Notes under the pieces: model-generated
Seen by the model: only the letters and a program-made list of their open reading frames with translations
The model's database searches: none
Told to the model about the DNA's origin: nothing
Assembly: GCA_903844735.1 (NCBI GenBank)
Contig: CAIMUX010000103.1
Location: 124,001-188,000, forward strand
Reading direction: 5' to 3'
Length of the DNA stretch: 64,000 nt
Origin: Candidatus Eiseniibacteriota bacterium
Lineage (GTDB): Bacteria; Eisenbacteria; RBG-16-71-46; CAIMUX01
Program-made: the position numbers and the translations under genes
Part shown: piece by piece, positions 1-64,000 of the stretch
Layout: the number at the start of each line of letters is the position of its first letter
Numbering within the stretch: the first letter of the stretch is position 1

Positions 1-2088
1 TATGACCTCGGGGTCGGAGTCCTACGGCGGGGCGTCAACACGGAAAAGCTCTACGAGGTGCCGGCGCAGAAATGGGCGGCGTTGTCGTGCGCGGACGGAA
101 GCGGGACGGCGGACGGAAGCGGGACGGCGCAGGGAGTCGGCGCGGTGGCGGTCCTCGACGACTGCCGGTACGGCTGGGACCACCCGGATCCGGCGACACT
201 TCGCCTTTCGCTCCTCCACACCCCGCGCGTGAACGCCGGGTGGAAGTGGGTGGCGGACGAGGGCACGCAGGACCTCGGGCGACACCTGCTGACCTACGCG
301 ATCTGCTCGATCAAAGGATCCGACCGCACCGCGGAGATTTCGTGGCAGGCGGAGCGGCTCAACCGGCCGCTGGTAGCCGTGGTCGCGCCGAAGCACCACG
401 GTCCCCTGGGTCGTCAGTTCTCGCTGCTCCAGATCGAAGGGACGGACGCCGTGATCGCGCGGGCCTGCAAGCTCGCCGAGGAGGAGAACGCCGTCATCGT
501 CCGCCTGCAGGAGCTCGACGGTGCGAACGCGACCGCCCGGCTGCGGTTCCCGTGGCCCGTCCGTTCCGTGCGGGAGGTGACCGGCGCTGAGACGCCTTTC
601 GATCCGGCGCTCGCCTCGCTTTCCCCGACGCGCAGCACGGCGCCGCCCGTCCTGGAGCCGATCGCAGGAACCGTGCACGTCGGGCTCGGCCCGTGGCAGC
701 TGCGCACGCTGCGTTTCGAGCTGGAGACGCCCGAGGCGGAGCTATCGCGCCCTTTGACCGCGGCGTGCGACCTGCCGTTTGACATCCGCGGCATCACGGC
801 GGACGGCGAGACCGACGGCGCGTTCGATGCGTCGGGCGGATCGATCCCCTCGGAGATCCTCCCCACGATCGTGGAGGCGGAGGGGATCCCGTTCCGTACC
901 GGACCTCGTGTGCCGGGAATGCCCAACGTTCTCGCCTGTCGCGGACAGCGCCTCACGCTGCCGGAAGGGCGCTGGAACCGCCTCTACCTGCTCGCCGCCG
1001 CGGTCGGCGGGGATCGTCGCGCATCTTTCCTGGTTGGCGGACATCCGCGGGATGCCTGGGTGCAGGACTGGGCCGAGCCGGTCGGTTCCTGGGACGACCG
1101 CTTGGCCGACGGGAAGCTGATTCAAGACCCCGCGCGGATCACGCCGGCGTTCGTGAAGCCCGCGCGCCTCGGTTGGGTCGGCACGCATCGGCACGACGCC
1201 ACCGGTGCGAACGTCGCCTACGCGATCACGCCGATCTGCCGTCTCCGCCTCGATCTCGCGCCGGGAGATCATGTGGTGACCTTGCCCGGCGATCCTGGCA
1301 TCCGCGTCCTTGCCGCCACCGCCGCATGGAACGAGAACGATCTCGCCACCCTCGCTACCGCGGTGATCGATGAGGCGCCGGTCACCGCGGTGCGGATCGA
1401 GACGCCGACGTCCGGTTTCCTTGAGTCCACGGAGGTCCGCTTCTCCACGCCCGACCCGGAGGCTGTCGTGCACTTCACGCTCGATGGGAGCGAGCCGGGA
1501 GCCGGATCTCCTGCCTACGTGGCGCCGTTGCGCATCGACCGTGACTGCACGCTGAAGGCGAGGGCCCTGCACCCGGGGCGCGATGACCGCTTCGTCGCCG
1601 TGCGGGAGTTTCGCCGGCTCGCGCCGCGCCCGGCGGTCTCCGTCGCCGGAGAGCTGCAGCCCGGCCTGACGTTTCGCGTCTACCACGGCGACTGGAACGC
1701 GCTGCCCGACTTCGCCGCGCTCCCGGTGGCGGCGAGCGGGGTGGTCGCCTCGGTTCGCCTGCCCGCCGAGGTTCCCGAGGACTTCTTTGGTGTCAGCCTG
1801 GAGGGGTACCTGCGCGTACCCGCCGACGGGGTGTATCTCTTTTCGCTGCGCTCGGACGACGGCAGCCGGTTATACATCGACGGCGCGCTGGCGGTCGACT
1901 CCGATGGCCTCCACGGCCTCGGCGACGAGCGCGGGGAAATACCGCTCGCGGCGGGTCTGCACCGATTGCGTGTCGACCAGTTCGAGCAGGGGGGCGACCA
2001 GGATCTGGAGCTTTGGATCGCGGGGCCGGGGTTTGGACTGCGGCCGGTGCCGGGGGAGATGTTAGAGACGGACCGGGATGGGAGGTGA
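1..2088 (+). CDS. Alpha-mannosidase (GH38-type) C-terminal part with chitobiase-C and PA14 modules, 5' truncated by window
   Basis: The reading frame is open from base 1, so the gene begins upstream; 695 residues are visible and the catalytic GH38 N-terminal domain is not. The first ~240 residues resemble the beta-sandwich C-terminal domain of GH38 mannosidases, with the stretch WKWVADEGTQDLGRHLLTYA. An NPCBM-like lectin region follows (about 250-460). Next is a chitobiase/hexosaminidase C-terminal module (about 475-545, VHFTLDGSEP). Last is a PA14-like module (about 590-685, LRSDDGSRLYIDG). Expected role: secreted or surface trimming of mannose glycans. Near residue 30 a perfect 18-bp tandem duplication (91-126) gives a repeated ADGSGT. 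A segment of this protein (residues ~344-452) is repeated in the fragment at 3568-3949. Domain calls are from visible motifs; the substrate is inferred. Confidence 0.72.
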   Translation, partial: YDLGVGVLRRGVNTEKLYEVPAQKWAALSCADGSGTADGSGTAQGVGAVAVLDDCRYGWDHPDPATLRLSLLHTPRVNAGWKWVADEGTQDLGRHLLTYAICSIKGSDRTAEISWQAERLNRPLVAVVAPKHHGPLGRQFSLLQIEGTDAVIARACKLAEEENAVIVRLQELDGANATARLRFPWPVRSVREVTGAETPFDPALASLSPTRSTAPPVLEPIAGTVHVGLGPWQLRTLRFELETPEAELSRPLTAACDLPFDIRGITADGETDGAFDASGGSIPSEILPTIVEAEGIPFRTGPRVPGMPNVLACRGQRLTLPEGRWNRLYLLAAAVGGDRRASFLVGGHPRDAWVQDWAEPVGSWDDRLADGKLIQDPARITPAFVKPARLGWVGTHRHDATGANVAYAITPICRLRLDLAPGDHVVTLPGDPGIRVLAATAAWNENDLATLATAVIDEAPVTAVRIETPTSGFLESTEVRFSTPDPEAVVHFTLDGSEPGAGSPAYVAPLRIDRDCTLKARALHPGRDDRFVAVREFRRLAPRPAVSVAGELQPGLTFRVYHGDWNALPDFAALPVAASGVVASVRLPAEVPEDFFGVSLEGYLRVPADGVYLFSLRSDDGSRLYIDGALAVDSDGLHGLGDERGEIPLAAGLHRLRVDQFEQGGDQDLELWIAGPGFGLRPVPGEMLETDRDGR

Positions 2089-2248
2089 TCCAGCAAGGAT
2101 TCACCTCGGGGAGTCCTCGCGGGTGGCCCGGAATGGGCTTTGCACTACTCCGAATGTCAGGTCCTCCCACTTCCGCTTGCGCGGTAGGGTGCCTGGATCC
2201 ATCCTGGATCATCCCATCGGCGCCAGGATGCAAACGAAGGAGGGTGCG

Positions 2249-3535
2249 ATGCGTCTTCACAAACCAAACCTGGCGGCGGCGCTTGTACTCGCGACTGCCA
2301 CCGCAGCAAGTCCGGCATCCGCCGGGACCGCCCACGTACAGGTCGTGCAGGCCAACAACGCCTTCGCCACAGACCTGTACCGGCAGCTCGCCTCTCAGGA
2401 CCGCGAGAATCTGTTCATCAGTCCGTTCAGCATCCACACCGCCATGGCGATGACCTCCCTCGGCTCCAGGGGCATCACCGCCCGCGAGATGGCCAGGGTG
2501 CTGCACTTGGAGATGAGCCGGGACAGCCTGCTCGCCGGGTACGATGCGTTGCTGACACGGATCAATTTCGATCGCGAAGCGCCGGAACCGGCGAGGGAGA
2601 ACGGCGAGGTGATCTCCAGAACCGCACCGCCCTCTCAACTCCGCATGGCCAACGCACTGTGGGCGGAAAGACAGTACCCCTTCGAGAGGAGCTACCTGGA
2701 GCGCGTTCAGCGGCACTTCCGCGCCCGCCTCGATACGCTGGACTTCAGGAGCCGGCCGGAGCCGGCCCGCGACGTGATCAATCGATGGGTGGAAACGCAG
2801 ACCTGCGACCGGATCAAGGACCTCATCCCGCCAGGTCTCATCGACGATTCGACCCGCCTGATCCTCGCCAACGCGATCTACTTCAAGGACAAGTGGGAGG
2901 AGATGTTCTGGGACCGAGCCACAAAGGACAGGCCCTTCTATCTGGTGAGTGGCGAGACGGTCCAGGTGCCACAGATGCAGCAGACCGGCTACTTCGATTA
3001 TGCCGAAACGGAAGAACTGCAACTGCTCAGCTTACCCTACAGGAACCGTGATCTGGACATGGTGGTGGTGCTGCCCAGGACGAACAATGGCCTTTCCGAT
3101 CTGGAGAGGCGATTCACGGTCGCGAACCTGACCGGGTGGCTGGCGAAGCTGACCCGGCATGAGGTCGAGGTCACGCTGCCGAAGTGGACATTCGAAAGCG
3201 GTATCATGCTCAAGGATGTTCTGCGGACCATGGGCATCACGCAGGCGTTTGCCTGGCCGGGGGCCGATTTCACCGGCATGAGTTCCACCGGTGAGCTCTT
3301 CATCGACGAGGTCCTACACAAGGCCTTCGTGGCCGTGGACGAGAGTGGTACCGAGGCCGCCGCCGCGACCGTGGAGGACATGAAGGTCGGGGCAGTAGCC
3401 ATGGAACCCCCGAAGCCGAAGCCTGCGATCTTCACGGCGGATCACCCGTTCGTCTTCCTGATCCGCCACCGGGCCAGTAGCGCGATTCTGTTCCTGGGAC
3501 GGGTGGCGAACCCAAAGCCGACGTCTTCTCGTTGA
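2249..3535 (+). CDS. Secreted serpin (serine protease inhibitor)
   Basis: 428 residues. The ATG at 2249 is chosen because GAAGGAGGG lies just upstream and the following 25 residues form a signal peptide ending ASA-GT. Serpin landmarks include NLFISPFSIHTAMAM, the shutter-type region LILANAIYFKDKW, the breach-proximal GELFIDEVLHKAFVAVDE, and the C-terminal ADHPFVFLIRHRASSAILFLGRV. The reactive-loop hinge reads G367-T-E-A-A-A-A-T374, the small-residue pattern of inhibitory serpins. Counting T368 as P14 puts P1 near G381, with V380 and A382 beside it, which suggests elastase- or subtilisin-like targets; that is inference. It lies between a mannosidase gene and a fragment of a second mannosidase, and is likely exported to the periplasm or outside. 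Confidence 0.93.
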   Translation: MRLHKPNLAAALVLATATAASPASAGTAHVQVVQANNAFATDLYRQLASQDRENLFISPFSIHTAMAMTSLGSRGITAREMARVLHLEMSRDSLLAGYDALLTRINFDREAPEPARENGEVISRTAPPSQLRMANALWAERQYPFERSYLERVQRHFRARLDTLDFRSRPEPARDVINRWVETQTCDRIKDLIPPGLIDDSTRLILANAIYFKDKWEEMFWDRATKDRPFYLVSGETVQVPQMQQTGYFDYAETEELQLLSLPYRNRDLDMVVVLPRTNNGLSDLERRFTVANLTGWLAKLTRHEVEVTLPKWTFESGIMLKDVLRTMGITQAFAWPGADFTGMSSTGELFIDEVLHKAFVAVDESGTEAAAATVEDMKVGAVAMEPPKPKPAIFTADHPFVFLIRHRASSAILFLGRVANPKPTSSR

Positions 3536-3567
3536 ACATCCCGGCGCGTGCCGCCGACCTGCGGTTC

Positions 3568-3949
3568 AGTCGGCAGGTCCACGGGGGCCTGGATGCAGGA
3601 CTGGGCCGAGCCGGTTGGTTCCCGGGACGATCGCTCGGCCGACGGGAGGCCGCTCCACGACCCGACGCGGAGCACCCCGGCGTTCGCGAAGTCCGCGCGC
3701 CTTGGCTCGGTCGGTCCACATCGGCACGACGCAGCGGGCGCGAACGTCTCCTACGCGATCACGCCAGTCTGCCGGCTCCGCCTCGACTACGCGCCGGGGG
3801 ATCGGGTGATGACGCTGCTCGGTGACCAAAGCATTCGCTTCCTCGCCGCCACCGCAGCGTTCGACGAGAACGATCTCGCCGTCGTTGTGATACAGTACGG
3901 GGCGGGAGTCGCGAGTATCGTCGTCAAAGCGGTGAAGCCGTCGCAGTAG
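3568..3949 (+). pseudogene. Remnant of a paralogous mannosidase gene
   Basis: About 110 codons in one frame match residues ~344-452 of the mannosidase at 1-2088. Examples are MQDWAEPVGSRDDR against VQDWAEPVGSWDDR and NVSYAITPVCRLRLDYAPGD against NVAYAITPICRLRLDLAPGD. DNA similarity to 1027-1350 is also evident. No GH38 catalytic part, chitobiase-C or PA14 module follows: after FDENDLA the frame runs into an unrelated ~25-residue tail and stops at 3949. There is no convincing start. I read it as the internal piece left from a tandem duplicate, separated from the surviving copy by the serpin gene. Confidence 0.75.
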
Positions 3950-3964
3950 ACAGGAGCGACAGCC

Positions 3965-5488
3965 ATGGTGAGCTTCTATGTATATTTGGCCGTAATCGTC
4001 GGCGGCGCCTCGGTGCTGGCGATGGAGATTCTCGGCACCCGCATCATCGCACCGTTCTACGGCTCCGGTCTTTACCTGTGGTCCGCCCTGATCAGCGTGA
4101 CGCTCGCCGCCCTCAGTGCGGGCTACGCTGTCGGCGGACGCTGGGCCGACCGCGGGGTGAGACTGGGCCGTTTCTGCGCCATCATCGGTCTGGCCGGGCT
4201 GTGGATCGCCGCCATCCCTTGGCTGCGATTGCCCCTGCTGGCGATAGCCGGAAAGGCGGGATTGCGTGCAGGGGTGTTGATCACGGCGACGGTTCTGTTC
4301 TTCCCGCCGCTGGCCCTCCTAGGGATGGTCAGCCCGTATGCGATTCGCCTGCAAGCCGCGAGTCTGGAGGTGGTGGGACGAACCGCGGGCAATCTCTATG
4401 CGGTATCGACGGTCGCGAGCGTCGCCGCTGCCATCGCGACGGGCTTCTTTCTGATCCCCCACGTCGGCGTGTATCGCCTGGTCTTTCTGATCGGCCTGGT
4501 GCTCGTCGCTACGTCGCTTCTTGGGTTCGCGATGGAGCACAGGCGGAAAGCGGGGCTGGCGGCGATCTTGATACTCGCGCCCGCGGCCGTCCTGTCGTTT
4601 CGGGCAGCGCCCGCACACACGGCCGATCCGGCTCGCGGCGTGATGGCGGTGGAGCAGAGCGCCTACGGCGAGATTCGGGTCGTTGACTACGAGGACACCC
4701 GCAACCTCATCATCGACGGGGGTACGCACAGCATCGTGGATCCCGGCACGTGGGAGTCGCTTGCTCCCTACGTGCGTGTGGTTGACATCGCCAAGGAGTT
4801 CTTCACCCAGTCCGGCGATATGTTATTGGTGGGGCTCGGGGGCGGGTCGGTCGCGAAGAGTTTCAGTCGTGACGGCTGGCGGGTGGACGCCGTGGAGATC
4901 GACCCGGCGGTGACGCGGATGGCGCGCCGGTACTTCGGGCTCGATTCCACCGAGGCGGAAGTCTACGAGATGGACGCCCGTCGATTCCTGCTCACCCACA
5001 ACTGGACCTACGACGTCATTGTCATGGACGCTTTCGGGAGCACCTCCATTCCATTTCACCTGGTGACGACCGAGGCGTTCAGGCTGATCCGATCACGCCT
5101 GTTGCCAGGCGGAGTTCTCGCCATGAATCTCGAGGCCGTGGGCTGGCACGACGTGGTCATCCGCTCGATCGCGGCTACGGCGAGGCGGCAGTTCGACCAT
5201 GTTGTCGTGCTGCCGATCGTGGAGCCGCCCGATCAGTTGGGGAATGTCGTGCTGCTGGCGTCAAACCGGGAGATCGATCTCGACTTGAATCTGCCGATCC
5301 CGCGCGATCGCTTCAGTCCCGCGTATGACCGTGCGCACGCCTGGGACAACCGCTTCGAGGTCCCGGTCGCGGGAAACCAGGTGCTCACCGACGAGCTCAA
5401 TCCGGTTGACGTCTGGAGCGATCGCGTCAATTTCGCCGCTCGAAAGGAACTACACGCCGTCTGGGACAAGCGTGGAGTCGCCTGGTAG
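3965..5488 (+). CDS. Membrane-fused spermidine-synthase-like protein
   Basis: 507 residues; ATG with GGAG 10 bases upstream. The first ~215 residues hold about seven hydrophobic segments typical of the fused MFS/spermidine synthase family, opening with the family signature GGASVLAMEILGTRIIAPFYG. The C-terminal half is a Rossmann SAM-type domain: LLVGLGGGSVAKSF (glycine loop), VDAVEIDPAV (acidic ribose-binding end of strand 2) and DVIVMDAFG (gate/catalytic region). In true SpeE the last motif carries two acidic residues around the active site; here it is DAFGST, so aminopropyl transfer is not assured. Location: inner membrane. The real substrate of this family is largely unknown. Confidence 0.85.
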   Translation: MVSFYVYLAVIVGGASVLAMEILGTRIIAPFYGSGLYLWSALISVTLAALSAGYAVGGRWADRGVRLGRFCAIIGLAGLWIAAIPWLRLPLLAIAGKAGLRAGVLITATVLFFPPLALLGMVSPYAIRLQAASLEVVGRTAGNLYAVSTVASVAAAIATGFFLIPHVGVYRLVFLIGLVLVATSLLGFAMEHRRKAGLAAILILAPAAVLSFRAAPAHTADPARGVMAVEQSAYGEIRVVDYEDTRNLIIDGGTHSIVDPGTWESLAPYVRVVDIAKEFFTQSGDMLLVGLGGGSVAKSFSRDGWRVDAVEIDPAVTRMARRYFGLDSTEAEVYEMDARRFLLTHNWTYDVIVMDAFGSTSIPFHLVTTEAFRLIRSRLLPGGVLAMNLEAVGWHDVVIRSIAATARRQFDHVVVLPIVEPPDQLGNVVLLASNREIDLDLNLPIPRDRFSPAYDRAHAWDNRFEVPVAGNQVLTDELNPVDVWSDRVNFAARKELHAVWDKRGVAW

Positions 5489-5544
5489 GGGCCGGCTGGA
5501 CCGGGTTACGGGACCGGGCTACGGAAGCTGGTTGCAGGAGCTGG

Positions 5545-5949
5545 TCAGTCGTCCTGCATCGGCTTGATCACGCCGCTCACAAAGACCCGGACTGGGTGTC
5601 CCTCCAATGTCTTGGGGACCCTCCGCCCGATCTCCTTCGTTTCCTGAACGACCATGACCAGGATACAGGGCGTTCCGTCGTCCATCGCGCCCACGGCGAC
5701 GCCCACCACATCGGGGATCGCCATCAGTTCGCTGACGTGGGCATCCATGACGGCAGTGATGTCGCGGTGTGGCACGCCGTCCCCGCTTTCCTTCCGATGC
5801 CGACAGCCGCCGGCTCCGCCGAGTGCCAGCGCCAGCGTCAACGCCAGTGCCGGCAGGACGGTCAGGCACAATTGAAGCAAGCCCGCCCCCGGCTCGTGGC
5901 CGAGGACGGGCCTGGGAATCCGCGCTCCGACCCTGCCGTCAGAGCACAT
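5545..5949 (-). CDS. Small lipoprotein related to the N-terminal module of the adjacent protease
   Basis: 134 residues from the ATG at 5949, six bases after the stop of the upstream protease gene, so probably co-transcribed. A downstream TTG before the hydrophobic run LLQLCLTVLPALAL is an alternative start. The run ends in GAGGC, a possible lipobox. The remaining ~85 residues (IPDVVGVAVGAMDDGTPCIL, then PKTLEGHPVRVFVSGVI) repeat the layout of residues ~58-120 of the protease (QPNVIGTATTLDDNGQPAVM, then PTVLDGVPVVVVLTDPI). It could be a free copy of the propeptide-like module, perhaps an inhibitor or chaperone of the protease; that role is inference. Confidence 0.72.
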   Translation of the reverse strand: MCSDGRVGARIPRPVLGHEPGAGLLQLCLTVLPALALTLALALGGAGGCRHRKESGDGVPHRDITAVMDAHVSELMAIPDVVGVAVGAMDDGTPCILVMVVQETKEIGRRVPKTLEGHPVRVFVSGVIKPMQDD

Positions 5950-5955
5950 CAGATG

Positions 5956-7068
5956 CTAGATCCCGACCATCGTGGCGCCGAAGAACGACAACACCGAGTT
6001 GATCGGATTCGCGATCGCGGTCGTGGTGCTGCCCGCGAAGAGCAGGCCCACCGCTTTCGGATTGGTGGTGATGTCCTGGACCAGCAGGGAGCCCGAATCG
6101 CCGCCCGCCAGGAACTTGCTGCGCGAGTTGGCGATGACGATCTGGCCAGTGAAGGTCTTGGTGAAGGCCACGCCGCCCGCGCACTCGTTCTCGTACTGGA
6201 TGCTGATGGTTGCATTCAAGCCGGTGACGGAGCTGCGCGTCAGACCGGTGGTGCGACCGCTCTTCTTGACCAGTTGTCCGACCGACGCGGCCACCGTGGT
6301 CGCGGAAATCGTGCCGACCTCGAGGATGGCTCCGGTGAGGTCTACCATGCCGGTGACGATGGTTGCGCTCGAACAGTCAACGTTGTTGTTCGGCAGCGAG
6401 CTGGTCTTCACCAGGGTGGCCACGTTCTGGGCACTGGCGGCGCTGCAGTTCACGTCAATGAGTCCGGGCTGAATGATGTAGTCGCCGGTGGCCGCCACAA
6501 CGGCGTTGCCGCCGGCGACGATGTCGGCCTCGAAAACGTGATAGTTGCTGAGAATGCGCTTTTGGGTGCCGACCTGGATCAGGGAGCCGAGTGTACCGCC
6601 GCAGCAATAGCCGTTGGCCAGGTCGCTGCGCCAGCCGCCCGAGGTGCCGAGCTTGATCGGCGGGATCTGCTTGGCGATGTGGCTGACAGTCGTGGTGGTC
6701 TTGAAGGCGACGATCGGGTCGGTGAGAACGACGACGACCGGAACGCCGTCGAGGACCGTGGGAGCCGCTGCCTTGGCCGCATCCGAGGTCACCAGGAGCA
6801 TGACGGCCGGCTGGCCGTTGTCATCGAGCGTCGTGGCGGTGCCGATGACATTCGGCTGCGCCATGAGGCGCGCGGTGTGAAGATTCTGAATGGCCATCAC
6901 CGACTGCAGTTGAGGATTGGCCAGACTCCAGGTTCCGACATCGGACCTGTCCGGTGCCATGGGGGTGTCCGCTGTTTCGGAGCATCCCCAGAGACCCATG
7001 ACGAGGACGAGAGCGACGCCGACCAGCATCGGCATCAGACTGCGCGGACGGGTGAATGAAAGCTTCAC
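5956..7068 (-). CDS. Trypsin-like serine protease lipoprotein (NAL1-like)
   Basis: 370 residues. The GTG at 7068 is chosen over upstream starts because AAGGAGG sits just before it and the next residues form a lipoprotein signal ending LVMGLWGC29. An N-terminal module (about 55-125) is followed by a chymotrypsin-fold domain with a visible triad: H177 in LSNYHVF, D231 in NNVDCSSATI, and S325 in LAGGDSGSLLV. GRTTGLT near 271-277 is also typical of NAL1-like bacterial proteases. It is likely anchored in the outer or inner membrane facing the periplasm. It heads a two-gene unit with the small lipoprotein downstream. The physiological target is unknown. Confidence 0.88.
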   Translation of the reverse strand: MKLSFTRPRSLMPMLVGVALVLVMGLWGCSETADTPMAPDRSDVGTWSLANPQLQSVMAIQNLHTARLMAQPNVIGTATTLDDNGQPAVMLLVTSDAAKAAAPTVLDGVPVVVVLTDPIVAFKTTTTVSHIAKQIPPIKLGTSGGWRSDLANGYCCGGTLGSLIQVGTQKRILSNYHVFEADIVAGGNAVVAATGDYIIQPGLIDVNCSAASAQNVATLVKTSSLPNNNVDCSSATIVTGMVDLTGAILEVGTISATTVAASVGQLVKKSGRTTGLTRSSVTGLNATISIQYENECAGGVAFTKTFTGQIVIANSRSKFLAGGDSGSLLVQDITTNPKAVGLLFAGSTTTAIANPINSVLSFFGATMVGI

Positions 7069-7520
7069 GCGGACCCTCCTTGGGGTTGTGAGGCCGGGGT
7101 GGGTAGCCTGCGCCCAACGTACAGACAACCCGGGTGGATTGTTGCACTGTGGGTAGGGTCTTGTCAAGCAGGAGGTTGTGGCCTGAGATTCGGATGGACG
7201 GTCTGCCCTCCCGAAGTCCGAGGTCTGAAGCCTGAAGCCCGAAGCCTCGGAATCTCAGGATGATGTGGAAGGACCTTGAAGCCGCCCCGAACCTCGGCCA
7301 GTCTTGTTCACGGTCGCGCGGAGTCGTTCGATGGGCTTCGTTTTTGTCGGCAGCATGGCGGTTGCCCTCGGGCATCAAGGAGGCTTGGGTCATGGACCAA
7401 CGGCGTCGGGTTCGACTTTCTTCAGACTGGGTCAAAGAGCATGTACGGGCGCACGGGTCGAGGCTCTACATCGTCGAAAGGGTGAGCGTCGTCGGGTGAT
7501 GAAACGCCTATCGAGGCCCG
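7069..7520. other. Intergenic region with a copy of the dispersed repeat
   Basis: No convincing gene. The bases just before the protease GTG hold its ribosome binding site. Positions 7185-7262 contain the CCGAAG/CTGAAGCCCGAAGCC repeat described separately. A short open frame at 7260-7499 ends in two adjacent TGA codons (7497-7502) and has no recognisable protein features. Confidence 0.5.
7185..7262. repeat. Dispersed intergenic repeat, copy 1
   Basis: Imperfect 6-7 base units (CCGAAGTCCGAGG, CTGAAGCCTGAAGCCCGAAG) are followed by GGAATCTCAGG. The same words occur in the copies at 14250-14345 (other orientation), 29503-29550, 32866-32906 (other orientation) and 49080-49182. All copies lie between genes. 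Confidence 0.7.
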
Positions 7521-7718
7521 GTGGGCCTCCTGGAGCTTCCCCAAGACGAGGTCACACCAGATGGGCTCCAACTGGAAGTTTGCGCCTGTGAGGACGCCGA
7601 CATCGAGATCGCGGTCGATCGGCAGTTTCTCTCCCCGGCCTATGTCCATGACGACAACCTGGTGTTCAATGTGGAGGGCTACGGACGGTTCAGGCTGTGG
7701 ATGGTCCGGCCGGAGTAA
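7521..7718 (+). CDS. Possible small hypothetical protein
   Basis: A 65-residue frame from a GTG at 7521. The composition looks protein-like and acidic (LELPQDEVTPDGLQLEVC at the start, YGRFRLWMVRPE at the end). No clear ribosome binding site precedes it and double TGA codons lie 18 bases upstream in the same frame, so it may also be the tail of a broken gene. Not recognised; weak call. Confidence 0.3.
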   Translation: MGLLELPQDEVTPDGLQLEVCACEDADIEIAVDRQFLSPAYVHDDNLVFNVEGYGRFRLWMVRPE

Positions 7719-7963
7719 CCGCAGGAACGTGCGTCGTCGCCGGCGCGCCTACGGCGTGCGTGGCGGCTGCCTCATGTTTCCGTCGCCGGTAGAGACACGC
7801 GGTGCTGTATGGTTAGGCGGGGAAAGAGCGAAGTGGGGTTGATGGATGTCCTTGCGGCGTCTCCGACCCATCGTTCTTCTGCGGGTTCTGATCGCCGGAC
7901 GCGGCCGTTCGGCCGGCGTCGGGTTTTGACACATCCCAGGCCTGCTCGTCGGAGGTCCCTTCC

Positions 7964-9835
7964 ATGGCTAAACAGGAACCCACAGAAACGACCCAGGATT
8001 TCGCGTCCCTCGGCCTCGATGCCAGACTCGTCAAGGCGCTGGCCGCTCTCGGCTACGAGGAACCGACGCCGATTCAGCGCCGGGCGATCCCGCCGCTGCT
8101 CGAAGGGCGCGATCTGATCGGACAAGCCGCCACCGGGACCGGGAAGACGGCGGCCTTTGCGCTACCGCTGCTGCAACGCCTCGCCGCGCTCAAGAGGCCC
8201 GCCCGGCCCTCGGCGCTGATTCTGGTCCCGACGCGCGAACTGGCGATGCAGGTCTCCGAGGCGGTGCACCGCTACGGTCGCCCGTTCGGGACGAGCGTGC
8301 TGCCGGTCTACGGGGGGCAGAGTTTTGGCCCGCAGTTCCGGGCGCTGGAGCGGGGCGTGGATGTCGTGGTGGCCACGCCCGGGCGGGCCCTCGATCACGT
8401 CCGCCGCCTGACCATGGCACTCGGCGGTGTGGCGGTGGTGGTGTTGGACGAGGCGGACGAGATGCTCGACATGGGTTTCGCCGAGGACATCGAGGCGATC
8501 CTTGCGGAGACTCCCGCCGAGAGGCAGACGATGCTCTTCTCGGTGACGCTCCCGCCGCGCATCCTGGCGATCGCCCGTCGCCACCTCCGGGAGCCGGTCG
8601 AAATCAAAGTGGCGCGAGAGCGGGTCGCGGCCGGGCAGGCTCCGCGCGTGCGGCAGACCGCGTATGTGATTTCGCGACCGCACAAGATTGCGGCGCTCGG
8701 TCGCGTGCTCGACATGGAGAGTCCCACATCGGCCCTCGTCTTCTGCCGGACCCGCATCGAAGTGGACGAGTTGACGGAGAAACTCGGGGCGCGGGGCTAC
8801 CGCGCCGAGGCGCTGCACGGCGGGTTGACCCAAGACGCGCGCGAGCGGGTCATGAAGAAGCTCCGCGCCGGTGCGGCAGATCTGATCATAGCCACGGACG
8901 TGGCCGCGCGCGGCCTTGACATCGAGCAGCTTTCGCACGTGTTCAACTACGATGTCCCTTCCGCCCCGGAGTCGTACATCCATCGCACCGGTCGGGTCGG
9001 CCGGGCCGGCCGCGAGGGTATCGCCATCACCTTGGCGGAACCGCGCGAGCTGTGGCAGTTGCGCAACATCGAGAAGCTCACCCGGCAGAAGATCGAGTTT
9101 GCCACCCTTCCGACAACCGCGGACCTGCAGGCGAAGCGGCTGGAGGTGACCCGCACGGCGCTACAGGAGCTGCTCTTGGAGGGCGGGCTCGATCAGTTCC
9201 GCGTGGTTGTGGAGTCCTTGGGCCATGAGCACGAGATCGTCGACATCGCGCTGGCTGCCGTGAAGATGGCCCACGCCGCCGGCGGCAACGCGACGGAGGA
9301 GTATGAAGACATTCCGACGCCTCGATCGCCCGAGAGTCGGTATGACCAGGATCGCGCTCCTCGTTCGCCTGGGAGTCGCTATGGCCAGGATCGCGGTGCG
9401 CCGCGCGGCTCCGTGAGAGGGCGCGACACCGGGGACTTCGGTGAGGGGAGTCCGGGTGGTTCGGGCCGCGGCGCCAAGCGCCCTGGCGCGCGGTCCCGCG
9501 ACGCAGATGAACGCGCAGCGCCATCGCCGCTGCGGGCCAGAGCGGAGCGGATCGCGGCGGCGCGGGACGGGAAGAAACCCCGGAAAGACATCGGCTCGGG
9601 GCACGGCATGGTCCGCCTGCACCTCGACCTGGGCCGGGACTCCGGCCTTCGCCCGCAGGACTTAGTCGGCGCCATCACGAACGAGGCGGGAGTGACCGGC
9701 AGGGCCGTCGGCGCGATCGAGATCTCCGACGGCCATACGATCGTTGAAGTTGCTGAGGAGGTCGCCAGGGACGTGATGACGGCATTGCGCCGAAGCCTGA
9801 TTCGGGGGAATCGGCCCACCGTTCGGCAACTGTGA
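7964..9835 (+). CDS. deaD: DEAD-box RNA helicase with DbpA-type RNA-binding domain
   Basis: 623 residues; ATG preceded by CGGAGG. All helicase motifs are visible: Q motif (GYEEPTPIQ), motif I ATGTGKT, Ia PTREL, II DEAD, a motif III that reads SVT instead of SAT (FSVTLPPRI), and VI HRTGRVGRAGR. After the helicase core (~1-365) comes a charged Arg/Gly/Ser/Pro linker (~440-540) with a tandem repeat of the form PRSPxSRYxQDR. A C-terminal DbpA/CsdA RNA-binding fold follows (~545-620). Expected role: cold or ribosome-assembly RNA unwinding, as for DeaD/CsdA. It stands alone; the linker duplication is a ~39-bp tandem DNA repeat. Confidence 0.95.
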   Translation: MAKQEPTETTQDFASLGLDARLVKALAALGYEEPTPIQRRAIPPLLEGRDLIGQAATGTGKTAAFALPLLQRLAALKRPARPSALILVPTRELAMQVSEAVHRYGRPFGTSVLPVYGGQSFGPQFRALERGVDVVVATPGRALDHVRRLTMALGGVAVVVLDEADEMLDMGFAEDIEAILAETPAERQTMLFSVTLPPRILAIARRHLREPVEIKVARERVAAGQAPRVRQTAYVISRPHKIAALGRVLDMESPTSALVFCRTRIEVDELTEKLGARGYRAEALHGGLTQDARERVMKKLRAGAADLIIATDVAARGLDIEQLSHVFNYDVPSAPESYIHRTGRVGRAGREGIAITLAEPRELWQLRNIEKLTRQKIEFATLPTTADLQAKRLEVTRTALQELLLEGGLDQFRVVVESLGHEHEIVDIALAAVKMAHAAGGNATEEYEDIPTPRSPESRYDQDRAPRSPGSRYGQDRGAPRGSVRGRDTGDFGEGSPGGSGRGAKRPGARSRDADERAAPSPLRARAERIAAARDGKKPRKDIGSGHGMVRLHLDLGRDSGLRPQDLVGAITNEAGVTGRAVGAIEISDGHTIVEVAEEVARDVMTALRRSLIRGNRPTVRQL

Positions 9836-10194
9836 GACTCGGCTGCGGCCGGCTTCCGGTCCGGTGGCCGTGGCTGGCGCGGCCGATCTTAGCTTTCCCG
9901 AAGTGCGTGCCGCTGACGGCAACAAGGAGCGGGCGAGCCTCCCCGTAACCAATGCTCATGCAATTCCGGCGGACAATGTCTTGACAGCCCGGCCGCCGGG
10001 CCTATCCTGGCGCGGTGAAGGCGACCCAGGGGATCGGGGAGATGGATCGAGCGGGCCCCGCCCCGGTTCGCCGCTCTTGGCCCTGTCTCGTACCCGGCAA
10101 CGGTTGCGTTGACCGCGTATGCACAGAGCCCGGGTGTTGTCTGTCTGCGGCTGCAGGCAGAACTGCCGGAGTCTTCTGGACAGGAGGTGTATGC
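9836..10194. other. Intergenic region holding a promoter
   Basis: No gene recognised between the helicase stop and the secreted protein start. It contains the sigma-70-like promoter at 9981-10008 described separately; the remaining bases show nothing else that I can support. Confidence 0.5.
9981..10008 (+). promoter_or_regulatory. Sigma-70-like promoter with a dyad in its spacer
   Basis: TTGACA (9981-9986) is followed after 16 bases by TATCCT (10003-10008). The spacer is filled by the perfect inverted repeat GCCCGG-CCG-CCGGGC (9987-10001), a plausible operator. The next gene starts at 10195, leaving a leader of about 180 bases. Confidence 0.5.
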
Positions 10195-10788
10195 ATGAGA
10201 GTTGTCGCGAGTTTGACCGTCGTCGTGGTGTCGGCGCTCGGAGCGCTGCTGCTGGGCTCTGGGCCTGCGCTCGCCCAACCCCAGCCCTACCTGGGACCGG
10301 ACTCGGTGAGGTGCGAGCCGCAGCCGCCGTACCATCCGATGGACTACTGGTACAGCGTTACGCCTGCCACCGCCGCCCGCTGTGACTTCCATGTACAGGT
10401 CTTCGATGAGGTGGGGTCGAACTACTCGAATTGGATCGGCCCTGCGAATTGGCTGCACGCGGTCCACTTTGACGCCGGGAGCGGCAAGTGGTGGGCCTCG
10501 TGGTGGAGCCCGCCGGATTCTGTCGGCGGATGCCCGTATCCGATGAACGGCCCCTTTGTCTGCGGATTCACCAACACGACACTCAGTACGTGGGGGGAAT
10601 GGACCACCACGATAGACAACTCGTGGGACCCGTTTCCGGTGAGTGCGCAGAACCTGGCGGACTGGTCGGGCTTCCCCGCCCACTCCCAAACGGCGGACGG
10701 GTATGGCCGCATGGTACACGTGCCATCGGGGATTCCTACGCCGACGGACGTGCGGTCGTGGGGATCCATCAAGGCGCTCTACCGCTGA
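10195..10788 (+). CDS. Secreted hypothetical protein
   Basis: 197 residues; ATG at 10195 with CAGGAGG upstream. Residues 1-27 are a signal peptide ending ALA-QP. The mature part is rich in Trp, Pro, Tyr and Asp (for example SGKWWASWWSPPDS) and has a few scattered Cys. It has no motif that I recognise. Likely a periplasmic or extracellular beta-rich protein. A promoter with a dyad lies upstream at 9981. Confidence 0.7.
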   Translation: MRVVASLTVVVVSALGALLLGSGPALAQPQPYLGPDSVRCEPQPPYHPMDYWYSVTPATAARCDFHVQVFDEVGSNYSNWIGPANWLHAVHFDAGSGKWWASWWSPPDSVGGCPYPMNGPFVCGFTNTTLSTWGEWTTTIDNSWDPFPVSAQNLADWSGFPAHSQTADGYGRMVHVPSGIPTPTDVRSWGSIKALYR

Positions 10789-11129
10789 GAGCCGGGCATC
10801 TCCGGGGGGCAGGGCGGGCGTGAGGGGTCTGGCTCTGCCCTCATTCGGTCGCCGTGACGGTGGTGGCCCTGGTCATGTTTGTCGGACCCGGTACCCGAGC
10901 GACGGCCGGGTCGGTCCCCGCGATCCCCTCCGGGCCTCGCGTCCGCCTGTGCCTCCTCCGGAGGTTTCCTCGAGGGAGCCCCCTTTCTCCAACGTGACGT
11001 GCCCCGCAGTGCCTCCCGAGCATCTATGATGCCCTGGATCGCAGCTACCTGGATCGCGGCTACTTGGATCGCAGTCACCTGGACAGCAGCACCTGGATCA
11101 CAGCCACGACGAGTCGCCGGAGGATACCC
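10789..11129. other. Intergenic region with a 15-bp tandem repeat
   Basis: No gene recognised. Its last part (11033-11106) consists of imperfect 15-bp units just before the recJ ribosome binding site; the rest shows nothing that I can support. Confidence 0.5.
11033..11106 (+). repeat. 15-bp tandem repeat, five units
   Basis: Units are CCTGGATCGCAGCTA, CCTGGATCGCGGCTA, CTTGGATCGCAGTCA, CCTGGACAGCAGCA (14 bases) and CCTGGATCACAGCCA. It abuts the recJ start region. One frame would give YLDRS-like pentapeptides, but no start or function is evident. Confidence 0.8.
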
Positions 11130-13250
11130 ATGCGCCCGGAGTTCATCGGAGGAGAGAACGTACGATTGGGCGAGGCGCTGCGGGCTCTGGCCGGCGCGCG
11201 AGGCTGGAGCGAGGAGGAGGCGGAGAGCATTTGCGCCTTTCTCGGCCCGACCCCGACGGGCACGGAAACCGGTGCGGGGGACAGGGAAACCGGGGATCCG
11301 TGTGGCGACGGAGGAGACCTTCCCCCGTTTTCCCGGGAGCTCAGGAACAGATTCCGCGGCCAGCGCGCCTACGCGGCGGCGCGCGACCGAATCGGTGCCA
11401 CGGCGATGGGGCACCACCGGATCATCCTTTTTGGCGACTACGATGCCGACGGGATCACGGCGGTGGCGCAGGTCCATCGTTTTCTCGCTGCCGCCGGGCG
11501 TCGGGATCGGGATCCCCATCGGGTTCTCTTCCGATTCGTGCCCGACCGAATGCGCCACGGCTATGGTCTGACGAAGGCCGCAGTGGATGAGTGCCTCGCG
11601 ACATGCCGAGAGGAGTGGGCCAAAGCCCCGGGCGAGCCGCCTGGTGATGGTCGCGGTCGGACGCCCGCGAAGGGGTCAAGGGGAGCGTCCGGGAGCACGG
11701 ACCTGCCGATTCTCCTCATCGCCCTGGACTGCGGATCGGCTTCGCTGGATCTCATCGCGGATCTGAAGAGGACGCAGGAAATCGACACCATCATCGTCGA
11801 CCACCACCAGCCGCACGGTTCTCCGGATGTCCGACACCCACCGGTGGCGCACCTTAACCCGCAAGTCTGGGAAGAGGGTCAGGCGGAAATGGCTGCACTC
11901 CGGATGCTCAGCGCCTCCGGACTCGCGTTTCTGCTTTGCGAATGCTTGAGGGAGGACCTTGGGGTCAAGGGGTGGGATCGGAAGGCCGGGTGCGTTCTCG
12001 CCGGGCTGGGGACGGTGGCCGATGTCGTGCCTCTCGTTGGGCCGAACCGGGAACTGGTGAAGAAGGCGCTCAGGTACGCCAACGAACCCGATTTCCTTGA
12101 GCGTAGGCTTCCCGGTCTGGCCAAGCTCCATGAACGCAGCGGCGGGGGGCCGGTCGATGCCGGCACCTTGGGCTATCGATGGGGTCCGCGGGTGAATGCG
12201 TCGGGGCGCATCGAAGATGCCCGGGCGCCGGTGGAGCTGCTTTTGGCCGACGATCCCGACAGGATCGGCGAATTGGCGGAGGCCTGCGAGAGGGCGAATG
12301 ACCACCGCAAGAAGCTCACGGAGGAGGCGCTCGACGCGGCCGTGCAGCTCGCGGCCGAGCGCGAGCGGACCGGGGTGCGGGAACGGGTGTTGGTCTTGGG
12401 CAACGAATCCTGGGAGCCGGGTATCGTGGGAATCGTGGCCGGGCGACTCCGAGAACGGCTGGGAAAGCCGGTCATCGTTTTCGGCAAGCATCGAGGGCAG
12501 GAGACCTGGAAAGGGTCGGGGCGTAGTGTCGCCGGTTATGACCTCGGGGAGGCCGTGCGGCGTGCCGTGGCGGAAAAGTATGCTGTCAGTGGCGGAGGGC
12601 ATCACCTTGCCGCCGGTCTGACGGTGGCCTCCGGCACCGCTGATCCGGCCGGGACCGTCGATCAGTTGCGCGACTGGCTGAACCGAGATTGCTCGTTGGA
12701 TGACGGCGATCGGGCGCCGGTGTACGAGATCCTGGCACCGGTCCACGCCCGAGATGCCCTGGACCAGGCGGCGAAAACTCCCCGCGACCCGAACGCTCTG
12801 GTGAAGTTCTGGTGCGATCTGTACAACCGCTTCGAACCGTTCGGCGCCGGGAACCCGCGGCCCGGACTCCTGCTCAGGAACGCCGAGCTGGTTGCGTGCC
12901 AGGCCAAGACCACCATGAAGGGCGTCACCACCAGCCGCGATGCGCGGGGAGCCTCCACTCCGCCCGTGCCGCGAGTGTGGGCCATCTCGGCACGTTTCCG
13001 GTGGAACGGCGGCGATTCGCTTCTCGCGGACTGGACCGATCCCGACGCCGCGCGTGCTGTCTGGCCGGACCCGAAGATGTTCACTCCCGGCACGTCGCCG
13101 GCTGTCCGTTTCGACCTCGTCCTCGAGCCCCATCGCTCGGTGTCGTCCGGGAGAAATGGGGGCGATTCCCGTACCTGGTACGACTGGCGCGTCGTCGCTT
13201 GTGAGCCGAGTGCGGACAGTCGGTCGGGATCGGGCGCGGCCAACGGCTGA
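11130..13250 (+). CDS. recJ: Single-stranded-DNA-specific exonuclease RecJ
   Basis: 706 residues; ATG at 11130 preceded by CCGGAGG. DHH family phosphoesterase motifs are clear: FGDYDADGIT (motif I, ~102-110), ALDCGSA (II), IIVDHHQPH (III) and VADVVPLVGPNRE (IV). In the DHHA1 domain GSGRSVAGYDLGEA and SGGGHHLAAG stand out, and an OB-like C-terminal part follows. It degrades 5'-ended single strands in recombination and mismatch repair, together with RecQ-type helicases. The usual length is ~570-600; here Gly/Thr-rich insertions near residues 40-65 and ~170-195 make it longer. No close operon partner. Confidence 0.92.
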   Translation: MRPEFIGGENVRLGEALRALAGARGWSEEEAESICAFLGPTPTGTETGAGDRETGDPCGDGGDLPPFSRELRNRFRGQRAYAAARDRIGATAMGHHRIILFGDYDADGITAVAQVHRFLAAAGRRDRDPHRVLFRFVPDRMRHGYGLTKAAVDECLATCREEWAKAPGEPPGDGRGRTPAKGSRGASGSTDLPILLIALDCGSASLDLIADLKRTQEIDTIIVDHHQPHGSPDVRHPPVAHLNPQVWEEGQAEMAALRMLSASGLAFLLCECLREDLGVKGWDRKAGCVLAGLGTVADVVPLVGPNRELVKKALRYANEPDFLERRLPGLAKLHERSGGGPVDAGTLGYRWGPRVNASGRIEDARAPVELLLADDPDRIGELAEACERANDHRKKLTEEALDAAVQLAAERERTGVRERVLVLGNESWEPGIVGIVAGRLRERLGKPVIVFGKHRGQETWKGSGRSVAGYDLGEAVRRAVAEKYAVSGGGHHLAAGLTVASGTADPAGTVDQLRDWLNRDCSLDDGDRAPVYEILAPVHARDALDQAAKTPRDPNALVKFWCDLYNRFEPFGAGNPRPGLLLRNAELVACQAKTTMKGVTTSRDARGASTPPVPRVWAISARFRWNGGDSLLADWTDPDAARAVWPDPKMFTPGTSPAVRFDLVLEPHRSVSSGRNGGDSRTWYDWRVVACEPSADSRSGSGAANG

Positions 13251-13288
13251 GATCGGGCACGGTCAACCAGAGAACCTCGATACGGTGA

Positions 13289-14230
13289 TCAGCCCCGCAC
13301 CCTTGGGTGCGCGTCCTCTCCGGCCTTCGCCAGTACGTCCTTGCGAATCCGGTAGACGAGCTCGATGGCCGGCCGCGCGTCTTCGATCCCGAAGCCACGC
13401 CCGGACAGCACCTCCTGATAGAGGCTGGTGTGCAGGTCGCCGAACCCTTCCGAGAACTCCAGCTCGCTTCCGTCGATGGTCAGGCTTCGATGGGCGGACC
13501 GCCCCGACTCGAGGTACCCGGCCGGCAGGTCTGCGCCGTCGACCGAGAGAAACCAGCGCACGCGCGCCCGTTCGAGCTCCAGCCGCCCGGCCATCCGACG
13601 CGGGTCCCGCAGGTGCGTGGCACTGGACTGCACCGGTCCGAAGAGCCACAGGAGCAGATCGAAGAAGTGGATCCCGATGTTCATCGCCACCCCGCCCGAC
13701 TTCTCCTCGGAGCCCTTCCAGGAGACGTCGTACCACGGGCCGCGACGAGTGATGTAGGAAAGCTCGACCTCGACCGGGGGCCCGGCCGGGCGAGCGGCCA
13801 ATTCATCGTGTAGCGCGATCAGCGCCGGGTGCAGCCGCAACTGGAAAACGGTGTGTACGCGACTGCCGGTTTCCTGCTCCAGAACCTGCAGCGCCTCGAT
13901 GTTCCACGGGTTGATCACCAGCGGTTTTTCGCAGATGGCGTGGGCGTGGGCTCGCAGCGCCAAGCGGATGTGGGCATCGTGGAGATAGTTCGGCGAACAG
14001 ATGCCGACGAATTGAATCTGCTCTTCCTTCGGCCCGCGCCGCCGCTTTTCGAGGAAGCGGTCGAACCTTTCGATCTCGGTGAAGAACCGGGTTTCGGGGA
14101 AGTATCGGTCGAGGACTCCGGCGGCATCGTGGGGATCGATCGCGGCGACAAGGCGGTGTCCGGTGTCGTGGATGGCCTTGAGGTGCCGGGGTGCGACGAA
14201 CCCGGCGGCGCCGATGAGGGCGAAGTTCAT
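13289..14230 (-). CDS. wlbA: Gfo/Idh/MocA oxidoreductase, WlbA/WbpB-like UDP-sugar 3-dehydrogenase
   Basis: 313 residues. ATG at 14230 has AGGAGG six bases upstream; the TTG two codons earlier has no room for a ribosome binding site. NAD-binding start NFALIGAAGFVAPRHLKAI, catalytic-type Lys in ICEKPLVINPWN, and GPWYDVSWKG with KSGGVAMNIGIHFFD match the WlbA/WbpB group, which oxidises C3 of UDP-GlcNAc(A) in making 2,3-diamino sugars for O-antigen. The partner transaminase and acetyltransferase are not in this window, so the pathway is inferred from the sequence signature alone. Confidence 0.83.
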   Translation of the reverse strand: MNFALIGAAGFVAPRHLKAIHDTGHRLVAAIDPHDAAGVLDRYFPETRFFTEIERFDRFLEKRRRGPKEEQIQFVGICSPNYLHDAHIRLALRAHAHAICEKPLVINPWNIEALQVLEQETGSRVHTVFQLRLHPALIALHDELAARPAGPPVEVELSYITRRGPWYDVSWKGSEEKSGGVAMNIGIHFFDLLLWLFGPVQSSATHLRDPRRMAGRLELERARVRWFLSVDGADLPAGYLESGRSAHRSLTIDGSELEFSEGFGDLHTSLYQEVLSGRGFGIEDARPAIELVYRIRKDVLAKAGEDAHPRVRG

Positions 14231-14249
14231 GAACAACCTCCTGGCATTC

Positions 14250-14345
14250 GCAGTGGGAAACGAATGCGGCTGGCTTCGGGCTTCGGACTTCGAGCTTCTG
14301 AATCCTGACTTCTGACTTCTGTCTACTGTCTACTGTCTACTGGCC
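14250..14345. repeat. Dispersed intergenic repeat, copy 2
   Basis: On the minus strand it reads GTAGACAGTAGACAG, then AAGTCAGGATTCAGAAG, then CCGAAGCCCGAAGCCAG, then CCGCATTCGTTTCCC. This is the same order as the copy at 49080-49182. It lies between the ubiD stop and the wlbA start. Confidence 0.8.
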
Positions 14346-14349
14346 GGAG

Positions 14350-16326
14350 CTACTTCCCCAGCCCGTATTCCCCCCAACGCCGGTCCACCAAGCGACGCGT
14401 TTCCTCCGAGGGCCGGACCGGGTCCGGATAGCCGGGCTTCCAGGTAGCGTCGATCCCCATGGTTCCACGGTGCACCGGCGCTGCGCCCACCAGCCTCGAG
14501 TCGTTGAAAAGGATGTCCCGCGCGGCGTCGAAGCGGGTGAAGATCCCCCAGATAAGATGCGTTCGGTCCTGCAGCCGGACATCGGAGCTGACCACGGCGA
14601 TGATCGGCACGCGCTGGAGGGACGGCCATGCCGTGCGTGCATCCTCCGCGAGCAGTTGTTCCAGGACGGAACGCCCCGCCGTCCCCTCCACCGTCACCGC
14701 CAGGATCGAGCCGGCCAGGAGCCGCTGCCCGCGGATCGCGGGATGCAGGTCGCGCAGGTCCGGCAGTTCGGTCTCTGCGAGCGGCGGCCTTGGCTCGCGC
14801 CCGGGCGAGGGACACGCGTCGAGGATCATCTTGCTGCCGAGATTCATGCGGAACGAGGTGAAGTCGAGCGTGTCCATGGCGGTTCCCGGCAGGAGGATGA
14901 AGCCCTCCTCGGGGTCGAACCAGGCACCGATCTCGCGCAGCACAGCCTCGGGGTCACGGGCGTTCACGTCCGGCCCGACCGTGACCACCACCTTGCTCAG
15001 CGAGACCTGCCCGGTCCCGAGCATGGCGAAGGCCGCCTTCAGTGACTCCTTGGCGTACCGTGCGCCGACTGACACCGACAGGAGATTGTGAAAACCCGCT
15101 TCCGGGAACGCCCAGGCGTCGCGGATCTCCGGGTGCATCATCCGCAGCAGGGGCACCAGCATCTCCTGCAAGGCGTCGCCGATCCAGCGATCCTCCTGCG
15201 GCGGTTGACCCACGACGGAAACCGGGAAGATGGCATCGTGGCGGTGCGTGATCTTCGTCAGGTGGAACACCGGCTGTTCACTCTGGTGGGAGTAGTGCCC
15301 GAAGTGATCACCGAAGGGCCCTTCCGACCGCCGTTCGCGCGCGGGCACAATCCCTTCCAGAACGAAATCGGCCGAGGCGGGCACGAGGATCGGTACGGTC
15401 ACCGCGCGCACGGCCTTGAGCGGCGCTCCTCGGAGAAATGCGGCAAAGGCCAGCTCGTCGACGTTTTCGGGCAGCGGTGCGACGGAGGCGAGCATGAGAA
15501 TCGGGTCGCCTCCGAGGATGCAGCAGGCCGACAGTGACTGGCCGCGCGCCTCGGCCTCCCGGTAGTGGAAGGCGCCCCCCTTCTGAATCTGCATGTGCAG
15601 ACCGGTGGTGCGCCGGTCGTAGACCTGCATCCGATAGGTGCCGAGATTGCGGCCTCCCGTGACCGGATGTTGCGTGAGCACCATCGGCCAGGTGATGAAC
15701 GGGCCGCCGTCCTGCGGCCAGCAGGTGAGGATCGGGAGTCGGTCGAGATCCGGGTCGGCCACGACGTCGTGGCAGCGTGCGGTGTCGACGGTCGTGACCT
15801 TCGCGGTGAAGGCGCGGCGGAAGAGGCTGCGCGTCTCCCAGAGAGCCCCGATGGTCGGGGGCTGCAATCGTTCGGCCGCAAGCATCAGCTCGAGTCCGAT
15901 CGTTTCCGGCTCGCGTCCGAGGGCGAGACGGATTCGCTCGCGGCCCGCGAGTAGATTCGCTACCACCGGAAACGGGTTGCCATCGACCTTCTCGAAGAGC
16001 AAGGCGGGGGAGTCGAGGGCCGCCGCGCGGGAGGCGATCTCCGCGATCTCGAAACGCGCCGACACCGGGACCGTCACCCGGTGCAGCTCACCGGCCTCTT
16101 CCAGGGTGCGGAGGAACGGGCGTAGCCCGTCGAACCGAACGGGGCGGGTCGGTGCGAAGCGGGCCGGTGCGAGGCGGGTGGATGTGAGGCAACCGAGCTC
16201 CTGGTGCTGGGATGAGTGGCGGCCGGAGGCAGGCCTCGAGAGCGAGAGGGGCTCAGGCGCGGGGTGGGAGGGAATGAGACGCACGGCTTGGACGCGTGCG
16301 GGCCGCTTGCCGACCGGGCCCTTCAT
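14350..16326 (-). CDS. ubiD: UbiD-family decarboxylase
   Basis: 658 residues. ATG at 16326 overlaps the ubiX stop (ATGA), which fixes the start by coupling. About 60 extra N-terminal residues of low complexity, including pentapeptide units LTSTR/LAPAR/FAPTR from a 15-bp repeat at 16144-16188, precede the UbiD fold. Family landmarks include FRTLEEAG-type start (FLRTLEEAGELHR), LPILTCWPQDGGPFIT, NLGTYRMQVYD, EGPFGDHFGHYS and GTAMDTLDFTSFRMNLGSKM. It removes the carboxyl group from a prenylated aromatic ring using prenyl-FMN made by UbiX. With the UbiA upstream it fits MqnL of the futalosine menaquinone route; that assignment is inferred. Confidence 0.92.
   Translation of the reverse strand: MKGPVGKRPARVQAVRLIPSHPAPEPLSLSRPASGRHSSQHQELGCLTSTRLAPARFAPTRPVRFDGLRPFLRTLEEAGELHRVTVPVSARFEIAEIASRAAALDSPALLFEKVDGNPFPVVANLLAGRERIRLALGREPETIGLELMLAAERLQPPTIGALWETRSLFRRAFTAKVTTVDTARCHDVVADPDLDRLPILTCWPQDGGPFITWPMVLTQHPVTGGRNLGTYRMQVYDRRTTGLHMQIQKGGAFHYREAEARGQSLSACCILGGDPILMLASVAPLPENVDELAFAAFLRGAPLKAVRAVTVPILVPASADFVLEGIVPARERRSEGPFGDHFGHYSHQSEQPVFHLTKITHRHDAIFPVSVVGQPPQEDRWIGDALQEMLVPLLRMMHPEIRDAWAFPEAGFHNLLSVSVGARYAKESLKAAFAMLGTGQVSLSKVVVTVGPDVNARDPEAVLREIGAWFDPEEGFILLPGTAMDTLDFTSFRMNLGSKMILDACPSPGREPRPPLAETELPDLRDLHPAIRGQRLLAGSILAVTVEGTAGRSVLEQLLAEDARTAWPSLQRVPIIAVVSSDVRLQDRTHLIWGIFTRFDAARDILFNDSRLVGAAPVHRGTMGIDATWKPGYPDPVRPSEETRRLVDRRWGEYGLGK
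16144..16188. repeat. 15-bp tandem repeat inside the ubiD N-terminus
   Basis: Three in-frame units GCGGGTCGGTGCGAA, GCGGGCCGGTGCGAG and GCGGGTGGATGTGAG encode repeated pentapeptides in the non-conserved N-terminal extension. Confidence 0.8.
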
Positions 16327-16952
16327 GGCGCACCTCGCTCCCGACCGGTCGCGTCGGGCCGCGCCGCCGGATCTCCGTGAGTCAATGCTGCGGGATTCTC
16401 CTGTTGCAGCCGATCCTCGTGCCAGCCGGGTCCCGTCTCGACGCCGCAGAGAGCGAGGAGTTTCGCGGTGAATCCGGCTACTGCCCCGTCCAGGGTCTGC
16501 GGCCTGTGGTAGAGGGGAGGCATGATCGGAGCGATGATCCCGCCGTCTCGCGAGATTCTTAGGGCGTTCTCCAGCATCCCGGTGGAGAGGGGCGTCTCGC
16601 GCAGCGCCAGCACGAGGCGCATCCGCTCCTTCAGCGTGACCGCGGCGGCGCGGGTGATGAGCGTGTCGGCGATCCCGGCGGCGATCTTCGCCATGGTCGA
16701 GGCGCTGCACGGCACGATGACGAATGCGTCGTGCCGGATCGTGCCTGAGGAAAACGGGGCCGCCAAGTCTCCATCCGCAAAGGTCCGCGTCACCCAGGGG
16801 GCGAGGTCGGCGGGGGAGAGCCCGAGCTCGTCTTTGAGGACGGCCTTGCCCCACTCGGAGACGATAAGGAAGCGCTCGCCGGGACAGCGCTTGAGGAAGT
16901 CGATGGCGAAGGCGGCGCCGGAGGCGCCGGTGATGCCGACGAGGACGCGCAC
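16323..16952 (-). CDS. ubiX: UbiX-family flavin prenyltransferase
   Basis: 209 residues. The GTG at 16952, five bases after GGGAGGT, starts VRVLVGITGASGAAFAIDFL, the canonical UbiX N-terminus. VPCSASTMAKIAAGIADTLITRAA and KERMRLVLALRETPLSTGML are family signatures. It makes prenylated FMN for UbiD. It lies 14 bases after ubiA and overlaps ubiD by 4 bases (ATGA), so the three are one operon. The C-terminal ~25 residues are a non-conserved, Gly/Ala/Glu-rich tail. Confidence 0.94.
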   Translation of the reverse strand: MRVLVGITGASGAAFAIDFLKRCPGERFLIVSEWGKAVLKDELGLSPADLAPWVTRTFADGDLAAPFSSGTIRHDAFVIVPCSASTMAKIAAGIADTLITRAAAVTLKERMRLVLALRETPLSTGMLENALRISRDGGIIAPIMPPLYHRPQTLDGAVAGFTAKLLALCGVETGPGWHEDRLQQENPAALTHGDPAARPDATGRERGAP

Positions 16953-16966
16953 GGGGACCTCCCGCT

Positions 16967-17899
16967 TCAGCCGAGGACGCCGGTCGCCGTGAAGAGGAGC
17001 ACGGCGAAGCCGATCAGGATGTTGATGGTGAAAAACGGTGTCTCGACGACGCGCGCGAGGCGCTGCTCCCACCAGAGCAGGGCCGCGGCGGGGGCGAGGA
17101 GCGCCAGGCTGAGCCCCGACCAGCCGTTAACCCACCACAAAGCAAGCAAACAGAGGACCGCGGTGAAATGCAGCCAGTAGGAGATGCGCAGCGCCCCGGC
17201 GCGGCCGAGTGCGGCGGGAAGAGAATGGACGCCGCACGCGCGGTCGAACTCCTCGTCCAGCGTGGCGTAGACGATGTCGAATCCGCTCACCCAGAACAGC
17301 CCGAAGAGCGCGAGTGGTATCACCCGAGAGAGTCCGACGAAGGACTGCGTCACCGCCACCCAGCCGCCGAGCGGTGAGAGGGCAAGGCCGAACCCGACCC
17401 CGAAGTGGCAGAGCGGTGTGCAGCGTTTGAGGAACGGGTACCCGGCAAAGACGATCAGCGGAATGGGGGAGAGCAGAAGCGTGAGCCGGCCGTGGGGTCC
17501 GGTGAGGAGCGCCGCCGCGGCGAAGTAGAGGACGAGCCCGACCGCCGTCACGCCCCAGGCCTGGGGCGGTGTCATCGTTCCACTGGGCAACTCACGGGCG
17601 GCGGTGCGCGGATTGAGCGCGTCGATGCGACGGTCAATGATGCGGTTCAGGGCGAGCGCCGCGGTTCGGGCGCCCGCTGCTGCGAGAAAGACCAGAAGCA
17701 CGGCGCGCAGGGAAGGGAGGCGTGCGTCCGCGCCCGCCCGATGCAGACCATCCGCCGCCACCAGCATGCCGGCGATGATGAGCGGCAGCGAGAAGAGGGT
17801 GTGGGCGACCCGCACGAAACGGGCATAGGTGACGAGGGCGGACCAACCCCGGGCCGGTCCCGCCGGACCGGGCACGGCGTCGGCGTTGGCGTGCTTCAC
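16967..17899 (-). CDS. ubiA: UbiA-family prenyltransferase (MqnP-like)
   Basis: 310 residues; GTG at 17899 with GGAGGAAGGAG upstream. Eight or nine membrane segments. The two prenyl-diphosphate/Mg motifs are NRIIDRRIDALNPRTAARE and DIVYATLDEEFD. The phrase RTAARELPSGTMTPPQAW is typical of the UbiA subgroup tied to the futalosine menaquinone pathway (MqnP), and the following UbiX and UbiD are its usual partners. The product would be the quinone feeding the cytochrome system at 38.5-48.8 kb; that link is inference. The short leader upstream has no recognised promoter. Confidence 0.92.
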   Translation of the reverse strand: MKHANADAVPGPAGPARGWSALVTYARFVRVAHTLFSLPLIIAGMLVAADGLHRAGADARLPSLRAVLLVFLAAAGARTAALALNRIIDRRIDALNPRTAARELPSGTMTPPQAWGVTAVGLVLYFAAAALLTGPHGRLTLLLSPIPLIVFAGYPFLKRCTPLCHFGVGFGLALSPLGGWVAVTQSFVGLSRVIPLALFGLFWVSGFDIVYATLDEEFDRACGVHSLPAALGRAGALRISYWLHFTAVLCLLALWWVNGWSGLSLALLAPAAALLWWEQRLARVVETPFFTINILIGFAVLLFTATGVLG

Positions 17900-18027
17900 G
17901 GGGCGCTCCTTCCTCCCGGCAAGCGACCCCCGCCGGACCAGGCTGCGGATTGTGACCCGCGGTCGGGGGGAAGGCAACTGCATAGACCCACGGTGCTCCG
18001 GGATTCGACCTTCCACCGATTGTGCCC

Positions 18028-18060
18028 AGCGACCTTGCTCAGCGACCTTGCTCAGCGACC
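18028..18060 (+). repeat. 13-bp tandem repeat
   Basis: AGCGACCTTGCTC occurs twice plus seven bases of a third copy, in the divergent intergenic region between ubiA and the thioredoxin-like gene. Confidence 0.85.
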
Positions 18061-18167
18061 GGGTCCGCCGACCGCGTTCTTGCCGAGATCCCCTGTTTCC
18101 TCCTATCCTCTCAGAGTGCCCCGGAAGCCTGCGCCAAGCGGCGCGATCCACCAGAGGAGGCGATTCG

Positions 18168-18917
18168 ATGATGCCGGACCTGTCCCAGTCCGCCGAAACA
18201 CGCCGGCTTTCGATCCCGCGGGGGGCCGCCCGGGTGTTCCGGCTGCTTCCCGTTGTGGCCGGCCTGGTCCTTCCCGCCGCCCTGATCTTTCTCGCCGGCG
18301 GCTGCGGTCGTGGAAAGCCGGAGGCCCGGCACAAGGGGGATCTACCCTACGCTGTTCTCGACAAGGCGTTCCAGCCGTTGCGGCGTGACTTCGAGGACGC
18401 GGACGGCAAGGTGCGGCTGGTCGGCATCGTCGCGCCGACCTGTGGAGAGTGCATCGACTTCGCGGCGGCCATCGACCAGATGTTGCTTCCTGCGATTCCC
18501 GGTGAAGATTTCGAGGTTTTTTTGGTCTGGGTCTGCGTCGTTCCGCCCGACGTGGACGTGCGCGCGCGTGCGCTGGCCGAGAAGTACGCCGATCCGCGCA
18601 TCCGCCATTACTGGGACGGCACCGGCAGGATCGGCCGGGCGTTCGGGCGACACGCCGGGTTGGCCGACGGAGCTTCTGCGTACGGTCTCTTCTATCTGTA
18701 CGGCCGTCCCGATACCTGGGATCCCGAGGGCAAGATGTCCGGCGAACCCCCGGAGTACAACGCCATCCTCGACGGTTGGGAGCCCGCTCAGCCGCGCGCG
18801 CGCGCGGGAAAGCATCCGCGCCTCACACTCCCGCCGTTCAGCGTGGAAACGCTTCGTTCGCAGATCGAGCAACTGCTTGCGGAACCCGACGCGGCGGCGG
18901 GCGCGGGGCGGCGCTAG
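18168..18917 (+). CDS. Thioredoxin-like lipoprotein
   Basis: 249 residues; ATG at 18168 with AGAGGAGG upstream. A hydrophobic signal (~22-45) ends in LAGGC46, a lipobox. The mature part holds a thioredoxin-like CXXC, T91-C92-G-E-C95, after VRLVGIVAP, in the place of the redox motif of TlpA/ResA-like proteins. The segment FLVWVCVVPPDVDVRARA and the later YLYG strand fit the fold. Expected location: periplasmic, membrane-anchored. It could serve cytochrome c maturation or thiol repair; the substrate is unknown. Its TAG stop overlaps the convergent selD TAG in a shared CTAG. Confidence 0.72.
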   Translation: MMPDLSQSAETRRLSIPRGAARVFRLLPVVAGLVLPAALIFLAGGCGRGKPEARHKGDLPYAVLDKAFQPLRRDFEDADGKVRLVGIVAPTCGECIDFAAAIDQMLLPAIPGEDFEVFLVWVCVVPPDVDVRARALAEKYADPRIRHYWDGTGRIGRAFGRHAGLADGASAYGLFYLYGRPDTWDPEGKMSGEPPEYNAILDGWEPAQPRARAGKHPRLTLPPFSVETLRSQIEQLLAEPDAAAGAGRR

Positions 18918-19966
18918 TCGGTCTTCCGGACGCGTATGCGGCCGGTTCCCGCGGTCACCCGCCCCACCACCGCGGACTCTGTGTCGCCGTCGGCGTGCAA
19001 CGCGGCGACGAGACGCTCAGCGGCCTCCGGCGGTAGCGAGACTAAGAGCCCTCCCGATGTCTGCGGGTCGAACAGCAGGTCGAGCCTCGGATCGCCGTGG
19101 GCCTCGATGTCGAGGTGCACGCCTAAGTGCTCCCGGTTTGCGGCCAATCCTCCCGGCGTATCGCCGTCGGCGGCCGCCTCGATGGCGCCCGGCAACAGCG
19201 GGACACGCTCCAACGCGACCACGGCATCGACCCCGGAGGCGGCGGTCAACTCGTGGAGGTGACCGAGAAAGCCAAATCCGGTCACGTCGGTGGCGGCGTG
19301 GGCACCGCACTCGACCATCCGCAGCGAGGCGTTGCGGTTCAGTCGTTTCATGCAGTCGGTAACCCGGGTGAGACCCTCTGCGTCGAGTTTCCCCTTTTTC
19401 AGGGATGTGGCGAGGATGCCGGTGCCGAGCGGCTTGGTGAGCACGAGGGCATCGCCGGGGCGAGCGCCCGCGTTGGTGACCACGCGGTCGGGGTGCACCC
19501 GGCCGAGAACGGAGAGACCGTAGAACAACTCCGGCGATTTCACCGAGTGACCGCCCACGAGCAGGGCGCCGGCCCGCAAGGTCATGGCATGTCCGCCGCG
19601 CAGGATCTCACCGAGGACGGAGAGGTCCAGCTCGCTGACCGGGAATCCGACGATGTTCATGGCGGTGACCGGTTCGCCCCCCATGGCATAGACGTCGCTC
19701 AGGCTGTTGGCCGCGGCGATCTCGCCGAACGTGAACGGGTCGTCCACGATCGGTGTGAAGAAATCGACCGTCTGAATGACCGCGAGGTCCGGCCCGAGCC
19801 GGAAGACTCCGGCGTCATCATGCCAGTCGAGTCCGACGATGAGGTCGGGATGCCGCACCGGTGGCAGCACAGAGAGCACCTGCTCCAGGTCCCCTGGAGC
19901 GATCTTGCTGGCTCACCCGGCGCAGGAGACCATCTGGGTCAGGCGGCGGATCTGTTCGCGCGTCAT
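18914..19966 (-). CDS. selD: Selenide, water dikinase SelD, itself a selenoprotein (in-frame UGA = Sec18)
   Basis: 350 residues when the TGA at 19913-19915 is read as selenocysteine. From ATG 19966 (GAGAGGAG upstream) the protein begins MTREQIRRLTQMVSCAG-U-ASKIAPGDLEQVL and continues in frame into a complete SelD. U18 and K21 have the same spacing as the catalytic Cys17 and Lys20 of E. coli SelD. Downstream landmarks: GLDWHDDAGVF, QTVDFFTPIVDDPFTFG, AAANSLSDVYAMGG, VGGHSVKSPELFYGLSVLG, TDVTGFGFLGH and FDPQTSGGLL. It makes selenophosphate from selenide and ATP for Sec-tRNA. A plain ORF call would start at 19879 and lose the active site. A SECIS-like hairpin follows the UGA. Confidence 0.93.
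19882..19900 (-). promoter_or_regulatory. Bacterial SECIS-like hairpin in selD
   Basis: On the coding strand GCTCCAGG-GGA-CCTGGAGC forms a perfect 8-bp stem with a 3-base loop. The loop begins 20 bases after the UGA and has G in its first positions, matching the general bSECIS rules (short loop, G near the 5' side, about 16-37 bases from the UGA). It would recruit SelB to recode the stop. Confidence 0.75.
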
Positions 19967-20123
19967 GCGGATCTTGGCTCCTCTCGGCCCAGGGGGCCGG
20001 CTGCGCCACGGACCCTGTGCCCGCGGCTGGGGGGATTCTACGCGGGATGCCTTGCGGACGGAAGGCGCCGCGCGTCGGATCAGTCCCTTCCCCGGACCGA
20101 CCGGTTCCCTTATTCTTCCGCGC

Positions 20124-21203
20124 ATGGACGATCCCGATCCCACGACTAGCGCGTTGCCCGGTCCGGTCCTTTCAGCGACTGCCGAGGCTGAGGCGGAGGC
20201 TGAGGTGGAGCGCCGCGAGGGAAAAGTGCGGCTACGAGCAGCGCTGATTTCCTTCGGCGCGGGAACGGTCATTCTCGGGGTGAAGTTCTGGGCGTATCAC
20301 GTGACTCTCTCGACCGCCGTTCTCTCGGATGCGCTCGAAAGCATCGTGAATGTCGTCGCGGCGGTTTTCGCGATCGGCGGAGTGGTGTTTGCGGGGAAGC
20401 CGGCCGATCGCTCGCACCCGTACGGGCATGGCAAGATCGAGTTCTTCTCGGCTGCTTTCGAGGGCGGGCTGATCGCCTTTGCCGCCGTTCTCGTGATCAT
20501 CCAGGCTCTGCGCGGGTTGGTCGGTGGCGGAGAGCTGAAGGAACTGGACCTGGGGCTCATGCTCGTCGTCGGCGCCGGGACCATGAACGGCATCCTCGGT
20601 TGGTTCCTCGTACGCACCGGGAAGAAGTACAACTCCCTGACCCTGATCGCCGACGGGAAACACGTCCTGTCGGACTTCTGGACCAGTGCCGGGGTGGTGG
20701 TCGGGCTCCTTCTCGTTCGTTGGACAGGGATCCGCCTTATCGATCCGGTCGTGGCCGGAATCCTTGGCCTGAATCTCGCCTGGACCGGTTGGAAGCTCGT
20801 GCGGCAGGCTGCCGGCGGACTCCTCGACGAGGAGGACGCGGAAATGGTGCGCCGTCTGGTATCGGCGGCGGATGCCGGCTCCGGCAGCGGGATCATCCGG
20901 GTCCACAGCCTGCGAGTCATCCGCGCCGGCCGTTTCGTGCATGTCGACGCTCATATCGTCGTGCCGCTGTTCTGGGATGTGGGCCGGGCACATGACGCCA
21001 CCGACGATTTCGAGCGACGCGTCATCCGAACGTGTGGGTTGAAGGGGGAGATCGTCATCCACACCGATCCGTGTCGGCAGCTATACTGCGCACAGTGTGA
21101 CCTGCCGGAATGTCCGGTCCGCCGTGAGGCGTTTCGGACGAGGCCGGCGCTCACGGTAGAGGAGGCGGTGCATCCGGATCCTCCAATCGTTCTCCAACCG
21201 TAG
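20124..21203 (+). CDS. Cation diffusion facilitator (zinc/iron-type efflux transporter)
   Basis: 359 residues from ATG 20124; no strong ribosome binding site is visible. The acidic N-terminus (AEAEAEVERREG) is followed by about six membrane segments. CDF signatures are LSDALESIVNVVA (metal-site D and E in helix 2), HPYGHGKIEFFSA, and ADGKHVLSDFWTS (H and D in helix 5). The cytosolic C-terminal domain carries HVDAHIVVPLFWDV. It ends with a Cys cluster, CRQLYCAQCDLPECPV, which could bind metal. The ferritin gene begins 13 bases downstream, so an iron or zinc export role coupled to iron storage is likely but not proven. Confidence 0.9.
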   Translation: MDDPDPTTSALPGPVLSATAEAEAEAEVERREGKVRLRAALISFGAGTVILGVKFWAYHVTLSTAVLSDALESIVNVVAAVFAIGGVVFAGKPADRSHPYGHGKIEFFSAAFEGGLIAFAAVLVIIQALRGLVGGGELKELDLGLMLVVGAGTMNGILGWFLVRTGKKYNSLTLIADGKHVLSDFWTSAGVVVGLLLVRWTGIRLIDPVVAGILGLNLAWTGWKLVRQAAGGLLDEEDAEMVRRLVSAADAGSGSGIIRVHSLRVIRAGRFVHVDAHIVVPLFWDVGRAHDATDDFERRVIRTCGLKGEIVIHTDPCRQLYCAQCDLPECPVRREAFRTRPALTVEEAVHPDPPIVLQP

Positions 21204-21216
21204 GAAGGGACCTTCC

Positions 21217-21744
21217 ATGCTGAGCAAGAACCTTGTCGGAAAGCTCAACGATCAGATCAATCTCGAGTTCTTTTCCTCCAACCTCTACCTGCAAATGGCT
21301 GCCTGGTGCGTGTCGCAGGGCCTGCGTGGTTCTGCTCTCTTCCTCGGGAAGCATGCGGGGGAGGAGATGATGCACATGCGGAAATTCTTCGACTACGTCA
21401 ACGAGACCGGCAACCTCGCCGTTCTCGGGAAAATCGAAGCCCCGTCCGCAGACTACCCGTCGCTGGGGGATCTCTTTGTCCTCGTCCTCGAGCACGAGCG
21501 TACTGTCACCGGGAAGATCAACGCCCTGGTTGACGTCGCTCTCCAGGAGAAGGACTTCGCGACCTTCAACTTTCTGCAGTGGTTCGTATCCGAACAGCAC
21601 GAGGAAGAGGCGCTGGTGGGAGAGATCGTGGGCATGGTGAAGCTGGTCGGAGGCGAGGGGCAAGGGCTCTATCTTCTCGACCGTGAGATCGCGTCCATCG
21701 CGGCCCGGCCGCCGGGCGGGAACCCCGCTGATGCCGCCGGGTGA
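21217..21744 (+). CDS. ftn: Ferritin, non-heme
   Basis: 175 residues; ATG after AGGAAGGG. Ferroxidase-centre residues fall at the numbering of E. coli FtnA: E17, Y24, E50, H53 (GEEMMHM), E94, Q127 and E130. It oxidises Fe(II) and stores Fe(III) in a 24-mer cage in the cytosol. It lies directly after the CDF exporter and overlaps the next gene by 14 bases. The Gly/Ala/Pro-rich tail after residue ~160 is not conserved. Confidence 0.95.
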   Translation: MLSKNLVGKLNDQINLEFFSSNLYLQMAAWCVSQGLRGSALFLGKHAGEEMMHMRKFFDYVNETGNLAVLGKIEAPSADYPSLGDLFVLVLEHERTVTGKINALVDVALQEKDFATFNFLQWFVSEQHEEEALVGEIVGMVKLVGGEGQGLYLLDREIASIAARPPGGNPADAAG

Positions 21745-22333
21745 GCTCCCTGAGTCTCCGCTCGCGTTTCTCTTTCGTGCCCTGGAGTTCGCCGCGCGCA
21801 AGCACCGGGATCAGAGGCGCAAGGGAGAGAGTGCGGCGCCCTACATCAACCACCCGATCGCCGTGGCCGCGGTCGTCGCGGGCACGGGCGGCGTTGACGA
21901 TCCCGTGACCCTGGCCGCGGCCGTGCTCCACGACACCGTGGAGGATACCGAGACGACGCTGGAGGAGCTTGAGTGCGAGTTCGGCGTCGAGGTTCGCGAT
22001 GTCGTGGACGAAGTGACCGACGACAAGGAATTGGCCAAGGCGGAGCGGAAGCGCCTCCAAGTCGAGCACGCGCCATCCGCCTCCCGCCGCGCCAAGGAGC
22101 TCAAACTCGGCGACAAGATCTGCAACATCCGGGACCTGGTACACGCGCCTCCCGGCGGCTGGACGCTTGATCGCAAGGTCGAGTACCTGGACTGGACAGA
22201 GCAGGTAGTGGCTGGTTGCCGCGGCACGAGTGCCGCTCTCGAGGAGCTTTACGACCGTGAGCTGGCGCAGGCGCGAGCGGCCTTGCGCGCGATGCGAGAG
22301 ACCGTGGACGGCGGAGAGGGTGCCACAAGCTGA
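21731..22333 (+). CDS. HD-domain (p)ppGpp hydrolase, MESH1-like small alarmone hydrolase
   Basis: 200 residues; ATG 21731 lies inside the end of the ferritin gene (14-base overlap), implying coupling. The metal site is H41 (YINHPI), H67-D68 (VLHDTVEDT) and D129 (KLGDKICNIRDL), with the same spacings as human MESH1 (H35, H61, D62, D122). There is no synthetase, TGS or ACT domain, so it is hydrolase-only. E71-D72 are the usual catalytic acidic residues. It would lower (p)ppGpp, or act on NADPH as reported for MESH1. Its position after ferritin suggests a link between iron state and alarmone level; that is inference. Confidence 0.88.
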   Translation: MPPGELPESPLAFLFRALEFAARKHRDQRRKGESAAPYINHPIAVAAVVAGTGGVDDPVTLAAAVLHDTVEDTETTLEELECEFGVEVRDVVDEVTDDKELAKAERKRLQVEHAPSASRRAKELKLGDKICNIRDLVHAPPGGWTLDRKVEYLDWTEQVVAGCRGTSAALEELYDRELAQARAALRAMRETVDGGEGATS

Positions 22334-22351
22334 ATCGAGCGCCGGCGGTCA

Positions 22352-22407
22352 GACGTTCAGAGTCGGACGTTCAGAGTCGAGCCGCCGCAGTCGAGCCGCC
22401 GCAGTCG
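22352..22407 (+). repeat. Two back-to-back perfect 14-bp tandem duplications
   Basis: GACGTTCAGAGTCG occurs twice (22352-22379), then AGCCGCCGCAGTCG occurs twice (22380-22407). They lie in the 90-bp gap between the convergent hydrolase and SWIM genes. Confidence 0.9.
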
Positions 22408-22423
22408 AGCGTGGACGGGCGCC

Positions 22424-23317
22424 TCAGTCTTCCGATGTTTCCTCCTGGAGGCCGCGACGCAGGGCCCACGCATGGATCGACTGGTAGGCGCGGTGCAACG
22501 CCGCTTCCGCGATGGAGCCCGGGACGGTGCCCGGCAGCGGGCCGAGGCGAAGCAGCACCGCTTCGGGCACGAAGGGCGGCTCGATGCGAGGCTGCACCTG
22601 TTCGATGGAAGAATCCGGCTCCCAGAAGCGGGCCAAGACCTCGGCCTCGCTCCCGAGGTCCGCGGGCGGGCGGGTGCGACGCGGCCGTGGCGTTTCGACC
22701 GGCGGGTCGCCGGTCCACAGACGTCGAATCCCGTCCAACAGTTCGACGCGACCGATTCCGCGGAAGAGAAGAAGCTGGAACGGATCCTCGTCGAAGCGCG
22801 CGGCGAGCAGCCGTAACGCCGCCATCGCGTGGATGCACGGCGCTTCCTCTCCCGTTCCGTCGCAGGTGAGCACCAGATCGGCGGTCTCAGCGGGAAAGAG
22901 CTGCACCCCCGCCTCCGCGAATGCCGGTTCCACGCCCTCCGGCATTTCACCTCCTAGGAGGCGGGCGGCGTAGAGGGCGCGGCGTGAAAGGACCTCCATC
23001 AAGCGGTCCCACGAGGCCGGAGGGACCGGCTCCATGCGGACGGTGACGGATCGCCACTCTCCGCGCGGGCCGCCGATGCTCACATCCGCGGCGCCCGGAC
23101 GAATTTCGACGCGGTGGGTGCGCGGCAGCCGGAACCCGGGACCGTGTCCTACCCTGGCCGGCAGAAATCCCAGGCCTGCCAGGGCGGTGAGCCAGCGATC
23201 GGACCACCAGGTCCTGCCATAGCGAGGCCGCCCGGTGCTCCCGGTATGGTGCTCTCCGCCGGTTCCAGTGGGCCTCCGCCGGATGGCTCCCCGTCCCGCA
23301 CCGCCACGTCCAGCCAT
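22424..23317 (-). CDS. SWIM zinc-finger protein, partner of SNF2 helicase
   Basis: 297 residues; ATG 23317 lies four bases after the SNF2 stop with GGAGG upstream. The segment T151-C152-DGTGEEAP-C161-I-H163 followed by AMAALRLLAARFDEDPFQLLLFRGIGR matches SWIM proteins encoded next to SNF2 helicases. The normal SWIM pattern is CxC-n-CxH; here the first Cys is replaced (L150), so zinc binding may be impaired or use another ligand. The N-terminus (~1-30) is basic and Gly-rich. Likely a DNA- or protein-binding helper of the helicase; the process is not known. Confidence 0.82.
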   Translation of the reverse strand: MAGRGGAGRGAIRRRPTGTGGEHHTGSTGRPRYGRTWWSDRWLTALAGLGFLPARVGHGPGFRLPRTHRVEIRPGAADVSIGGPRGEWRSVTVRMEPVPPASWDRLMEVLSRRALYAARLLGGEMPEGVEPAFAEAGVQLFPAETADLVLTCDGTGEEAPCIHAMAALRLLAARFDEDPFQLLLFRGIGRVELLDGIRRLWTGDPPVETPRPRRTRPPADLGSEAEVLARFWEPDSSIEQVQPRIEPPFVPEAVLLRLGPLPGTVPGSIAEAALHRAYQSIHAWALRRGLQEETSED

Positions 23318-23321
23318 CGCT

Positions 23322-26300
23322 TCAGTCCTCCGAGACCGCGTCGCGCGACAGACGCAGCACATCGCGGAGCTGCGAAGTGTCCAGCTCGGTCAACCAGTCC
23401 TCGCCTGCACCGACCACGAGATTGGCCAGTTCCCGCTTGTCCCTGATCATCTTGTCGATTCGTTCTTCGAGGGTCCCGACGCAGACATACTTGTGCACCT
23501 GCACGCGATGGGTCTGCCCGATGCGGAAGGCTCGATCGGTGGCCTGGTCCTCCACGGCCGGATTCCACCAGCGATCGAAGTGGAACACGTGCGTGGCCGG
23601 CGTGAGGTTGAGTCCGGTGCCGCCGGCCCGCAGCGAGAGAAGAAACACCTTGGGCCCGTCCGGTGTCGCGAAGTGATCCACCATCCGATCGCGTTCCGCT
23701 TTGGGGGTGCCACCGTGGAGGAACATGACCTCGGTGCGCAGCCGTTCGGCGAGATACGTGCGGAGAAGGTGCCCCATCTCGGTGAACTGGGTAAAGATCA
23801 GGGCCCGCTCGCCGACGGCGAGGACCTCCTCCATCATCTCCGCAAGTCGGGCCGTCTTTCCCGAGCGACCCTCGATCGGTCCGCCGTCGCGCAGGTAGTG
23901 CGAGGGGTGATTGCAGACCTGCTTCAGCCGCGTCAACACCGCGAGAATCAGCCCGCGGCGAGCGATCCCCGAGGAGTGCTCCACCGCGCCCAGCATCTCA
24001 TCCAGCACCGCCTGGTAAAGAGCCGCCTGTTCGCGCGTGAGGTTGCAGTACACAACCATCTCCAGTTTCTCCGGGAGGTCGCGAATGACGTCCGGGTCGG
24101 TCTTGAGGCGCCGCAGCAGAAACGGTTGTACCAGCCGACGCAATCCCTCGCGGCGGTGCGGGTCGCGGTTGCGCTCGATGGGAACGGAGTAGCGGCGACG
24201 GAATTCCGCCCGCGTTCCGAGATAGCCCGGGTTCAGGGTGTCGAGGATCGACCAGAGCTCCGAAAGGCGGTTCTCCAGCGGAGTGCCGGTGAGCGCCACC
24301 CGCGTGTTGGCGCGCAGCGAGCGCACGGCGCGCGCCTGGAGGGTGACCGGGTTCTTCAGGTTCTGGGCCTCGTCGAGCACGATCCGTTCCCAGGCCACGG
24401 ACCGCAACTGCGCGCGGTCGCGATGGGCGAGAGCGTATGTTGTGACGACGGCGTCGTTCTCCGCCGCCTCCTCCGCGAAGGTGTGGTCCCGGAGACGATG
24501 CAACCCGTGGTGGACCATGGTGTGCAGGCTTGGCGCGAAACGTTCGATCTCCCGTTGCCAGTTCCCCACCACCGACATGGGACACAGGACGAGGGTGGGC
24601 CCGACGGGGGGAGACCCGGCCGCTCGCTCGTGCAGAAGCAGGGCGATCATCTGCACCGTCTTGCCGAGCCCCATGTCGTCGGCGAGGCAGGCGCCGAGGC
24701 CGCAGCGGCGCAGAAACTCCAACCAGCCGACCCCGCGCGACTGATAGGGGCGCAGCGTTCCCTTGAAACGCTCATCGGTCTCGATCAACTCCGGGACACG
24801 ATGGCCGTGGAGCCGTTCGAGAAGATCGGCGATCCAGCCGTCGGCGATCACCTCAGGCGCGGTATCTTCCGCCAACGGGTCGGGACCGACGGCACTCCAC
24901 CGCACCGCTTCGGCGAGCGTGAGTTCTCGCGGGCCGTTTTCCTCCTCCATGACATGACGGATCGACGCCGTCCGCTCAGGATCAAGCTCGATCCAACGCC
25001 CGCGGACGAGGACGAGGGGGCGCTGCTCCTGCGCGAGGCGCCGGAATTCCTCGGGGCCCAAGATCGCGTTGCCCAGGGCGATTTCCCAGTCGTACGCGAC
25101 GAGCGCGGCCGGGCCAAGGGCCGGCTCAACCTCTTGCGTCGTTTCGGTGCCGGGGTAGCCCTGAGCCGCTCCGGTTCCAGGGGGGGCGCCTCGGCCGACC
25201 CGCTCGTCCCTGCCCGGACCGCCCGGAGTTCCATCGACCGGCCGCAGTCGCAGCCGCAGCCGCGGTCTCGACGACACCTCTCCCCACCAGGCGGGGACGA
25301 TGACGCCGAAGCCGCTCTCCTCGAGCAGGGAGGCCGCCTTGCGCAGGAAGGTGTGGGCCTCGTCCGCGGAGAGAAGGCATGCCGACGGGCGTGGCCCCTC
25401 CAATGCCCGCTCGAGCGGCGGGAACAGTCGCGAGGCTCGACCCAGGTCTCCAAGTAGGCGGTCTTGTGGCCGCTCGAGAACGCAGTCGTCCCAGACCATC
25501 GCGGGCCCGCCGGCCTCCCAGACACCGGCGGCGCTAATGACGCGGTCAGGTCGGGTTCGGTTCTGGAGAAGGAACTCTAAGTTCCACTCGGATCCGCCTT
25601 GCTGCGCTTCGGTTACGGCCCTCGCGGAGTCGTTGTCGGCGGCGGCGACAGTTGTCGGGAGGTCGACGTTTGCCGAAAGGTCGGCGGCTGCCGGGATGTC
25701 CGGGGTTGCCGGTGTCCGGCTCGGCTCCAGCAGGCGAAATGCCGTGCGAAACGAGTCCGGCGCCGGTTCGTGAAGGATCTCGCCCCAACGCCGCACCGAC
25801 TCGGTGAATTCGTCGAGGCTGCGGGCATCACCTGCCAGTTTCCCCTCGATCCAGCCGAGCGCGCGGAGCCACCCCCCGATCGGCCCCGTGAGGTCGCGAG
25901 CGGCGTTCGTGCGGCGTCCCCCGCGGTCGGGGAACCCTTCCTCCGCGAGAACGAACCGCGCCGAGGCATCCATCGTGGTGGTCAGAAAGTCCCGCACCAC
26001 GGTGGCGGCGTCGGGGAGAAGCAACCGCCCGTCCGCCTCCCGGGTTGCTGCCGCCGCCCGGCAGATCCCCGGCATGGCATGGGAGAGCAGGTCCACGGCG
26101 TGTCGGTCCTCGGGGTCGTCCAGGACGGGTCGCCACGCGGCAAGTCGCTCGCGCCCTTCCGGTCCGTGGGTCACCGCCACCGCAGGGACGATACGTTGGC
26201 GAGCGAGAAGACCCAGAGCGAGCGAGCCGCATTCCATCCAGAAACGGAGCGAGCCACCGTACTGCAGACCGGAGGGTGCTTCGCGGGGCAGGCCGGCGAG

Positions 26301-26636
26301 GAAGGGAAGGACATCGCCAGGCGGTACGAGAAGCCCGCGAACCGGCCAATCTCCCAGATGGGTACCGTCGCCAGGGGTGATCACAGCGCCGTGCGCCAGC
26401 GGTCGTCCCCGGCGTGTCGGCCAGGGCAGGCGGGCCGTCTCTTCTTCCGCACACTCATGAAGCAGGCCACCCGAGAGCCTGCCCACGAGTGGCAGCAGCT
26501 CCTTCGGGGGTACGACGCCACCCAAGGAAACGGGCGCGCCTGTTCCCAGGGAGCGAGCGTCGTCTCCCCAGAGAAAGAACGCTCCCCCGGGCGTCTCGGC
26601 GCCCGGCAGCCAGGCGGTGTGCAGGTGGACAGCCAT
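23322..26636 (-). CDS. SNF2-family DNA translocase/helicase
   Basis: 1104 residues from ATG 26636 (MAVHLHTAWLPGAE). The start lies 19 bases after the upstream stop; the ribosome binding site is weak. The N-terminal half is the SNF2 helicase-associated region of bacterial SNF2 proteins. Its middle has Pro/Gly-rich inserts. The motor begins at RPYQSRGVGWLEFL: I ADDMGLGKT, Ia LVLCPMSVVGNW, II DEAQ (IVLDEAQNLKN, not DEAH), III LTGTPLENRLSELWS, IV IFTQFTEMG, V SLRAGGTGLNLT, VI DRAFRIGQTHRVQVHK. It would move along duplex DNA and remodel proteins or structures. The SWIM partner follows directly. Confidence 0.93.
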   Translation of the reverse strand: MAVHLHTAWLPGAETPGGAFFLWGDDARSLGTGAPVSLGGVVPPKELLPLVGRLSGGLLHECAEEETARLPWPTRRGRPLAHGAVITPGDGTHLGDWPVRGLLVPPGDVLPFLAGLPREAPSGLQYGGSLRFWMECGSLALGLLARQRIVPAVAVTHGPEGRERLAAWRPVLDDPEDRHAVDLLSHAMPGICRAAAATREADGRLLLPDAATVVRDFLTTTMDASARFVLAEEGFPDRGGRRTNAARDLTGPIGGWLRALGWIEGKLAGDARSLDEFTESVRRWGEILHEPAPDSFRTAFRLLEPSRTPATPDIPAAADLSANVDLPTTVAAADNDSARAVTEAQQGGSEWNLEFLLQNRTRPDRVISAAGVWEAGGPAMVWDDCVLERPQDRLLGDLGRASRLFPPLERALEGPRPSACLLSADEAHTFLRKAASLLEESGFGVIVPAWWGEVSSRPRLRLRLRPVDGTPGGPGRDERVGRGAPPGTGAAQGYPGTETTQEVEPALGPAALVAYDWEIALGNAILGPEEFRRLAQEQRPLVLVRGRWIELDPERTASIRHVMEEENGPRELTLAEAVRWSAVGPDPLAEDTAPEVIADGWIADLLERLHGHRVPELIETDERFKGTLRPYQSRGVGWLEFLRRCGLGACLADDMGLGKTVQMIALLLHERAAGSPPVGPTLVLCPMSVVGNWQREIERFAPSLHTMVHHGLHRLRDHTFAEEAAENDAVVTTYALAHRDRAQLRSVAWERIVLDEAQNLKNPVTLQARAVRSLRANTRVALTGTPLENRLSELWSILDTLNPGYLGTRAEFRRRYSVPIERNRDPHRREGLRRLVQPFLLRRLKTDPDVIRDLPEKLEMVVYCNLTREQAALYQAVLDEMLGAVEHSSGIARRGLILAVLTRLKQVCNHPSHYLRDGGPIEGRSGKTARLAEMMEEVLAVGERALIFTQFTEMGHLLRTYLAERLRTEVMFLHGGTPKAERDRMVDHFATPDGPKVFLLSLRAGGTGLNLTPATHVFHFDRWWNPAVEDQATDRAFRIGQTHRVQVHKYVCVGTLEERIDKMIRDKRELANLVVGAGEDWLTELDTSQLRDVLRLSRDAVSED

Positions 26637-26655
26637 CAAAAATCCCGTTCGGACA

Positions 26656-27861
26656 TCATAGGCCGCCGGGATGGATGGGAGCGAGGAAGAACCGATCAAG
26701 CCGGTCGAGCAGTTGCGCCGATTGGGGCAGATTGGCGCGCGGGCCCAGCGCCTTCTCCAGTTGCTCCCGCGCGCCGTACCCCACCCCGGTGAGATAGAGG
26801 AACGCCGCGGCGCGTGCCAGGGCGACTTTCTCCGGAGGGATGAGCGGGCCGGGGCCACCCTGCTGCAACACGGCAATGTCGGCCTGAAACCGGTTGAGGA
26901 GCCCTCGTTGGGCAGTCCTGTCGAAGACCGGCCGGAACAGGCCGTCCGCATCGCCGCGCAGCACCATCGGGACCATGCAGCAATGGCGGCAGGCTTCCTC
27001 GCCTGGGATCTGGAGCCGCGCGAGAAACCGGCAATTGTAGAGCGGGAGAAACTGCCCCTCCAGCACCGGATCCTTAGCACCCTGCGGGAAGTGAATGGAC
27101 GTGATGATCCCTTCCTCGAAACGCACTGTGCCCACGAACTCGCTCCTCGGCACGAGCCGGGGCCGACCGTCCTCGTCGGCCTCGAGAAGCAGAATCAGCG
27201 ACGCCGCGGGGTCTGGCAGACTGACCGAACTTCTGATGGGCAACTCCTTGCGGCCGTTGTGGTTCAGATCGATATCCTGGTCAAGGTCGTATGGCCTGAG
27301 CGAACAGGCGTTGGGCCAGGGGCGCAGTGAGTCGTCCGTCGCGGTGCCGGTGCCACCGAGGCGGCGGTCGCCGGGCAACAGGATCGAGACCTCAGTGTTG
27401 GCGGTGTGTTGCAGCCAGGCGAGAACATGATTCTTCCCTTTGCGACGATCCTCGATGCGCAGTCGGGTCTGGTGGATCGGGCGACGCTCGCCTGGGCGCA
27501 CCAGCCAGCCGGTGACGGCCGTTTCGGGCACCACCATCCAGGCTTTGCCCCGACTCGATAGGAACCGACGGGCCGGTCCCTCGGTCCACGCGAGGCTGGT
27601 GGCGGCTTCCCGGGTTCCTGGGAGGGGCGACTCGGGTCGGTCGATCCCGGCAGGACGCGACTCCCAGGACGCGGGCAGCTCCGGGGTCTTCGAGAAAGAG
27701 TGTCCGGTTCCGAGAAGAAGAAGAACAGTGGCAAGGAGCCACCGGACGGACGGGCGCGGTGGGCCGAGGGGGCACCGTGGGCGCCGTAGGTGCCGTGGAT
27801 GCCGTAGGGGCCCTGAGCGCCGCGGGGACCGGCACTTCGCGGGAACTCCTTGCCGGCTCAT
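26656..27861 (-). CDS. Secreted hypothetical protein upstream of SNF2
   Basis: 401 residues from ATG 27861. The first ~40 residues are Arg/Pro-rich and partly made of a 9-bp repeat (27772-27825). A hydrophobic signal follows (WLLATVLLLLGTGHSFS). The mature part contains YDLDQDIDLNHNGRKELPIR, which looks like a calcium- or carbohydrate-type Asp/Asn loop, and a ECRHCC-like pair (EEACRHCCMV). I recognise no family. It lies 81 bases after the histidine kinase and 19 bases before the SNF2 gene on the same strand, so it is probably in the same transcription unit. Confidence 0.6.
   Translation of the reverse strand: MSRQGVPAKCRSPRRSGPLRHPRHLRRPRCPLGPPRPSVRWLLATVLLLLGTGHSFSKTPELPASWESRPAGIDRPESPLPGTREAATSLAWTEGPARRFLSSRGKAWMVVPETAVTGWLVRPGERRPIHQTRLRIEDRRKGKNHVLAWLQHTANTEVSILLPGDRRLGGTGTATDDSLRPWPNACSLRPYDLDQDIDLNHNGRKELPIRSSVSLPDPAASLILLLEADEDGRPRLVPRSEFVGTVRFEEGIITSIHFPQGAKDPVLEGQFLPLYNCRFLARLQIPGEEACRHCCMVPMVLRGDADGLFRPVFDRTAQRGLLNRFQADIAVLQQGGPGPLIPPEKVALARAAAFLYLTGVGYGAREQLEKALGPRANLPQSAQLLDRLDRFFLAPIHPGGL
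27772..27825. repeat. 9-bp tandem repeat
   Basis: Six imperfect units of the type GCGCCGTAG / GTGCCGTGG / ATGCCGTAG. It encodes the Arg/Pro-rich leader of the secreted protein on the minus strand. Confidence 0.75.
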
Positions 27862-27942
27862 TGCGGGCTTATTGCTGGCATCGCTGTCCTTCCCTCCCCG
27901 ACAAAACCGTCAGGGCAAGGAGGAAGAATACCATCACGCGGT

Positions 27943-29400
27943 TCAGGCAGCGCGGGAATGGTCTGTCGGGAACTCGGCGGCCGTGTCAGCCGGCGATCCC
28001 TCCGCGGTCAAGGGGAGCGTGAACCAAGCCCGCGTTCCCCGTCCCGGGCCATCGCTCTCGATACCGATCTGGCCGCCCATGCCACGTACCAGATGGCGAC
28101 TGAGGGTGAGGCCGAGCCCGGCGCCGCCGAAGCGACGGGTGTTCGAGCCGTCGGCCTGCAAGAAGAGGTCGAAGACCTGTCCGAGCTTGCCGGGTTCGAT
28201 TCCCACGCCGGTGTCGGCCACCTCCACGCGGAGGAACGGCCGTGGCCCCTGCTCGATTCGTCCGGTGACGCGGAGCGATCCGCACTCGGTGAACTTCACG
28301 GCATTCGCCAGCAGGTGGCGCAGGACCTGCGTCACTCGCTCCGGGTCGCCCGCGACGCGCGGCCAGCCGTCGGACGGTGGGGTCACCAACAGGACCAAGT
28401 CGCGCGCGGCGAGCGTGGAGCGGTGAGCCGCCAGCTCGCGCTCGAGGATGCTGCGGAACTCCAATTGATGGCAGCGGAGGGCCAGGCTTCCCTCCTCCAG
28501 GCGGCAGAGATCCAGCAAATCGCGGATGAGGCCGGAAAGCCGCTCGGCTGAATGATAGGCCTGGTCGAGAAAGCTTCGCTCCTCCTCGGCCGAGGGACAA
28601 GAGCCGCTGCGCAACACCTCCAGCGACCCGATGACGCCATTTAGCGGGGTGAGCAACTCGTGCGAGGTGTTGGCGAGGAACTGCGTCTTTAGCAGGTTGA
28701 CCTCTTCCAGTTGGAGATTCATCGCTTCGAGCCGGCGGCTGTAGGCCTCCAGCATATTTTCCACCAACCGGGCACCCCGCTGGTGGTGGCGCCGGGCCCG
28801 TTCCGTATGGAGCGAGATGGCCAAGAGGGCCAGGATGATCCCGAACGACGCGATCAGGGCCAAGCGACTTCCCGCGGCTTTTTCGGCGGCGAGCTGCAGG
28901 TCGAAAACGCAGCGCGCCTCCAACTGCTCGATCTTTTCGGACGCCTCAGACAGGTCTCGGTATGCGTCGGGCAGCCCGGGCATCGGAGGATCCGTCGGAC
29001 TCGCGGTGGAGGGGACGGACTGATCGACTCGACGCAGGAACGCGGCCCGGGCCATTTCCTGGGCGTGCAGGCGCAGGGCCGCTGCCTCGTCAAGGGCATG
29101 GAGCGCCACTTGGTCGTGGCGGAAGTAGGCTCGAACAGCGGCGTCAGCGGGGCCCCCGAAGTTTGGACGCTCCCCCTCCGGCCTGTCTTCCGGCGAACCG
29201 GTGTTCCACTGCAGCCGGTCCAGCTCCGCGCGCAGGGCGTGCAGAGACCCCAGGGTGGCGGCGGCCTGGGTCCCGCGGGTGGCGGCGCGGTGGACCTGGA
29301 CGATCACGCCCGCCTCCCATAGCAGGAAAGTGCAGAGCAGAATCGCGGCTGCCGGTTTCAGCGTCCGGCGACTTTGATGAACGAGCGATTCGCGCATCAT
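27943..29400 (-). CDS. Sensor histidine kinase, orphan
   Basis: 485 residues; ATG 29400 or the next codon. TM1 lies at ~15-35 and TM2 at ~180-200, enclosing a ~145-residue periplasmic sensor rich in Ala and Arg. A coiled stretch (LEAMNLQLEEVNLLKTQFL) leads into HisKA with the phospho-acceptor in ANTSHELLTPLNGVIG. HATPase_c follows: N box HLLANAVKFTE, G1 VADTGVGIEPG, F box VFDLFLQAD, G2 GGAGLGLTLS. No response regulator is next to it. It heads a minus-strand run with the unknown secreted protein, SNF2 and SWIM genes. The signal is unknown. Confidence 0.92.
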   Translation of the reverse strand: MMRESLVHQSRRTLKPAAAILLCTFLLWEAGVIVQVHRAATRGTQAAATLGSLHALRAELDRLQWNTGSPEDRPEGERPNFGGPADAAVRAYFRHDQVALHALDEAAALRLHAQEMARAAFLRRVDQSVPSTASPTDPPMPGLPDAYRDLSEASEKIEQLEARCVFDLQLAAEKAAGSRLALIASFGIILALLAISLHTERARRHHQRGARLVENMLEAYSRRLEAMNLQLEEVNLLKTQFLANTSHELLTPLNGVIGSLEVLRSGSCPSAEEERSFLDQAYHSAERLSGLIRDLLDLCRLEEGSLALRCHQLEFRSILERELAAHRSTLAARDLVLLVTPPSDGWPRVAGDPERVTQVLRHLLANAVKFTECGSLRVTGRIEQGPRPFLRVEVADTGVGIEPGKLGQVFDLFLQADGSNTRRFGGAGLGLTLSRHLVRGMGGQIGIESDGPGRGTRAWFTLPLTAEGSPADTAAEFPTDHSRAA

Positions 29401-29502
29401 GGGCCCCCCGCCCGGAGATAGACCCCGGGCAGATTATCTATCGGCTTGCCGGGACCGAGAATTGAGCTTCCCGGCCCAAGCGGTGCTTCTCGAGGGCCTC
29501 CG

Positions 29503-29550
29503 GCCCGAAACTAGTCGTATTCGTTCTCCACTTCGAATCTCAGTTGGACG
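29503..29550. repeat. Dispersed intergenic repeat, copy 3 (short)
   Basis: Contains GGCCCGAAACTAGTC, GTATTCGTTCTCC and CGAATCTCAG. The copy at 49130-49175 has GTATTCGTTCCC and CGAATCTCAGG in the same order. Confidence 0.6.
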
Positions 29551-29561
29551 ATCGATTGATC

Positions 29562-29581
29562 CGGGCGTAGGCTCGCCCGGC
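29562..29581 (+). promoter_or_regulatory. Inverted repeat upstream of the porin gene
   Basis: CCGGGCG-TAGGCT-CGCCCGG, 7-base arms. TTGGAC lies at 29545-29550, 18 bases before the TAGGCT loop, so it may be a promoter whose -10 box sits in an operator dyad. Confidence 0.4.
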
Positions 29582-29654
29582 GTTGAGTGTGCGCGGATTC
29601 CGATTCCACCAGGGGTTCGGATCGGCCACTCGGGAACCAATGGGGGTCGATTCC

Positions 29655-30983
29655 ATGCAAACGGAAACATGGACGTTTCGCAGGCTCTCTCTCGCAGTAA
29701 CCCTAGTCCTGGTGGCGTTGATCGGCATCACGCCCTCCGCTCGGGCCGGTGACGAGGAAAAGCCCGCGGTGAACGGCAAGAACTCTAAGATCCAGCTCAG
29801 CGGGACCGGCTGGGTCGTCTATCGGTACTTGCTGGCCGATGAGATCCGTGCTTCCGCGCCCAAGGGGTTCCTTTCCTCGGCCGGCGTGGATCGCCAGGAT
29901 GCCAACAGTTTTGACCTCGACCGCGTGCAGTTGACCGGCGACTACTTCTTCAACGACCGGCTCACCTGGCGCACCGTCCTCGAAGGAGACAATCTGGGCG
30001 GGGTCGCCCGGCTGTACGTCAAGAACGCCTTCTTCCGGGTCAAGGATCCGTGCGGCCTCCCGAACACCTCCTTCAAGTTCGGGCTGTATCCGCACGGTAT
30101 GACCGCGACGATCGACGACCTGTGGGGGTACCGTCTGGTCTCCGAGAACAGCCTCAACCGCTATTTCGGCGTCGGCTCCGCCTATACCGGCGTCGGCATC
30201 GACACGAAGCTGGCCAAGGGCGTTGTCGATCTCGATCTGGCGATTGCCAACGAGCTTGGGTACAACAAGGGTCTCACCGTGCCCTTCTCGTTGAAGCTGG
30301 ACGACCCCAAGGCGACCAAAGACGAGTCCAATCGTTCCAAGTACAAGACCTTCATGGGCCGGGTGATCCTCACGCCGCCGGGCGAGGATCCGCTCCTGAA
30401 GTCGTTCCACCTCACGCTCTTTGGCCAGAGGAATGGAAAGAACCCGGTTTCCCCGTCAGCGGCGGATGCTGCGACCTACGTGCCCGCGAACGAACTCCCC
30501 AAGAGCGCCGCCGACAACCGGAACCTCTGGTTCGAGGCTTTCCCCTATTTCAAGAAGGGCAAGTTGGTTGCCGGTCTTGAGTACGGTCTGGGCTGGAGCA
30601 GCTCCACGAAGTTGGCGAAGCGCGTTGTCGGGAACGCCTTCCCCGCGCTGGAATTGACGGACGTGAGATCGAGCTACCTGGGCGGCGTGGCCACCTATCA
30701 GATCCTTCCGAAGCTGGGATGCTTTGCTCGTCTCGACCTGTTCGATCCGGACAAGGACAGCGACGGCTCCTGGACGGGTACCGAGAGCGCGCCCAAGGAC
30801 ATAAAAGGTTTGAAGACCACCAACGTTCTCGCCGGCGTGTCTCACACGGTCGTCGCCGGTGTGCGCGGCATCATCGACGTGGAGTACACGAAGTTCGAGA
30901 ACCCGAAGAACAAGGTGGGCGGTGCTGAACTCACTCTCGATCCGGACATCACCATCTCGGCCAGGATGGAGGTCAAGCTCTAG
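29655..30983 (+). CDS. Outer-membrane porin-like beta-barrel
   Basis: 442 residues; ATG 29655 chosen with GGGGGTCG upstream (an in-frame ATG at 29640 is the alternative). Signal peptide to about residue 32 (ITPSARA-GD). The mature protein is a run of alternating amphipathic strands with aromatic girdles (TGWVVYRYLLADE, LTWRTVLEGDN, YLGGVATYQILPKLG) and ends IDVEYTKFENP ... ITISARMEVKL. Such layout fits 16-18-stranded porins of the phosphate-selective/Phospho-porin type. The transported solute is unknown. Confidence 0.8.
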   Translation: MQTETWTFRRLSLAVTLVLVALIGITPSARAGDEEKPAVNGKNSKIQLSGTGWVVYRYLLADEIRASAPKGFLSSAGVDRQDANSFDLDRVQLTGDYFFNDRLTWRTVLEGDNLGGVARLYVKNAFFRVKDPCGLPNTSFKFGLYPHGMTATIDDLWGYRLVSENSLNRYFGVGSAYTGVGIDTKLAKGVVDLDLAIANELGYNKGLTVPFSLKLDDPKATKDESNRSKYKTFMGRVILTPPGEDPLLKSFHLTLFGQRNGKNPVSPSAADAATYVPANELPKSAADNRNLWFEAFPYFKKGKLVAGLEYGLGWSSSTKLAKRVVGNAFPALELTDVRSSYLGGVATYQILPKLGCFARLDLFDPDKDSDGSWTGTESAPKDIKGLKTTNVLAGVSHTVVAGVRGIIDVEYTKFENPKNKVGGAELTLDPDITISARMEVKL

Positions 30984-31147
30984 CGTCTGCACCTCCCGGA
31001 CCGTCCGCACCGTCGCGGTCCCGACACGACACCACATGCCCGCCTGGGTCCGGGATGCCGGGCCTCGGTGGGCTTCTCTTCTGGAGATAAGGCTGGGGCG
31101 GCCGTCCGCCGATGTGTGACCAGGAGCTGCCCGGGGTGGCTCGGCGA

Positions 31148-31176
31148 TTGAAGGTCCGGCAGGGGTGTGGTATCGT
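31148..31176 (+). promoter_or_regulatory. Likely sigma-70-type promoter for the cyclophilin
   Basis: TTGAAG (31148-31153), 17-base spacer, TATCGT (31171-31176); the gene starts at 31244. Confidence 0.45.
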
Positions 31177-31243
31177 TCGCCTTGACGTGCGGAGCGGAGG
31201 CGGCGGGTACCGAGAACCGACGGCGCGCACGGAGGAGGGAACG

Positions 31244-31885
31244 ATGCGTTCCTGGATTATCGTTGCGGTGCTTACGCTTGCGGCCGGCTTGCCCGGTTGG
31301 GCGCAAGCGCAGAAGGCGGACTCGGCGGCCTCTCCGCCGGTCGTGGTCATCGAGACCTCCTTGGGCACGATCACCGTGGAGCTGGACCCGGTCCACGCCC
31401 CCGTTACGGTGGAGAACTTCCTTCGCTACGTCAGGGCCGCCTTCTACGACGGCGTCATCTTTCATCGCGTCATTGACAACTTCCTTGCCCAAGGGGGTGG
31501 CTACCTGCCGGAGATGAAGCAGAAGCAGCCACTGTATCCGGACATCAAGCTCGAGTCGCGAAACGGGCAGAAGAACCGGCGCGGCACCATCGCCATGGCC
31601 CGTTCCCGTGCCCCTGACAGCGCGAACTGCCAGTTCTTCTTCAACCTCGTCGACAACCCGTCGCTGGACTATCACGCGACCACCAACCCGCTCGGCTACG
31701 CTGTCTTCGGGCGCGTGCTGTCCGGGTGGGAAACCCTGGACAAGATCCGCTCCGTGAAGACGATTGCGAGTCCCGCCGACCTTCAGGCTGACGGGAGCCC
31801 GGCGACCACGCTTCCCGCGAGCCCGGTAGTGATCCGTTCCATCCGGTTGCGTGACACCGGCGGCCCGACCGACGGCACTCGCTGA
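31244..31885 (+). CDS. ppiA: Periplasmic peptidyl-prolyl cis-trans isomerase (cyclophilin)
   Basis: 213 residues; ATG 31244 after GGAGGAGG. Signal peptide of ~22 residues (ending AQAQ). Cyclophilin core: ETSLGTITVELDPVHAPVTVENF, YDGVIFHRVIDNFLAQGGG, GTIAMARSRAPDSANCQFFFNL and YAVFGRVLSGWETLDKI. The catalytic Arg is in FHR; the usual Gln-Phe-Phe stretch is QFFF. It speeds proline isomerisation in exported proteins. It has no operon partner. Confidence 0.95.
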   Translation: MRSWIIVAVLTLAAGLPGWAQAQKADSAASPPVVVIETSLGTITVELDPVHAPVTVENFLRYVRAAFYDGVIFHRVIDNFLAQGGGYLPEMKQKQPLYPDIKLESRNGQKNRRGTIAMARSRAPDSANCQFFFNLVDNPSLDYHATTNPLGYAVFGRVLSGWETLDKIRSVKTIASPADLQADGSPATTLPASPVVIRSIRLRDTGGPTDGTR

Positions 31886-32160
31886 ACGCGACCCGGCACC
31901 GGTCATGTCCCGGAAGACCGGACCGAAACCCAGGCCCGGGTTGCGGGGTATGGCGCCTGTGCCTCGCGGTCAGAACGCCGCGCGGTGTACGCTGGTGGCG
32001 GTTGAGGACGGCGGGCGGGCCATTCGCATCGGGTCTGCGTTTCGTTGAGCCGCCTCTCCGGCGGCCGCGCTTTTCTCGGCTGCGTTCTTTTTCGGATCGC
32101 GTTTCCACAGGCGACTACCGACTCCGGCCCTGCCGGGACAGAAACAGAAGGAGACTTGGG

Positions 32161-32760
32161 ATGGAACGGAAGAACCGGGTGATCATGGGCGCGTTTCTCG
32201 CGCTGGCGTTGGCGGCCACGGCCGGTTGGGTAGCGATGGGCTACGCCGGGTCTGGCGGCGGTTGCGGTACGAAGGCGGTGGCGGCGTCCGGCTCCGGATG
32301 CCCTTCGGCGAAGGCGGGCGGCTGTCCGTCGGCGAAAGCCGGCGGTTGCCCGTCGGCGGCAAAGAGCGCCTGTGGCGCCAAGGGTGCCCAGGCCGCGGGC
32401 CCGGGGTGCGGGACCGCGATGGCCGGGGGCATGGGCGATCTCGTGATGCCAGACGGTACCAAGATGACTCGGATGGATGTCGACAATGGCATCGACCTGA
32501 TCTTCACGGGCAAGGATCTGGCCGCCATCCGTGCCCGGCTTGAGGGGCATATCGCCGCCTGTACCGGGATGAAGGAGAAGCCGTGTGCCGCCCAGACCTG
32601 CGCCGTGGCGAGCACGGAGAACAGCGTGGTTCTGTCGGTGCGCGGCCCGAATGCGGAATCATGCTGCACGATGATGACCGCATCCCTGAGCGGTGATGCG
32701 GCAAAGGCCGAGCCGGTGAAGCCCGCGAAGAAGAAGGGGAGCTGGTGGAAGCGGACGTAG
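32161..32760 (+). CDS. Cys-rich secreted repeat protein
   Basis: 199 residues; ATG after GAAGGAGAC. A signal/anchor segment (~8-30) is followed by a Gly/Ala/Cys stretch with the tandem units GCPSAKAG, GCPSAKAG, GCPSAAK and later CGAKG, GPGCG. The second half (DLVMPDGTKMTRMDVDNG ... GKDLAAIRARLEGHIAAC) looks helical, with further Cys pairs CAAQTC and SCC. A basic KKKGSWWKRT tail ends it. The paired Cys could bind metal or form disulfides. No family is recognised; exported location is inferred. Confidence 0.7.
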   Translation: MERKNRVIMGAFLALALAATAGWVAMGYAGSGGGCGTKAVAASGSGCPSAKAGGCPSAKAGGCPSAAKSACGAKGAQAAGPGCGTAMAGGMGDLVMPDGTKMTRMDVDNGIDLIFTGKDLAAIRARLEGHIAACTGMKEKPCAAQTCAVASTENSVVLSVRGPNAESCCTMMTASLSGDAAKAEPVKPAKKKGSWWKRT

Positions 32761-32865
32761 AAGCTCGCCCGACAGCGAGACATTTCGAAGGTTCCGAGTG
32801 ATGTAGTTCCATGGGCCCGGCCGGTGATGCGGTCGGGTCCTTCTTGTTGGTGATTACTCAGGCAG

Positions 32866-32906
32866 CCGGACTTCTGAATTCTGACTCCCGAATCCTGTCT
32901 ACCTGA
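32866..32906. repeat. Dispersed intergenic repeat, copy 4 (short)
   Basis: On the minus strand GTAGACAGGATTCGGGAG followed by TCAGAATTCAGAAGTCCGG. This corresponds to the GTAGACAG ... AGTCAGGATTCAGAAG part of copies 2 and 5. Confidence 0.6.
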
Positions 32907-32959
32907 GTAGTAACCTTGTGGGATCGGGTCCGCCACAGGGCTGCGCACAGGAGGGTGAC

Positions 32960-34438
32960 ATGTCGGGAGACCATGGTCCGGACGAAGCACCGTGGGAGCT
33001 GGGTGACCTCGGCGACTGGCCGCCGGAAGTGTTCCGCGAGGCCGGGCATCGCACGGTCGATTGGGTGGCGGACTACGTAGCACGCATCGAGACGCTGCCC
33101 GTTCTGGCGCAGGTCCAGCCGGGGGAGATCCTCCGATCGCTGCCGGCAAATCCGCCGGAACACGGCGAGTCGTTCGGGAATCTTCTGGCCGACCTTGACG
33201 GCGTGGTGCTGCCCGGCGTCACGCACTGGAACCACCCCGGGTTCTTAGCCTATTTCGGCATCACCGCCTCTGGTCCCGGAATTCTCGGGGAGATGGTCGC
33301 CGCGGCGTTCAACACCAACGCCATGCTCTGGAGGACCTCTCCCTCGACGACGGAACTGGAGCAGGGTGTGCTCGACTGGCTGCGCGGAATGATCGGCTTG
33401 CCCGCGCCGCGCTTCGGCCTGCTCACCGATACCGCGTCCACCAGCACCCTGGTGGCGTTGGCCGCGGCGCGCGAGTCGGTTCCCGGGCTCGACGTGCGCG
33501 AGCGGGGACTGTCGGCGCCGGGGATGCCTCGGCTGCGCCTCTACACATCGATGGAGGCGCACTCCTCGGTGGAGAAGGCGGCGATTGTGCTGGGCCTCGG
33601 GCGAGAAGGGGTGCGGAAGATTCCGACTGACAGCGCCTTCCGCATGGATGTCGCGGCGCTGGATGCGGCCGTGCGCGAGGACCGTGCGAGCGGATGGCTG
33701 CCGTTCGCCGTCTCCGCTACCGTGGGGACTACCTCCACCACCAGCGTCGACCCGGTCCCGGCTGTTGCCGCGATCTGCGCCCGCGAGGGGCTGTGGTTGC
33801 ATGTCGACGCCGCCTACGCAGGGAGTGCCGCGGTGCTGCCGGAGAAGCGCTGGTGTCTCGCCGGCTGCGAACACGCCGATTCACTGGTGACAAATCCGCA
33901 CAAGTGGCTTTTCGTTCCGATCGACGCCAGTGCCCTGTTTTTGCGGCGGCCGGAGGTGTTGCGCCGGGCGCTGCAGCTCGTTCCCGACTACCTGCAGACG
34001 TCCGCCGCTCCCGACGCGGTGAATCTGATGGACTACGGGTTCCAACTGGGGCGGCGCTTCCGCGCCATCAAGCTCTGGTGGGTGATCCGCACCTTCGGTG
34101 TGGAAGGGATCCGCCGGCGAATCGCCGAGCACTGCCGGCTCGCCGAGGTCTTCGCCTCGTGGGTGGAGGCGGATCCGGGGTTTGAGGTGGTCGCGCCGGT
34201 GCCGTTCTCGACCATCTGCTTTCGGGCTGTGTGGCCCGGGATCACGGCGGCAGAGCGCGACGCTCGCAATGAGAGGGTTCTGGAGCGGGTCAACGCCGAT
34301 GGCCGCGTATTCCTGTCCCACACCAAGCTGTGCGGCGTGTACACCCTTCGCGTGGCGATCGGGAACCTGCGGACCGAGGAGCGGCATCTGCGGGTCGCGT
34401 GGGACCTGCTGCGGTCGGCGCGGGAGGGGGAGGGGTAG
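32960..34438 (+). CDS. PLP-dependent aromatic-L-amino-acid decarboxylase family protein
   Basis: 492 residues; ATG 32960 with CAGGAGGG upstream. Group II decarboxylase signatures: FREAGHRTVDWVADYVARI, THWNHPGFLAYFGITAS, substrate loop YTSMEAHSSVEKAA, FAVSATVGTTSTTSVDPV, WLHVDAAYAGSAAVLPE, and the PLP lysine in SLVTNPHKWLF. The C-terminal LRVAIGNLRTEERHL is also typical. It decarboxylates aromatic amino acids such as tryptophan, tyrosine or DOPA; which one cannot be read here. Expected in the cytosol, dimeric. A repeat copy lies just upstream; no operon partner. Confidence 0.93.
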   Translation: MSGDHGPDEAPWELGDLGDWPPEVFREAGHRTVDWVADYVARIETLPVLAQVQPGEILRSLPANPPEHGESFGNLLADLDGVVLPGVTHWNHPGFLAYFGITASGPGILGEMVAAAFNTNAMLWRTSPSTTELEQGVLDWLRGMIGLPAPRFGLLTDTASTSTLVALAAARESVPGLDVRERGLSAPGMPRLRLYTSMEAHSSVEKAAIVLGLGREGVRKIPTDSAFRMDVAALDAAVREDRASGWLPFAVSATVGTTSTTSVDPVPAVAAICAREGLWLHVDAAYAGSAAVLPEKRWCLAGCEHADSLVTNPHKWLFVPIDASALFLRRPEVLRRALQLVPDYLQTSAAPDAVNLMDYGFQLGRRFRAIKLWWVIRTFGVEGIRRRIAEHCRLAEVFASWVEADPGFEVVAPVPFSTICFRAVWPGITAAERDARNERVLERVNADGRVFLSHTKLCGVYTLRVAIGNLRTEERHLRVAWDLLRSAREGEG

Positions 34439-34886
34439 CGGGGCGCTCGATCGCCGCAGGAAAGGCTGCCGCCCCGCGCACCCGGCGCATTCCGCGGATG
34501 CCGGCGACGACCCTGAAGAACCGACCCTCCGATAGATACCCCGCTCCCGCGACCAGAGCCCCGCGTCAACCAGCTCCCGGCGCAGGGTACAGAAATCGGG
34601 GTGTATCGCCTTCAGGAGCTCATTCAGCCGTGCCTCCGGGACTTCGCCGCGAAGGTCGAGACGGCGGAACACCTCCTCCGGCACGAGATTCTTGTCCCCT
34701 CGGCGCGCGGGCCCCAGGCGAAGGGAAGCTCCCAGCGTTCGCTTTCCACGCTAACCGCGCCTCGGCTGTCCCGTCTGCCGGAATCGGGAGGTAGAGGGTG
34801 CTCCGGCGCCCGTTCCCTGAGGCCCTTCGCAGCCGGACGTCGGCGTGTTTACGCGTCCTCCCGTCCATGGTCTCCTCACCGCAGAG
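34439..34886. other. Intergenic region with a DUF2087-like remnant
   Basis: The only protein-like content is the minus-strand remnant at 34526-34740. The other open frames here have no recognisable features. Confidence 0.5.
34526..34740 (-). pseudogene. Remnant of a DUF2087-domain (regulator-type) gene
   Basis: In one minus-strand frame the residues GDKNLVPEEVFRRLDLRGEV and EARLNELLKAIHPDFCTLRR, then ELVDAGLWSRERGIYRR, match the C-terminal core of DUF2087, a helix-turn-helix-like domain often fused to small regulators. A TAG lies just upstream. After YRR there is no stop: the frame runs on into the antisense of the decarboxylase gene until 33881. This suggests a decayed fragment rather than a working gene; a short gene from the GTG at 34684 is the alternative. 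Confidence 0.5.
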
Positions 34887-35561
34887 TCACAGCTCCCCTT
34901 CGCCCTGGCGAAGACCGCAGGCGAGATACGCGGCAAGTACGACCAGCACCATGGGCGCTTCCTGAACGATCTCCACGCGGCGGAGCGGGTCGATCCAGCC
35001 GCCGTGGATGCGCAAGACCTCCACCCCGTCTTCTACCGCGAGGAGGAAGGAATGGCGATAGAGCCCGGTGCGGAAGAACCGCAGCGTTGTGTCCCCAAAC
35101 AGGACACGGAAGTTCCCCCGGAAGAATTCCCTTAGCAGCGGCGGCGACTCGGCGGCGGCGATCGCCTCGGCGCCGTCGTGCAGAAGGTAGGCGTTCCCGA
35201 GAAAGCCGATCCGGTCCACGGTCCACTCGCTCCCGTCGGCCCCGAGCCATTCGCCACCCCCGTTGAAGCGGCGCGAAAGAATGCCGAGGAAACCGGCCGG
35301 GGTAAGAAACCGGAACTCCGTGCGCACAAACCCGCGCGAGCGCACCTCGATCTCCGTGCCGGGGCGCAGAACCGGCCCCGCGAGGCGATGCGCCGCCCCG
35401 TCCGTTCCGGTGGACCACGGGAGCGCATTGCATTCCGGGCAGACGAGCGTGAATCGTCGCGAGTCATACCCGCAGTCTCGACAGGGCCAACGACGAAAGC
35501 GAATGGTCATGACTTCGCGGTGCAATCCGGGTGGCAAGGAAGGGCCCACTGCCGCATCCAT
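34887..35561 (-). CDS. Zinc-ribbon membrane-anchored hypothetical protein
   Basis: 224 residues. The ATG at 35561 overlaps the stop of the upstream TPR gene (TGATG), supporting translational coupling; an internal ATG at 35510 (MTIRFRRW) is the alternative. An N-terminal zinc ribbon is visible: C-R-D-C then C-P-E-C (WPCRDCGYDSRRFTLVCPEC). A beta-rich middle (GTEIEVRSRGF, LFGDTTLRFFRTGLYRHSF) recalls the tubby/LURP-like barrel. One C-terminal membrane helix follows (VLVVLAAYLACGL). Function not recognised; it probably works with the TPR protein. Confidence 0.65.
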   Translation of the reverse strand: MDAAVGPSLPPGLHREVMTIRFRRWPCRDCGYDSRRFTLVCPECNALPWSTGTDGAAHRLAGPVLRPGTEIEVRSRGFVRTEFRFLTPAGFLGILSRRFNGGGEWLGADGSEWTVDRIGFLGNAYLLHDGAEAIAAAESPPLLREFFRGNFRVLFGDTTLRFFRTGLYRHSFLLAVEDGVEVLRIHGGWIDPLRRVEIVQEAPMVLVVLAAYLACGLRQGEGEL

Positions 35562-36838
35562 CAGTTCTGCCCGTCGAGTATTGCGCGCAGTTGTCGGCCC
35601 CAGTCGGGACTCACCTTGAGCAGGTCCTGGTAGACTTTTTCGGCCTCGTCCTTCCGTCCAGCGCCGTTGAGCACCGCGCCCAGGTTCGTGTAGGCCAACC
35701 CTTGGGCGTAGCGCGGATCGAGCTCGATCGACTTGCGGAATGCCGCGGCAGCCTCGTCGACGCGCTGCATGACGTAGTAGGCGCCGCCGAGATTGCAGTA
35801 GGTATCGGCGGCGTTCGGCTTGGTCTCCAAGGCCTTCATGTACATCTTAACAGCGCCGGCGTAGTCCTTGGCCTGATGGAGGGTCGCGCCGGCCATGTGC
35901 CAGGCCAGGTAGTAGGAGGGATCCTTGGTGCCGGCGATCTGGAACTCCTCCGAGGCCTGGGTGAACTGCTCCTGGCCGAACAAGATGCGCCCGGTCCAGA
36001 AGTGCGCCTCCGGCAGCGACGCATCCTGATCGAGGGCCAGACTCAGGAAGTGGCGAGCGTCGTCGGGTCTATTGATCTGAGCGAGGACCACGCCGCGGAA
36101 AAGAAGCCCGGTGGCGGTGCTGCGGTCCTGGAACCCCGGCTGGGTCACTTCGGCGAGACTGCTCACCGGCTGGAGTTCGGGTGGGGAGGTCGTGAGTACC
36201 TGCACCGAGCCGCTCGGCACGATGTACCCGAGCTTGTAGACCCCCTCGGAGAGATCACATGCCACGCCCAGGAAACGGCCGGTGCTATCCACCGCGGGGG
36301 CGGCGCCGGTGATCCCGATGTCTGTCGGGCACAGGTCCGGAGCGCCCCGGAGCATGAAGTTCTGGTAGATCCGGGCCGAGAGCGAGTCGGGTCCGGTTCC
36401 GGGGCCGTTCAGGAGGAAGACCCGGCTGTGGGCCATGTAGCTCGTGTTGGCGGGAAAGACGACGGCCGCGGGTGGCCCTTCGGGGAGCTGGAGCAGGCTG
36501 AGTCCGATGAGACCGTTGGCACTGACCGCATTCGCCGACTCCCAGGTGTTCCCGTCGCGGGCGGTGATTCGGACTTTGGAGGCGCCGCCGAGGGCCGAGG
36601 TTTGGACGACCACCCCTTGCTGAAGCAAGGTCCCGTTGACCGTGCGCAGGGTCTTGCCCGCGGAGTCGAGGACGTCCACCCGCGCGGCCCAGGCCAGAGC
36701 CGCCTTGAGCCCCGGATTGGGCCGGGCCGCGCCTTGGAGAGCCTCTTCGCCCCGGGCCATCGTTCCGCCGATCGTGCCCAGAAGAATCCCCGCCGCCAGG
36801 ACGGCGGCGAACCGCTTCCCGAACCCAGTCCGTTTCAT
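35561..36838 (-). CDS. Secreted protein with degenerate trypsin-like domain and TPR repeats
   Basis: 425 residues; ATG 36838 with GGGAGG upstream. Signal peptide ends near TMARG. Residues ~35-220 follow the layout of a two-barrel trypsin-like (S1C) domain, but the triad positions are lost: TSALGGA where a His is expected, NGLIGLSLL for the Asp segment, and TGAAPAVDSTG in place of GxSGxP. C-terminal TPR units (~245-420) include AHFWTGRILFGQEQFTQASE, YLAWHMAGATLHQAKDYAGA and TYCNLGGAYYVMQRVDEAAA. It likely acts as a periplasmic scaffold. It is coupled to the downstream zinc-ribbon gene. Confidence 0.75.
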   Translation of the reverse strand: MKRTGFGKRFAAVLAAGILLGTIGGTMARGEEALQGAARPNPGLKAALAWAARVDVLDSAGKTLRTVNGTLLQQGVVVQTSALGGASKVRITARDGNTWESANAVSANGLIGLSLLQLPEGPPAAVVFPANTSYMAHSRVFLLNGPGTGPDSLSARIYQNFMLRGAPDLCPTDIGITGAAPAVDSTGRFLGVACDLSEGVYKLGYIVPSGSVQVLTTSPPELQPVSSLAEVTQPGFQDRSTATGLLFRGVVLAQINRPDDARHFLSLALDQDASLPEAHFWTGRILFGQEQFTQASEEFQIAGTKDPSYYLAWHMAGATLHQAKDYAGAVKMYMKALETKPNAADTYCNLGGAYYVMQRVDEAAAAFRKSIELDPRYAQGLAYTNLGAVLNGAGRKDEAEKVYQDLLKVSPDWGRQLRAILDGQN

Positions 36839-37259
36839 CGTAACCTCCCGTGGATGTCGTCCGAGGGCGTCACCCCAGCGGCTCGCTTCGGTTCCCCGGA
36901 ACCGTAGCATCCTGCGGGGCGGTCGGCAACCAGCAGCGGAGGCCGGAGGGATCGGAACCGGGAGCCCGGGGTGCATTTGCGGTGGCGGGAGGTCCCAGGC
37001 GGGTCGATACTGTCCGGGTGGCCAACGCAGCAGGGTGTTCGGGGGCTCCGCCGTGCCGTGCCGAGTTCTCAGGTGCCCTGCCAAAGGTGCGATCAGGGAA
37101 TGGACGCCGGCTGGGACCGCCCGCGACCGGATGGCCACGAATGGTGGTCGGGGAATTCAGGCATAGCCCTGACCTGGTATGACAATGGTCGGGGTTACGC
37201 CAACCGGTTGGTTGAGCTGATCCACCGGCTGGACGCCCTCACATCGGGGAGGTGAGACC
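36839..37259. other. Intergenic region with a GAPDH C-terminal remnant
   Basis: No complete gene. The last ~90 bases encode a GAPDH-like C-terminus just before gap. The bases before that show no recognisable features. Confidence 0.5.
37166..37255 (+). pseudogene. Remnant of a second GAPDH gene (C-terminus only)
   Basis: The frame reads LTWYDNGRGYANRLVELI and stops at 37255. The intact gap downstream ends LTWYDNEWGYSCRVVDLI. The remnant stops five bases before the gap start codon, and gap's GGGGAGG ribosome binding site lies in its last codons. No other GAPDH segment is visible upstream, so most of the duplicate is gone. Confidence 0.75.
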
Positions 37260-38261
37260 ATGGCAGTGCGCATCGCGATCAACGGGTTTGGACGCATCGG
37301 ACGCGCCGTCTTCCGCATCCTGGCCGACCGGCCGGACGTCGACATTGTAGCTATCAATGACATTGCCGAGGCCCGTGCCCTGGCCCATCTGCTGAAATAC
37401 GACACGGTGATGCGCCGATTCAAAGGCGACATCCATGTCGAGGGCAAGACCCTCCTGGCCGGCCGGCACAAAGCGCAGATGCTGGCGGTGGCCGATCCGG
37501 CCCAGCTCCCCTGGAAGGATCTCAAGGTCGACATCGTGGTCGAGTCGACCGGTCGCTTCACCAAGCGTGCGGCGCTGGAGCCCCAGCTTGCCGCCGGCGC
37601 CAAGCGGATCATCCTCACAGTTCCGGCCAAAGACGAGATCGACAATACCATCGTGGTCGGGGTCAACGACCACACGCTTACCGCCGACCACCGGATCGTC
37701 AGCAATGCTTCCTGCACCACCAACTGTCTGGCCCCCATCGCCAAGATCCTCCACGGGAAGTTCGGGATCGTGAAGGGGATGATGACGACGATCCACGCCT
37801 ACACCAACGATCAGCGCCTGGCCGACGTCCCGCACACCGATTTCCGGCGGGCGCGCGCCGCGGCCGAGAACATCATCCCGACCACCACCGGTGCTGCCCG
37901 GGCCGTGGGCCAGGTCCTGCCGGAGTTGAAGGGAAAGCTGGACGGTCTCGCCATCCGCGTGCCGGTGCCCGACGGATCGCTCGTCGACTTGGTGACGCTG
38001 ATGGAGAAGGACGTCACTGTCGAGGCGGTCAACGCCGCGATCCGGGAAGCCGCCGCCGGTCCGATGAAGTCGATCATCGAGTATACGGACGAGCCGATCG
38101 TCTCGTCCGACGTCATCGGGAACACTCACTCCGCGGTGTTCGACTCGCTGGGGACTCAGGTGGTCGGCGGAAACATCCTCAAGACTCTGACCTGGTATGA
38201 CAACGAGTGGGGCTATTCCTGCCGGGTGGTCGATCTGATCGATCTGATGGCCAAGTTGTAG
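37260..38261 (+). CDS. gap: Glyceraldehyde-3-phosphate dehydrogenase, type I
   Basis: 333 residues; ATG after CGGGGAGG. NAD-binding INGFGRIGRAVFR (8-20), catalytic C152 in SNASCTTNCLAP, H179 in TTIHAYTNDQ, phosphate-site TTTGAARAVGQVLPELKGKLDG, and the C-terminal TWYDNEWGYSCRVV. Glycolysis and gluconeogenesis in the cytosol. It stands alone; pgk is not next to it. A C-terminal GAPDH remnant lies immediately upstream. Confidence 0.97.
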   Translation: MAVRIAINGFGRIGRAVFRILADRPDVDIVAINDIAEARALAHLLKYDTVMRRFKGDIHVEGKTLLAGRHKAQMLAVADPAQLPWKDLKVDIVVESTGRFTKRAALEPQLAAGAKRIILTVPAKDEIDNTIVVGVNDHTLTADHRIVSNASCTTNCLAPIAKILHGKFGIVKGMMTTIHAYTNDQRLADVPHTDFRRARAAAENIIPTTTGAARAVGQVLPELKGKLDGLAIRVPVPDGSLVDLVTLMEKDVTVEAVNAAIREAAAGPMKSIIEYTDEPIVSSDVIGNTHSAVFDSLGTQVVGGNILKTLTWYDNEWGYSCRVVDLIDLMAKL

Positions 38262-38490
38262 CCGGCTGCCGGAAATCGGAAGCCTGTATCCGCGCGGCCG
38301 AGATCGGCGGAGTCGACTCTTTCACAGCCGGCTAGGCTCGCGGCGCGAGACGGGATCGAGGCACCGGGCCGTTCCGTCAGGGGGCGGTCCGGTCTGCGAA
38401 TGGCGGGATTCCCCCGGCGAATCGGACTGCTTCAACCATCTACCGGACGACGGGTCGGCGTGTAGGCGTACGGGCCACCCGTCGAAATCC

Positions 38491-41424
38491 CTACCGATAC
38501 GCGAAAACGACCGCATAGATAATGAGCCCGACCATGAGCAACCCGATGCAGAGCGCCGTCATCCCGAAGATCCGCCAGTTGCGCACGGACTTGGGATTCG
38601 GCGGATCGACCATGTGAGCCTCAAGCGTCCCCGCCGCCACCATCTCGGCGTACTCGCGCGGCCGGTCGATCTTGAACTCCTCCAGTGGTAGGCGGCCGGT
38701 GAAGATGACCGTGTCCATGGGGAACTTCTCCGGGCGGAAGTGCGTGTTGAAGAAGTGGATGGTGAAGATGAAACCGACCGCGAGCAGCGCCTCGTCGCTG
38801 TGGATGATGGTGGCCACGTTGAGCAGTGAGCCCGGCAGGAAGCGGGTGAAGAACTCCGGCATCCAGAGCATGAGTCCGGTCGCGCCGATCATCGCCACGC
38901 CCCAGAAGACGGCGAAGTAGTCGAACTTCTCCCAGTACGTCCAGCGGCCGTAGTCGGGGCGCGGACCCTTGCCCAGGAACCACTTGATCGACCCGATGAC
39001 CTCCTTCAGGTCGGTGATGTTCGGCAGCATGCTGTTGGCGCCGAGAATCAGCTTCTTCAGACCGCCTGCTTCCACGCGCTTGCGTCGCAAGAGATCCCAG
39101 ATGTGCAGGCCGAAGTACGAAAAGGTGATGACCGCGCAGACCCGGTGAACGATGCCGGCCGTCTCGAAGCCGCCGAAAGCGCGGGCCAGAACGTGCGCCC
39201 AGCCGGCGTAGGAGAACTTCAGCGTCATCCCCGTGATGGCCAGCCCTAGAAAGCTCACGATCACCATCAGGTGGAGCTTGCTGTGAAACGGTGTGAACCG
39301 GCGAATCCATTTCTGGCCGGGGTGCTGTGCGTCGGCCTGCTGAAGCCGGCGACGATACTGCAGCGAGCGCGGGAGCCAGGCTAGGGTGTGCAGGCCCGCC
39401 ATCGTGAATGTCATCACCAGAAGTCCCGTCATCGCCCAGAAGGTGTAGAAGAGGAACGGATACTTCGCTTTGTCGTGGTGGGTGGCGTGGGTCAGGTACC
39501 CCGCGAAGCGGCGATTCGAGCCGGGGTGGCACTGCGCGCAGGTCTTGACGATATTCTTGCGGCTCAAGTGGGACTTCGGATTCCAGGCCGGCAAGATGTC
39601 GTGCGCCCCGTGGCAGTCGTAGCACTTGGCGGTCTTGACGTAGCCCAGCTTGGAGACCTTGCCGTGATAGGTATCGAAGTACCTCGCGGTGATCTCCTCG
39701 TGGCACGTGCCGCACTGGGTCATGATGGTGAGCTTGAAGTCGCTCTGGTCGGTCCGCTTGATGTCGTGGGCGCTGTGGCAGTCGCTGCAGGTCGGCAGCT
39801 TCTTGTCGCTCTTGGACACGGCGGGGGAGTGGATGCTGTTCTCGTAGAGTTCGTAGATACCCCGGTGACACTGCGCGCAGGTGTTGGGAAGGTTCTTGCG
39901 GTTGACCGTCGAGGCGGGGTCCGCCGCCGGCAGCTCCCCGTGGGCCGTGTGGCAATTCGTGCAGGTCGCAGTGACGGTGAGCCCGCTTTCCAAGAGCCCC
40001 TTGCCGTGGATCGACTCATTGTAGCTCTCGACCATGCCGGCGTCGGCTCCGGTGTAGCGATTGGCGGCTTTCTGCCCCTTGCGGTGGCACTGTCCGCAAA
40101 GGGTGGGGATGTTGCGGGCGAAGGTGGCGGACTTGGTGTCCCCTTTGGCCAGGACGCCATGGGTGCCGTGGCAGTCCTTGCAGACCGGCGCGTCAGGGCT
40201 GCCGGTCGCCGCCAGCTTGCCGTGGGTGCTGGTTCGGTACTGCTCGACCTGCGCGGCATGGCAGACCGAGCAGTCCACCTTTGGTGCCACCGTCGTGCAG
40301 GGGCGTTCCAGCGAGGGAGAGCACTCCGCGTGACACTGGATGCAAGCCGTGCGGGCGTGGCGAGAATGCTCCAATTCGGTCGTGTCGACCTTGAGCTTGC
40401 TGCTCTCCACCCCGCGCGTCGACCTGAGATCGTCCCTGGAGTGGCAGCTCATGCAGTCGCGGTCCGCCATCCCCTGGGTGTAGAACGCCTTGCGGACTTT
40501 GTGGGGGCTGTGGCAGTCGACACACGCGGGAATCATGTGGGGTTGCTTCTCCCACATTTCGCCCCGGATTACCTTGCGGTGGACTCGCTCGATCTGGGCG
40601 TGGCACTTGGTGCACGTCTTGACGACTCCGTCCCGGGAGATCGAGGAGCGGGCGTCGGTGTGCGGCAACACGAAGTGCGCCGTGTGGCAACTGGTGCAGA
40701 CGGCCGTGACCACCAGACCCTTCTTGAAGAGCCCTTCGCCGTGGATGCTCTCGCTGTAGTTCTCAAGAATGCTGTCCTGCGGGATGGCGTGCGTGAGCTG
40801 GACGGGCGAGCCCTCATGGTGGCACTTTCCGCAGAGCAGAGGGATGTTCATCACGTTGGTCTGGGATGAGGGGTCGGCATTGCGCCGGACCGTGTGCGTC
40901 CCGTGGCAGGACTTGCAGGTGGGTGCCATCGGGTCGCCACGCTTGACCGCCTGGCCGTGGAGGCTTTCGTTGTAGTCGGACTGTACCTCGCTGTGGCAGC
41001 TTCCGCAGTCGACCGGCAGGAGCTTGTCAGGGTGGGGCAACTCCGCGCCCGCGAGATCGCTGTGGCAATCGGTGCAGGCGACCGAAGCGTGCGGGCCGGT
41101 GAGCAGCCCGTTGCCATCGACCTTGGGTGGCACGCCCGCCTCCCGCGAGCCGCCGGGGATGCCCAGTTCGTGGCACGCGAGACAATCCTCGGAGCCGGGC
41201 GGCAGCGCGGCGGGGGCCTTGGTGTCCGCCGAGGCTCCCGGATAGGCCGCCAGCGACAGAAGGACAACGCCGCCCAAGACCACGGCTCCGCGCAAGACCA
41301 CGGCTCCGCGCAAGGCCACGGCTCCGCCCCAAATGGACCGCCGAAACCTACACAACCGTGAGATGCCGCTTCCCGGTCTCGGTGGCCGCATCTTCCATCC
41401 CATCTTTCCCGGGCCAGGGGTCAT
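38491..41424 (-). CDS. 19-heme c-type cytochrome fused to a cytochrome b membrane domain (CbcL-like architecture)
   Basis: 977 residues; ATG 41424 one base after the upstream stop, with GGAGG before it. The signal peptide is built from an 18-bp tandem repeat (VALRGAVVLRGAVVL). Nineteen CXXCH motifs lie between residues 81 and 633; residues ~138-278 and ~384-523 are an internal duplication (CGKCH/CTSCH/CTKCH against CGQCH/CTNCH/CAQCH with shared SIHGxGL). From ~655 on there are about five membrane helices with paired His (FHSKLHLMVIVSFLGLAITG, TFSYFGLHIWD, AVFWGVAMIGATGLMLW, TIIHSDEALLAVGFIFTIHFF), as in formate-dehydrogenase-gamma/HydC b cytochromes. Expected role: menaquinol oxidation at the inner membrane passing electrons to periplasmic hemes. 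Confidence 0.9.
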   Translation of the reverse strand: MTPGPGKMGWKMRPPRPGSGISRLCRFRRSIWGGAVALRGAVVLRGAVVLGGVVLLSLAAYPGASADTKAPAALPPGSEDCLACHELGIPGGSREAGVPPKVDGNGLLTGPHASVACTDCHSDLAGAELPHPDKLLPVDCGSCHSEVQSDYNESLHGQAVKRGDPMAPTCKSCHGTHTVRRNADPSSQTNVMNIPLLCGKCHHEGSPVQLTHAIPQDSILENYSESIHGEGLFKKGLVVTAVCTSCHTAHFVLPHTDARSSISRDGVVKTCTKCHAQIERVHRKVIRGEMWEKQPHMIPACVDCHSPHKVRKAFYTQGMADRDCMSCHSRDDLRSTRGVESSKLKVDTTELEHSRHARTACIQCHAECSPSLERPCTTVAPKVDCSVCHAAQVEQYRTSTHGKLAATGSPDAPVCKDCHGTHGVLAKGDTKSATFARNIPTLCGQCHRKGQKAANRYTGADAGMVESYNESIHGKGLLESGLTVTATCTNCHTAHGELPAADPASTVNRKNLPNTCAQCHRGIYELYENSIHSPAVSKSDKKLPTCSDCHSAHDIKRTDQSDFKLTIMTQCGTCHEEITARYFDTYHGKVSKLGYVKTAKCYDCHGAHDILPAWNPKSHLSRKNIVKTCAQCHPGSNRRFAGYLTHATHHDKAKYPFLFYTFWAMTGLLVMTFTMAGLHTLAWLPRSLQYRRRLQQADAQHPGQKWIRRFTPFHSKLHLMVIVSFLGLAITGMTLKFSYAGWAHVLARAFGGFETAGIVHRVCAVITFSYFGLHIWDLLRRKRVEAGGLKKLILGANSMLPNITDLKEVIGSIKWFLGKGPRPDYGRWTYWEKFDYFAVFWGVAMIGATGLMLWMPEFFTRFLPGSLLNVATIIHSDEALLAVGFIFTIHFFNTHFRPEKFPMDTVIFTGRLPLEEFKIDRPREYAEMVAAGTLEAHMVDPPNPKSVRNWRIFGMTALCIGLLMVGLIIYAVVFAYR
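41273..41326. repeat. 18-bp tandem repeat in a signal-peptide coding region
   Basis: Three units of CGCAAGACCACGGCTCCG with one or two changes. On the minus strand it encodes the repeated LRGAVV block of the 19-heme cytochrome signal peptide. Confidence 0.9.
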
Positions 41425-41425
41425 C

Positions 41426-43480
41426 TCAGACCTCCGTCTCGTCGTCCTCGACCTTGCCGTGATGGTGCAGCGAGTGCTCGACCGTGGTCTTTCCGTCCAG
41501 GAACGTCAGGTTGACGGGATAGGACTCCGGGTGGATGAAGATGAAGAAGAAGTGCCACACCAAGATAGCGAGGAAGGCCAACCATGCCTCGTAGTAGTGG
41601 ATCACCTCGGCCACGGAGAAGGCCCAGGCCGGGAGGTGCCTGCCGGCGATGGTCGGGAACCAGAGGATGAGACCGGTGAGAATCATCACCGAGGTTCCCC
41701 ACAGCAGCGCAAGGTACTCGGCCTTCTCGGTATAGTCGAAGCGCGGGAAATACGGCCGGTCTTTCCGCAGGCGGAGGTGGTAGGCCATGTTGTGAAGGAA
41801 GTCCTGCACGTCGCTGATCCGGGGCATGAGGCTCACGAGGTCGCTCCTGCCGCGTTTGGTGAAGACCAGGTAGCAAGTGTGCACCAGTGCCACCCCGATC
41901 ATGATCACGGCCATGAGCCGATGGGTCAGACCGCGGAGATCTTCGTTGAGGCCCAGGCTTTCGGTCAACCGGACCCAGCCCGCGTCGGGGAACTTCAGGG
42001 CAAAACCGGTAAAGACCAGGACGAAGAAGGCGATGAGGTTCAGTTGGTGCTCCACCGCCTCAAGCCTGGTGAAGCGGCGGACCTTCTTGGCCTTCCGCTC
42101 ACGCCGGAACTTCTCGCCCACGTAGTACCACCAGATGAGGCCGTTATGGGCCGCCATGCCACCGATGATGGTGATGAGCAGCACCACATAGACGACCTTC
42201 ACCGCCTCCGCCGGGGGCTTGACCGACTTCGCCCCGCCCGTAGCACGCGCTGTACCCCCGTAGTATGTCGCGCCCGTCAGAGCCGGATGCACGTCGATGG
42301 AGGCGAAGCGGGTGCCGGCGTCGGGGTGGCACTTGCCGCAGGTCGCGACGAGGTTGGCCTTGTTCACGGTGGAGCGCGGGTCATTCGAGCGGAAGATGTT
42401 GTGTACGCCGTGGCAGGATGCGCAATTGGCCACCGAGAGATCCCCCCGGCGGCCGGCCAGCCCGTGGTAGGTCTGGCTGAAGGATGCGATACGCGCCGGG
42501 TCAAAGCCGCCGCGGCGGCCTGCGAGAACCGAGCCGTGGCAGGCCGGGCAGGTCGTCTTGGAGATGTTGGCCGGGTAGACGCTGGAGGTCGGGCTGTCCG
42601 GTCCTTCGATCTGGTGTTCTCCGTGGCAGTCGCTGCAGGTCGGGGCGCCGCTCTCGCCTCGCGCTGCCGCGATCCCGTGGATGCTCTCCGCGTAGATGTC
42701 GTAGATGTCGCCGTGGCATTTGGAGCAGGTCTTGGGCAGGTTCATCCGGTTGACCAGGCTCTTGGGATCCCCCGGAGGCAGCACTTCGTGCGCCGGGTGG
42801 CAGGTACCGCAGTTGGGCGCCGCCGCGTTCTTGTCCACCAGGAGTGCCTTGCCGTGCACGCTTTTCATGTACCCGGCCACCGGGGCGCGATTGCCGAAGG
42901 GCAGGGCCTGGGTGACCTTGGGATCCGCGTGGCATCGGGCGCACGTCTCCACCAGTTTGAACTGGGAGACCGGTGACTCCGGGTCCGAAGCAGGGCGGAT
43001 ATCGTGTTTGCCGTGACAGTCGTAGCAGTGGGGGGCGTGCGCCCGCTCGGCCGCGGCGGCCTTGCCGTGGGTGCTTCCGTCGTACAGCGCCTGAACATCG
43101 GCATGACAGCCGCCGCAGTTTACGGGCGCCGGCTTCTCGGCGTGCGGCACCTCGCTGATGTCCGCGTGACAGTCGGTGCAGGAGAGGCCCTGATGTACTG
43201 AGTTGCTGTAGACGGCGTCGTCGACCCAAAGGGCGGTCCTCGTGCTGTCCGGGTTCTCCCGCACCATCGACGTGTCGGCGTGGCAGCCGAGGCAGTCCTC
43301 GTTCGAGGTCGAGGCCCGGGCGGACGGCGCTGCGAGCAACAAGCAGCAAAGGCCGACCAACCTCGCCCAGCCGCAGGTGTTCCAGCGAGTGGCTCCACTT
43401 GCCGCCGCCACGTCTCGATTCGCGGCCCCGCTCCCCGCCGTCGCCGTCCCCCGCCCCGCATCCCGGGCCTTGCGCCGCAT
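41426..43480 (-). CDS. 11-heme c-type cytochrome fused to a cytochrome b membrane domain
   Basis: 684 residues; ATG 43480 overlaps the upstream stop (TGATG). Signal segment LVGLCCLLLAAPSARAS. Eleven CXXCH motifs: CLGCH, CTDCH, CGGCH, CYDCH, CARCH, CGTCH, CSKCH, CSDCH, CPACH, CASCH, CGKCH. The membrane half has about five helices with His pairs (AAHNGLIWWYYVG, EHQLNLIAFFVLVFTGFAL, THRLMAVIMIGVALVHTCYL, EVIHYYEAWLAFLAILVWHF). The layout is the same as in the 19-heme neighbour, which begins one base after it. It is a second quinol:cytochrome branch, perhaps tuned to a different redox potential; the tuning is inference. Confidence 0.9.
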   Translation of the reverse strand: MRRKARDAGRGTATAGSGAANRDVAAASGATRWNTCGWARLVGLCCLLLAAPSARASTSNEDCLGCHADTSMVRENPDSTRTALWVDDAVYSNSVHQGLSCTDCHADISEVPHAEKPAPVNCGGCHADVQALYDGSTHGKAAAAERAHAPHCYDCHGKHDIRPASDPESPVSQFKLVETCARCHADPKVTQALPFGNRAPVAGYMKSVHGKALLVDKNAAAPNCGTCHPAHEVLPPGDPKSLVNRMNLPKTCSKCHGDIYDIYAESIHGIAAARGESGAPTCSDCHGEHQIEGPDSPTSSVYPANISKTTCPACHGSVLAGRRGGFDPARIASFSQTYHGLAGRRGDLSVANCASCHGVHNIFRSNDPRSTVNKANLVATCGKCHPDAGTRFASIDVHPALTGATYYGGTARATGGAKSVKPPAEAVKVVYVVLLITIIGGMAAHNGLIWWYYVGEKFRRERKAKKVRRFTRLEAVEHQLNLIAFFVLVFTGFALKFPDAGWVRLTESLGLNEDLRGLTHRLMAVIMIGVALVHTCYLVFTKRGRSDLVSLMPRISDVQDFLHNMAYHLRLRKDRPYFPRFDYTEKAEYLALLWGTSVMILTGLILWFPTIAGRHLPAWAFSVAEVIHYYEAWLAFLAILVWHFFFIFIHPESYPVNLTFLDGKTTVEHSLHHHGKVEDDETEV

Positions 43481-45066
43481 CAGTGTCCTCCCTCACCGAA
43501 AAGCTGTTGCAGGATCGGCGGGTTCTCCTCCTCGACGGCGAGGAGCGAATGGCAAAGCCCGCAGTCCTGGCTGATCGTCTCGCCGTCGCTGGTGGCCAGC
43601 TCTTCGTCGTGGCAGCGGAAGCAGCCGGGGCTGGCCTCGTGTCCGATGTGATTCGGATAGGTTCCCCAATCGACCCGCATGGCCGGGAAGACGTTTCGTG
43701 CGTAGACGGCCTGCACGCCTTCGATCGTTGCGGGGAGGAGCGTGGCCGATTCCGCGTCCAGAGCGGGGTATTCGCGCTCGTAGAAGCCGCGGAGATGGTC
43801 GGCGATGCCGGACTGGGCCGCCTCCGCAGTGGGGTAGTCCTTCTGGATGGCGACCAAGGCCTCGCGACGAAGGAACGGCAACTGCGTGGAAATATGCCCA
43901 TCCACCATCGCCTCTTCGAGTGCCCGCTGTGCCGGCTTGTAGATGTGGGCCGGGCGGTTGTGGCAGTCGACGCAGTCCATGGTGCGCAAGCGCTGCTCAT
44001 GGCCGGTGCTCTCGTTGGGCGCAATCTCGGCGCCCGGGCGGCGGTATTCCTTCACGGTGCCGTCGGGTCGATGGACACGGACTATGGAGATCTTCTCCCG
44101 CTTGGGGTCGGCGAGATACTCGACGCGGGTCGCCACATGCCAGTGAATGCCGGCGGCCTCCGGCAGGAGGGGGTGCTCGGCGGAGGCTGGGACTGTGCGC
44201 GAGCTGGAGGCCGGAACGGTACGCGCAGCGGTGACGGTGTTGTCGGTGCTGGCCGCGCGGTCCCCGCCGCTCGTGCCCGCGACCGCGTCAGGAATCGTCC
44301 CGCCGCCGATCTTGAGCGCCAGGACCGTCTGCACCTCGGTGTTGGCCTCGTTCTCCTGGAAGTGACGCCGTACCAGAAGCCGCGTGCCGTGGAACTTGGT
44401 GGGCCAGTGGCATTGCTCGCAGGTCTCCCGGGCCGGGCGCAGGTTCTCGACGGGGGTCGGGATCGGCGTCGGATAGGAGTGGAACATGGTGGCGAACACC
44501 TGCCGTGTGCCGGAGAGCTTCGAGCGAACGAACCAGCCCGCTCCCGGCCCGATGTGGCAGTCGACGCAGCGGACGCGAGCGTGGGGCGAGTTCTGGTGCG
44601 CGGTCAGCTCCGGTTGCATCACGGCATGACAGGTCTTTCCGCAAAATTCCACCGAGTCCATGAACTCGATCGCTCCGGCCGCGGCCACGGCCAGAAGCAC
44701 CAGGTTCACCACGGTGATAGCCAGAAAGAAGACGAACCGGTTGCGGACACGCGGCAGGTTGAGGTCGAGGACCGGGAAGTCAAGCCGCGCGGCCGGGTCG
44801 GGGTGCTTCTTCTGACGCCACCGGCTGATCGGCATGAGCACCAGCCCGAGGAGAAACCCCGCCGGCAGAACCAGAAACGTGACAATGCCCAAGTACGGGT
44901 TCCCGCCCACTCCGGCCATGTTCATCCCCATCAGAATGAGCATCAGGATGCCGCAGAGCGTGGTCAGGACGACTCCGAACAGCCCGATCGGGTGGCGCAT
45001 GGTGGTGGCAAAATAGTCGCGGACCGCCTCGATCGCCTCTACATGGAACGGCCGGTGCTGGGTCAT
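43480..45066 (-). CDS. NapC/NirT-type multiheme quinol dehydrogenase (ImcH-like)
   Basis: 528 residues; ATG 45066 preceded by GGGGGAT. Three membrane helices (~26-48, ~59-80, ~111-133) come before SVEFCGKTCHAVM, a CX3CH heme site (C142, C146, H147) typical of this group, then CVDCH (167-171), CEQCH, CVDCH, CFRCH and CGLCH: six heme sites. The phrase SPHARVRCVDCHIGPGAGWF is the NapC/NirT signature. Its size and N-terminal helices resemble Geobacter ImcH. A Ser/Thr/Ala-rich insert (GTIPDAVAGTSGGDRAAS and on) breaks the middle. It would oxidise menaquinol and feed periplasmic cytochromes. The 11-heme gene starts inside its stop codon. Confidence 0.9.
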   Translation of the reverse strand: MTQHRPFHVEAIEAVRDYFATTMRHPIGLFGVVLTTLCGILMLILMGMNMAGVGGNPYLGIVTFLVLPAGFLLGLVLMPISRWRQKKHPDPAARLDFPVLDLNLPRVRNRFVFFLAITVVNLVLLAVAAAGAIEFMDSVEFCGKTCHAVMQPELTAHQNSPHARVRCVDCHIGPGAGWFVRSKLSGTRQVFATMFHSYPTPIPTPVENLRPARETCEQCHWPTKFHGTRLLVRRHFQENEANTEVQTVLALKIGGGTIPDAVAGTSGGDRAASTDNTVTAARTVPASSSRTVPASAEHPLLPEAAGIHWHVATRVEYLADPKREKISIVRVHRPDGTVKEYRRPGAEIAPNESTGHEQRLRTMDCVDCHNRPAHIYKPAQRALEEAMVDGHISTQLPFLRREALVAIQKDYPTAEAAQSGIADHLRGFYEREYPALDAESATLLPATIEGVQAVYARNVFPAMRVDWGTYPNHIGHEASPGCFRCHDEELATSDGETISQDCGLCHSLLAVEEENPPILQQLFGEGGH

Positions 45067-45364
45067 GGGCTGGGTATCCCCCTTTGGAACGGTCCAGTAT
45101 AGGCGATAGGGCGGCCACGGATTGATTCAGAAGTTCTAATGTCTTGGAGTGAGACCACGGGCACCGTGGGGGCGGTCCGAGTGGTCCCGGCAGGATGAGA
45201 TGCCGACTTCCCACGGATTCGCCCGCCCGACCGGGGGGACGCAGGAGATGGCAGAGCGGGACAGAGGGAAGGCAGGTGTCCCTACCCGCTGCCGGACCGC
45301 CTGCCTCTTTCGATGTCTCGCTCGATGTTCCCTTCAGATCGAGGAGGCGCGCCGGGGGCCGCGT
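45067..45364. other. Gap inside the cytochrome cluster
   Basis: 298 bases between the periplasmic cytochrome stop and the NapC-type start, both on the minus strand. No gene seen. The distance suggests a separate promoter for the three downstream genes, but no clear -35/-10 pair was identified. Confidence 0.4.
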
Positions 45365-46483
45365 CTAGTCCCCGCCGCACTCCCTCTTCTCGCTCGTTCC
45401 ATGGCACACCGTGCGGCCACAGAAGTCCGGATCGCTCTGGTGGCAGTCGAAACAGGCGCCGGACTCGGTTTTGCACTCGTCGTGCCAAGATCCGTGACCT
45501 ACATTGGATCCGAAATCCGGGCCGTGCGGGCTCCTCCTGAGGCCCTGGGTGATTCCGGTTGCCTGGTGGCAGCGGGCGCAGATGAACAGATTGTCGGCGT
45601 CGTGGCATCCGGCGCAAAGGCCGACATCGCGCCGGGCCTGGATGGCGTGCTCCTGTTGTCCTCCCGACGGCGACGCCCACCGTTGACGGGCAGCGGATCC
45701 CTGATCACCGTGGTCCTCCGGCCGCACCCCCTCCGCAAGATGGCACTCGGTGCAGAAGGTCGCGCGGTCATGGCACGAGGAGCAATCCGGCAGATTCTTG
45801 CGGGCCTCCACCGGGTGCTCGTAGAGCCAGTTTCGCGGATGCACCAGGTAGCCGACACTCTCTCCCTGGTGGCAGGTGCTGCAGAAATCTTCCTGTCGGT
45901 GGCAGTCGGCGCAACCCTTGCCGTCCAGGCGGACCTGAAATTGGTGGTCGTGGATGAACGCCGGGTGGTGACTCATCGGCTTCATGATCCCGGGGTCACG
46001 ATCCATGGCGTTCAAGCGACCCTCGCGCATCCCTTCGTGGCAGAAATCGCAGTCGTTCGTCTTGACGATGTTGTCGTGGCATTCGAAGCAGACCGTGTGT
46101 CCGGGCTCTCCTTGCCCGGTGCCGGCGAGCGCGGCGTCGGCAAGGGCGCCGTGGCAGTCCAAGCAGGCCTTGCCCGCGGCGATATGGTCGTTGTGCGAAA
46201 AGAGGGGAACGCCGGATGCCTTCCCCTTGGGTGGGCCAGAAAACCCCCACGCCGCTAGCTCCTCGGACTGGTGGCAATTGGCGCAGGCGGTGGAGTCGAA
46301 CTCGAATCGCTGCTTCAAGTCCTTGCTGTCGGCCATGCTCTTGTGGCAGTCGTCGCAGGCTAGGTCGGCTGCGAGGTGTTTGTCGTGGGGGAATGTCACC
46401 GGCGTGCGGCTCCAGCCACGGACCACCGGGAGGGCGATCGCCAGGAGACCAAGGGCGAGTATGGCTGCGAGGTTCCTCTTCAT
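45365..46483 (-). CDS. Periplasmic multiheme cytochrome of a porin-cytochrome pair (MtrA/MtoA-like role)
   Basis: 372 residues; ATG 46483 after TAGGAGGA, 11 bases after the barrel gene stop. Signal peptide ~1-24. Twelve CXXCH sites are visible (CDDCH, CANCH, CLDCH, CFECH, CDFCH, CADCH, CSTCH, CSSCH, CTECH, CAGCH, CARCH, CFDCH). A wider CX4CH site (C355-GRTV-C360-H361) lies near the end. Many distal His (FPHDKH, FSHNDH, HHPAFIHDHQF) are likely ligands. MtrA/PioA have 10 hemes, so this is a larger version. Expected to sit inside or under the barrel and carry electrons across the outer membrane. Confidence 0.88.
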   Translation of the reverse strand: MKRNLAAILALGLLAIALPVVRGWSRTPVTFPHDKHLAADLACDDCHKSMADSKDLKQRFEFDSTACANCHQSEELAAWGFSGPPKGKASGVPLFSHNDHIAAGKACLDCHGALADAALAGTGQGEPGHTVCFECHDNIVKTNDCDFCHEGMREGRLNAMDRDPGIMKPMSHHPAFIHDHQFQVRLDGKGCADCHRQEDFCSTCHQGESVGYLVHPRNWLYEHPVEARKNLPDCSSCHDRATFCTECHLAEGVRPEDHGDQGSAARQRWASPSGGQQEHAIQARRDVGLCAGCHDADNLFICARCHQATGITQGLRRSPHGPDFGSNVGHGSWHDECKTESGACFDCHQSDPDFCGRTVCHGTSEKRECGGD

Positions 46484-46494
46484 GGCCGATCCTC

Positions 46495-47967
46495 CTACAA
46501 AGCGGTGCGGAAGCGCCAATTGACGATTCCGAGGAAGCGCAGATCCTTGTTCATGCCCCCGTTGCGGAGCCCTTCCACCTGGCCGGTCAGGGACAGATCG
46601 GGACGCAGGCGATAACCGAGGGCGAGCATCCCCGATGTGTCCTTCGCGGTGTCCGGATCGAACTCCGGCCGGTCCGCAATGTCGCCGTAGTCGTACTGGT
46701 TGTGCCCGACGGTTATGTCCAGGGTCAACTTCTCGAACAGCTCGCGGTGTCCGGACAAGAGCAGGCCGTCCATGCTGCCGCCGTATCCCCGGTGCCACCG
46801 GTAGCCGACGGTCAGGCCATAGCCGCCGGCGGTGGCCGCGAAGCCGTTCTCCTTTTCCCCGGCGTCTGAATTGGAGTAGTCGCCGTCCACATCGAGTCGC
46901 ACGCCCGGCAGCACGGCCGCTCCCGCACCACCGCGCAACTCCTTGCGCGGGTCTTGAACGAAGGATGCGAAGCGCGACGTGGCGCGCAGGTCGGGCCGCC
47001 GCTGACCGTACTCGACCCGACCGCGGAAATCCTTTCCCAGGCGCTGCAGCGGCAACCACGACAGCCAGGAGGACAGGTCACCGGAGTAGTCCAACCCGCC
47101 GACCAGAGAAAGATTGTTGCCCCAGATCAAATCCCGCCGCAGATCTCCCCAGGCACGGAAGCCGCGTAGGTCCTGGAGCGAACCGGTGCGGGACGCCCGC
47201 AGCTCCGCGCTGACTCCCGCGCGCCGCGCGTCGGTGACCAAGTCCGCTCGCGGCTTGCGATCGACCTGGGAGAGGCTGAGGGCCAGCGTGGGCTCGACCG
47301 GCCCAAGGGCTCGCTGCAGGCGGATCCGGCCGCCAACCGCCCGCGACTGGCTCGGCTCGTCGAGGCTCCAGAACTTGTCGGTGCGGAGCATCCGGTCGGT
47401 GCCGAGCGTTCCCCCAAAGACCGTGACGTCGCCGAAACGGGCATCGCCCATCTTCGCCGAGAGTCCATCGATCGTGCCGGAGCCAACTCCGGCCAGCACC
47501 CACTGACGCCCCAATCGCAGGTCATACCCGGCGCCCGGTCCGTGCTGCGTCCTGTTCCACTGGAAATAGGCGCGGTGGAGGCGGAAGGCCGTCTCCTTCA
47601 GGCTCTGGTCGGTGAGGATGTTTCCCGCGCTGAACGACGTGTGGAACCCCAGCCGCTTCACGCCGAGCTGGAGGGCGTCCAGCCGGACCTCTTCGACGAG
47701 GCGTGCGCGGTTCTGCAGCGGGTTGCGCAGGGAATCCGGCACCTGGGTCGTGCGATTGACGCCCTGGTAGATGACCCTGGTCTCATAAGCACCGGCGCCG
47801 AGCCGGGACTCCTGCAGGTAGAGCGAGCTCCGCAGGCTGCCGCTCAATACCGTCGCGGAGGCGGTCGTTGCGTAGACGCCGAGCACGGGGAGAATAATCA
47901 GGATGCCAACGGCCGGAAAACGCAAGCCTCGTCGTCCTTGCCGAACTGCGGTCGCGAAGCCCTTCAT
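46495..47967 (-). CDS. Outer-membrane beta-barrel of a porin-cytochrome conduit (MtrB-like role)
   Basis: 490 residues; ATG 47967 after GAGAGGAG. Signal peptide ends near ASATV. The mature protein is made of alternating strands and turns throughout (RLGRQWVLAGVGSGTIDGL, VEPTLALSLSQVDRKPR, NNLSLVGGLDYSGDLSSWL) and ends with the aromatic FLGIVNWRFRTAL, a usual C-terminal barrel strand. It lacks the N-terminal CXXC of Shewanella MtrB, so the family tie is by context: it lies 11 bases before a periplasmic multiheme cytochrome. It would sheath that cytochrome in the outer membrane. Confidence 0.82.
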   Translation of the reverse strand: MKGFATAVRQGRRGLRFPAVGILIILPVLGVYATTASATVLSGSLRSSLYLQESRLGAGAYETRVIYQGVNRTTQVPDSLRNPLQNRARLVEEVRLDALQLGVKRLGFHTSFSAGNILTDQSLKETAFRLHRAYFQWNRTQHGPGAGYDLRLGRQWVLAGVGSGTIDGLSAKMGDARFGDVTVFGGTLGTDRMLRTDKFWSLDEPSQSRAVGGRIRLQRALGPVEPTLALSLSQVDRKPRADLVTDARRAGVSAELRASRTGSLQDLRGFRAWGDLRRDLIWGNNLSLVGGLDYSGDLSSWLSWLPLQRLGKDFRGRVEYGQRRPDLRATSRFASFVQDPRKELRGGAGAAVLPGVRLDVDGDYSNSDAGEKENGFAATAGGYGLTVGYRWHRGYGGSMDGLLLSGHRELFEKLTLDITVGHNQYDYGDIADRPEFDPDTAKDTSGMLALGYRLRPDLSLTGQVEGLRNGGMNKDLRFLGIVNWRFRTAL

Positions 47968-48208
47968 GACGGGTCTCCTCTCTTCGTCCCTGGTCAGCCT
48001 TGCTGAGGCCGAGCCAGCCAACCACGTTCCTGGCGCGGACGCAAGAGCTCTGCACGGAAAAGCCCGGCCGAAGGCAAAATGGCGCCCGCCCCGTGCCCCA
48101 GGAGGTCCGGGAGCGCGGAGCGGGCGGCGATAGGCACGCTGTGAACGAAGCCGCCTGCCTGTCGCGAAAACAGACAGCTCGTCCCGGGCACCGGCTGTGC
48201 CGCGAGGG

Positions 48209-48772
48209 TTATTTCTTCGGCGGGAGCTTGTGTTCGATCTTCGTCTTGGAGACCGCGAAGTCGAACTTCGGGAGCGCCTTGTGACCTTCAGGGACGGCGC
48301 CCGCGTGACAACTCTTGCAGGTGGCCTCGGTCGGTATCACCAAGCCCAGGGTGAGAGCCTTGGCCTTGTCCTTCATGTGGATCAGCTTGTAGTCGCCGGC
48401 CGCACCGTGGCAGGATTCGCAGCCGACGCCCTCTAAGTCCAACGCGTTCTTCGCGGCCGGGTCGTAGCCACCGGTCTTGCCGGCGCCGGTTGTGTGGCAG
48501 GCAAAGCACTTCGGGTTCTTCTTGGCCTCGGCCGGGAGCACAGTGAAGGCCTTGCTGTGCGAGGAAGCGACCCACTTCTCGTAGATCTCGCCCTTGGCCG
48601 CGCCCTTGTGGCACATCTGGCACGGCTTGTTGCTGAGGAAGGCCGCCTGCTTTTCGGCCGCCTTGGCAGCCGGTTTGGCCGCGTCCTGGGCATGGCTCAA
48701 CCCGGCGAAGGCGGCGACGAGGAACACGATGGTGACCGTGGCCGCGGCGACCGCGACCCTGTACTTGCGCAT
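48209..48772 (-). CDS. Periplasmic tetraheme cytochrome c554-like protein
   Basis: 187 residues; ATG 48772 after CAGGAGG. Signal peptide ends LSHAQ. Four CXXCH sites: NKPCQMCHKG, PKCFACHTTG, GCESCHGA and ATCKSCHAG. The spacing and YEKWVASSHSKAF and GVGCESCHGAAGDYKLIH match the cytochrome c554 family. It is a likely soluble shuttle between inner-membrane cytochromes and the outer-membrane conduit. It is the first gene of the minus-strand cytochrome run, 241 bases before the barrel gene. Confidence 0.9.
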   Translation of the reverse strand: MRKYRVAVAAATVTIVFLVAAFAGLSHAQDAAKPAAKAAEKQAAFLSNKPCQMCHKGAAKGEIYEKWVASSHSKAFTVLPAEAKKNPKCFACHTTGAGKTGGYDPAAKNALDLEGVGCESCHGAAGDYKLIHMKDKAKALTLGLVIPTEATCKSCHAGAVPEGHKALPKFDFAVSKTKIEHKLPPKK

Positions 48773-49262
48773 TGGAACATCCTCCTGTTGGAGCCTCTGG
48801 GCATCCCGGGCCGGCGGATCCCGCCCCAAGTGCCTGTGAATCTTTGCGCCAAGCGGTGCCCCCGCTCGGCAGCACCTGACCTTGGCAGTGTCCGCATTCG
48901 GCACCATCCACACCCGCGAATCGTCTGCCCCCGGGCAGCGATCGAAGCAAGAACCGACGGGATCGGGAAAGGGTTCCCGAGGGACGTGACCCCAAGCCCC
49001 CTTTCCGATCCGACCGGCTTGCGCTTCTCAAGTCGGCGGAATTGTAACACCGAACGCAACGACTCAGATAGCCGGCGGAACAGTAGACAGTCGACAGAAG
49101 ACAGAAGCTAGGATTCAGAAGCCCGAAGCCCGAAGCCCGAAGCCAGCCGTATTCGTTCCCTATCCCGAATCTCAGGGACGATGCGCGCCATTGACGCCCT
49201 GGGCTCCATCTCCGTATCCTGGGCCACCGTATCCCGGGCCGCCGGATAGCGGGGCGGGAATG
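48773..49262. other. Divergent intergenic region between cytochrome cluster and permease
   Basis: 490 bases without a gene. It should carry promoters for both directions, but I could not pick a convincing one. Repeat copy 5 fills 49080-49182. Confidence 0.45.
49080..49182. repeat. Dispersed intergenic repeat, copy 5
   Basis: The blocks run ACAGTAGACAGTCGACAG, AAGACAGAAGCTAGG, ATTCAGAAG, then CCCGAAG three times, CCAGCCGTATTCGTTCCC and CCGAATCTCAGG. It is the fullest copy and matches copy 2 (minus strand) block by block. Confidence 0.85.
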
Positions 49263-51173
49263 ATGGGGGACCGATTGGCCACGACCAAACAGCATAGCGG
49301 GCCGGACAAGGTCGACGGGGCCTCGAACGGCAAGAGCGGACACGGCCCCCCTCATACCGTGCGACAACTTGGCTGGCTGCTGGCCTGGGCAGTGGTCTTC
49401 TGCGACATCGGGACCAGCGTTTACTACACGCCCGGCATCCTGTACCACCATGTCGGCAACTTAGCGCCGTTTTTCATCGCGCTCGTGACCCTTGCGTTCC
49501 TCCTTCTTGCGCAGAAGTACACCGAGGTCTGCTGGCGGAACCCGGAAGGGGGCGGGGTCGTCACCGTCGCGCGCAAGGCGTTCGGACCCTGGTGGGGGGC
49601 GCTCGGCGGGATTCTCATCACCATCGACTACTTCCTGACCTCTTCGATCTCATCGGTCAGCGGTTTCGCCTACCTCGCCTCGGTCTTTCCCGCCATCAGA
49701 CCGAACATCGAACTGCTTTCCTGCGTGGGAATCGGCCTGCTTTGCCTGCTCAATATCGTCGGCATCCGGGAGAGCGCCACGGTGGCGGTCGTCATGGCCC
49801 TCGCGTCGCTGGCCACCAGCTTGACCACGGCCGCGATCGGGCTCGCGGGGATGAAGCCGGAGGAGATCCGGGTTCTGACCGACAGCTTTGGGCAGTTCCA
49901 GGGGCTGCCGCTGCGCACGATGCTCATCGGCTTCGCTGGGAGCTGGCTCGCTTTCTCGGGGCTGGAATCGATTAGCCAACTTTCGCCGGTCATGGCGCGG
50001 CCGCTGCAGAAGACGGCGCGTCGCACCATGATGGCCGTCATTATCACCATCGTGTTGACCTCGCCGATCCTGACTGCGCTGGCGGTGGCTGTCCTCCCGC
50101 CGGAGTTGAAGGCCGCCGGGACCGATACCTTCATCTCCGATCTGGCCTTTGCCCGCGGCGGGGTCGCCATGAAGATCTCGGTGGTGGTAACCGCCTCGGC
50201 GCTGCTTCTCTTCGCCGCGAACACGGCGATGATCGGTGGCTACCATGTCTTCTTGGCCCTCAGTCGTGAGCGGTTCTTCCCGCGGATCCTGGCCCGGCGG
50301 AACAAGTGGTTTTCAACGCCCCACTGGGCCATTCTCATCACCACCGTGGTGCCGATCGTCACGGTCATCATCACCCGTGCGAAGCTGAACGTCCTCGGCG
50401 ACATGTATAGCTTCGGCCTGCTCGGCGCGTTCACCTTCACGTCGCTGGGGCTCGACGTCCTGCGCTGGCGGGAGAGATCGCGCGGGCTGCTCTTCTGGGT
50501 CGGCCTTCTCACGACCGTGATGGTGGCCGGGTCGTGGGCGGTCAACATCATGGAGAAGCCGTTCGCCACCGCCTACGGTTCGGTGCTGGCGGCTTTCGGC
50601 CTCCTCATGGCCCTCGCCATCCGGCGGAACTGGATCATCAGCCTCGTAAACCGCATCCCCTGGGTGCACCGGCGGGCCGATGAGATCCGCCGCCGCGTCG
50701 AGTTCGATGTGGAGGAGCACGAGGAGATCATCGGGATCGATGGGGCCGTGGCGATGAAGCCGCTGTACCACTCCTCGACCCTGGTGGCCGTGCTGGGGAC
50801 GAACGCCAAGCTGATGACCGAAGCGATACGCCGCTGTAAGGGCATGGGTGAGGGGGCCATCTACCTCGTGTCGGTGACCGAGTGGCCGGGGATGTTCTCG
50901 GGAGCGGAGAACCGACCTTCACCGGACCAGGTGACCGCGCTGAACGAGATGGGGCACCTGGCCCGGGAAGCGGGGCTCTTCGCCGTCCCGATTTGGGGTG
51001 TGTCCGATTCGGCGGCCCGCTTGCTCGCCAACGCCAGCCGGAAGCTCGGCTGCAGCTGTGTCATGATCGGGACCAGCCAGCGTTCCGCGCTCTACCACAT
51101 GCTGCGCGGGAATGTCCTGCATGGGCTGGCGCGGATGCTGCCGGAGGGGCACACGATCATCGCCGTGGGCTGA
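49263..51173 (+). CDS. APC-family amino-acid permease with C-terminal cytosolic domain
   Basis: 636 residues; ATG 49263 with GGGGCGGG upstream. About 12 membrane helices begin at RQLGWLLAWAVVFCDIGTSVYYTPG, whose GTS segment is the APC substrate-contact helix 1; the helix-6 region is FAGSWLAFSGLESISQLSPVM. From ~490 to the end a soluble part (SSTLVAVLGTNAKLMTEAIRR ... LGCSCVMIGTSQRSALYHML) looks like a universal-stress-type nucleotide-binding domain, as in some bacterial APC transporters. Location: inner membrane. The substrate cannot be named. addB follows with a 55-base gap. Confidence 0.85.
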   Translation: MGDRLATTKQHSGPDKVDGASNGKSGHGPPHTVRQLGWLLAWAVVFCDIGTSVYYTPGILYHHVGNLAPFFIALVTLAFLLLAQKYTEVCWRNPEGGGVVTVARKAFGPWWGALGGILITIDYFLTSSISSVSGFAYLASVFPAIRPNIELLSCVGIGLLCLLNIVGIRESATVAVVMALASLATSLTTAAIGLAGMKPEEIRVLTDSFGQFQGLPLRTMLIGFAGSWLAFSGLESISQLSPVMARPLQKTARRTMMAVIITIVLTSPILTALAVAVLPPELKAAGTDTFISDLAFARGGVAMKISVVVTASALLLFAANTAMIGGYHVFLALSRERFFPRILARRNKWFSTPHWAILITTVVPIVTVIITRAKLNVLGDMYSFGLLGAFTFTSLGLDVLRWRERSRGLLFWVGLLTTVMVAGSWAVNIMEKPFATAYGSVLAAFGLLMALAIRRNWIISLVNRIPWVHRRADEIRRRVEFDVEEHEEIIGIDGAVAMKPLYHSSTLVAVLGTNAKLMTEAIRRCKGMGEGAIYLVSVTEWPGMFSGAENRPSPDQVTALNEMGHLAREAGLFAVPIWGVSDSAARLLANASRKLGCSCVMIGTSQRSALYHMLRGNVLHGLARMLPEGHTIIAVG

Positions 51174-51228
51174 TCCAAGTCCGTTCCCGCATGACGCCGG
51201 GCCGACCTTGCCCTACCATCCCCCCACC

Positions 51229-54200
51229 ATGTCCGTGCGCTTCATCCTCGGCCCGGCCGGCTCGGGAAAGACCCACCGATGCCTGGAAGAACTGCGTTTC
51301 CTCGAGCGCCATGGGCGCGCGGGGATTCTTCTGGTTCCCGAGCAGTCGACCCATTCGGCCGAGCGCGAACTGCTCGCCGACCCGGCCCTTCCCGGGCTAC
51401 GCCACGTCCAGATCCTCTCTTTCACCCGGCTCGCCTTCCGCCTCCGCGAGGAAGCGGGCGTGCCCGAGCCGCCGCGCATCGGGGAAGCCGTGCGGACCAT
51501 GCTCCTGCGGGCGGTGCTGGCCCGGATGCCCGACGAGACGCTGGGTCCGCTGGCGCCGTTGCGGAGCCGGCAAGGGTTCCTCGAGGAGCTCGGCCGCTTC
51601 ATCGGTGAAGTGAAGGCGCATGGGGTGCTCAACTTCTTGGACGCGGCGCGCGGTACGGGGCCGGGGAAACTCCGCGCCCTCGGCGCCGTTCTCGAGGCCT
51701 ACGACACAGCCCGGCGGGACCTCGGCCTTGTCGACCCCGAGGCATCGCTCCACGGGATCGAGCCGCTTGTAGCGGCCCGGGCCGGGCGGTTGCGAGAGAC
51801 ACGATTGTTTGTCGATGGGTTTCTCTCATGGACGCGGCGCGAACGGGAGGTGCTGGTGGCGCTCGCGCGCAGCGGGGCGCCGACGGAGATCGCGCTTTGC
51901 TACGAGGACGGGGGGCGGGCCCCTTTCGCTCCGGCACACCGCACGTTGGCCCGGATGCGGGAGATGCTTGCGGCGGGTGGGGTCGCCGAGGGGCCACCGA
52001 TCATCCTGCCGGCGTATCCGGCGGGGGAGGGAAGGTTTGCGCGCGCGGAGTTGGCGAGGCTGGAGCGCGGACTTCATGCCGACGAGTTGGCTGCCGCTGA
52101 CGGCGCGGCCCCGTCGGCCGGAGTTCAAGGTCCGGCGTCGGCTTCGCCCGCGGTCCGTCCATCCGATCGCCCGCGTATCCGCGTGGCCCCAGCCCCGGAT
52201 CCGCGGCGCGAGGTTCTTTTCTGGGCCCGCGCGATCGACCGCTGGATCCGCCTCGATCCCAGGCCGGTGGCGCCGGAAAGCGTGGCGGTGATCGTGCGCA
52301 CCGTCGAGCCGTACCGTGAGGCAATCCGCGAGATCTTCCCCGCCTACGGGATCCCTTTCTTCCTCGACGAGCCGCACCGACTCCTGGCGCACCCGTGGGC
52401 GCGGCTGCTGCTCGAGGGGCTGGATGTGCTGCTCTGTGGCTGGCGGAGAGACGCAGTGATCGGGTTCTTGCGCAACCCGCTGCTCCGGTGCGAGCCCGCG
52501 GCGGTCGACCTTCTGGAAAACGTGTCGCTGGAGTATGGCCGCGATTTCGAGGACTGGTGGGTTGCAGGGAGCTGGGAGGTGTTCCCTCCGCCGCACCGCG
52601 CGAGAGTGGCACGGCGAGACGAGGACGCGGCGGCGAACGGGGAGTATGGAGACGACGATGGAGAAGCGTTTCACGGGGCTGAGGCCCGGAACGAGAGCGA
52701 CGGCGAGAACGAAGACGGCGGCGAAAACGAAGTCGACCTACAGGAGACGGAGTTTTTCGACGAGGTTGAAGGGGCGGCGGGCCCCGGCTTTCCGACATGG
52801 ATGACTGCGGCGGCCCCCGGCCTCTCGACATCGCCGACTGGGGTATCCACCGCGATGCCCTCTGCCCCAGGCCAGGCTCTCCCGGATCGATTCGAGCGGA
52901 TGCGCGCGACGCTCGCGGTCGTGGACGAGGTTCGAAAGGGGGCACTCCTGCCGTTGCGCCGATTCCAGTCGGCCTGGGAAGCGGACAACCCGGACGGCGC
53001 CGGAGCAGCGGCGCGGTTGCGAGCTCTCGAGTCGGAATTGCTCGACCCGGATCGCTCCGGCGCGCGCGCGCGTGCCTGGGAGGATCCGCGCCCGGAGTGG
53101 ACCCAGCGGGTCGCCTCGGCACTTGGGGCGTTACTTGAGGAGGCCGCCAGGCTCTGGCCGGCGGTTCCGGTCTCGCTGGAGGAGTTCGCCCGCGCGGTGA
53201 AGCAGGGGATCGCCGCGGCGCGCGTCCCGGCGGTTCCGGTGCGTTTCGGGCAGGTGATGGTGGCCGAGGTGCAACGATCGCGTCTTGCGGGGATCCGCCG
53301 GTCGATCGTGGGCGGACTCAACGACGGTGTCTTTCCGCGCACAGTGGCGGCGGAGTCGGTCCTCGATGAGCGCGAGCGCCGGGAGCTGGAGCAAGCGGGG
53401 CTCGCCCTCGGCCCCTCCGCCGCGGCGCGGCAGGAGGAAGAAACCTGGTTCGGCTATGTCGCGCTCACGCGCGCGTCGGAGGAGGTCGTGCTGACCTACA
53501 GCCGACGCGATGCGGGCGGCGGCGGGCTGGAGCCGTCACTTCTAGTCGAGGAAGTGCGGCGGGTGTTGGGTGAGAGTGCCGTGGAGCCGGTTCCCGCTGG
53601 GACAGAGGTGCTTGTCCTCACTGAATTGCAGACTCCGGCCGAGGCGGCGGACCGGCTTGCCGGGTACCTGGTCTCCCGGGTGCCTGCGGCAGGTCCCGCG
53701 GCCGGCGATGATCAATCCGCTAAGGCAGGCGATGTGCATCCCTCCCTCGCTGCCGCGCCTGACCCGGCTGCTTTGCCCCGAGTAGGCGCCCGGGCTGTGG
53801 GTCGCGAGATCCGGGACGATCTGTACGCCGGAGACGCGGCGGCAGGGAGCGAGAATGGGGACGATCAGCTCCTCGATGAACTGTTTCATGCCATCGACCA
53901 TCCGGCGGCCGGCGTCCCGGCATCGGGGAGCAAACGGTCCGACGCGCCGCTTCCGCCGCACGTTCGGGAATCGCGCGCCACTGTCTTGGCCGCGGTGAGC
54001 GAACGGTTCGACGGCATTCGCCCCGCCCTCGATTTTCACCCCGCTGAGATGTTGCCCGGGGATCTGCTCCGTCGCGCGCTCCCCGGCCCGGTCTTTGAGA
54101 CGAGCGTCAGTCGGCTCACGGAGTTTGCCAAGTGCCCGTACCTGGGCTTCGCACGCGGCGTGCTGCGTCTGCGCCCGCGCCCCCTGGCCGAAGTGACGCC

Positions 54201-55233
54201 GCTGGAGACCGGCACCCTCGCCCACGCGGCCCTCGATGCGTTCTTCCGCCGGCCACGAGTGACCTCCGCTGCCGATATCGCCACCACGCTGGCGGAGGTC
54301 TTCGACAGACTGTGTGGGCGGCCTGAGTTCCGGGCATTCGCCGTCGACCGCGCCGGTGAATACCGGTGGGACAGCACGCGCCGGAGTCTCGATCGGTTCC
54401 TCCGGGTCGAAACGGTGCGGATGCAGGGCTCGGCGTATCAACCGGTGGCGCTGGAGGCGGGCTTCAATTCGCGGGATGGTAATGCGGTGGCGATTCCGCT
54501 CGGACGAGACCGCACGCTGCTCCTTGCGGGAAGGATCGACCGCATCGACACGCGGAGGCTAGGTGAAGAGACGCTCTGCGTGGTGATCGACTACAAACGA
54601 TCGGCGCGCGGCGGCGTGCCGAAGGATGTGGCGCGCGGTCTTGACTTGCAGCTCGTCGGCTATCTCCTCTTCACTCGCCAGGTGATGAAATGGACGCCGG
54701 TCGGCGGGCTGTATCTGCCGGTCCTCCCGCCGCCGGTGGCGGAAGAGAAACTGAAACGCGGTGAGCCGAACTCCCTCGGCATCCGGGCGGCGGGGCTCTT
54801 CCTTGCCCGGGAACGGGACGGCATTGACGGAGGCGTCGGCCTCCTCGTCAAGCCGTCGCGCCAGACGGAGCAGGCCCTTGCCGACCAGGGCGCCCTGGAC
54901 ACCATCGTCGAGAAGGGAAGAGCGTTTCTCGCCTCGTACGCGGCGAGCCTGCTCACCGGCTGGATCCCGGCGCGGCCGCTGGAACTGAAGCCGGGGCAAC
55001 TGCCGTGCGTCAACTGCGATTTCGGGGCGCTCTGCCGCTTCCGTGCGGATCGCGATCCGGTGCGCCGTGAGCCTGTGGAGGGGATGCCGGTGCCGCCGGC
55101 TTTCGTTGAGGCGGGACGCCCGGCGCTTCTCGCCGAGGACAGCCTTGCATCGTCTCCCGTCGAGGCCGGCCACCCTCCGACTCCCGGCGAGCCGGCCGGC
55201 GCATCGCCACCGGCCGAGCGAGGCCACCCATGA
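51229..55233 (+). CDS. addB: AddB-type subunit of a double-strand-break repair helicase-nuclease
   Basis: 1334 residues; ATG 51229. Walker A GPAGSGKT (~8-15) begins the protein, as in AddB. A long acidic, Asn/Asp/Glu-rich insert (~500-560, GDDDGEAFHGAEARNESDG) splits the helicase-like part. LAGIRRSIVGGLNDGVFPRTVA and FGYVALTRASEEVVLTYSRRD are UvrD-like motifs. The nuclease is C-terminal: GTLAHAALDAFF, LAGRIDRIDTRRL, CVVIDYKRSARGG. A likely Fe-S cluster is made by C (AKCPY) and PCVNCDFGALC. It resects broken DNA ends and responds to Chi. It overlaps addA by 4 bases. Confidence 0.93.
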   Translation: MSVRFILGPAGSGKTHRCLEELRFLERHGRAGILLVPEQSTHSAERELLADPALPGLRHVQILSFTRLAFRLREEAGVPEPPRIGEAVRTMLLRAVLARMPDETLGPLAPLRSRQGFLEELGRFIGEVKAHGVLNFLDAARGTGPGKLRALGAVLEAYDTARRDLGLVDPEASLHGIEPLVAARAGRLRETRLFVDGFLSWTRREREVLVALARSGAPTEIALCYEDGGRAPFAPAHRTLARMREMLAAGGVAEGPPIILPAYPAGEGRFARAELARLERGLHADELAAADGAAPSAGVQGPASASPAVRPSDRPRIRVAPAPDPRREVLFWARAIDRWIRLDPRPVAPESVAVIVRTVEPYREAIREIFPAYGIPFFLDEPHRLLAHPWARLLLEGLDVLLCGWRRDAVIGFLRNPLLRCEPAAVDLLENVSLEYGRDFEDWWVAGSWEVFPPPHRARVARRDEDAAANGEYGDDDGEAFHGAEARNESDGENEDGGENEVDLQETEFFDEVEGAAGPGFPTWMTAAAPGLSTSPTGVSTAMPSAPGQALPDRFERMRATLAVVDEVRKGALLPLRRFQSAWEADNPDGAGAAARLRALESELLDPDRSGARARAWEDPRPEWTQRVASALGALLEEAARLWPAVPVSLEEFARAVKQGIAAARVPAVPVRFGQVMVAEVQRSRLAGIRRSIVGGLNDGVFPRTVAAESVLDERERRELEQAGLALGPSAAARQEEETWFGYVALTRASEEVVLTYSRRDAGGGGLEPSLLVEEVRRVLGESAVEPVPAGTEVLVLTELQTPAEAADRLAGYLVSRVPAAGPAAGDDQSAKAGDVHPSLAAAPDPAALPRVGARAVGREIRDDLYAGDAAAGSENGDDQLLDELFHAIDHPAAGVPASGSKRSDAPLPPHVRESRATVLAAVSERFDGIRPALDFHPAEMLPGDLLRRALPGPVFETSVSRLTEFAKCPYLGFARGVLRLRPRPLAEVTPLETGTLAHAALDAFFRRPRVTSAADIATTLAEVFDRLCGRPEFRAFAVDRAGEYRWDSTRRSLDRFLRVETVRMQGSAYQPVALEAGFNSRDGNAVAIPLGRDRTLLLAGRIDRIDTRRLGEETLCVVIDYKRSARGGVPKDVARGLDLQLVGYLLFTRQVMKWTPVGGLYLPVLPPPVAEEKLKRGEPNSLGIRAAGLFLARERDGIDGGVGLLVKPSRQTEQALADQGALDTIVEKGRAFLASYAASLLTGWIPARPLELKPGQLPCVNCDFGALCRFRADRDPVRREPVEGMPVPPAFVEAGRPALLAEDSLASSPVEAGHPPTPGEPAGASPPAERGHP

Positions 55234-58200
55234 CCGCGCCGCGTCTCTCCCCTGCCCAGCAGGCCGCCGTTGTTGCTGATGGCCGTGACGTTCTCGTCAC
55301 CGCGGGTGCGGGAACCGGCAAGACCACTGTGCTGGTCGCGCGGGTCATCGAGCGCCTGCGCTCCCGTGCGCTGCCGTCGCTGGAAAGGCTCTTGGTGGTC
55401 ACCTTCACCGACAAGGCCTCCCGTGAAATGCGCGAGCGGATTCACCACGCGCTGCACGAGGATCCAGAGCTGCGCCGCTTGCTGCCGCAGCTTCCGCGTG
55501 CCTCCATCTCGACGATCCACGCCTTCTGCGCGCGCTTTCTACGCGAGCGGTTCTTGGAGGCGGAGCTCGAGCCCGGATTCCGCGTCCTCGATGAACCGGC
55601 CGCGACGCAGGCGTTCACCGACGCCCTGCTCCGAACCTTTCACGACTGGTACGACCACAGGGATCTGAAGCTGCGTGGGACCTTCCGCGGGATGGTTGAA
55701 ATGGCCGGGTTCGACGCGGAGGGGGAGGTGCTGCGACGCGCCGTGCGCCGCCTCCACGACTATGCCCGCACGACCGAGGATCCCCATGGCTATCTGGAGT
55801 CGCTGCTCCGCCGCCCCGCGGCGCGGGCGATCGAGGATCTGCCGTGGCATACAGAGATGCGCTCCGCGCTCCTCGGCGACAGAGGGCGCTGGAGCGAGGG
55901 AGCGTGGACGCGCGGGACGCGGCTCTACCGCACGGCACTGGATCTCGCGTCCGGCGCGGGGAAGAAGACGGAGAAGCACCAGCGGCTCCTGGCGATACTG
56001 GAGGGTGCGGGATCCGAAGACCTGCTCCATCCCGATGGTCAAGCCGCACTCGCGACGCGCCTGTGGAACGCTGACTTCGGGCCGAAGAAGGGAGGTGGCG
56101 GGATCGGGTTCCCGGTCGCCCCTTCAGGTGCCAATCAACTTCCCGGCTTCGAAGCGCTGCACAAGGCCGCCAAGGAGGCGTTCCAGAACCGACTCATCCT
56201 TGCTTTCCCCTGGATAGAAGAAAGGCTTCTCTCTGAGGCGTCGGTGGTGGGCCAGGCGACCGCGGTCCTGGTGGGCCTCGTGCGCGACGCAGAGGCGCTC
56301 TACCGCGGCTTCAAGGATCGGGGCGGCTTTCTGGACTTTTCCGACCTCGAGACCTGGACGCTGCGACTCTTACACGCACTTGGCGATCGCGCTCGCGGCA
56401 TCTTCCAGGAAATCATGGTCGACGAGTTTCAGGATGTGAACCGCCTGCAGGAGGAGATCCTTTCCCGGCTGGTGCCGGAGGACGGGCGCTTTCGCGTCGG
56501 GGATGTGAAGCAGTCGATCTACCAATTCCGGCTCGCCGACCCTACGATCTTTCTCGGGCTGATGAAGTCTCGACATGCCGTGCGCGCGCCGGAGGACCTC
56601 GTGACCTCGAGCGGGCCGGTCACGATCTACTTAGGCCGGAACCACCGCAGCCGCCCGGCGGTGCTGAACTTCACCAACCTCGTCTTCGAGCGGCTCTTCG
56701 AGAAGGAGCAGATCGGCTCGGACTACGCCGAGCAGGCGCTGATCCCCGCGCGCGAGGCGCCGGTGCCGGAAGCGCCGGTGGAGTTTCACGCCCTGGCGTG
56801 GGCAGACGACGGGCCGGTCGCGGCGATGGAACGCCAGGCTCGGCTGGCGGCGCGACGGTTGCGGGCGATGGTGCTCGAGGATAGGGTGCCGATTGCGCGC
56901 CGTGATGACGTCGAGACCCCGGCGACCTGGCGCGATGCCGCGATTCTTCTGCGCACCGGGCGCCGCGCCGATCTCTTCCTTCGCATTCTTCTTGAGGAAG
57001 GCGTTCCCGCGTGTCTCGGCGCCGGCGGTTCGCTCCTGGAAGAGGAGGCGGTACAGGATTTTCGCTCACTCTTGCGCGTGATCGACAACCCGCGTGACGA
57101 CATCGCCTTTGCTGCGATCTTGCGCTCGCCGCTCTTCGGGTTCAGCGATGCCGACCTGCTGCGTCTTCGCTTAGCGCGGCCGTCCGCGCACAACCTGATC
57201 GATGCCGCCGCGGCCGAGGCATACCGGGACGACCCGGACGCCGAGGGAAGCGCTTTCCGTCCCGCCGACACCGCGGCGGCGCTTGCCGGCGAGGCGGCCC
57301 CGGATGCTCTGGATCTCGTTCCGCCGGCATCGGCCGGACGACTGCGCGGGATCCTCGATCGAGTGCGCGGCTGGCGGACGAAAGCGGGGGCGCAGCGGTT
57401 GGGGGATTTTCTCCGCGCGCTCCTGAGTGATTCCGGTCTGCTCTCTCGTCTGCAGGGGATGGGCAATTGCGCGGGTCACCGATCGGCCATCGAGAAGTTT
57501 CTCACCCTGGCTGACGCATTCGAGTCGGAGCGTGGACCGTCGTTGCACGGATTCATGGCCAGGCTGGCCGGCCTGGAGTCATCCGGCGGCATCGACGGTG
57601 TACCGCTCATCGGTGAGGGAGAGGACGCCGTGGCGATCCTCACCATGCACCGGGCCAAGGGGCTCGAGTTTCCGCTGGTGGTGGTGCCGCAGCTCGAGTG
57701 GGGGTTTCGACGCGATGACCTTGGCGGGAAGATTCGCGTCGGCCGCGATTGGATCGGGATGCGGCGGCTCAACGCGAACGACTGGACACAAGAGGACTCG
57801 TGGGCGCGGCGGTTGCTCGGCGACATGCAGGAGCGCGCGCAGCGTGAGGAAGAGGCGCGGATCCTCTACGTCGCGCTGACCCGCGCCCGTGAACGGTTGG
57901 TGCTCGTGGGAACGTTGCCGAAGGGATGGAAGCAGGCGGAACAGCCCGCCGACGGCAGGGTGGCTGCCACCCTCCGGCGTGAGCAGCTACGCAAGGCCGG
58001 CTCAGCGATGAGGTGGCTCCTGCCGATCGTGCTCGACCCGGCTGTTGACCCGGCGGATGTGCCGTTCACCTTCACCGAGCACGCGGCGGATGCTCTTCAG
58101 GCCACGCGTCAAGGCCCCATCCTTGATGAAGGACACCGAGACGCATCGCTCCCGTGTGCCGCTCCGTCGGCCACATCGCCCATGGAGGCAGCGACCACGG

Positions 58201-59099
58201 AACACTCCGCGGAGTTGGATGCCATCCTGCGTCGCATCGGCCTCGATGCGCCGTTCCCGCCGCTCGCCGCGTTGGGCACAGCCGGGTTGCGCGGCAAGTA
58301 CTGGGTTACTGAGTTGAAGACGCTGGCTGACTTTGAGCGCAAACGAGATCTCGAGGCTGAGGGGGTAGAGCCCGGGTGGCTCGGTGATGACCTTGTGGCG
58401 GGTTCTGCCGACTCGACATCGGCCGCGATAACGGCCTCGATATCGACATCGACGTTACCGCCAAGTGCTGTTCCAAGACCGAAGCCCGCCGTGGCCGACA
58501 CCCGGGCGGCGGAGGAGGCGGCGCGACGCGGCATCCTCTACCACACCGCTTTGTCGCGTCTCGATCTGGCCGCTACGACCCCCGCCCGCCTCGATCGCCA
58601 GTTGTCCGCCTTCGCCATCGAGCCGTGGTGGCAGGGACTGCCGCGCGACCCGGTTATCGAGGGGGGAATCGCCGCCTTCTTCGGCACCGAGACCGGCCAA
58701 GCCCTGGCGACCGCGGCCGCGATTCCGGGGGCGGTTGAGCGCGAAGTGCCGTTCTCTCTGAAGATACCGGTGCGCCGCCTGCTGCCGTTCCTCGGCGATC
58801 TGCGCCGCGCCATCGAGGCCGACCCACGCTGGGCTGTGGGGAGCTGGAGCCTCGCCCTCGATGCGGCATGGGTCCTTGTGCAAGGGCGTATCGACTGCCT
58901 GTTCGTGCGCGATGGCCGCTGGTGCATTCTCGACTGGAAGACCGACCGGCTGCGGCCCGACGAGGTCGCGGTGCGCGCGCGCGTGTACGAGGTGCAGATG
59001 CGTCTCTACCGCGAGGCGGTCGCCGGGCTCTGGGGGGAGCCGGGCAGCGCTTGGCTGGCCTTCCTTGTGCCGGCGGCGGTTGTGGAGGTGGCTGGTTGA
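55230..59099 (+). CDS. addA: AddA-type UvrD-family helicase/nuclease subunit
   Basis: 1289 residues; start overlaps the addB stop (ATGA). Superfamily 1A motifs: Q LSPAQQAAV, I VTAGAGTGKTTVL, Ia VVTFTDKASREMRERI, Ic SISTIHAFC, II IMVDEFQDVN, III VGDVKQSIYQFR, IV LGRNHRSRPAVLNF, V TMHRAKGLEFPLVVVPQ, VI LYVALTRARERLVL. The C-terminal RecB-type nuclease shows GILYHTALSRLDL, LVQGRIDCLFVRDGRWCILD and WKTDRL followed by VRARVYEVQMRLY. It acts with AddB in recombination repair of double-strand breaks. Confidence 0.96.
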   Translation: MTAPRLSPAQQAAVVADGRDVLVTAGAGTGKTTVLVARVIERLRSRALPSLERLLVVTFTDKASREMRERIHHALHEDPELRRLLPQLPRASISTIHAFCARFLRERFLEAELEPGFRVLDEPAATQAFTDALLRTFHDWYDHRDLKLRGTFRGMVEMAGFDAEGEVLRRAVRRLHDYARTTEDPHGYLESLLRRPAARAIEDLPWHTEMRSALLGDRGRWSEGAWTRGTRLYRTALDLASGAGKKTEKHQRLLAILEGAGSEDLLHPDGQAALATRLWNADFGPKKGGGGIGFPVAPSGANQLPGFEALHKAAKEAFQNRLILAFPWIEERLLSEASVVGQATAVLVGLVRDAEALYRGFKDRGGFLDFSDLETWTLRLLHALGDRARGIFQEIMVDEFQDVNRLQEEILSRLVPEDGRFRVGDVKQSIYQFRLADPTIFLGLMKSRHAVRAPEDLVTSSGPVTIYLGRNHRSRPAVLNFTNLVFERLFEKEQIGSDYAEQALIPAREAPVPEAPVEFHALAWADDGPVAAMERQARLAARRLRAMVLEDRVPIARRDDVETPATWRDAAILLRTGRRADLFLRILLEEGVPACLGAGGSLLEEEAVQDFRSLLRVIDNPRDDIAFAAILRSPLFGFSDADLLRLRLARPSAHNLIDAAAAEAYRDDPDAEGSAFRPADTAAALAGEAAPDALDLVPPASAGRLRGILDRVRGWRTKAGAQRLGDFLRALLSDSGLLSRLQGMGNCAGHRSAIEKFLTLADAFESERGPSLHGFMARLAGLESSGGIDGVPLIGEGEDAVAILTMHRAKGLEFPLVVVPQLEWGFRRDDLGGKIRVGRDWIGMRRLNANDWTQEDSWARRLLGDMQERAQREEEARILYVALTRARERLVLVGTLPKGWKQAEQPADGRVAATLRREQLRKAGSAMRWLLPIVLDPAVDPADVPFTFTEHAADALQATRQGPILDEGHRDASLPCAAPSATSPMEAATTEHSAELDAILRRIGLDAPFPPLAALGTAGLRGKYWVTELKTLADFERKRDLEAEGVEPGWLGDDLVAGSADSTSAAITASISTSTLPPSAVPRPKPAVADTRAAEEAARRGILYHTALSRLDLAATTPARLDRQLSAFAIEPWWQGLPRDPVIEGGIAAFFGTETGQALATAAAIPGAVEREVPFSLKIPVRRLLPFLGDLRRAIEADPRWAVGSWSLALDAAWVLVQGRIDCLFVRDGRWCILDWKTDRLRPDEVAVRARVYEVQMRLYREAVAGLWGEPGSAWLAFLVPAAVVEVAG

Positions 59100-59338
59100 G
59101 CTCCCCGGTTGGCTGTCCAGCGCGATAGAGCGCAGCCGGAGGATCTCGATCGGATCCTCATCGAGCTGGTGGAGAAGTTCGAGGAGACGGAGCGGGGTTT
59201 GGCGGCGTGCCGGCTTCGTCCACGACCAGACCGGGGAAGCCCGACAGCCCGACCAGTCCACGGGAAACTGGCGTTCCACGTTCGAGTGTCGGGGTCCGTT
59301 GACGCCGACGAGGAGGTTTACACCATGGCAGTCAGGGC

Positions 59339-59821
59339 ATGGCGCTTCGCGCCCGAGCGCACCGGGAGGACATGGCCGTTCTGGTCGCGAACCTCACTGC
59401 GGACCCGCGGGCTGCACGACTCGGGGCCGATCTGGAGGCCGCTTCCACCGGGCTCAAGAACCGGAAGGAGAGCTGGGACACCCAGCGTCACGCCGTGAAG
59501 AAGACGAAGTCGAAAGTAGCGAACATCGACGAAACCCTGCACAGCGTTCTGCGCGCCGTCGATCTCGTGATCCGGGAGGACATGCACAACAACCGGCGCC
59601 CGCCCGAGTTCCTCCCATACTTCCCCCGGGGCCTGGTCGGCATCTTCACGGTCCCGTGCACTGATGAACTCCAGGTCGTCCGCTCCCTCGCGGAGCGGTG
59701 CGCGCGGGATCCGAGCCCAAAGATCCGGGAACACGCGCGGCTCTTCCCGGCGGCGGCGGACCAGATGAGCACCGCGATCGAGAGGCGGACCGCGACGAAG
59801 CTGGCGGAGTCGGTCGCTTAG
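59339..59821 (+). CDS. Hypothetical helical protein
   Basis: 160 residues from ATG 59339. Most of it looks alpha-helical: ADLEAASTGLKNRKESWDTQ, KSKVANIDETLHSVLRAVDL, and a C-terminal IREHARLFPAAADQMSTAIE. The only good ribosome binding site nearby, AGGAGG at 59311-59316, is placed for an ATG at 59325 in another frame that ends at 59498 after 57 codons. Either the true start is the weaker 59339 (or 59372), or a frameshift separates an older N-terminus from this frame. No family recognised. Confidence 0.55.
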   Translation: MALRARAHREDMAVLVANLTADPRAARLGADLEAASTGLKNRKESWDTQRHAVKKTKSKVANIDETLHSVLRAVDLVIREDMHNNRRPPEFLPYFPRGLVGIFTVPCTDELQVVRSLAERCARDPSPKIREHARLFPAAADQMSTAIERRTATKLAESVA

Positions 59822-60023
59822 GCCGGCTCCGGGTGGAGAAGCTTCGCGCGATTGATGCCTGCCGACGGACCGGGCATCGCAGGACGGAGATGTATCCGGG
59901 TGAGCCGGACAGGGTGCGGTCGTACTTCCGGAAGATTCACCGCCGTGCGCGTTCGACGTCGCCCGCGCCGGCAGGCGAGGGTCGCCAAGGTGTCACCGCG
60001 ATCGTCGATAAGGAGACTGCCCC

Positions 60024-61635
60024 ATGCGCTTCTATCCAGCCCTCTGTTTCGGCGCCGCCCTGGGTGCGTGCGGCCTGACCGCGCTTGCGCCCATCACGGT
60101 CGCCGAGACTTCCGGATCCTCTGGCCGGCGGGAGTCGGGGGCCCCGAGTGGATCCGTTTCTGACGCTTCCCCGGCGCTGGTCCCCCGCTCGGTGCTCTTC
60201 GGCAATCCCGTGAAGGAAGCCCCCTCGCTCTGCCCAAACGGCACGAGACTGGCCTACCTGGCCCCGGACGACCAGGGGGTGCTCCAGGTCTGGGTCTCGA
60301 CGCCCGAGGGGAACGATGCGCTCGCGCTCACCCGCGATCCGCACCGGGGCGTCGGCTTCTACCTCTGGGCCGAGAACGATCGCCAGATCCTCTACACCCA
60401 GGACAGCGACGGCGACGAAAACTACCACGTCTACGCAGCCGACTTGGAATCGAAGATCGTTCGGGACCTCACGCCGTTTCAGGGGGTGAGGGCGCAGAAC
60501 CTCCTGACCAGCCCCGCGCGCCCGAACGAGCTGCTCGTCGGATTGAACCTGCGAGAACGCGACGCCTTCGACATGTACCGGATCGACCTGGAAACCGGCG
60601 CGGTGCGGCTCGACACCGAGAACCCCGGGGACGTGCTCTCCTGGACGACGGACCCCGACTTCGAGATCCGCGCCGCGACCGCGTTCGACCCAGAGACCGC
60701 GGCCACGATCCTGCGCGTCCGAGACCGAACGGACGCTCCCTGGCGCGACCTCGTGGCCTGGCCGTTCGAGGCCGGGACGATGTACGGCCAGGTGAACGGG
60801 GGCACCATCGTGGCCGGCTTCGCGCCGGACGGGCGATCGCTCTACGTCGCCTCCGCGCTCCGTTCCGCCACCCAGCGTCTGGAGCGGCTGGATGCATCGA
60901 CCGGTGCGACCCTCGAAATCCTGGCGGAGGACCCCAAGGCCGATGTCGCTGCCCGTTCGCTGAGTCAGACCGACCTGCGGCCGGCCGCGATGGTGAACCC
61001 GGCCACGCACGCGCTGGAGGCGGTGGCGTTCGAGTACGGCCAGGTTGCCTGGCGCTTCCTGGACCCGGCAGTGCGCGCGGATTTCGAGCTGCTGTCCAGG
61101 GACTATCCGGGATTCCTGCAGGTCGTGAGCCGGACCAGGGACGATGCCGGCTGGATCGTGCTGCAGTTCGTCGACGACGGCCCGCAGACCTACCTGCTCT
61201 TCGACCGTCGAACCAAGGCGGCGAAGCTACTCTTTCAGGATCGCCCCGATCTCGCCAGGTACCGGCTCGCCCGAACCCGCTTCGTGACAATCCAGGCGCG
61301 CGACGGCCTGACGCTTCCCGCGTACCTGACGCTCCCGCCGGACGGGCCGGGCAAGAACCTTCCGCTGATGCTCTATCCGCACGCCCCTCCTGATCGGACA
61401 AGGGGCCAACGATCCGCGCGTCAGGATCGAGAACTCGGACAGGATCGTGGAGGCGATGCGGGCCGCCGGGATTCCGGTGACCTACCTGGTTTATCCAGAC
61501 GAAGGCCATGGGTTCGCGAGGCCGGAGAACAACCTCGACTTCTGGGGGCGGGTGGAGGAGTTCCTGGCGAAGCACCTGGGCGGAAAAGCGGAGCCTTGGG
61601 TGAGCGTCCCCGGGGCGACCGCGGAGGAGAGGTAG
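60024..61635 (+). pseudogene. Prolyl-oligopeptidase-type (S9) peptidase with the catalytic core deleted
   Basis: Starts ATG 60024 with a lipoprotein-like signal (ALGACGL). The beta-propeller half is complete: VPRSVLFGNPVKEAPSLCPN, QVWVSTPEGNDALALT, HVYAADLESKIVRDLTPFQG. The hydrolase opens normally (LTLPAYLTLPPDGPGKNLPLMLYPH), but at ~61383 it jumps to the next frame and continues PLLIGQGANDPRVRIE and YLVYPDEGHGFARPENNLDF to the stop at 61635. About 150 residues that should carry the GxSxGG nucleophile are missing; the distal Asp region (GANDPR) and catalytic His (DEGHGF) remain. The deletion also shifted the frame. As written the gene cannot make an active enzyme. Confidence 0.87.
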
Positions 61636-62331
61636 GCCGGGGGCGGAGGATCTTCACCACCAAGTCTGCGCCGGTGCCGGGCGCACCGACAACGAGGGGC
61701 GGAGCCTCTCGGAACCGCCCCTCGTTTGATCAGAGCTGGCCAAGACCGGACTGAGAAATCAAGTCTATGGATTTTGTCCTGCCTTGCGGAAGTAATGCAA
61801 GGATACATCGATGCCGCGATGGCGATGAATCAAGCCATTTTGGGAAAGGCGGGGATCCCCCGACACACGGCCCGGGACACGGCGGCGTAGAGCGCCGTTT
61901 CTCTGGGGCTGAGCGCGGGCGCTCTTGTGACCGCGAGGAAACCACTCGAGGACGATAGCGCGGCTACGGGGCTGGCGGCTGTTCACCGGAGGGGGGCAGG
62001 TTCGTATTCGGATCGGGGAGGCGGTTCCTGCAGCCACGAACTCACGTGGCCCGAGTAGTGGGCGCACCGCTCTGCAACGGGGGCCGTATCGCACGGTCTT
62101 CGAACTGGGGTGCGTGGCGACTTGCTGCGCCTGTGATCCCACGCCGTCGGGGTGAAATGATCGGTATCCATGAGCGGTTCATCGGCGGCGCAGAAGAGCA
62201 CCGGACACCGGTGGAAGGCGACGGCGGAATCGTCTACGCCCTACGGGATCAGGAGAACCTGTAATCGCTGGGGCTCGATGATCGGCTGACTCTCCGGACC
62301 GTACAGAGAACGCGCCGCGGACCCGTGCACG
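61636..62331. other. Intergenic region without a supported gene
   Basis: About 700 bases between the broken peptidase and the convergent ATPase gene. Several short open frames exist but none has a ribosome binding site together with a recognisable protein pattern, and no tRNA-like or repeat structure was seen. Confidence 0.5.
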
Positions 62332-63489
62332 TCAGACCGGCAGTTCGTCCAGGAACTCACGCAGCGGGATCACCTCCGCATCGCCCAGCTTCATGCGGCG
62401 CGGACCGAGGTAGACTACGATCCTGCGCTTGAGCGTCGGCGAATGTTCGGCCAGAGCCTCGAAGCCGCGAAGACAGCGGCGGTCCACCGCGCGCGCGTGC
62501 TTCACCTCAATGCCCCAGGTCTCTCGGCCGTCCTGCACCACGAAGTCAACCTCGGCACCCTGGCGGGTGCGGAAATGGAAGAGAGTGGCCTGAGGCCATA
62601 GCGTGCCCAGTCGCCGGTGGAGTTCGGTCGCCACGAGGTGTTCGAGCAGAAGCCCCCGCTCGTCTTCCAGCGGCCGGTCCAGCGGGCGGCGCAGGAGCGC
62701 ATTGCGCACGCCGAGATCGAAGAGGTAGATCTTCGGGTGGGCCAGAAGAGAACCGCGCACGGAGCCGCTCCACGCCGGCACGCGAAAGAGCATCAACGTG
62801 TCCTCGAGGACCTCAAAGTAGCGCCGAGCCGTCTCGTACGAGATCCCCGAATCCTGGCTTAGGGCGCGCAGATTCAGGATCCGGCCGGAGGAGGCTGCCG
62901 CCAGGTCCAATAGCCGGGCGTATCCCCCGATGTTGCGTACCAGAGCTTCCGCCTGCACCTCCTCGCGGAGATAGATGTCCGTGTAGGCCCGGAGGTCCGC
63001 CGCGCGCAACTCCGGGTCGGGCTCGGCGGAGATTCCCGGCAGAGTCCCCTGGGCCAGGACCCGCTCGAGCTGAAAGTCGTCGCCGAGCTCCCGGGCCAGC
63101 AGCGGGTGGAGATGGTGCATGTGGATGCGGCCGGGCAGGAGATTGGCCTGGCCCCGGCGGAGCTTGCGTGCGCTCGACCCAGAGAGGAGAAAGCGGAACC
63201 GGCGAGGGGTCTCGTCCAGCAGGATCTGGACAACATCGAAGAGAGCCGGCACGCGCTGTACTTCGTCCAGCAACACCGTGCGCACTCGCGCCGGCACCGC
63301 CCGCAGCTCCGCCTCGAGCCGATCGGGGTGGGAGGAGTAGTCCCGGAAAGCGGCCGGGCTCGCCAGGTTGATGGTCAGGTCCGGGCGCAGCGAGCCCAGG
63401 AGGGTCGACTTGCCGACCTGGCGCGGACCAAGCAGGAGGACACTCCGGGCCGCGGAGGCGATCCGCCGGGTGAGGAGTCTTTCATACAT
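62332..63489 (-). CDS. AAA ATPase with DUF4143 (nuclease-like) C-terminal domain
   Basis: 385 residues; ATG 63489 stands two bases after a perfect dyad, with no Shine-Dalgarno sequence, so the mRNA may be nearly leaderless. Walker A LLGPRQVGKSTLL (~19-31) and Walker B TVLLDEVQRVP; GSSARKLRRGQANLLPGRI is the family sensor-type segment. Next come a small winged-helix-like part (DSGISYETARRYFEVLEDTL) and a C-terminal PD-(D/E)XK-like core, FRTRQGAEVDFVVQDGRETWGIEVKH. DUF4143 ATPases are common, often horizontally moved, single genes of unsettled role. No toxin or antitoxin partner is seen. Confidence 0.9.
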   Translation of the reverse strand: MYERLLTRRIASAARSVLLLGPRQVGKSTLLGSLRPDLTINLASPAAFRDYSSHPDRLEAELRAVPARVRTVLLDEVQRVPALFDVVQILLDETPRRFRFLLSGSSARKLRRGQANLLPGRIHMHHLHPLLARELGDDFQLERVLAQGTLPGISAEPDPELRAADLRAYTDIYLREEVQAEALVRNIGGYARLLDLAAASSGRILNLRALSQDSGISYETARRYFEVLEDTLMLFRVPAWSGSVRGSLLAHPKIYLFDLGVRNALLRRPLDRPLEDERGLLLEHLVATELHRRLGTLWPQATLFHFRTRQGAEVDFVVQDGRETWGIEVKHARAVDRRCLRGFEALAEHSPTLKRRIVVYLGPRRMKLGDAEVIPLREFLDELPV

Positions 63490-63491
63490 GT

Positions 63492-63516
63492 GGGTAAAAT
63501 AGCTGGTATTTTACCC
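63492..63516 (-). promoter_or_regulatory. Perfect inverted repeat abutting the ATPase start codon
   Basis: Arms GGGTAAAATA and TATTTTACCC, 5-base spacer GCTGG. It is strikingly AT-rich within GC-rich DNA and includes a TAAAAT -10-like hexamer on the coding strand. Likely promoter plus operator. Confidence 0.65.
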
Positions 63517-64000
63517 GGGTGCAAGAAGCTCTTTGTCTCCACCAGGCGCCTCCGTCCTGCAAACTCGCTGGCCCGTTCAAGATCGACAGGAAGAGGTCGT
63601 GGGCGAGGCCGATCGGGCGGGGCGGGGCTCCCGGACCGGCCGAGACTCTCTCGCTTCGATCTTGAAGGATTCGCTTGGGTCGCGGGTCGGCGCTGGGCGT
63701 GTGGCTGTTCACCGGGGGAGCTGACCCGGACGGTCGCGGACCGCCTCACCGCTCGGCCGGCCGCGCGCCCGTCCACTCGATGTCGGAGCGACCGCGCCAT
63801 ACTCGCGGCTTCCGCGGCCCTTGACCGAATCGTTCCGTATCATCGCCGACCGTCATCCCCTTTTCCCCCGGCAACTTTCCGTTCCGCCTGGCGTCTCCGG
63901 AATAGAGGGGGCATCCTCGCTCCGGCACGGAATCCGAAACCTACCCGAGATTCGACGGGAGCCGGCATACGATGAGAACCGATGCGGATCTGGCGGGAGC
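63517..64000. other. Window end without a supported gene
   Basis: Upstream side of the ATPase gene. GC-rich sequence with shadow frames only. An ATG at 63972 near the very end could open a plus-strand gene beyond the window, but too little is visible to say. Confidence 0.4.

Follow-up and report, generated by a model that had tools for sequence, protein, structure and literature searches.

The window, a 64,000-nt stretch of DNA, encodes on its minus strand a serine protease (P0001) and directly behind it a small protein (P0002); a membrane protein gene on the plus strand is the third conserved gene of the locus.

5956..7068, minus strand: P0001, NAL1-like serine protease and predicted lipoprotein, 370 aa, GTG start at 7068 (Pfam Nal1_C, translation)
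6982..7068, minus strand: signal peptide of P0001 with a lipobox-like L-W-G-C (Cys29) (translation)
6703..6918, minus strand: attached N-terminal module of P0001, residues about 51-122 (NPQLQ...DPIVAF), ~72 residues (profile match to free modules)
5959..6663, minus strand: catalytic domain of P0001, S1/streptogrisin-like fold with His177, Asp231, and Ser325 (alignment invariance, VIA)
5545..5949, minus strand: P0002, stand-alone module protein, 134 aa, ATG start at 5949 (translation, BLASTP, profile comparison)
5557..5775, minus strand: module of P0002 (residues 59-131); strand 2 carries Cys95, and a K-P-M tail lies near the C-terminus (AlphaFold2 model, residue columns, comparison of tails)
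7138..7167, minus strand: promoter-like match upstream of the protease (consensus scan only; one found versus 0.3 expected)
3965..5488, plus strand: fused MFS/spermidine-synthase-like membrane protein, third conserved gene, convergent with the pair (NCBIfam MFS_SpdSyn E 3.7e-69; neighbour tally)

P0001 is composed of a signal peptide with a lipobox-like Cys, the module, a linker, and the catalytic domain, in this order; the boundary of its gene at 7068 depends on the GTG there being the true start. The protein matches Pfam Nal1_C (E 1.2e-8, 34.9 bits, above the curated cut-off of 26.1), as do all 45 of the 45 aligned protease relatives (E up to 0.1). A His, an Asp, and a Ser (H149, D203, and S297 in A1 reference numbering) are invariant in the 45 rows of the A1 alignment, which holds 45 of 51 sequences and leaves out the truncated or frameshifted L010, L011, L020, L051, L070, and the L068 fragment. 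By position and S1 motifs, we take H177, D231, and S325 of P0001 to be the catalytic triad. Among 72,556 plasmid records, only five distant, partial matches to the protease were found.

P0002 comprises a hydrophobic leader and a single module that ends three residues before the stop; its lipobox (A-G-G-C) is weak and sits after the hydrophobic stretch. The stop of P0001 and the ATG of P0002 are two codons apart in the same frame, a consensus scan found no promoter-like match between the two genes, and they are presumably co-transcribed. P0002 has no Pfam match, 42 free modules, as we call the stand-alone copies, matched no convincing family and no pro-domain family, and a PDB sequence search with the free-module profile returned nothing below E 0.8.

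Homology, distribution, and descent of the modules

An earlier note on this DNA had proposed that the small protein repeats the pre-catalytic module of the protease and had named a profile comparison as the way to refute it. That comparison found the modules to be related (hhalign probability 99.6%, E 1.9e-23, 70 columns), and their homology is also borne out by BLASTP, in which P0001 against P0002 alone gave E 1e-7 with 16/56 identical residues. Within the window's own genome, the protease module is the sole other match of P0002 at E 0.001 or better. With profiles that contain the rows tested, attached modules recovered all 43 of 43 free modules at 28.9-63.8 bits (window 60.5), where shuffled sequences reached at most 8.7 bits (1,932 scored of 2,000 shuffles made from 10 modules), and free modules recovered 48/48 attached modules at 11.8-72.6 bits (window 41.4), where shuffles reached at most 13.2 bits (1,938 scored) and the weakest attached row, L019 (11.8 bits), falls inside the shuffled range. 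Shuffles and profile comparison together rule out a chance resemblance of the modules.

Relatives were gathered with the protease as query from 47 genomes of the window's phylum and from a species-wide genome collection, which yielded 34 loci. The attached module is part of this query, but every counted locus nonetheless holds a protease. L021 and L023-L030 were dropped as second views of loci already counted, and L011 was dropped because the two contig ends of G024 suggest that it and L020 are two pieces of one gene. The co-occurrence in other genomes that the earlier note had asked about proved to be wide: 42 of the 50 proteases have an adjacent free module, directly downstream on the same strand in 40 (the module begins 94-387 nt past the protease stop) and upstream on the opposite strand, divergently, in two. 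No free module was found in the stretch examined for the other eight (L014, L015, L018, L019, L022, L058, L063, and the L068 fragment, which is cut by a contig edge). The observation is thus correct, the pairing is real and widespread, and the two proteins most likely form a co-inherited enzyme-partner pair.

Thirty-one of the 32 genomes behind the 34 contig loci have a free module, the Ignavibacteriae genome G071 being the only one in which none was found, and G050 and G063 each have two proteases and two free modules. Among the 47 genomes of the window's phylum, ten have both genes, four only the protease, one only the free module, and 32 neither (Fisher p 1.9e-6, which is only a guide, the genomes being related). 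Adjacent pairs are present in Krumholzibacteriota, Zixiibacteriota, Fibrobacterota, Verrucomicrobiota, Thermodesulfobacteriota, and candidate division KSB1, among others, and single taxon assignments may be wrong because most of these genomes are metagenome bins. The module occurs in at least 8 of 387 genomes drawn evenly from the Verrucomicrobial phylum, where up to 15 first-look candidates per genome were scored, and in 44 of 82 genomes of the phylum of G065, so the unit is patchy. One free module (L031) lies beside genes that by eye resemble a metal transporter in G041, a genome in which no protease was found, whereas G040 and G042 of the same genus have the protease but no free module.

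A tree of 91 modules separates the 43 free from the 48 attached copies along a single branch (support 100/98); the split recurs in all 200 bootstrap trees, and shuffled labels need about 30 changes. A recent local duplication is not supported, since attached and free copies part on this one branch, and the tree suggests one old duplication followed by joint inheritance or joint transfer. When 51 further, more divergent modules were added, 65 main-type attached modules and three C-terminal copies still grouped (68 rows, 100/99), but the split became less clean on the free side, with the free copies needing six changes (shuffled mean 46.6). Five attached modules of divergent proteases are mixed among free and orphan copies in this wider tree, which has several long branches and few columns for so many rows. 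For the main type, the simplest reading is a single duplication, with the root as a proposal. Across 39 pairs, mirror-tree distances of the free module and the catalytic domain correlate (r 0.49, 0 of 2000 permutations as high), a correlation that cannot tell function from shared descent.

The three C-terminal copies belong to proteases of the Verrucomicrobial phylum (L102, L104, and L106) in which the catalytic domain comes first and no N-terminal module was found. These permuted proteases end exactly at ...VAF or ...VAY (the start of the L104 frame is not resolved), their modules group with the attached copies in the tree, and no separate free copy was found in their genomes among the candidates scored. 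Because three natural proteases carry the module C-terminally, it need not precede its enzyme, and since it can evidently sit at either terminus, it plausibly docks on the folded catalytic domain, so that a free copy could dock as well.

Short modules without an evident signal peptide also exist on their own in the phylum of G065. Six such orphans (L167, L170, L171, L172, L174, and L180) have no recognised protease in flanks of up to 1.5 kb per side (the L180 flank is cut on one side); in G505, the genome of L174, a separate contig gives a weak match to Nal1_C. In this phylum Nal1_C is found in 18 of 82 genomes (16 over the cut-off) versus 44 for the module, a difference to be read knowing that Pfam Nal1_C misses proteases that the A1 profile finds (e.g., L158, L159, L162, and L163). 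As the orphans lack a recognised protease in these flanks and the module outnumbers Nal1_C, the module is broader than this pair and not exclusive to it. Named by eye, an acyltransferase-like gene lies beside L167, L170, L171, and L172, and an aminopeptidase-P-like gene also lies beside L170 and L171. More distant proteases (L168, L169, L173, L175, and L177) have an adjacent free module too, which in L169 is upstream of the protease.

Predicted folds and known systems

Modeling of P0002 residues 49-134 with AlphaFold2 gave an alpha-beta-beta-alpha-beta order (mean pLDDT 81.5, pTM 0.66). A Foldseek search with this model gave nothing that reached E 0.001; its list is headed by ribosomal proteins, places the alpha-lytic pro region 11th (E 0.094, probability 0.89; entries 0.80-0.89), and does not have NAL1 among the best 50 matches. 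Upon realignment, the best 50 of 999 chains include ten NAL1 entries (Z 7.4 to 4.6, 22-25% identity), the alpha-lytic pro region (Z 5.7, 5.3, and 5.2), a designed protein (Z 6.4), and ribosomal proteins (Z about 5), scores that are suggestive because they lie below the level the tool calls distinctive. The nearest solved folds after realignment are, at these modest scores, pre-catalytic domains of S1-type proteases. Of the label "propeptide" given earlier to the small protein, what stands is that it is a homologue of the pre-catalytic module; the label itself is a guess, since the N-domain of NAL1 shares a chain with its catalytic domain.

A read-through model of both genes as one chain (pTM 0.69) is mostly confident for the modules and the catalytic domain (most 10-residue blocks above 90) and leaves the free module without a confident placement. 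The attached module forms helix-strand-strand-helix-strand in this model, with a block pLDDT of 96-98. VIA aligned the protease model to 11 rice NAL1 entries at Z 19.0-26.1 over 269-288 residues, with the best superposition on 8pmi_A (Z 26.1, 288 residues, rmsd 3.3, model 23-348). For the catalytic part, S. griseus protease B scored Z 20.0, and entries of alpha-lytic protease Z 19.2-19.7. The predicted model of P0001 therefore has by VIA an N-domain and a trypsin-like domain in the NAL1 arrangement, and the module is tied most firmly to the NAL1 N-domain because the whole-protease match covers the attached module.

NAL1/SPIKE of rice (PDB 7y77, 8pmi, and others) superposes on the P0001 model with its whole chain, N-module and catalytic domain, and its N-domain is the best match of the free module after realignment (Z up to 7.4). 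We know of no export anchor and no free N-domain partner of NAL1, and the role of the plant N-domain is, to our knowledge, unexplained. A passage of one source describes NAL1 as plant-specific (PMC12915138). Alpha-lytic protease and its pro region (PDB 2pro/3pro/4pro) resemble the pair in the fold of the catalytic domain (Z about 19) and, at scores that are suggestive, in that of the pre-catalytic module (Z 5.2-5.7), and in one passage on this enzyme the pro-mature junction is said to span the active site (PMC2829044). Unlike in that system, the locus here has a single-module free copy in a separate gene, without a Pfam pro-domain match and with modest fold scores.

SpeB-Spi and staphopain-staphostatin are cysteine protease systems, a different class from P0001, and Spi resembles the SpeB propeptide. 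In both, the gene of the protease is linked to that of a small inhibitor specific for it, according to a published account (PMC3462683). SUB1-ProM and other I9 mimics are described in PMC6993865 as stand-alone propeptide-like proteins, adjacent to subtilisin-like genes, that act as potent inhibitors; unlike P0002, these are eukaryotic and have the subtilisin propeptide fold. What Spi and the SUB1-ProM kind have in common with the present pair is a small protein that is encoded beside the protease (here in 42/50) and is related to the pre-catalytic module of the enzyme. The stand-alone mimic layout is known for subtilisins from the same source (PMC6993865), and a similar layout is here found in a NAL1-related trypsin-fold family of several poorly studied phyla. 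In the open-access literature searched for NAL1 structure, free propeptides, and the gene set, no description of this protease/free-module pair was found.

Possible roles of the free module

Attached and free copies differ in conserved residues. The attached module keeps a Gln (47/48) and two Thr (45/48 and 46/48), and free copies have Met/Leu/Ile (41/43), mixed letters, and Val (35/43) at these three positions; since these near-invariant residues are mostly lost, the free module is probably not docked in exactly the same way. Strand 2 bears a Cys in 36/43 free copies, where attached copies have Ala or Val (43/48). Free modules end in a conserved tail, with Pro/Ala in 42/42 followed by Met/Leu in 35/42, and the chain stops no more than eight residues on in 41/42 (L047, cut by a contig end, is left out); attached modules end similarly, with Ala/Pro in 48/48 and then Met/Phe/Tyr/Leu in 47/48. 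Chymotrypsin-like S1 enzymes commonly accept Pro/Ala and then a hydrophobic residue at P2-P1, and because the tail pattern suits this preference, the tail may resemble a cleavage product. The shortness of the tails is in itself weak evidence, as a one-domain protein must end near the end of its domain.

The proposal that both proteins are anchored in the same membrane holds in part: by a crude rule, a lipobox-like Cys is present in 38/47 attached copies (L051, a truncated frame, is left out) and 27/43 free copies, and a similarly crude rule finds a hydrophobic leader in 36/43 free copies. Where both are anchored, protease and free module presumably share a membrane. In three free copies (L041, L050, and L059) the open frame begins immediately ahead of the module and shows no signal peptide, and their proteases have one.

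Of 44 testable loci, 29 have the synthase-like membrane protein gene as a neighbour of the protease or pair. Among all 50 loci, 27 have it in convergent orientation, with 3-361 nt separating its end from that of the protease or pair; L063 and the L068 fragment, without a free module between, are among these. In 17 of the 50 the flank showed no convergent copy, and in another six the flank is too short; in two of the 17 (L010 and L020) it is on the same strand behind the free module. No synthase-like gene was found in L058, in several loci of the window's own phylum, or in the Verrucomicrobial pairs L061, L062, L064, L066, and L067, whose flanks are long enough. In the Planctomycete G066 (L094), the free module adjoins the synthase-like gene and the protease is on another contig. 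Over 24 loci with the third gene, free-module distances track the synthase-like gene with r 0.67 and the catalytic domain with r 0.32 (p 0.051), and because they follow the synthase-like gene more, a role of the free module between the protease and the membrane protein is possible.

As a predicted function, inhibition is the likeliest among several readings: we tentatively favour, at somewhat less than an even chance, the free module as a dedicated partner that docks on the catalytic domain, most probably as an inhibitor whose tail occupies the active site. On this reading, an ancestral module of alpha-lytic-pro/NAL1-N type would have been duplicated long ago, one copy staying before the catalytic domain and the other becoming a separate protein, in most cases exported, that the next gene encodes. 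In the envelope, the free module would dock on the catalytic domain of its protease, its short C-terminal tail (usually Pro/Ala then Met/Leu) lying in the substrate cleft like a cleaved product, and the enzyme would be held off until the free module is displaced or degraded. Homology, linkage, the split in the core set, the predicted fold, the conservation of the tail, and the invariant triad are consistent with this, and the known adjacent and propeptide-like inhibitors (PMC3462683 and PMC6993865), the alpha-lytic junction over the active site (PMC2829044), and the permuted proteases also speak for it. Against it weigh the three near-invariant residues mostly lost in free copies, the low fold scores, the orphan modules, the distances that track the synthase-like gene, and the eight of 50 proteases with no adjacent free module.

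The replacement of the conserved polar residues of the attached copy by hydrophobic ones (Gln to Met/Leu/Ile in 41/43) and the strand 2 Cys of 36/43 free copies would also suit an allosteric or assembly subunit that pairs with the attached module or the synthase-like protein and sets the oligomeric state or position of the protease, leaving the active site unfilled. The distances that track the synthase-like gene over 24 loci and the G066 free module beside that gene, with the protease on another contig, point the same way, but the five Verrucomicrobial pairs lack a synthase-like gene in adequate flanks and the conserved tail would be left unexplained, so we regard such a subunit as a rather doubtful though substantial alternative. 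A further reading has the free module helping the catalytic domain to fold, as a foldase acting in trans in the manner of the alpha-lytic pro region. It draws on the modest fold resemblance to that region and on a catalytic domain of the alpha-lytic protease fold; it is quite unlikely, as one module is already part of the protease chain and the permuted proteases bear theirs behind the catalytic domain, with no separate free copy among the candidates scored.

The orphan, signal-less modules without a protease found nearby, and the G041 free module by metal-transporter-like genes (named by eye) in a genome where no protease was found, would instead fit a general ligand- or peptide-binding domain whose free copy has a task of its own, such as substrate presentation or ligand sensing, and whose link to the protease is merely historical. 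Tight linkage across phyla and strong co-occurrence speak against this reading, which we consider slightly less likely still than the foldase. Returning to inhibition, an extended form of it would make the three genes one envelope unit, in which the lipid-anchored free pro-type domain acts as a product-like inhibitor of the NAL1-like protease and the state of the spermidine-synthase-like membrane protein frees the enzyme; we deem this unit unlikely, and if it did exist, the plant NAL1 N-domain would descend from such a regulatory pro-type module. The inhibitor reading itself, if true, would offer a testable handle on the function of the NAL1 N-domain, and the natural permuted proteases raise the question of whether a pro-type domain has to come before its enzyme.

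About 2 kb from the pair, a serpin is encoded at 2078-3535 on the plus strand (Pfam PF00079, E 1.5e-114), so that the gene of a serine protease inhibitor lies close to that of a serine protease. Across 152 loci no serpin match was found, in flanks that are in many cases no longer than 1.5 kb and that reach up to 4 kb in the 34 contig loci; the serpin was therefore set aside, though with such short flanks it may still be a part of the system. On the far side of the serpin, part of the large gene at 58-2088 recurs in the translation of 3548-3946 (plus strand), with a score of 387 over 105 aligned residues; this stretch is probably the remnant of an old duplication.
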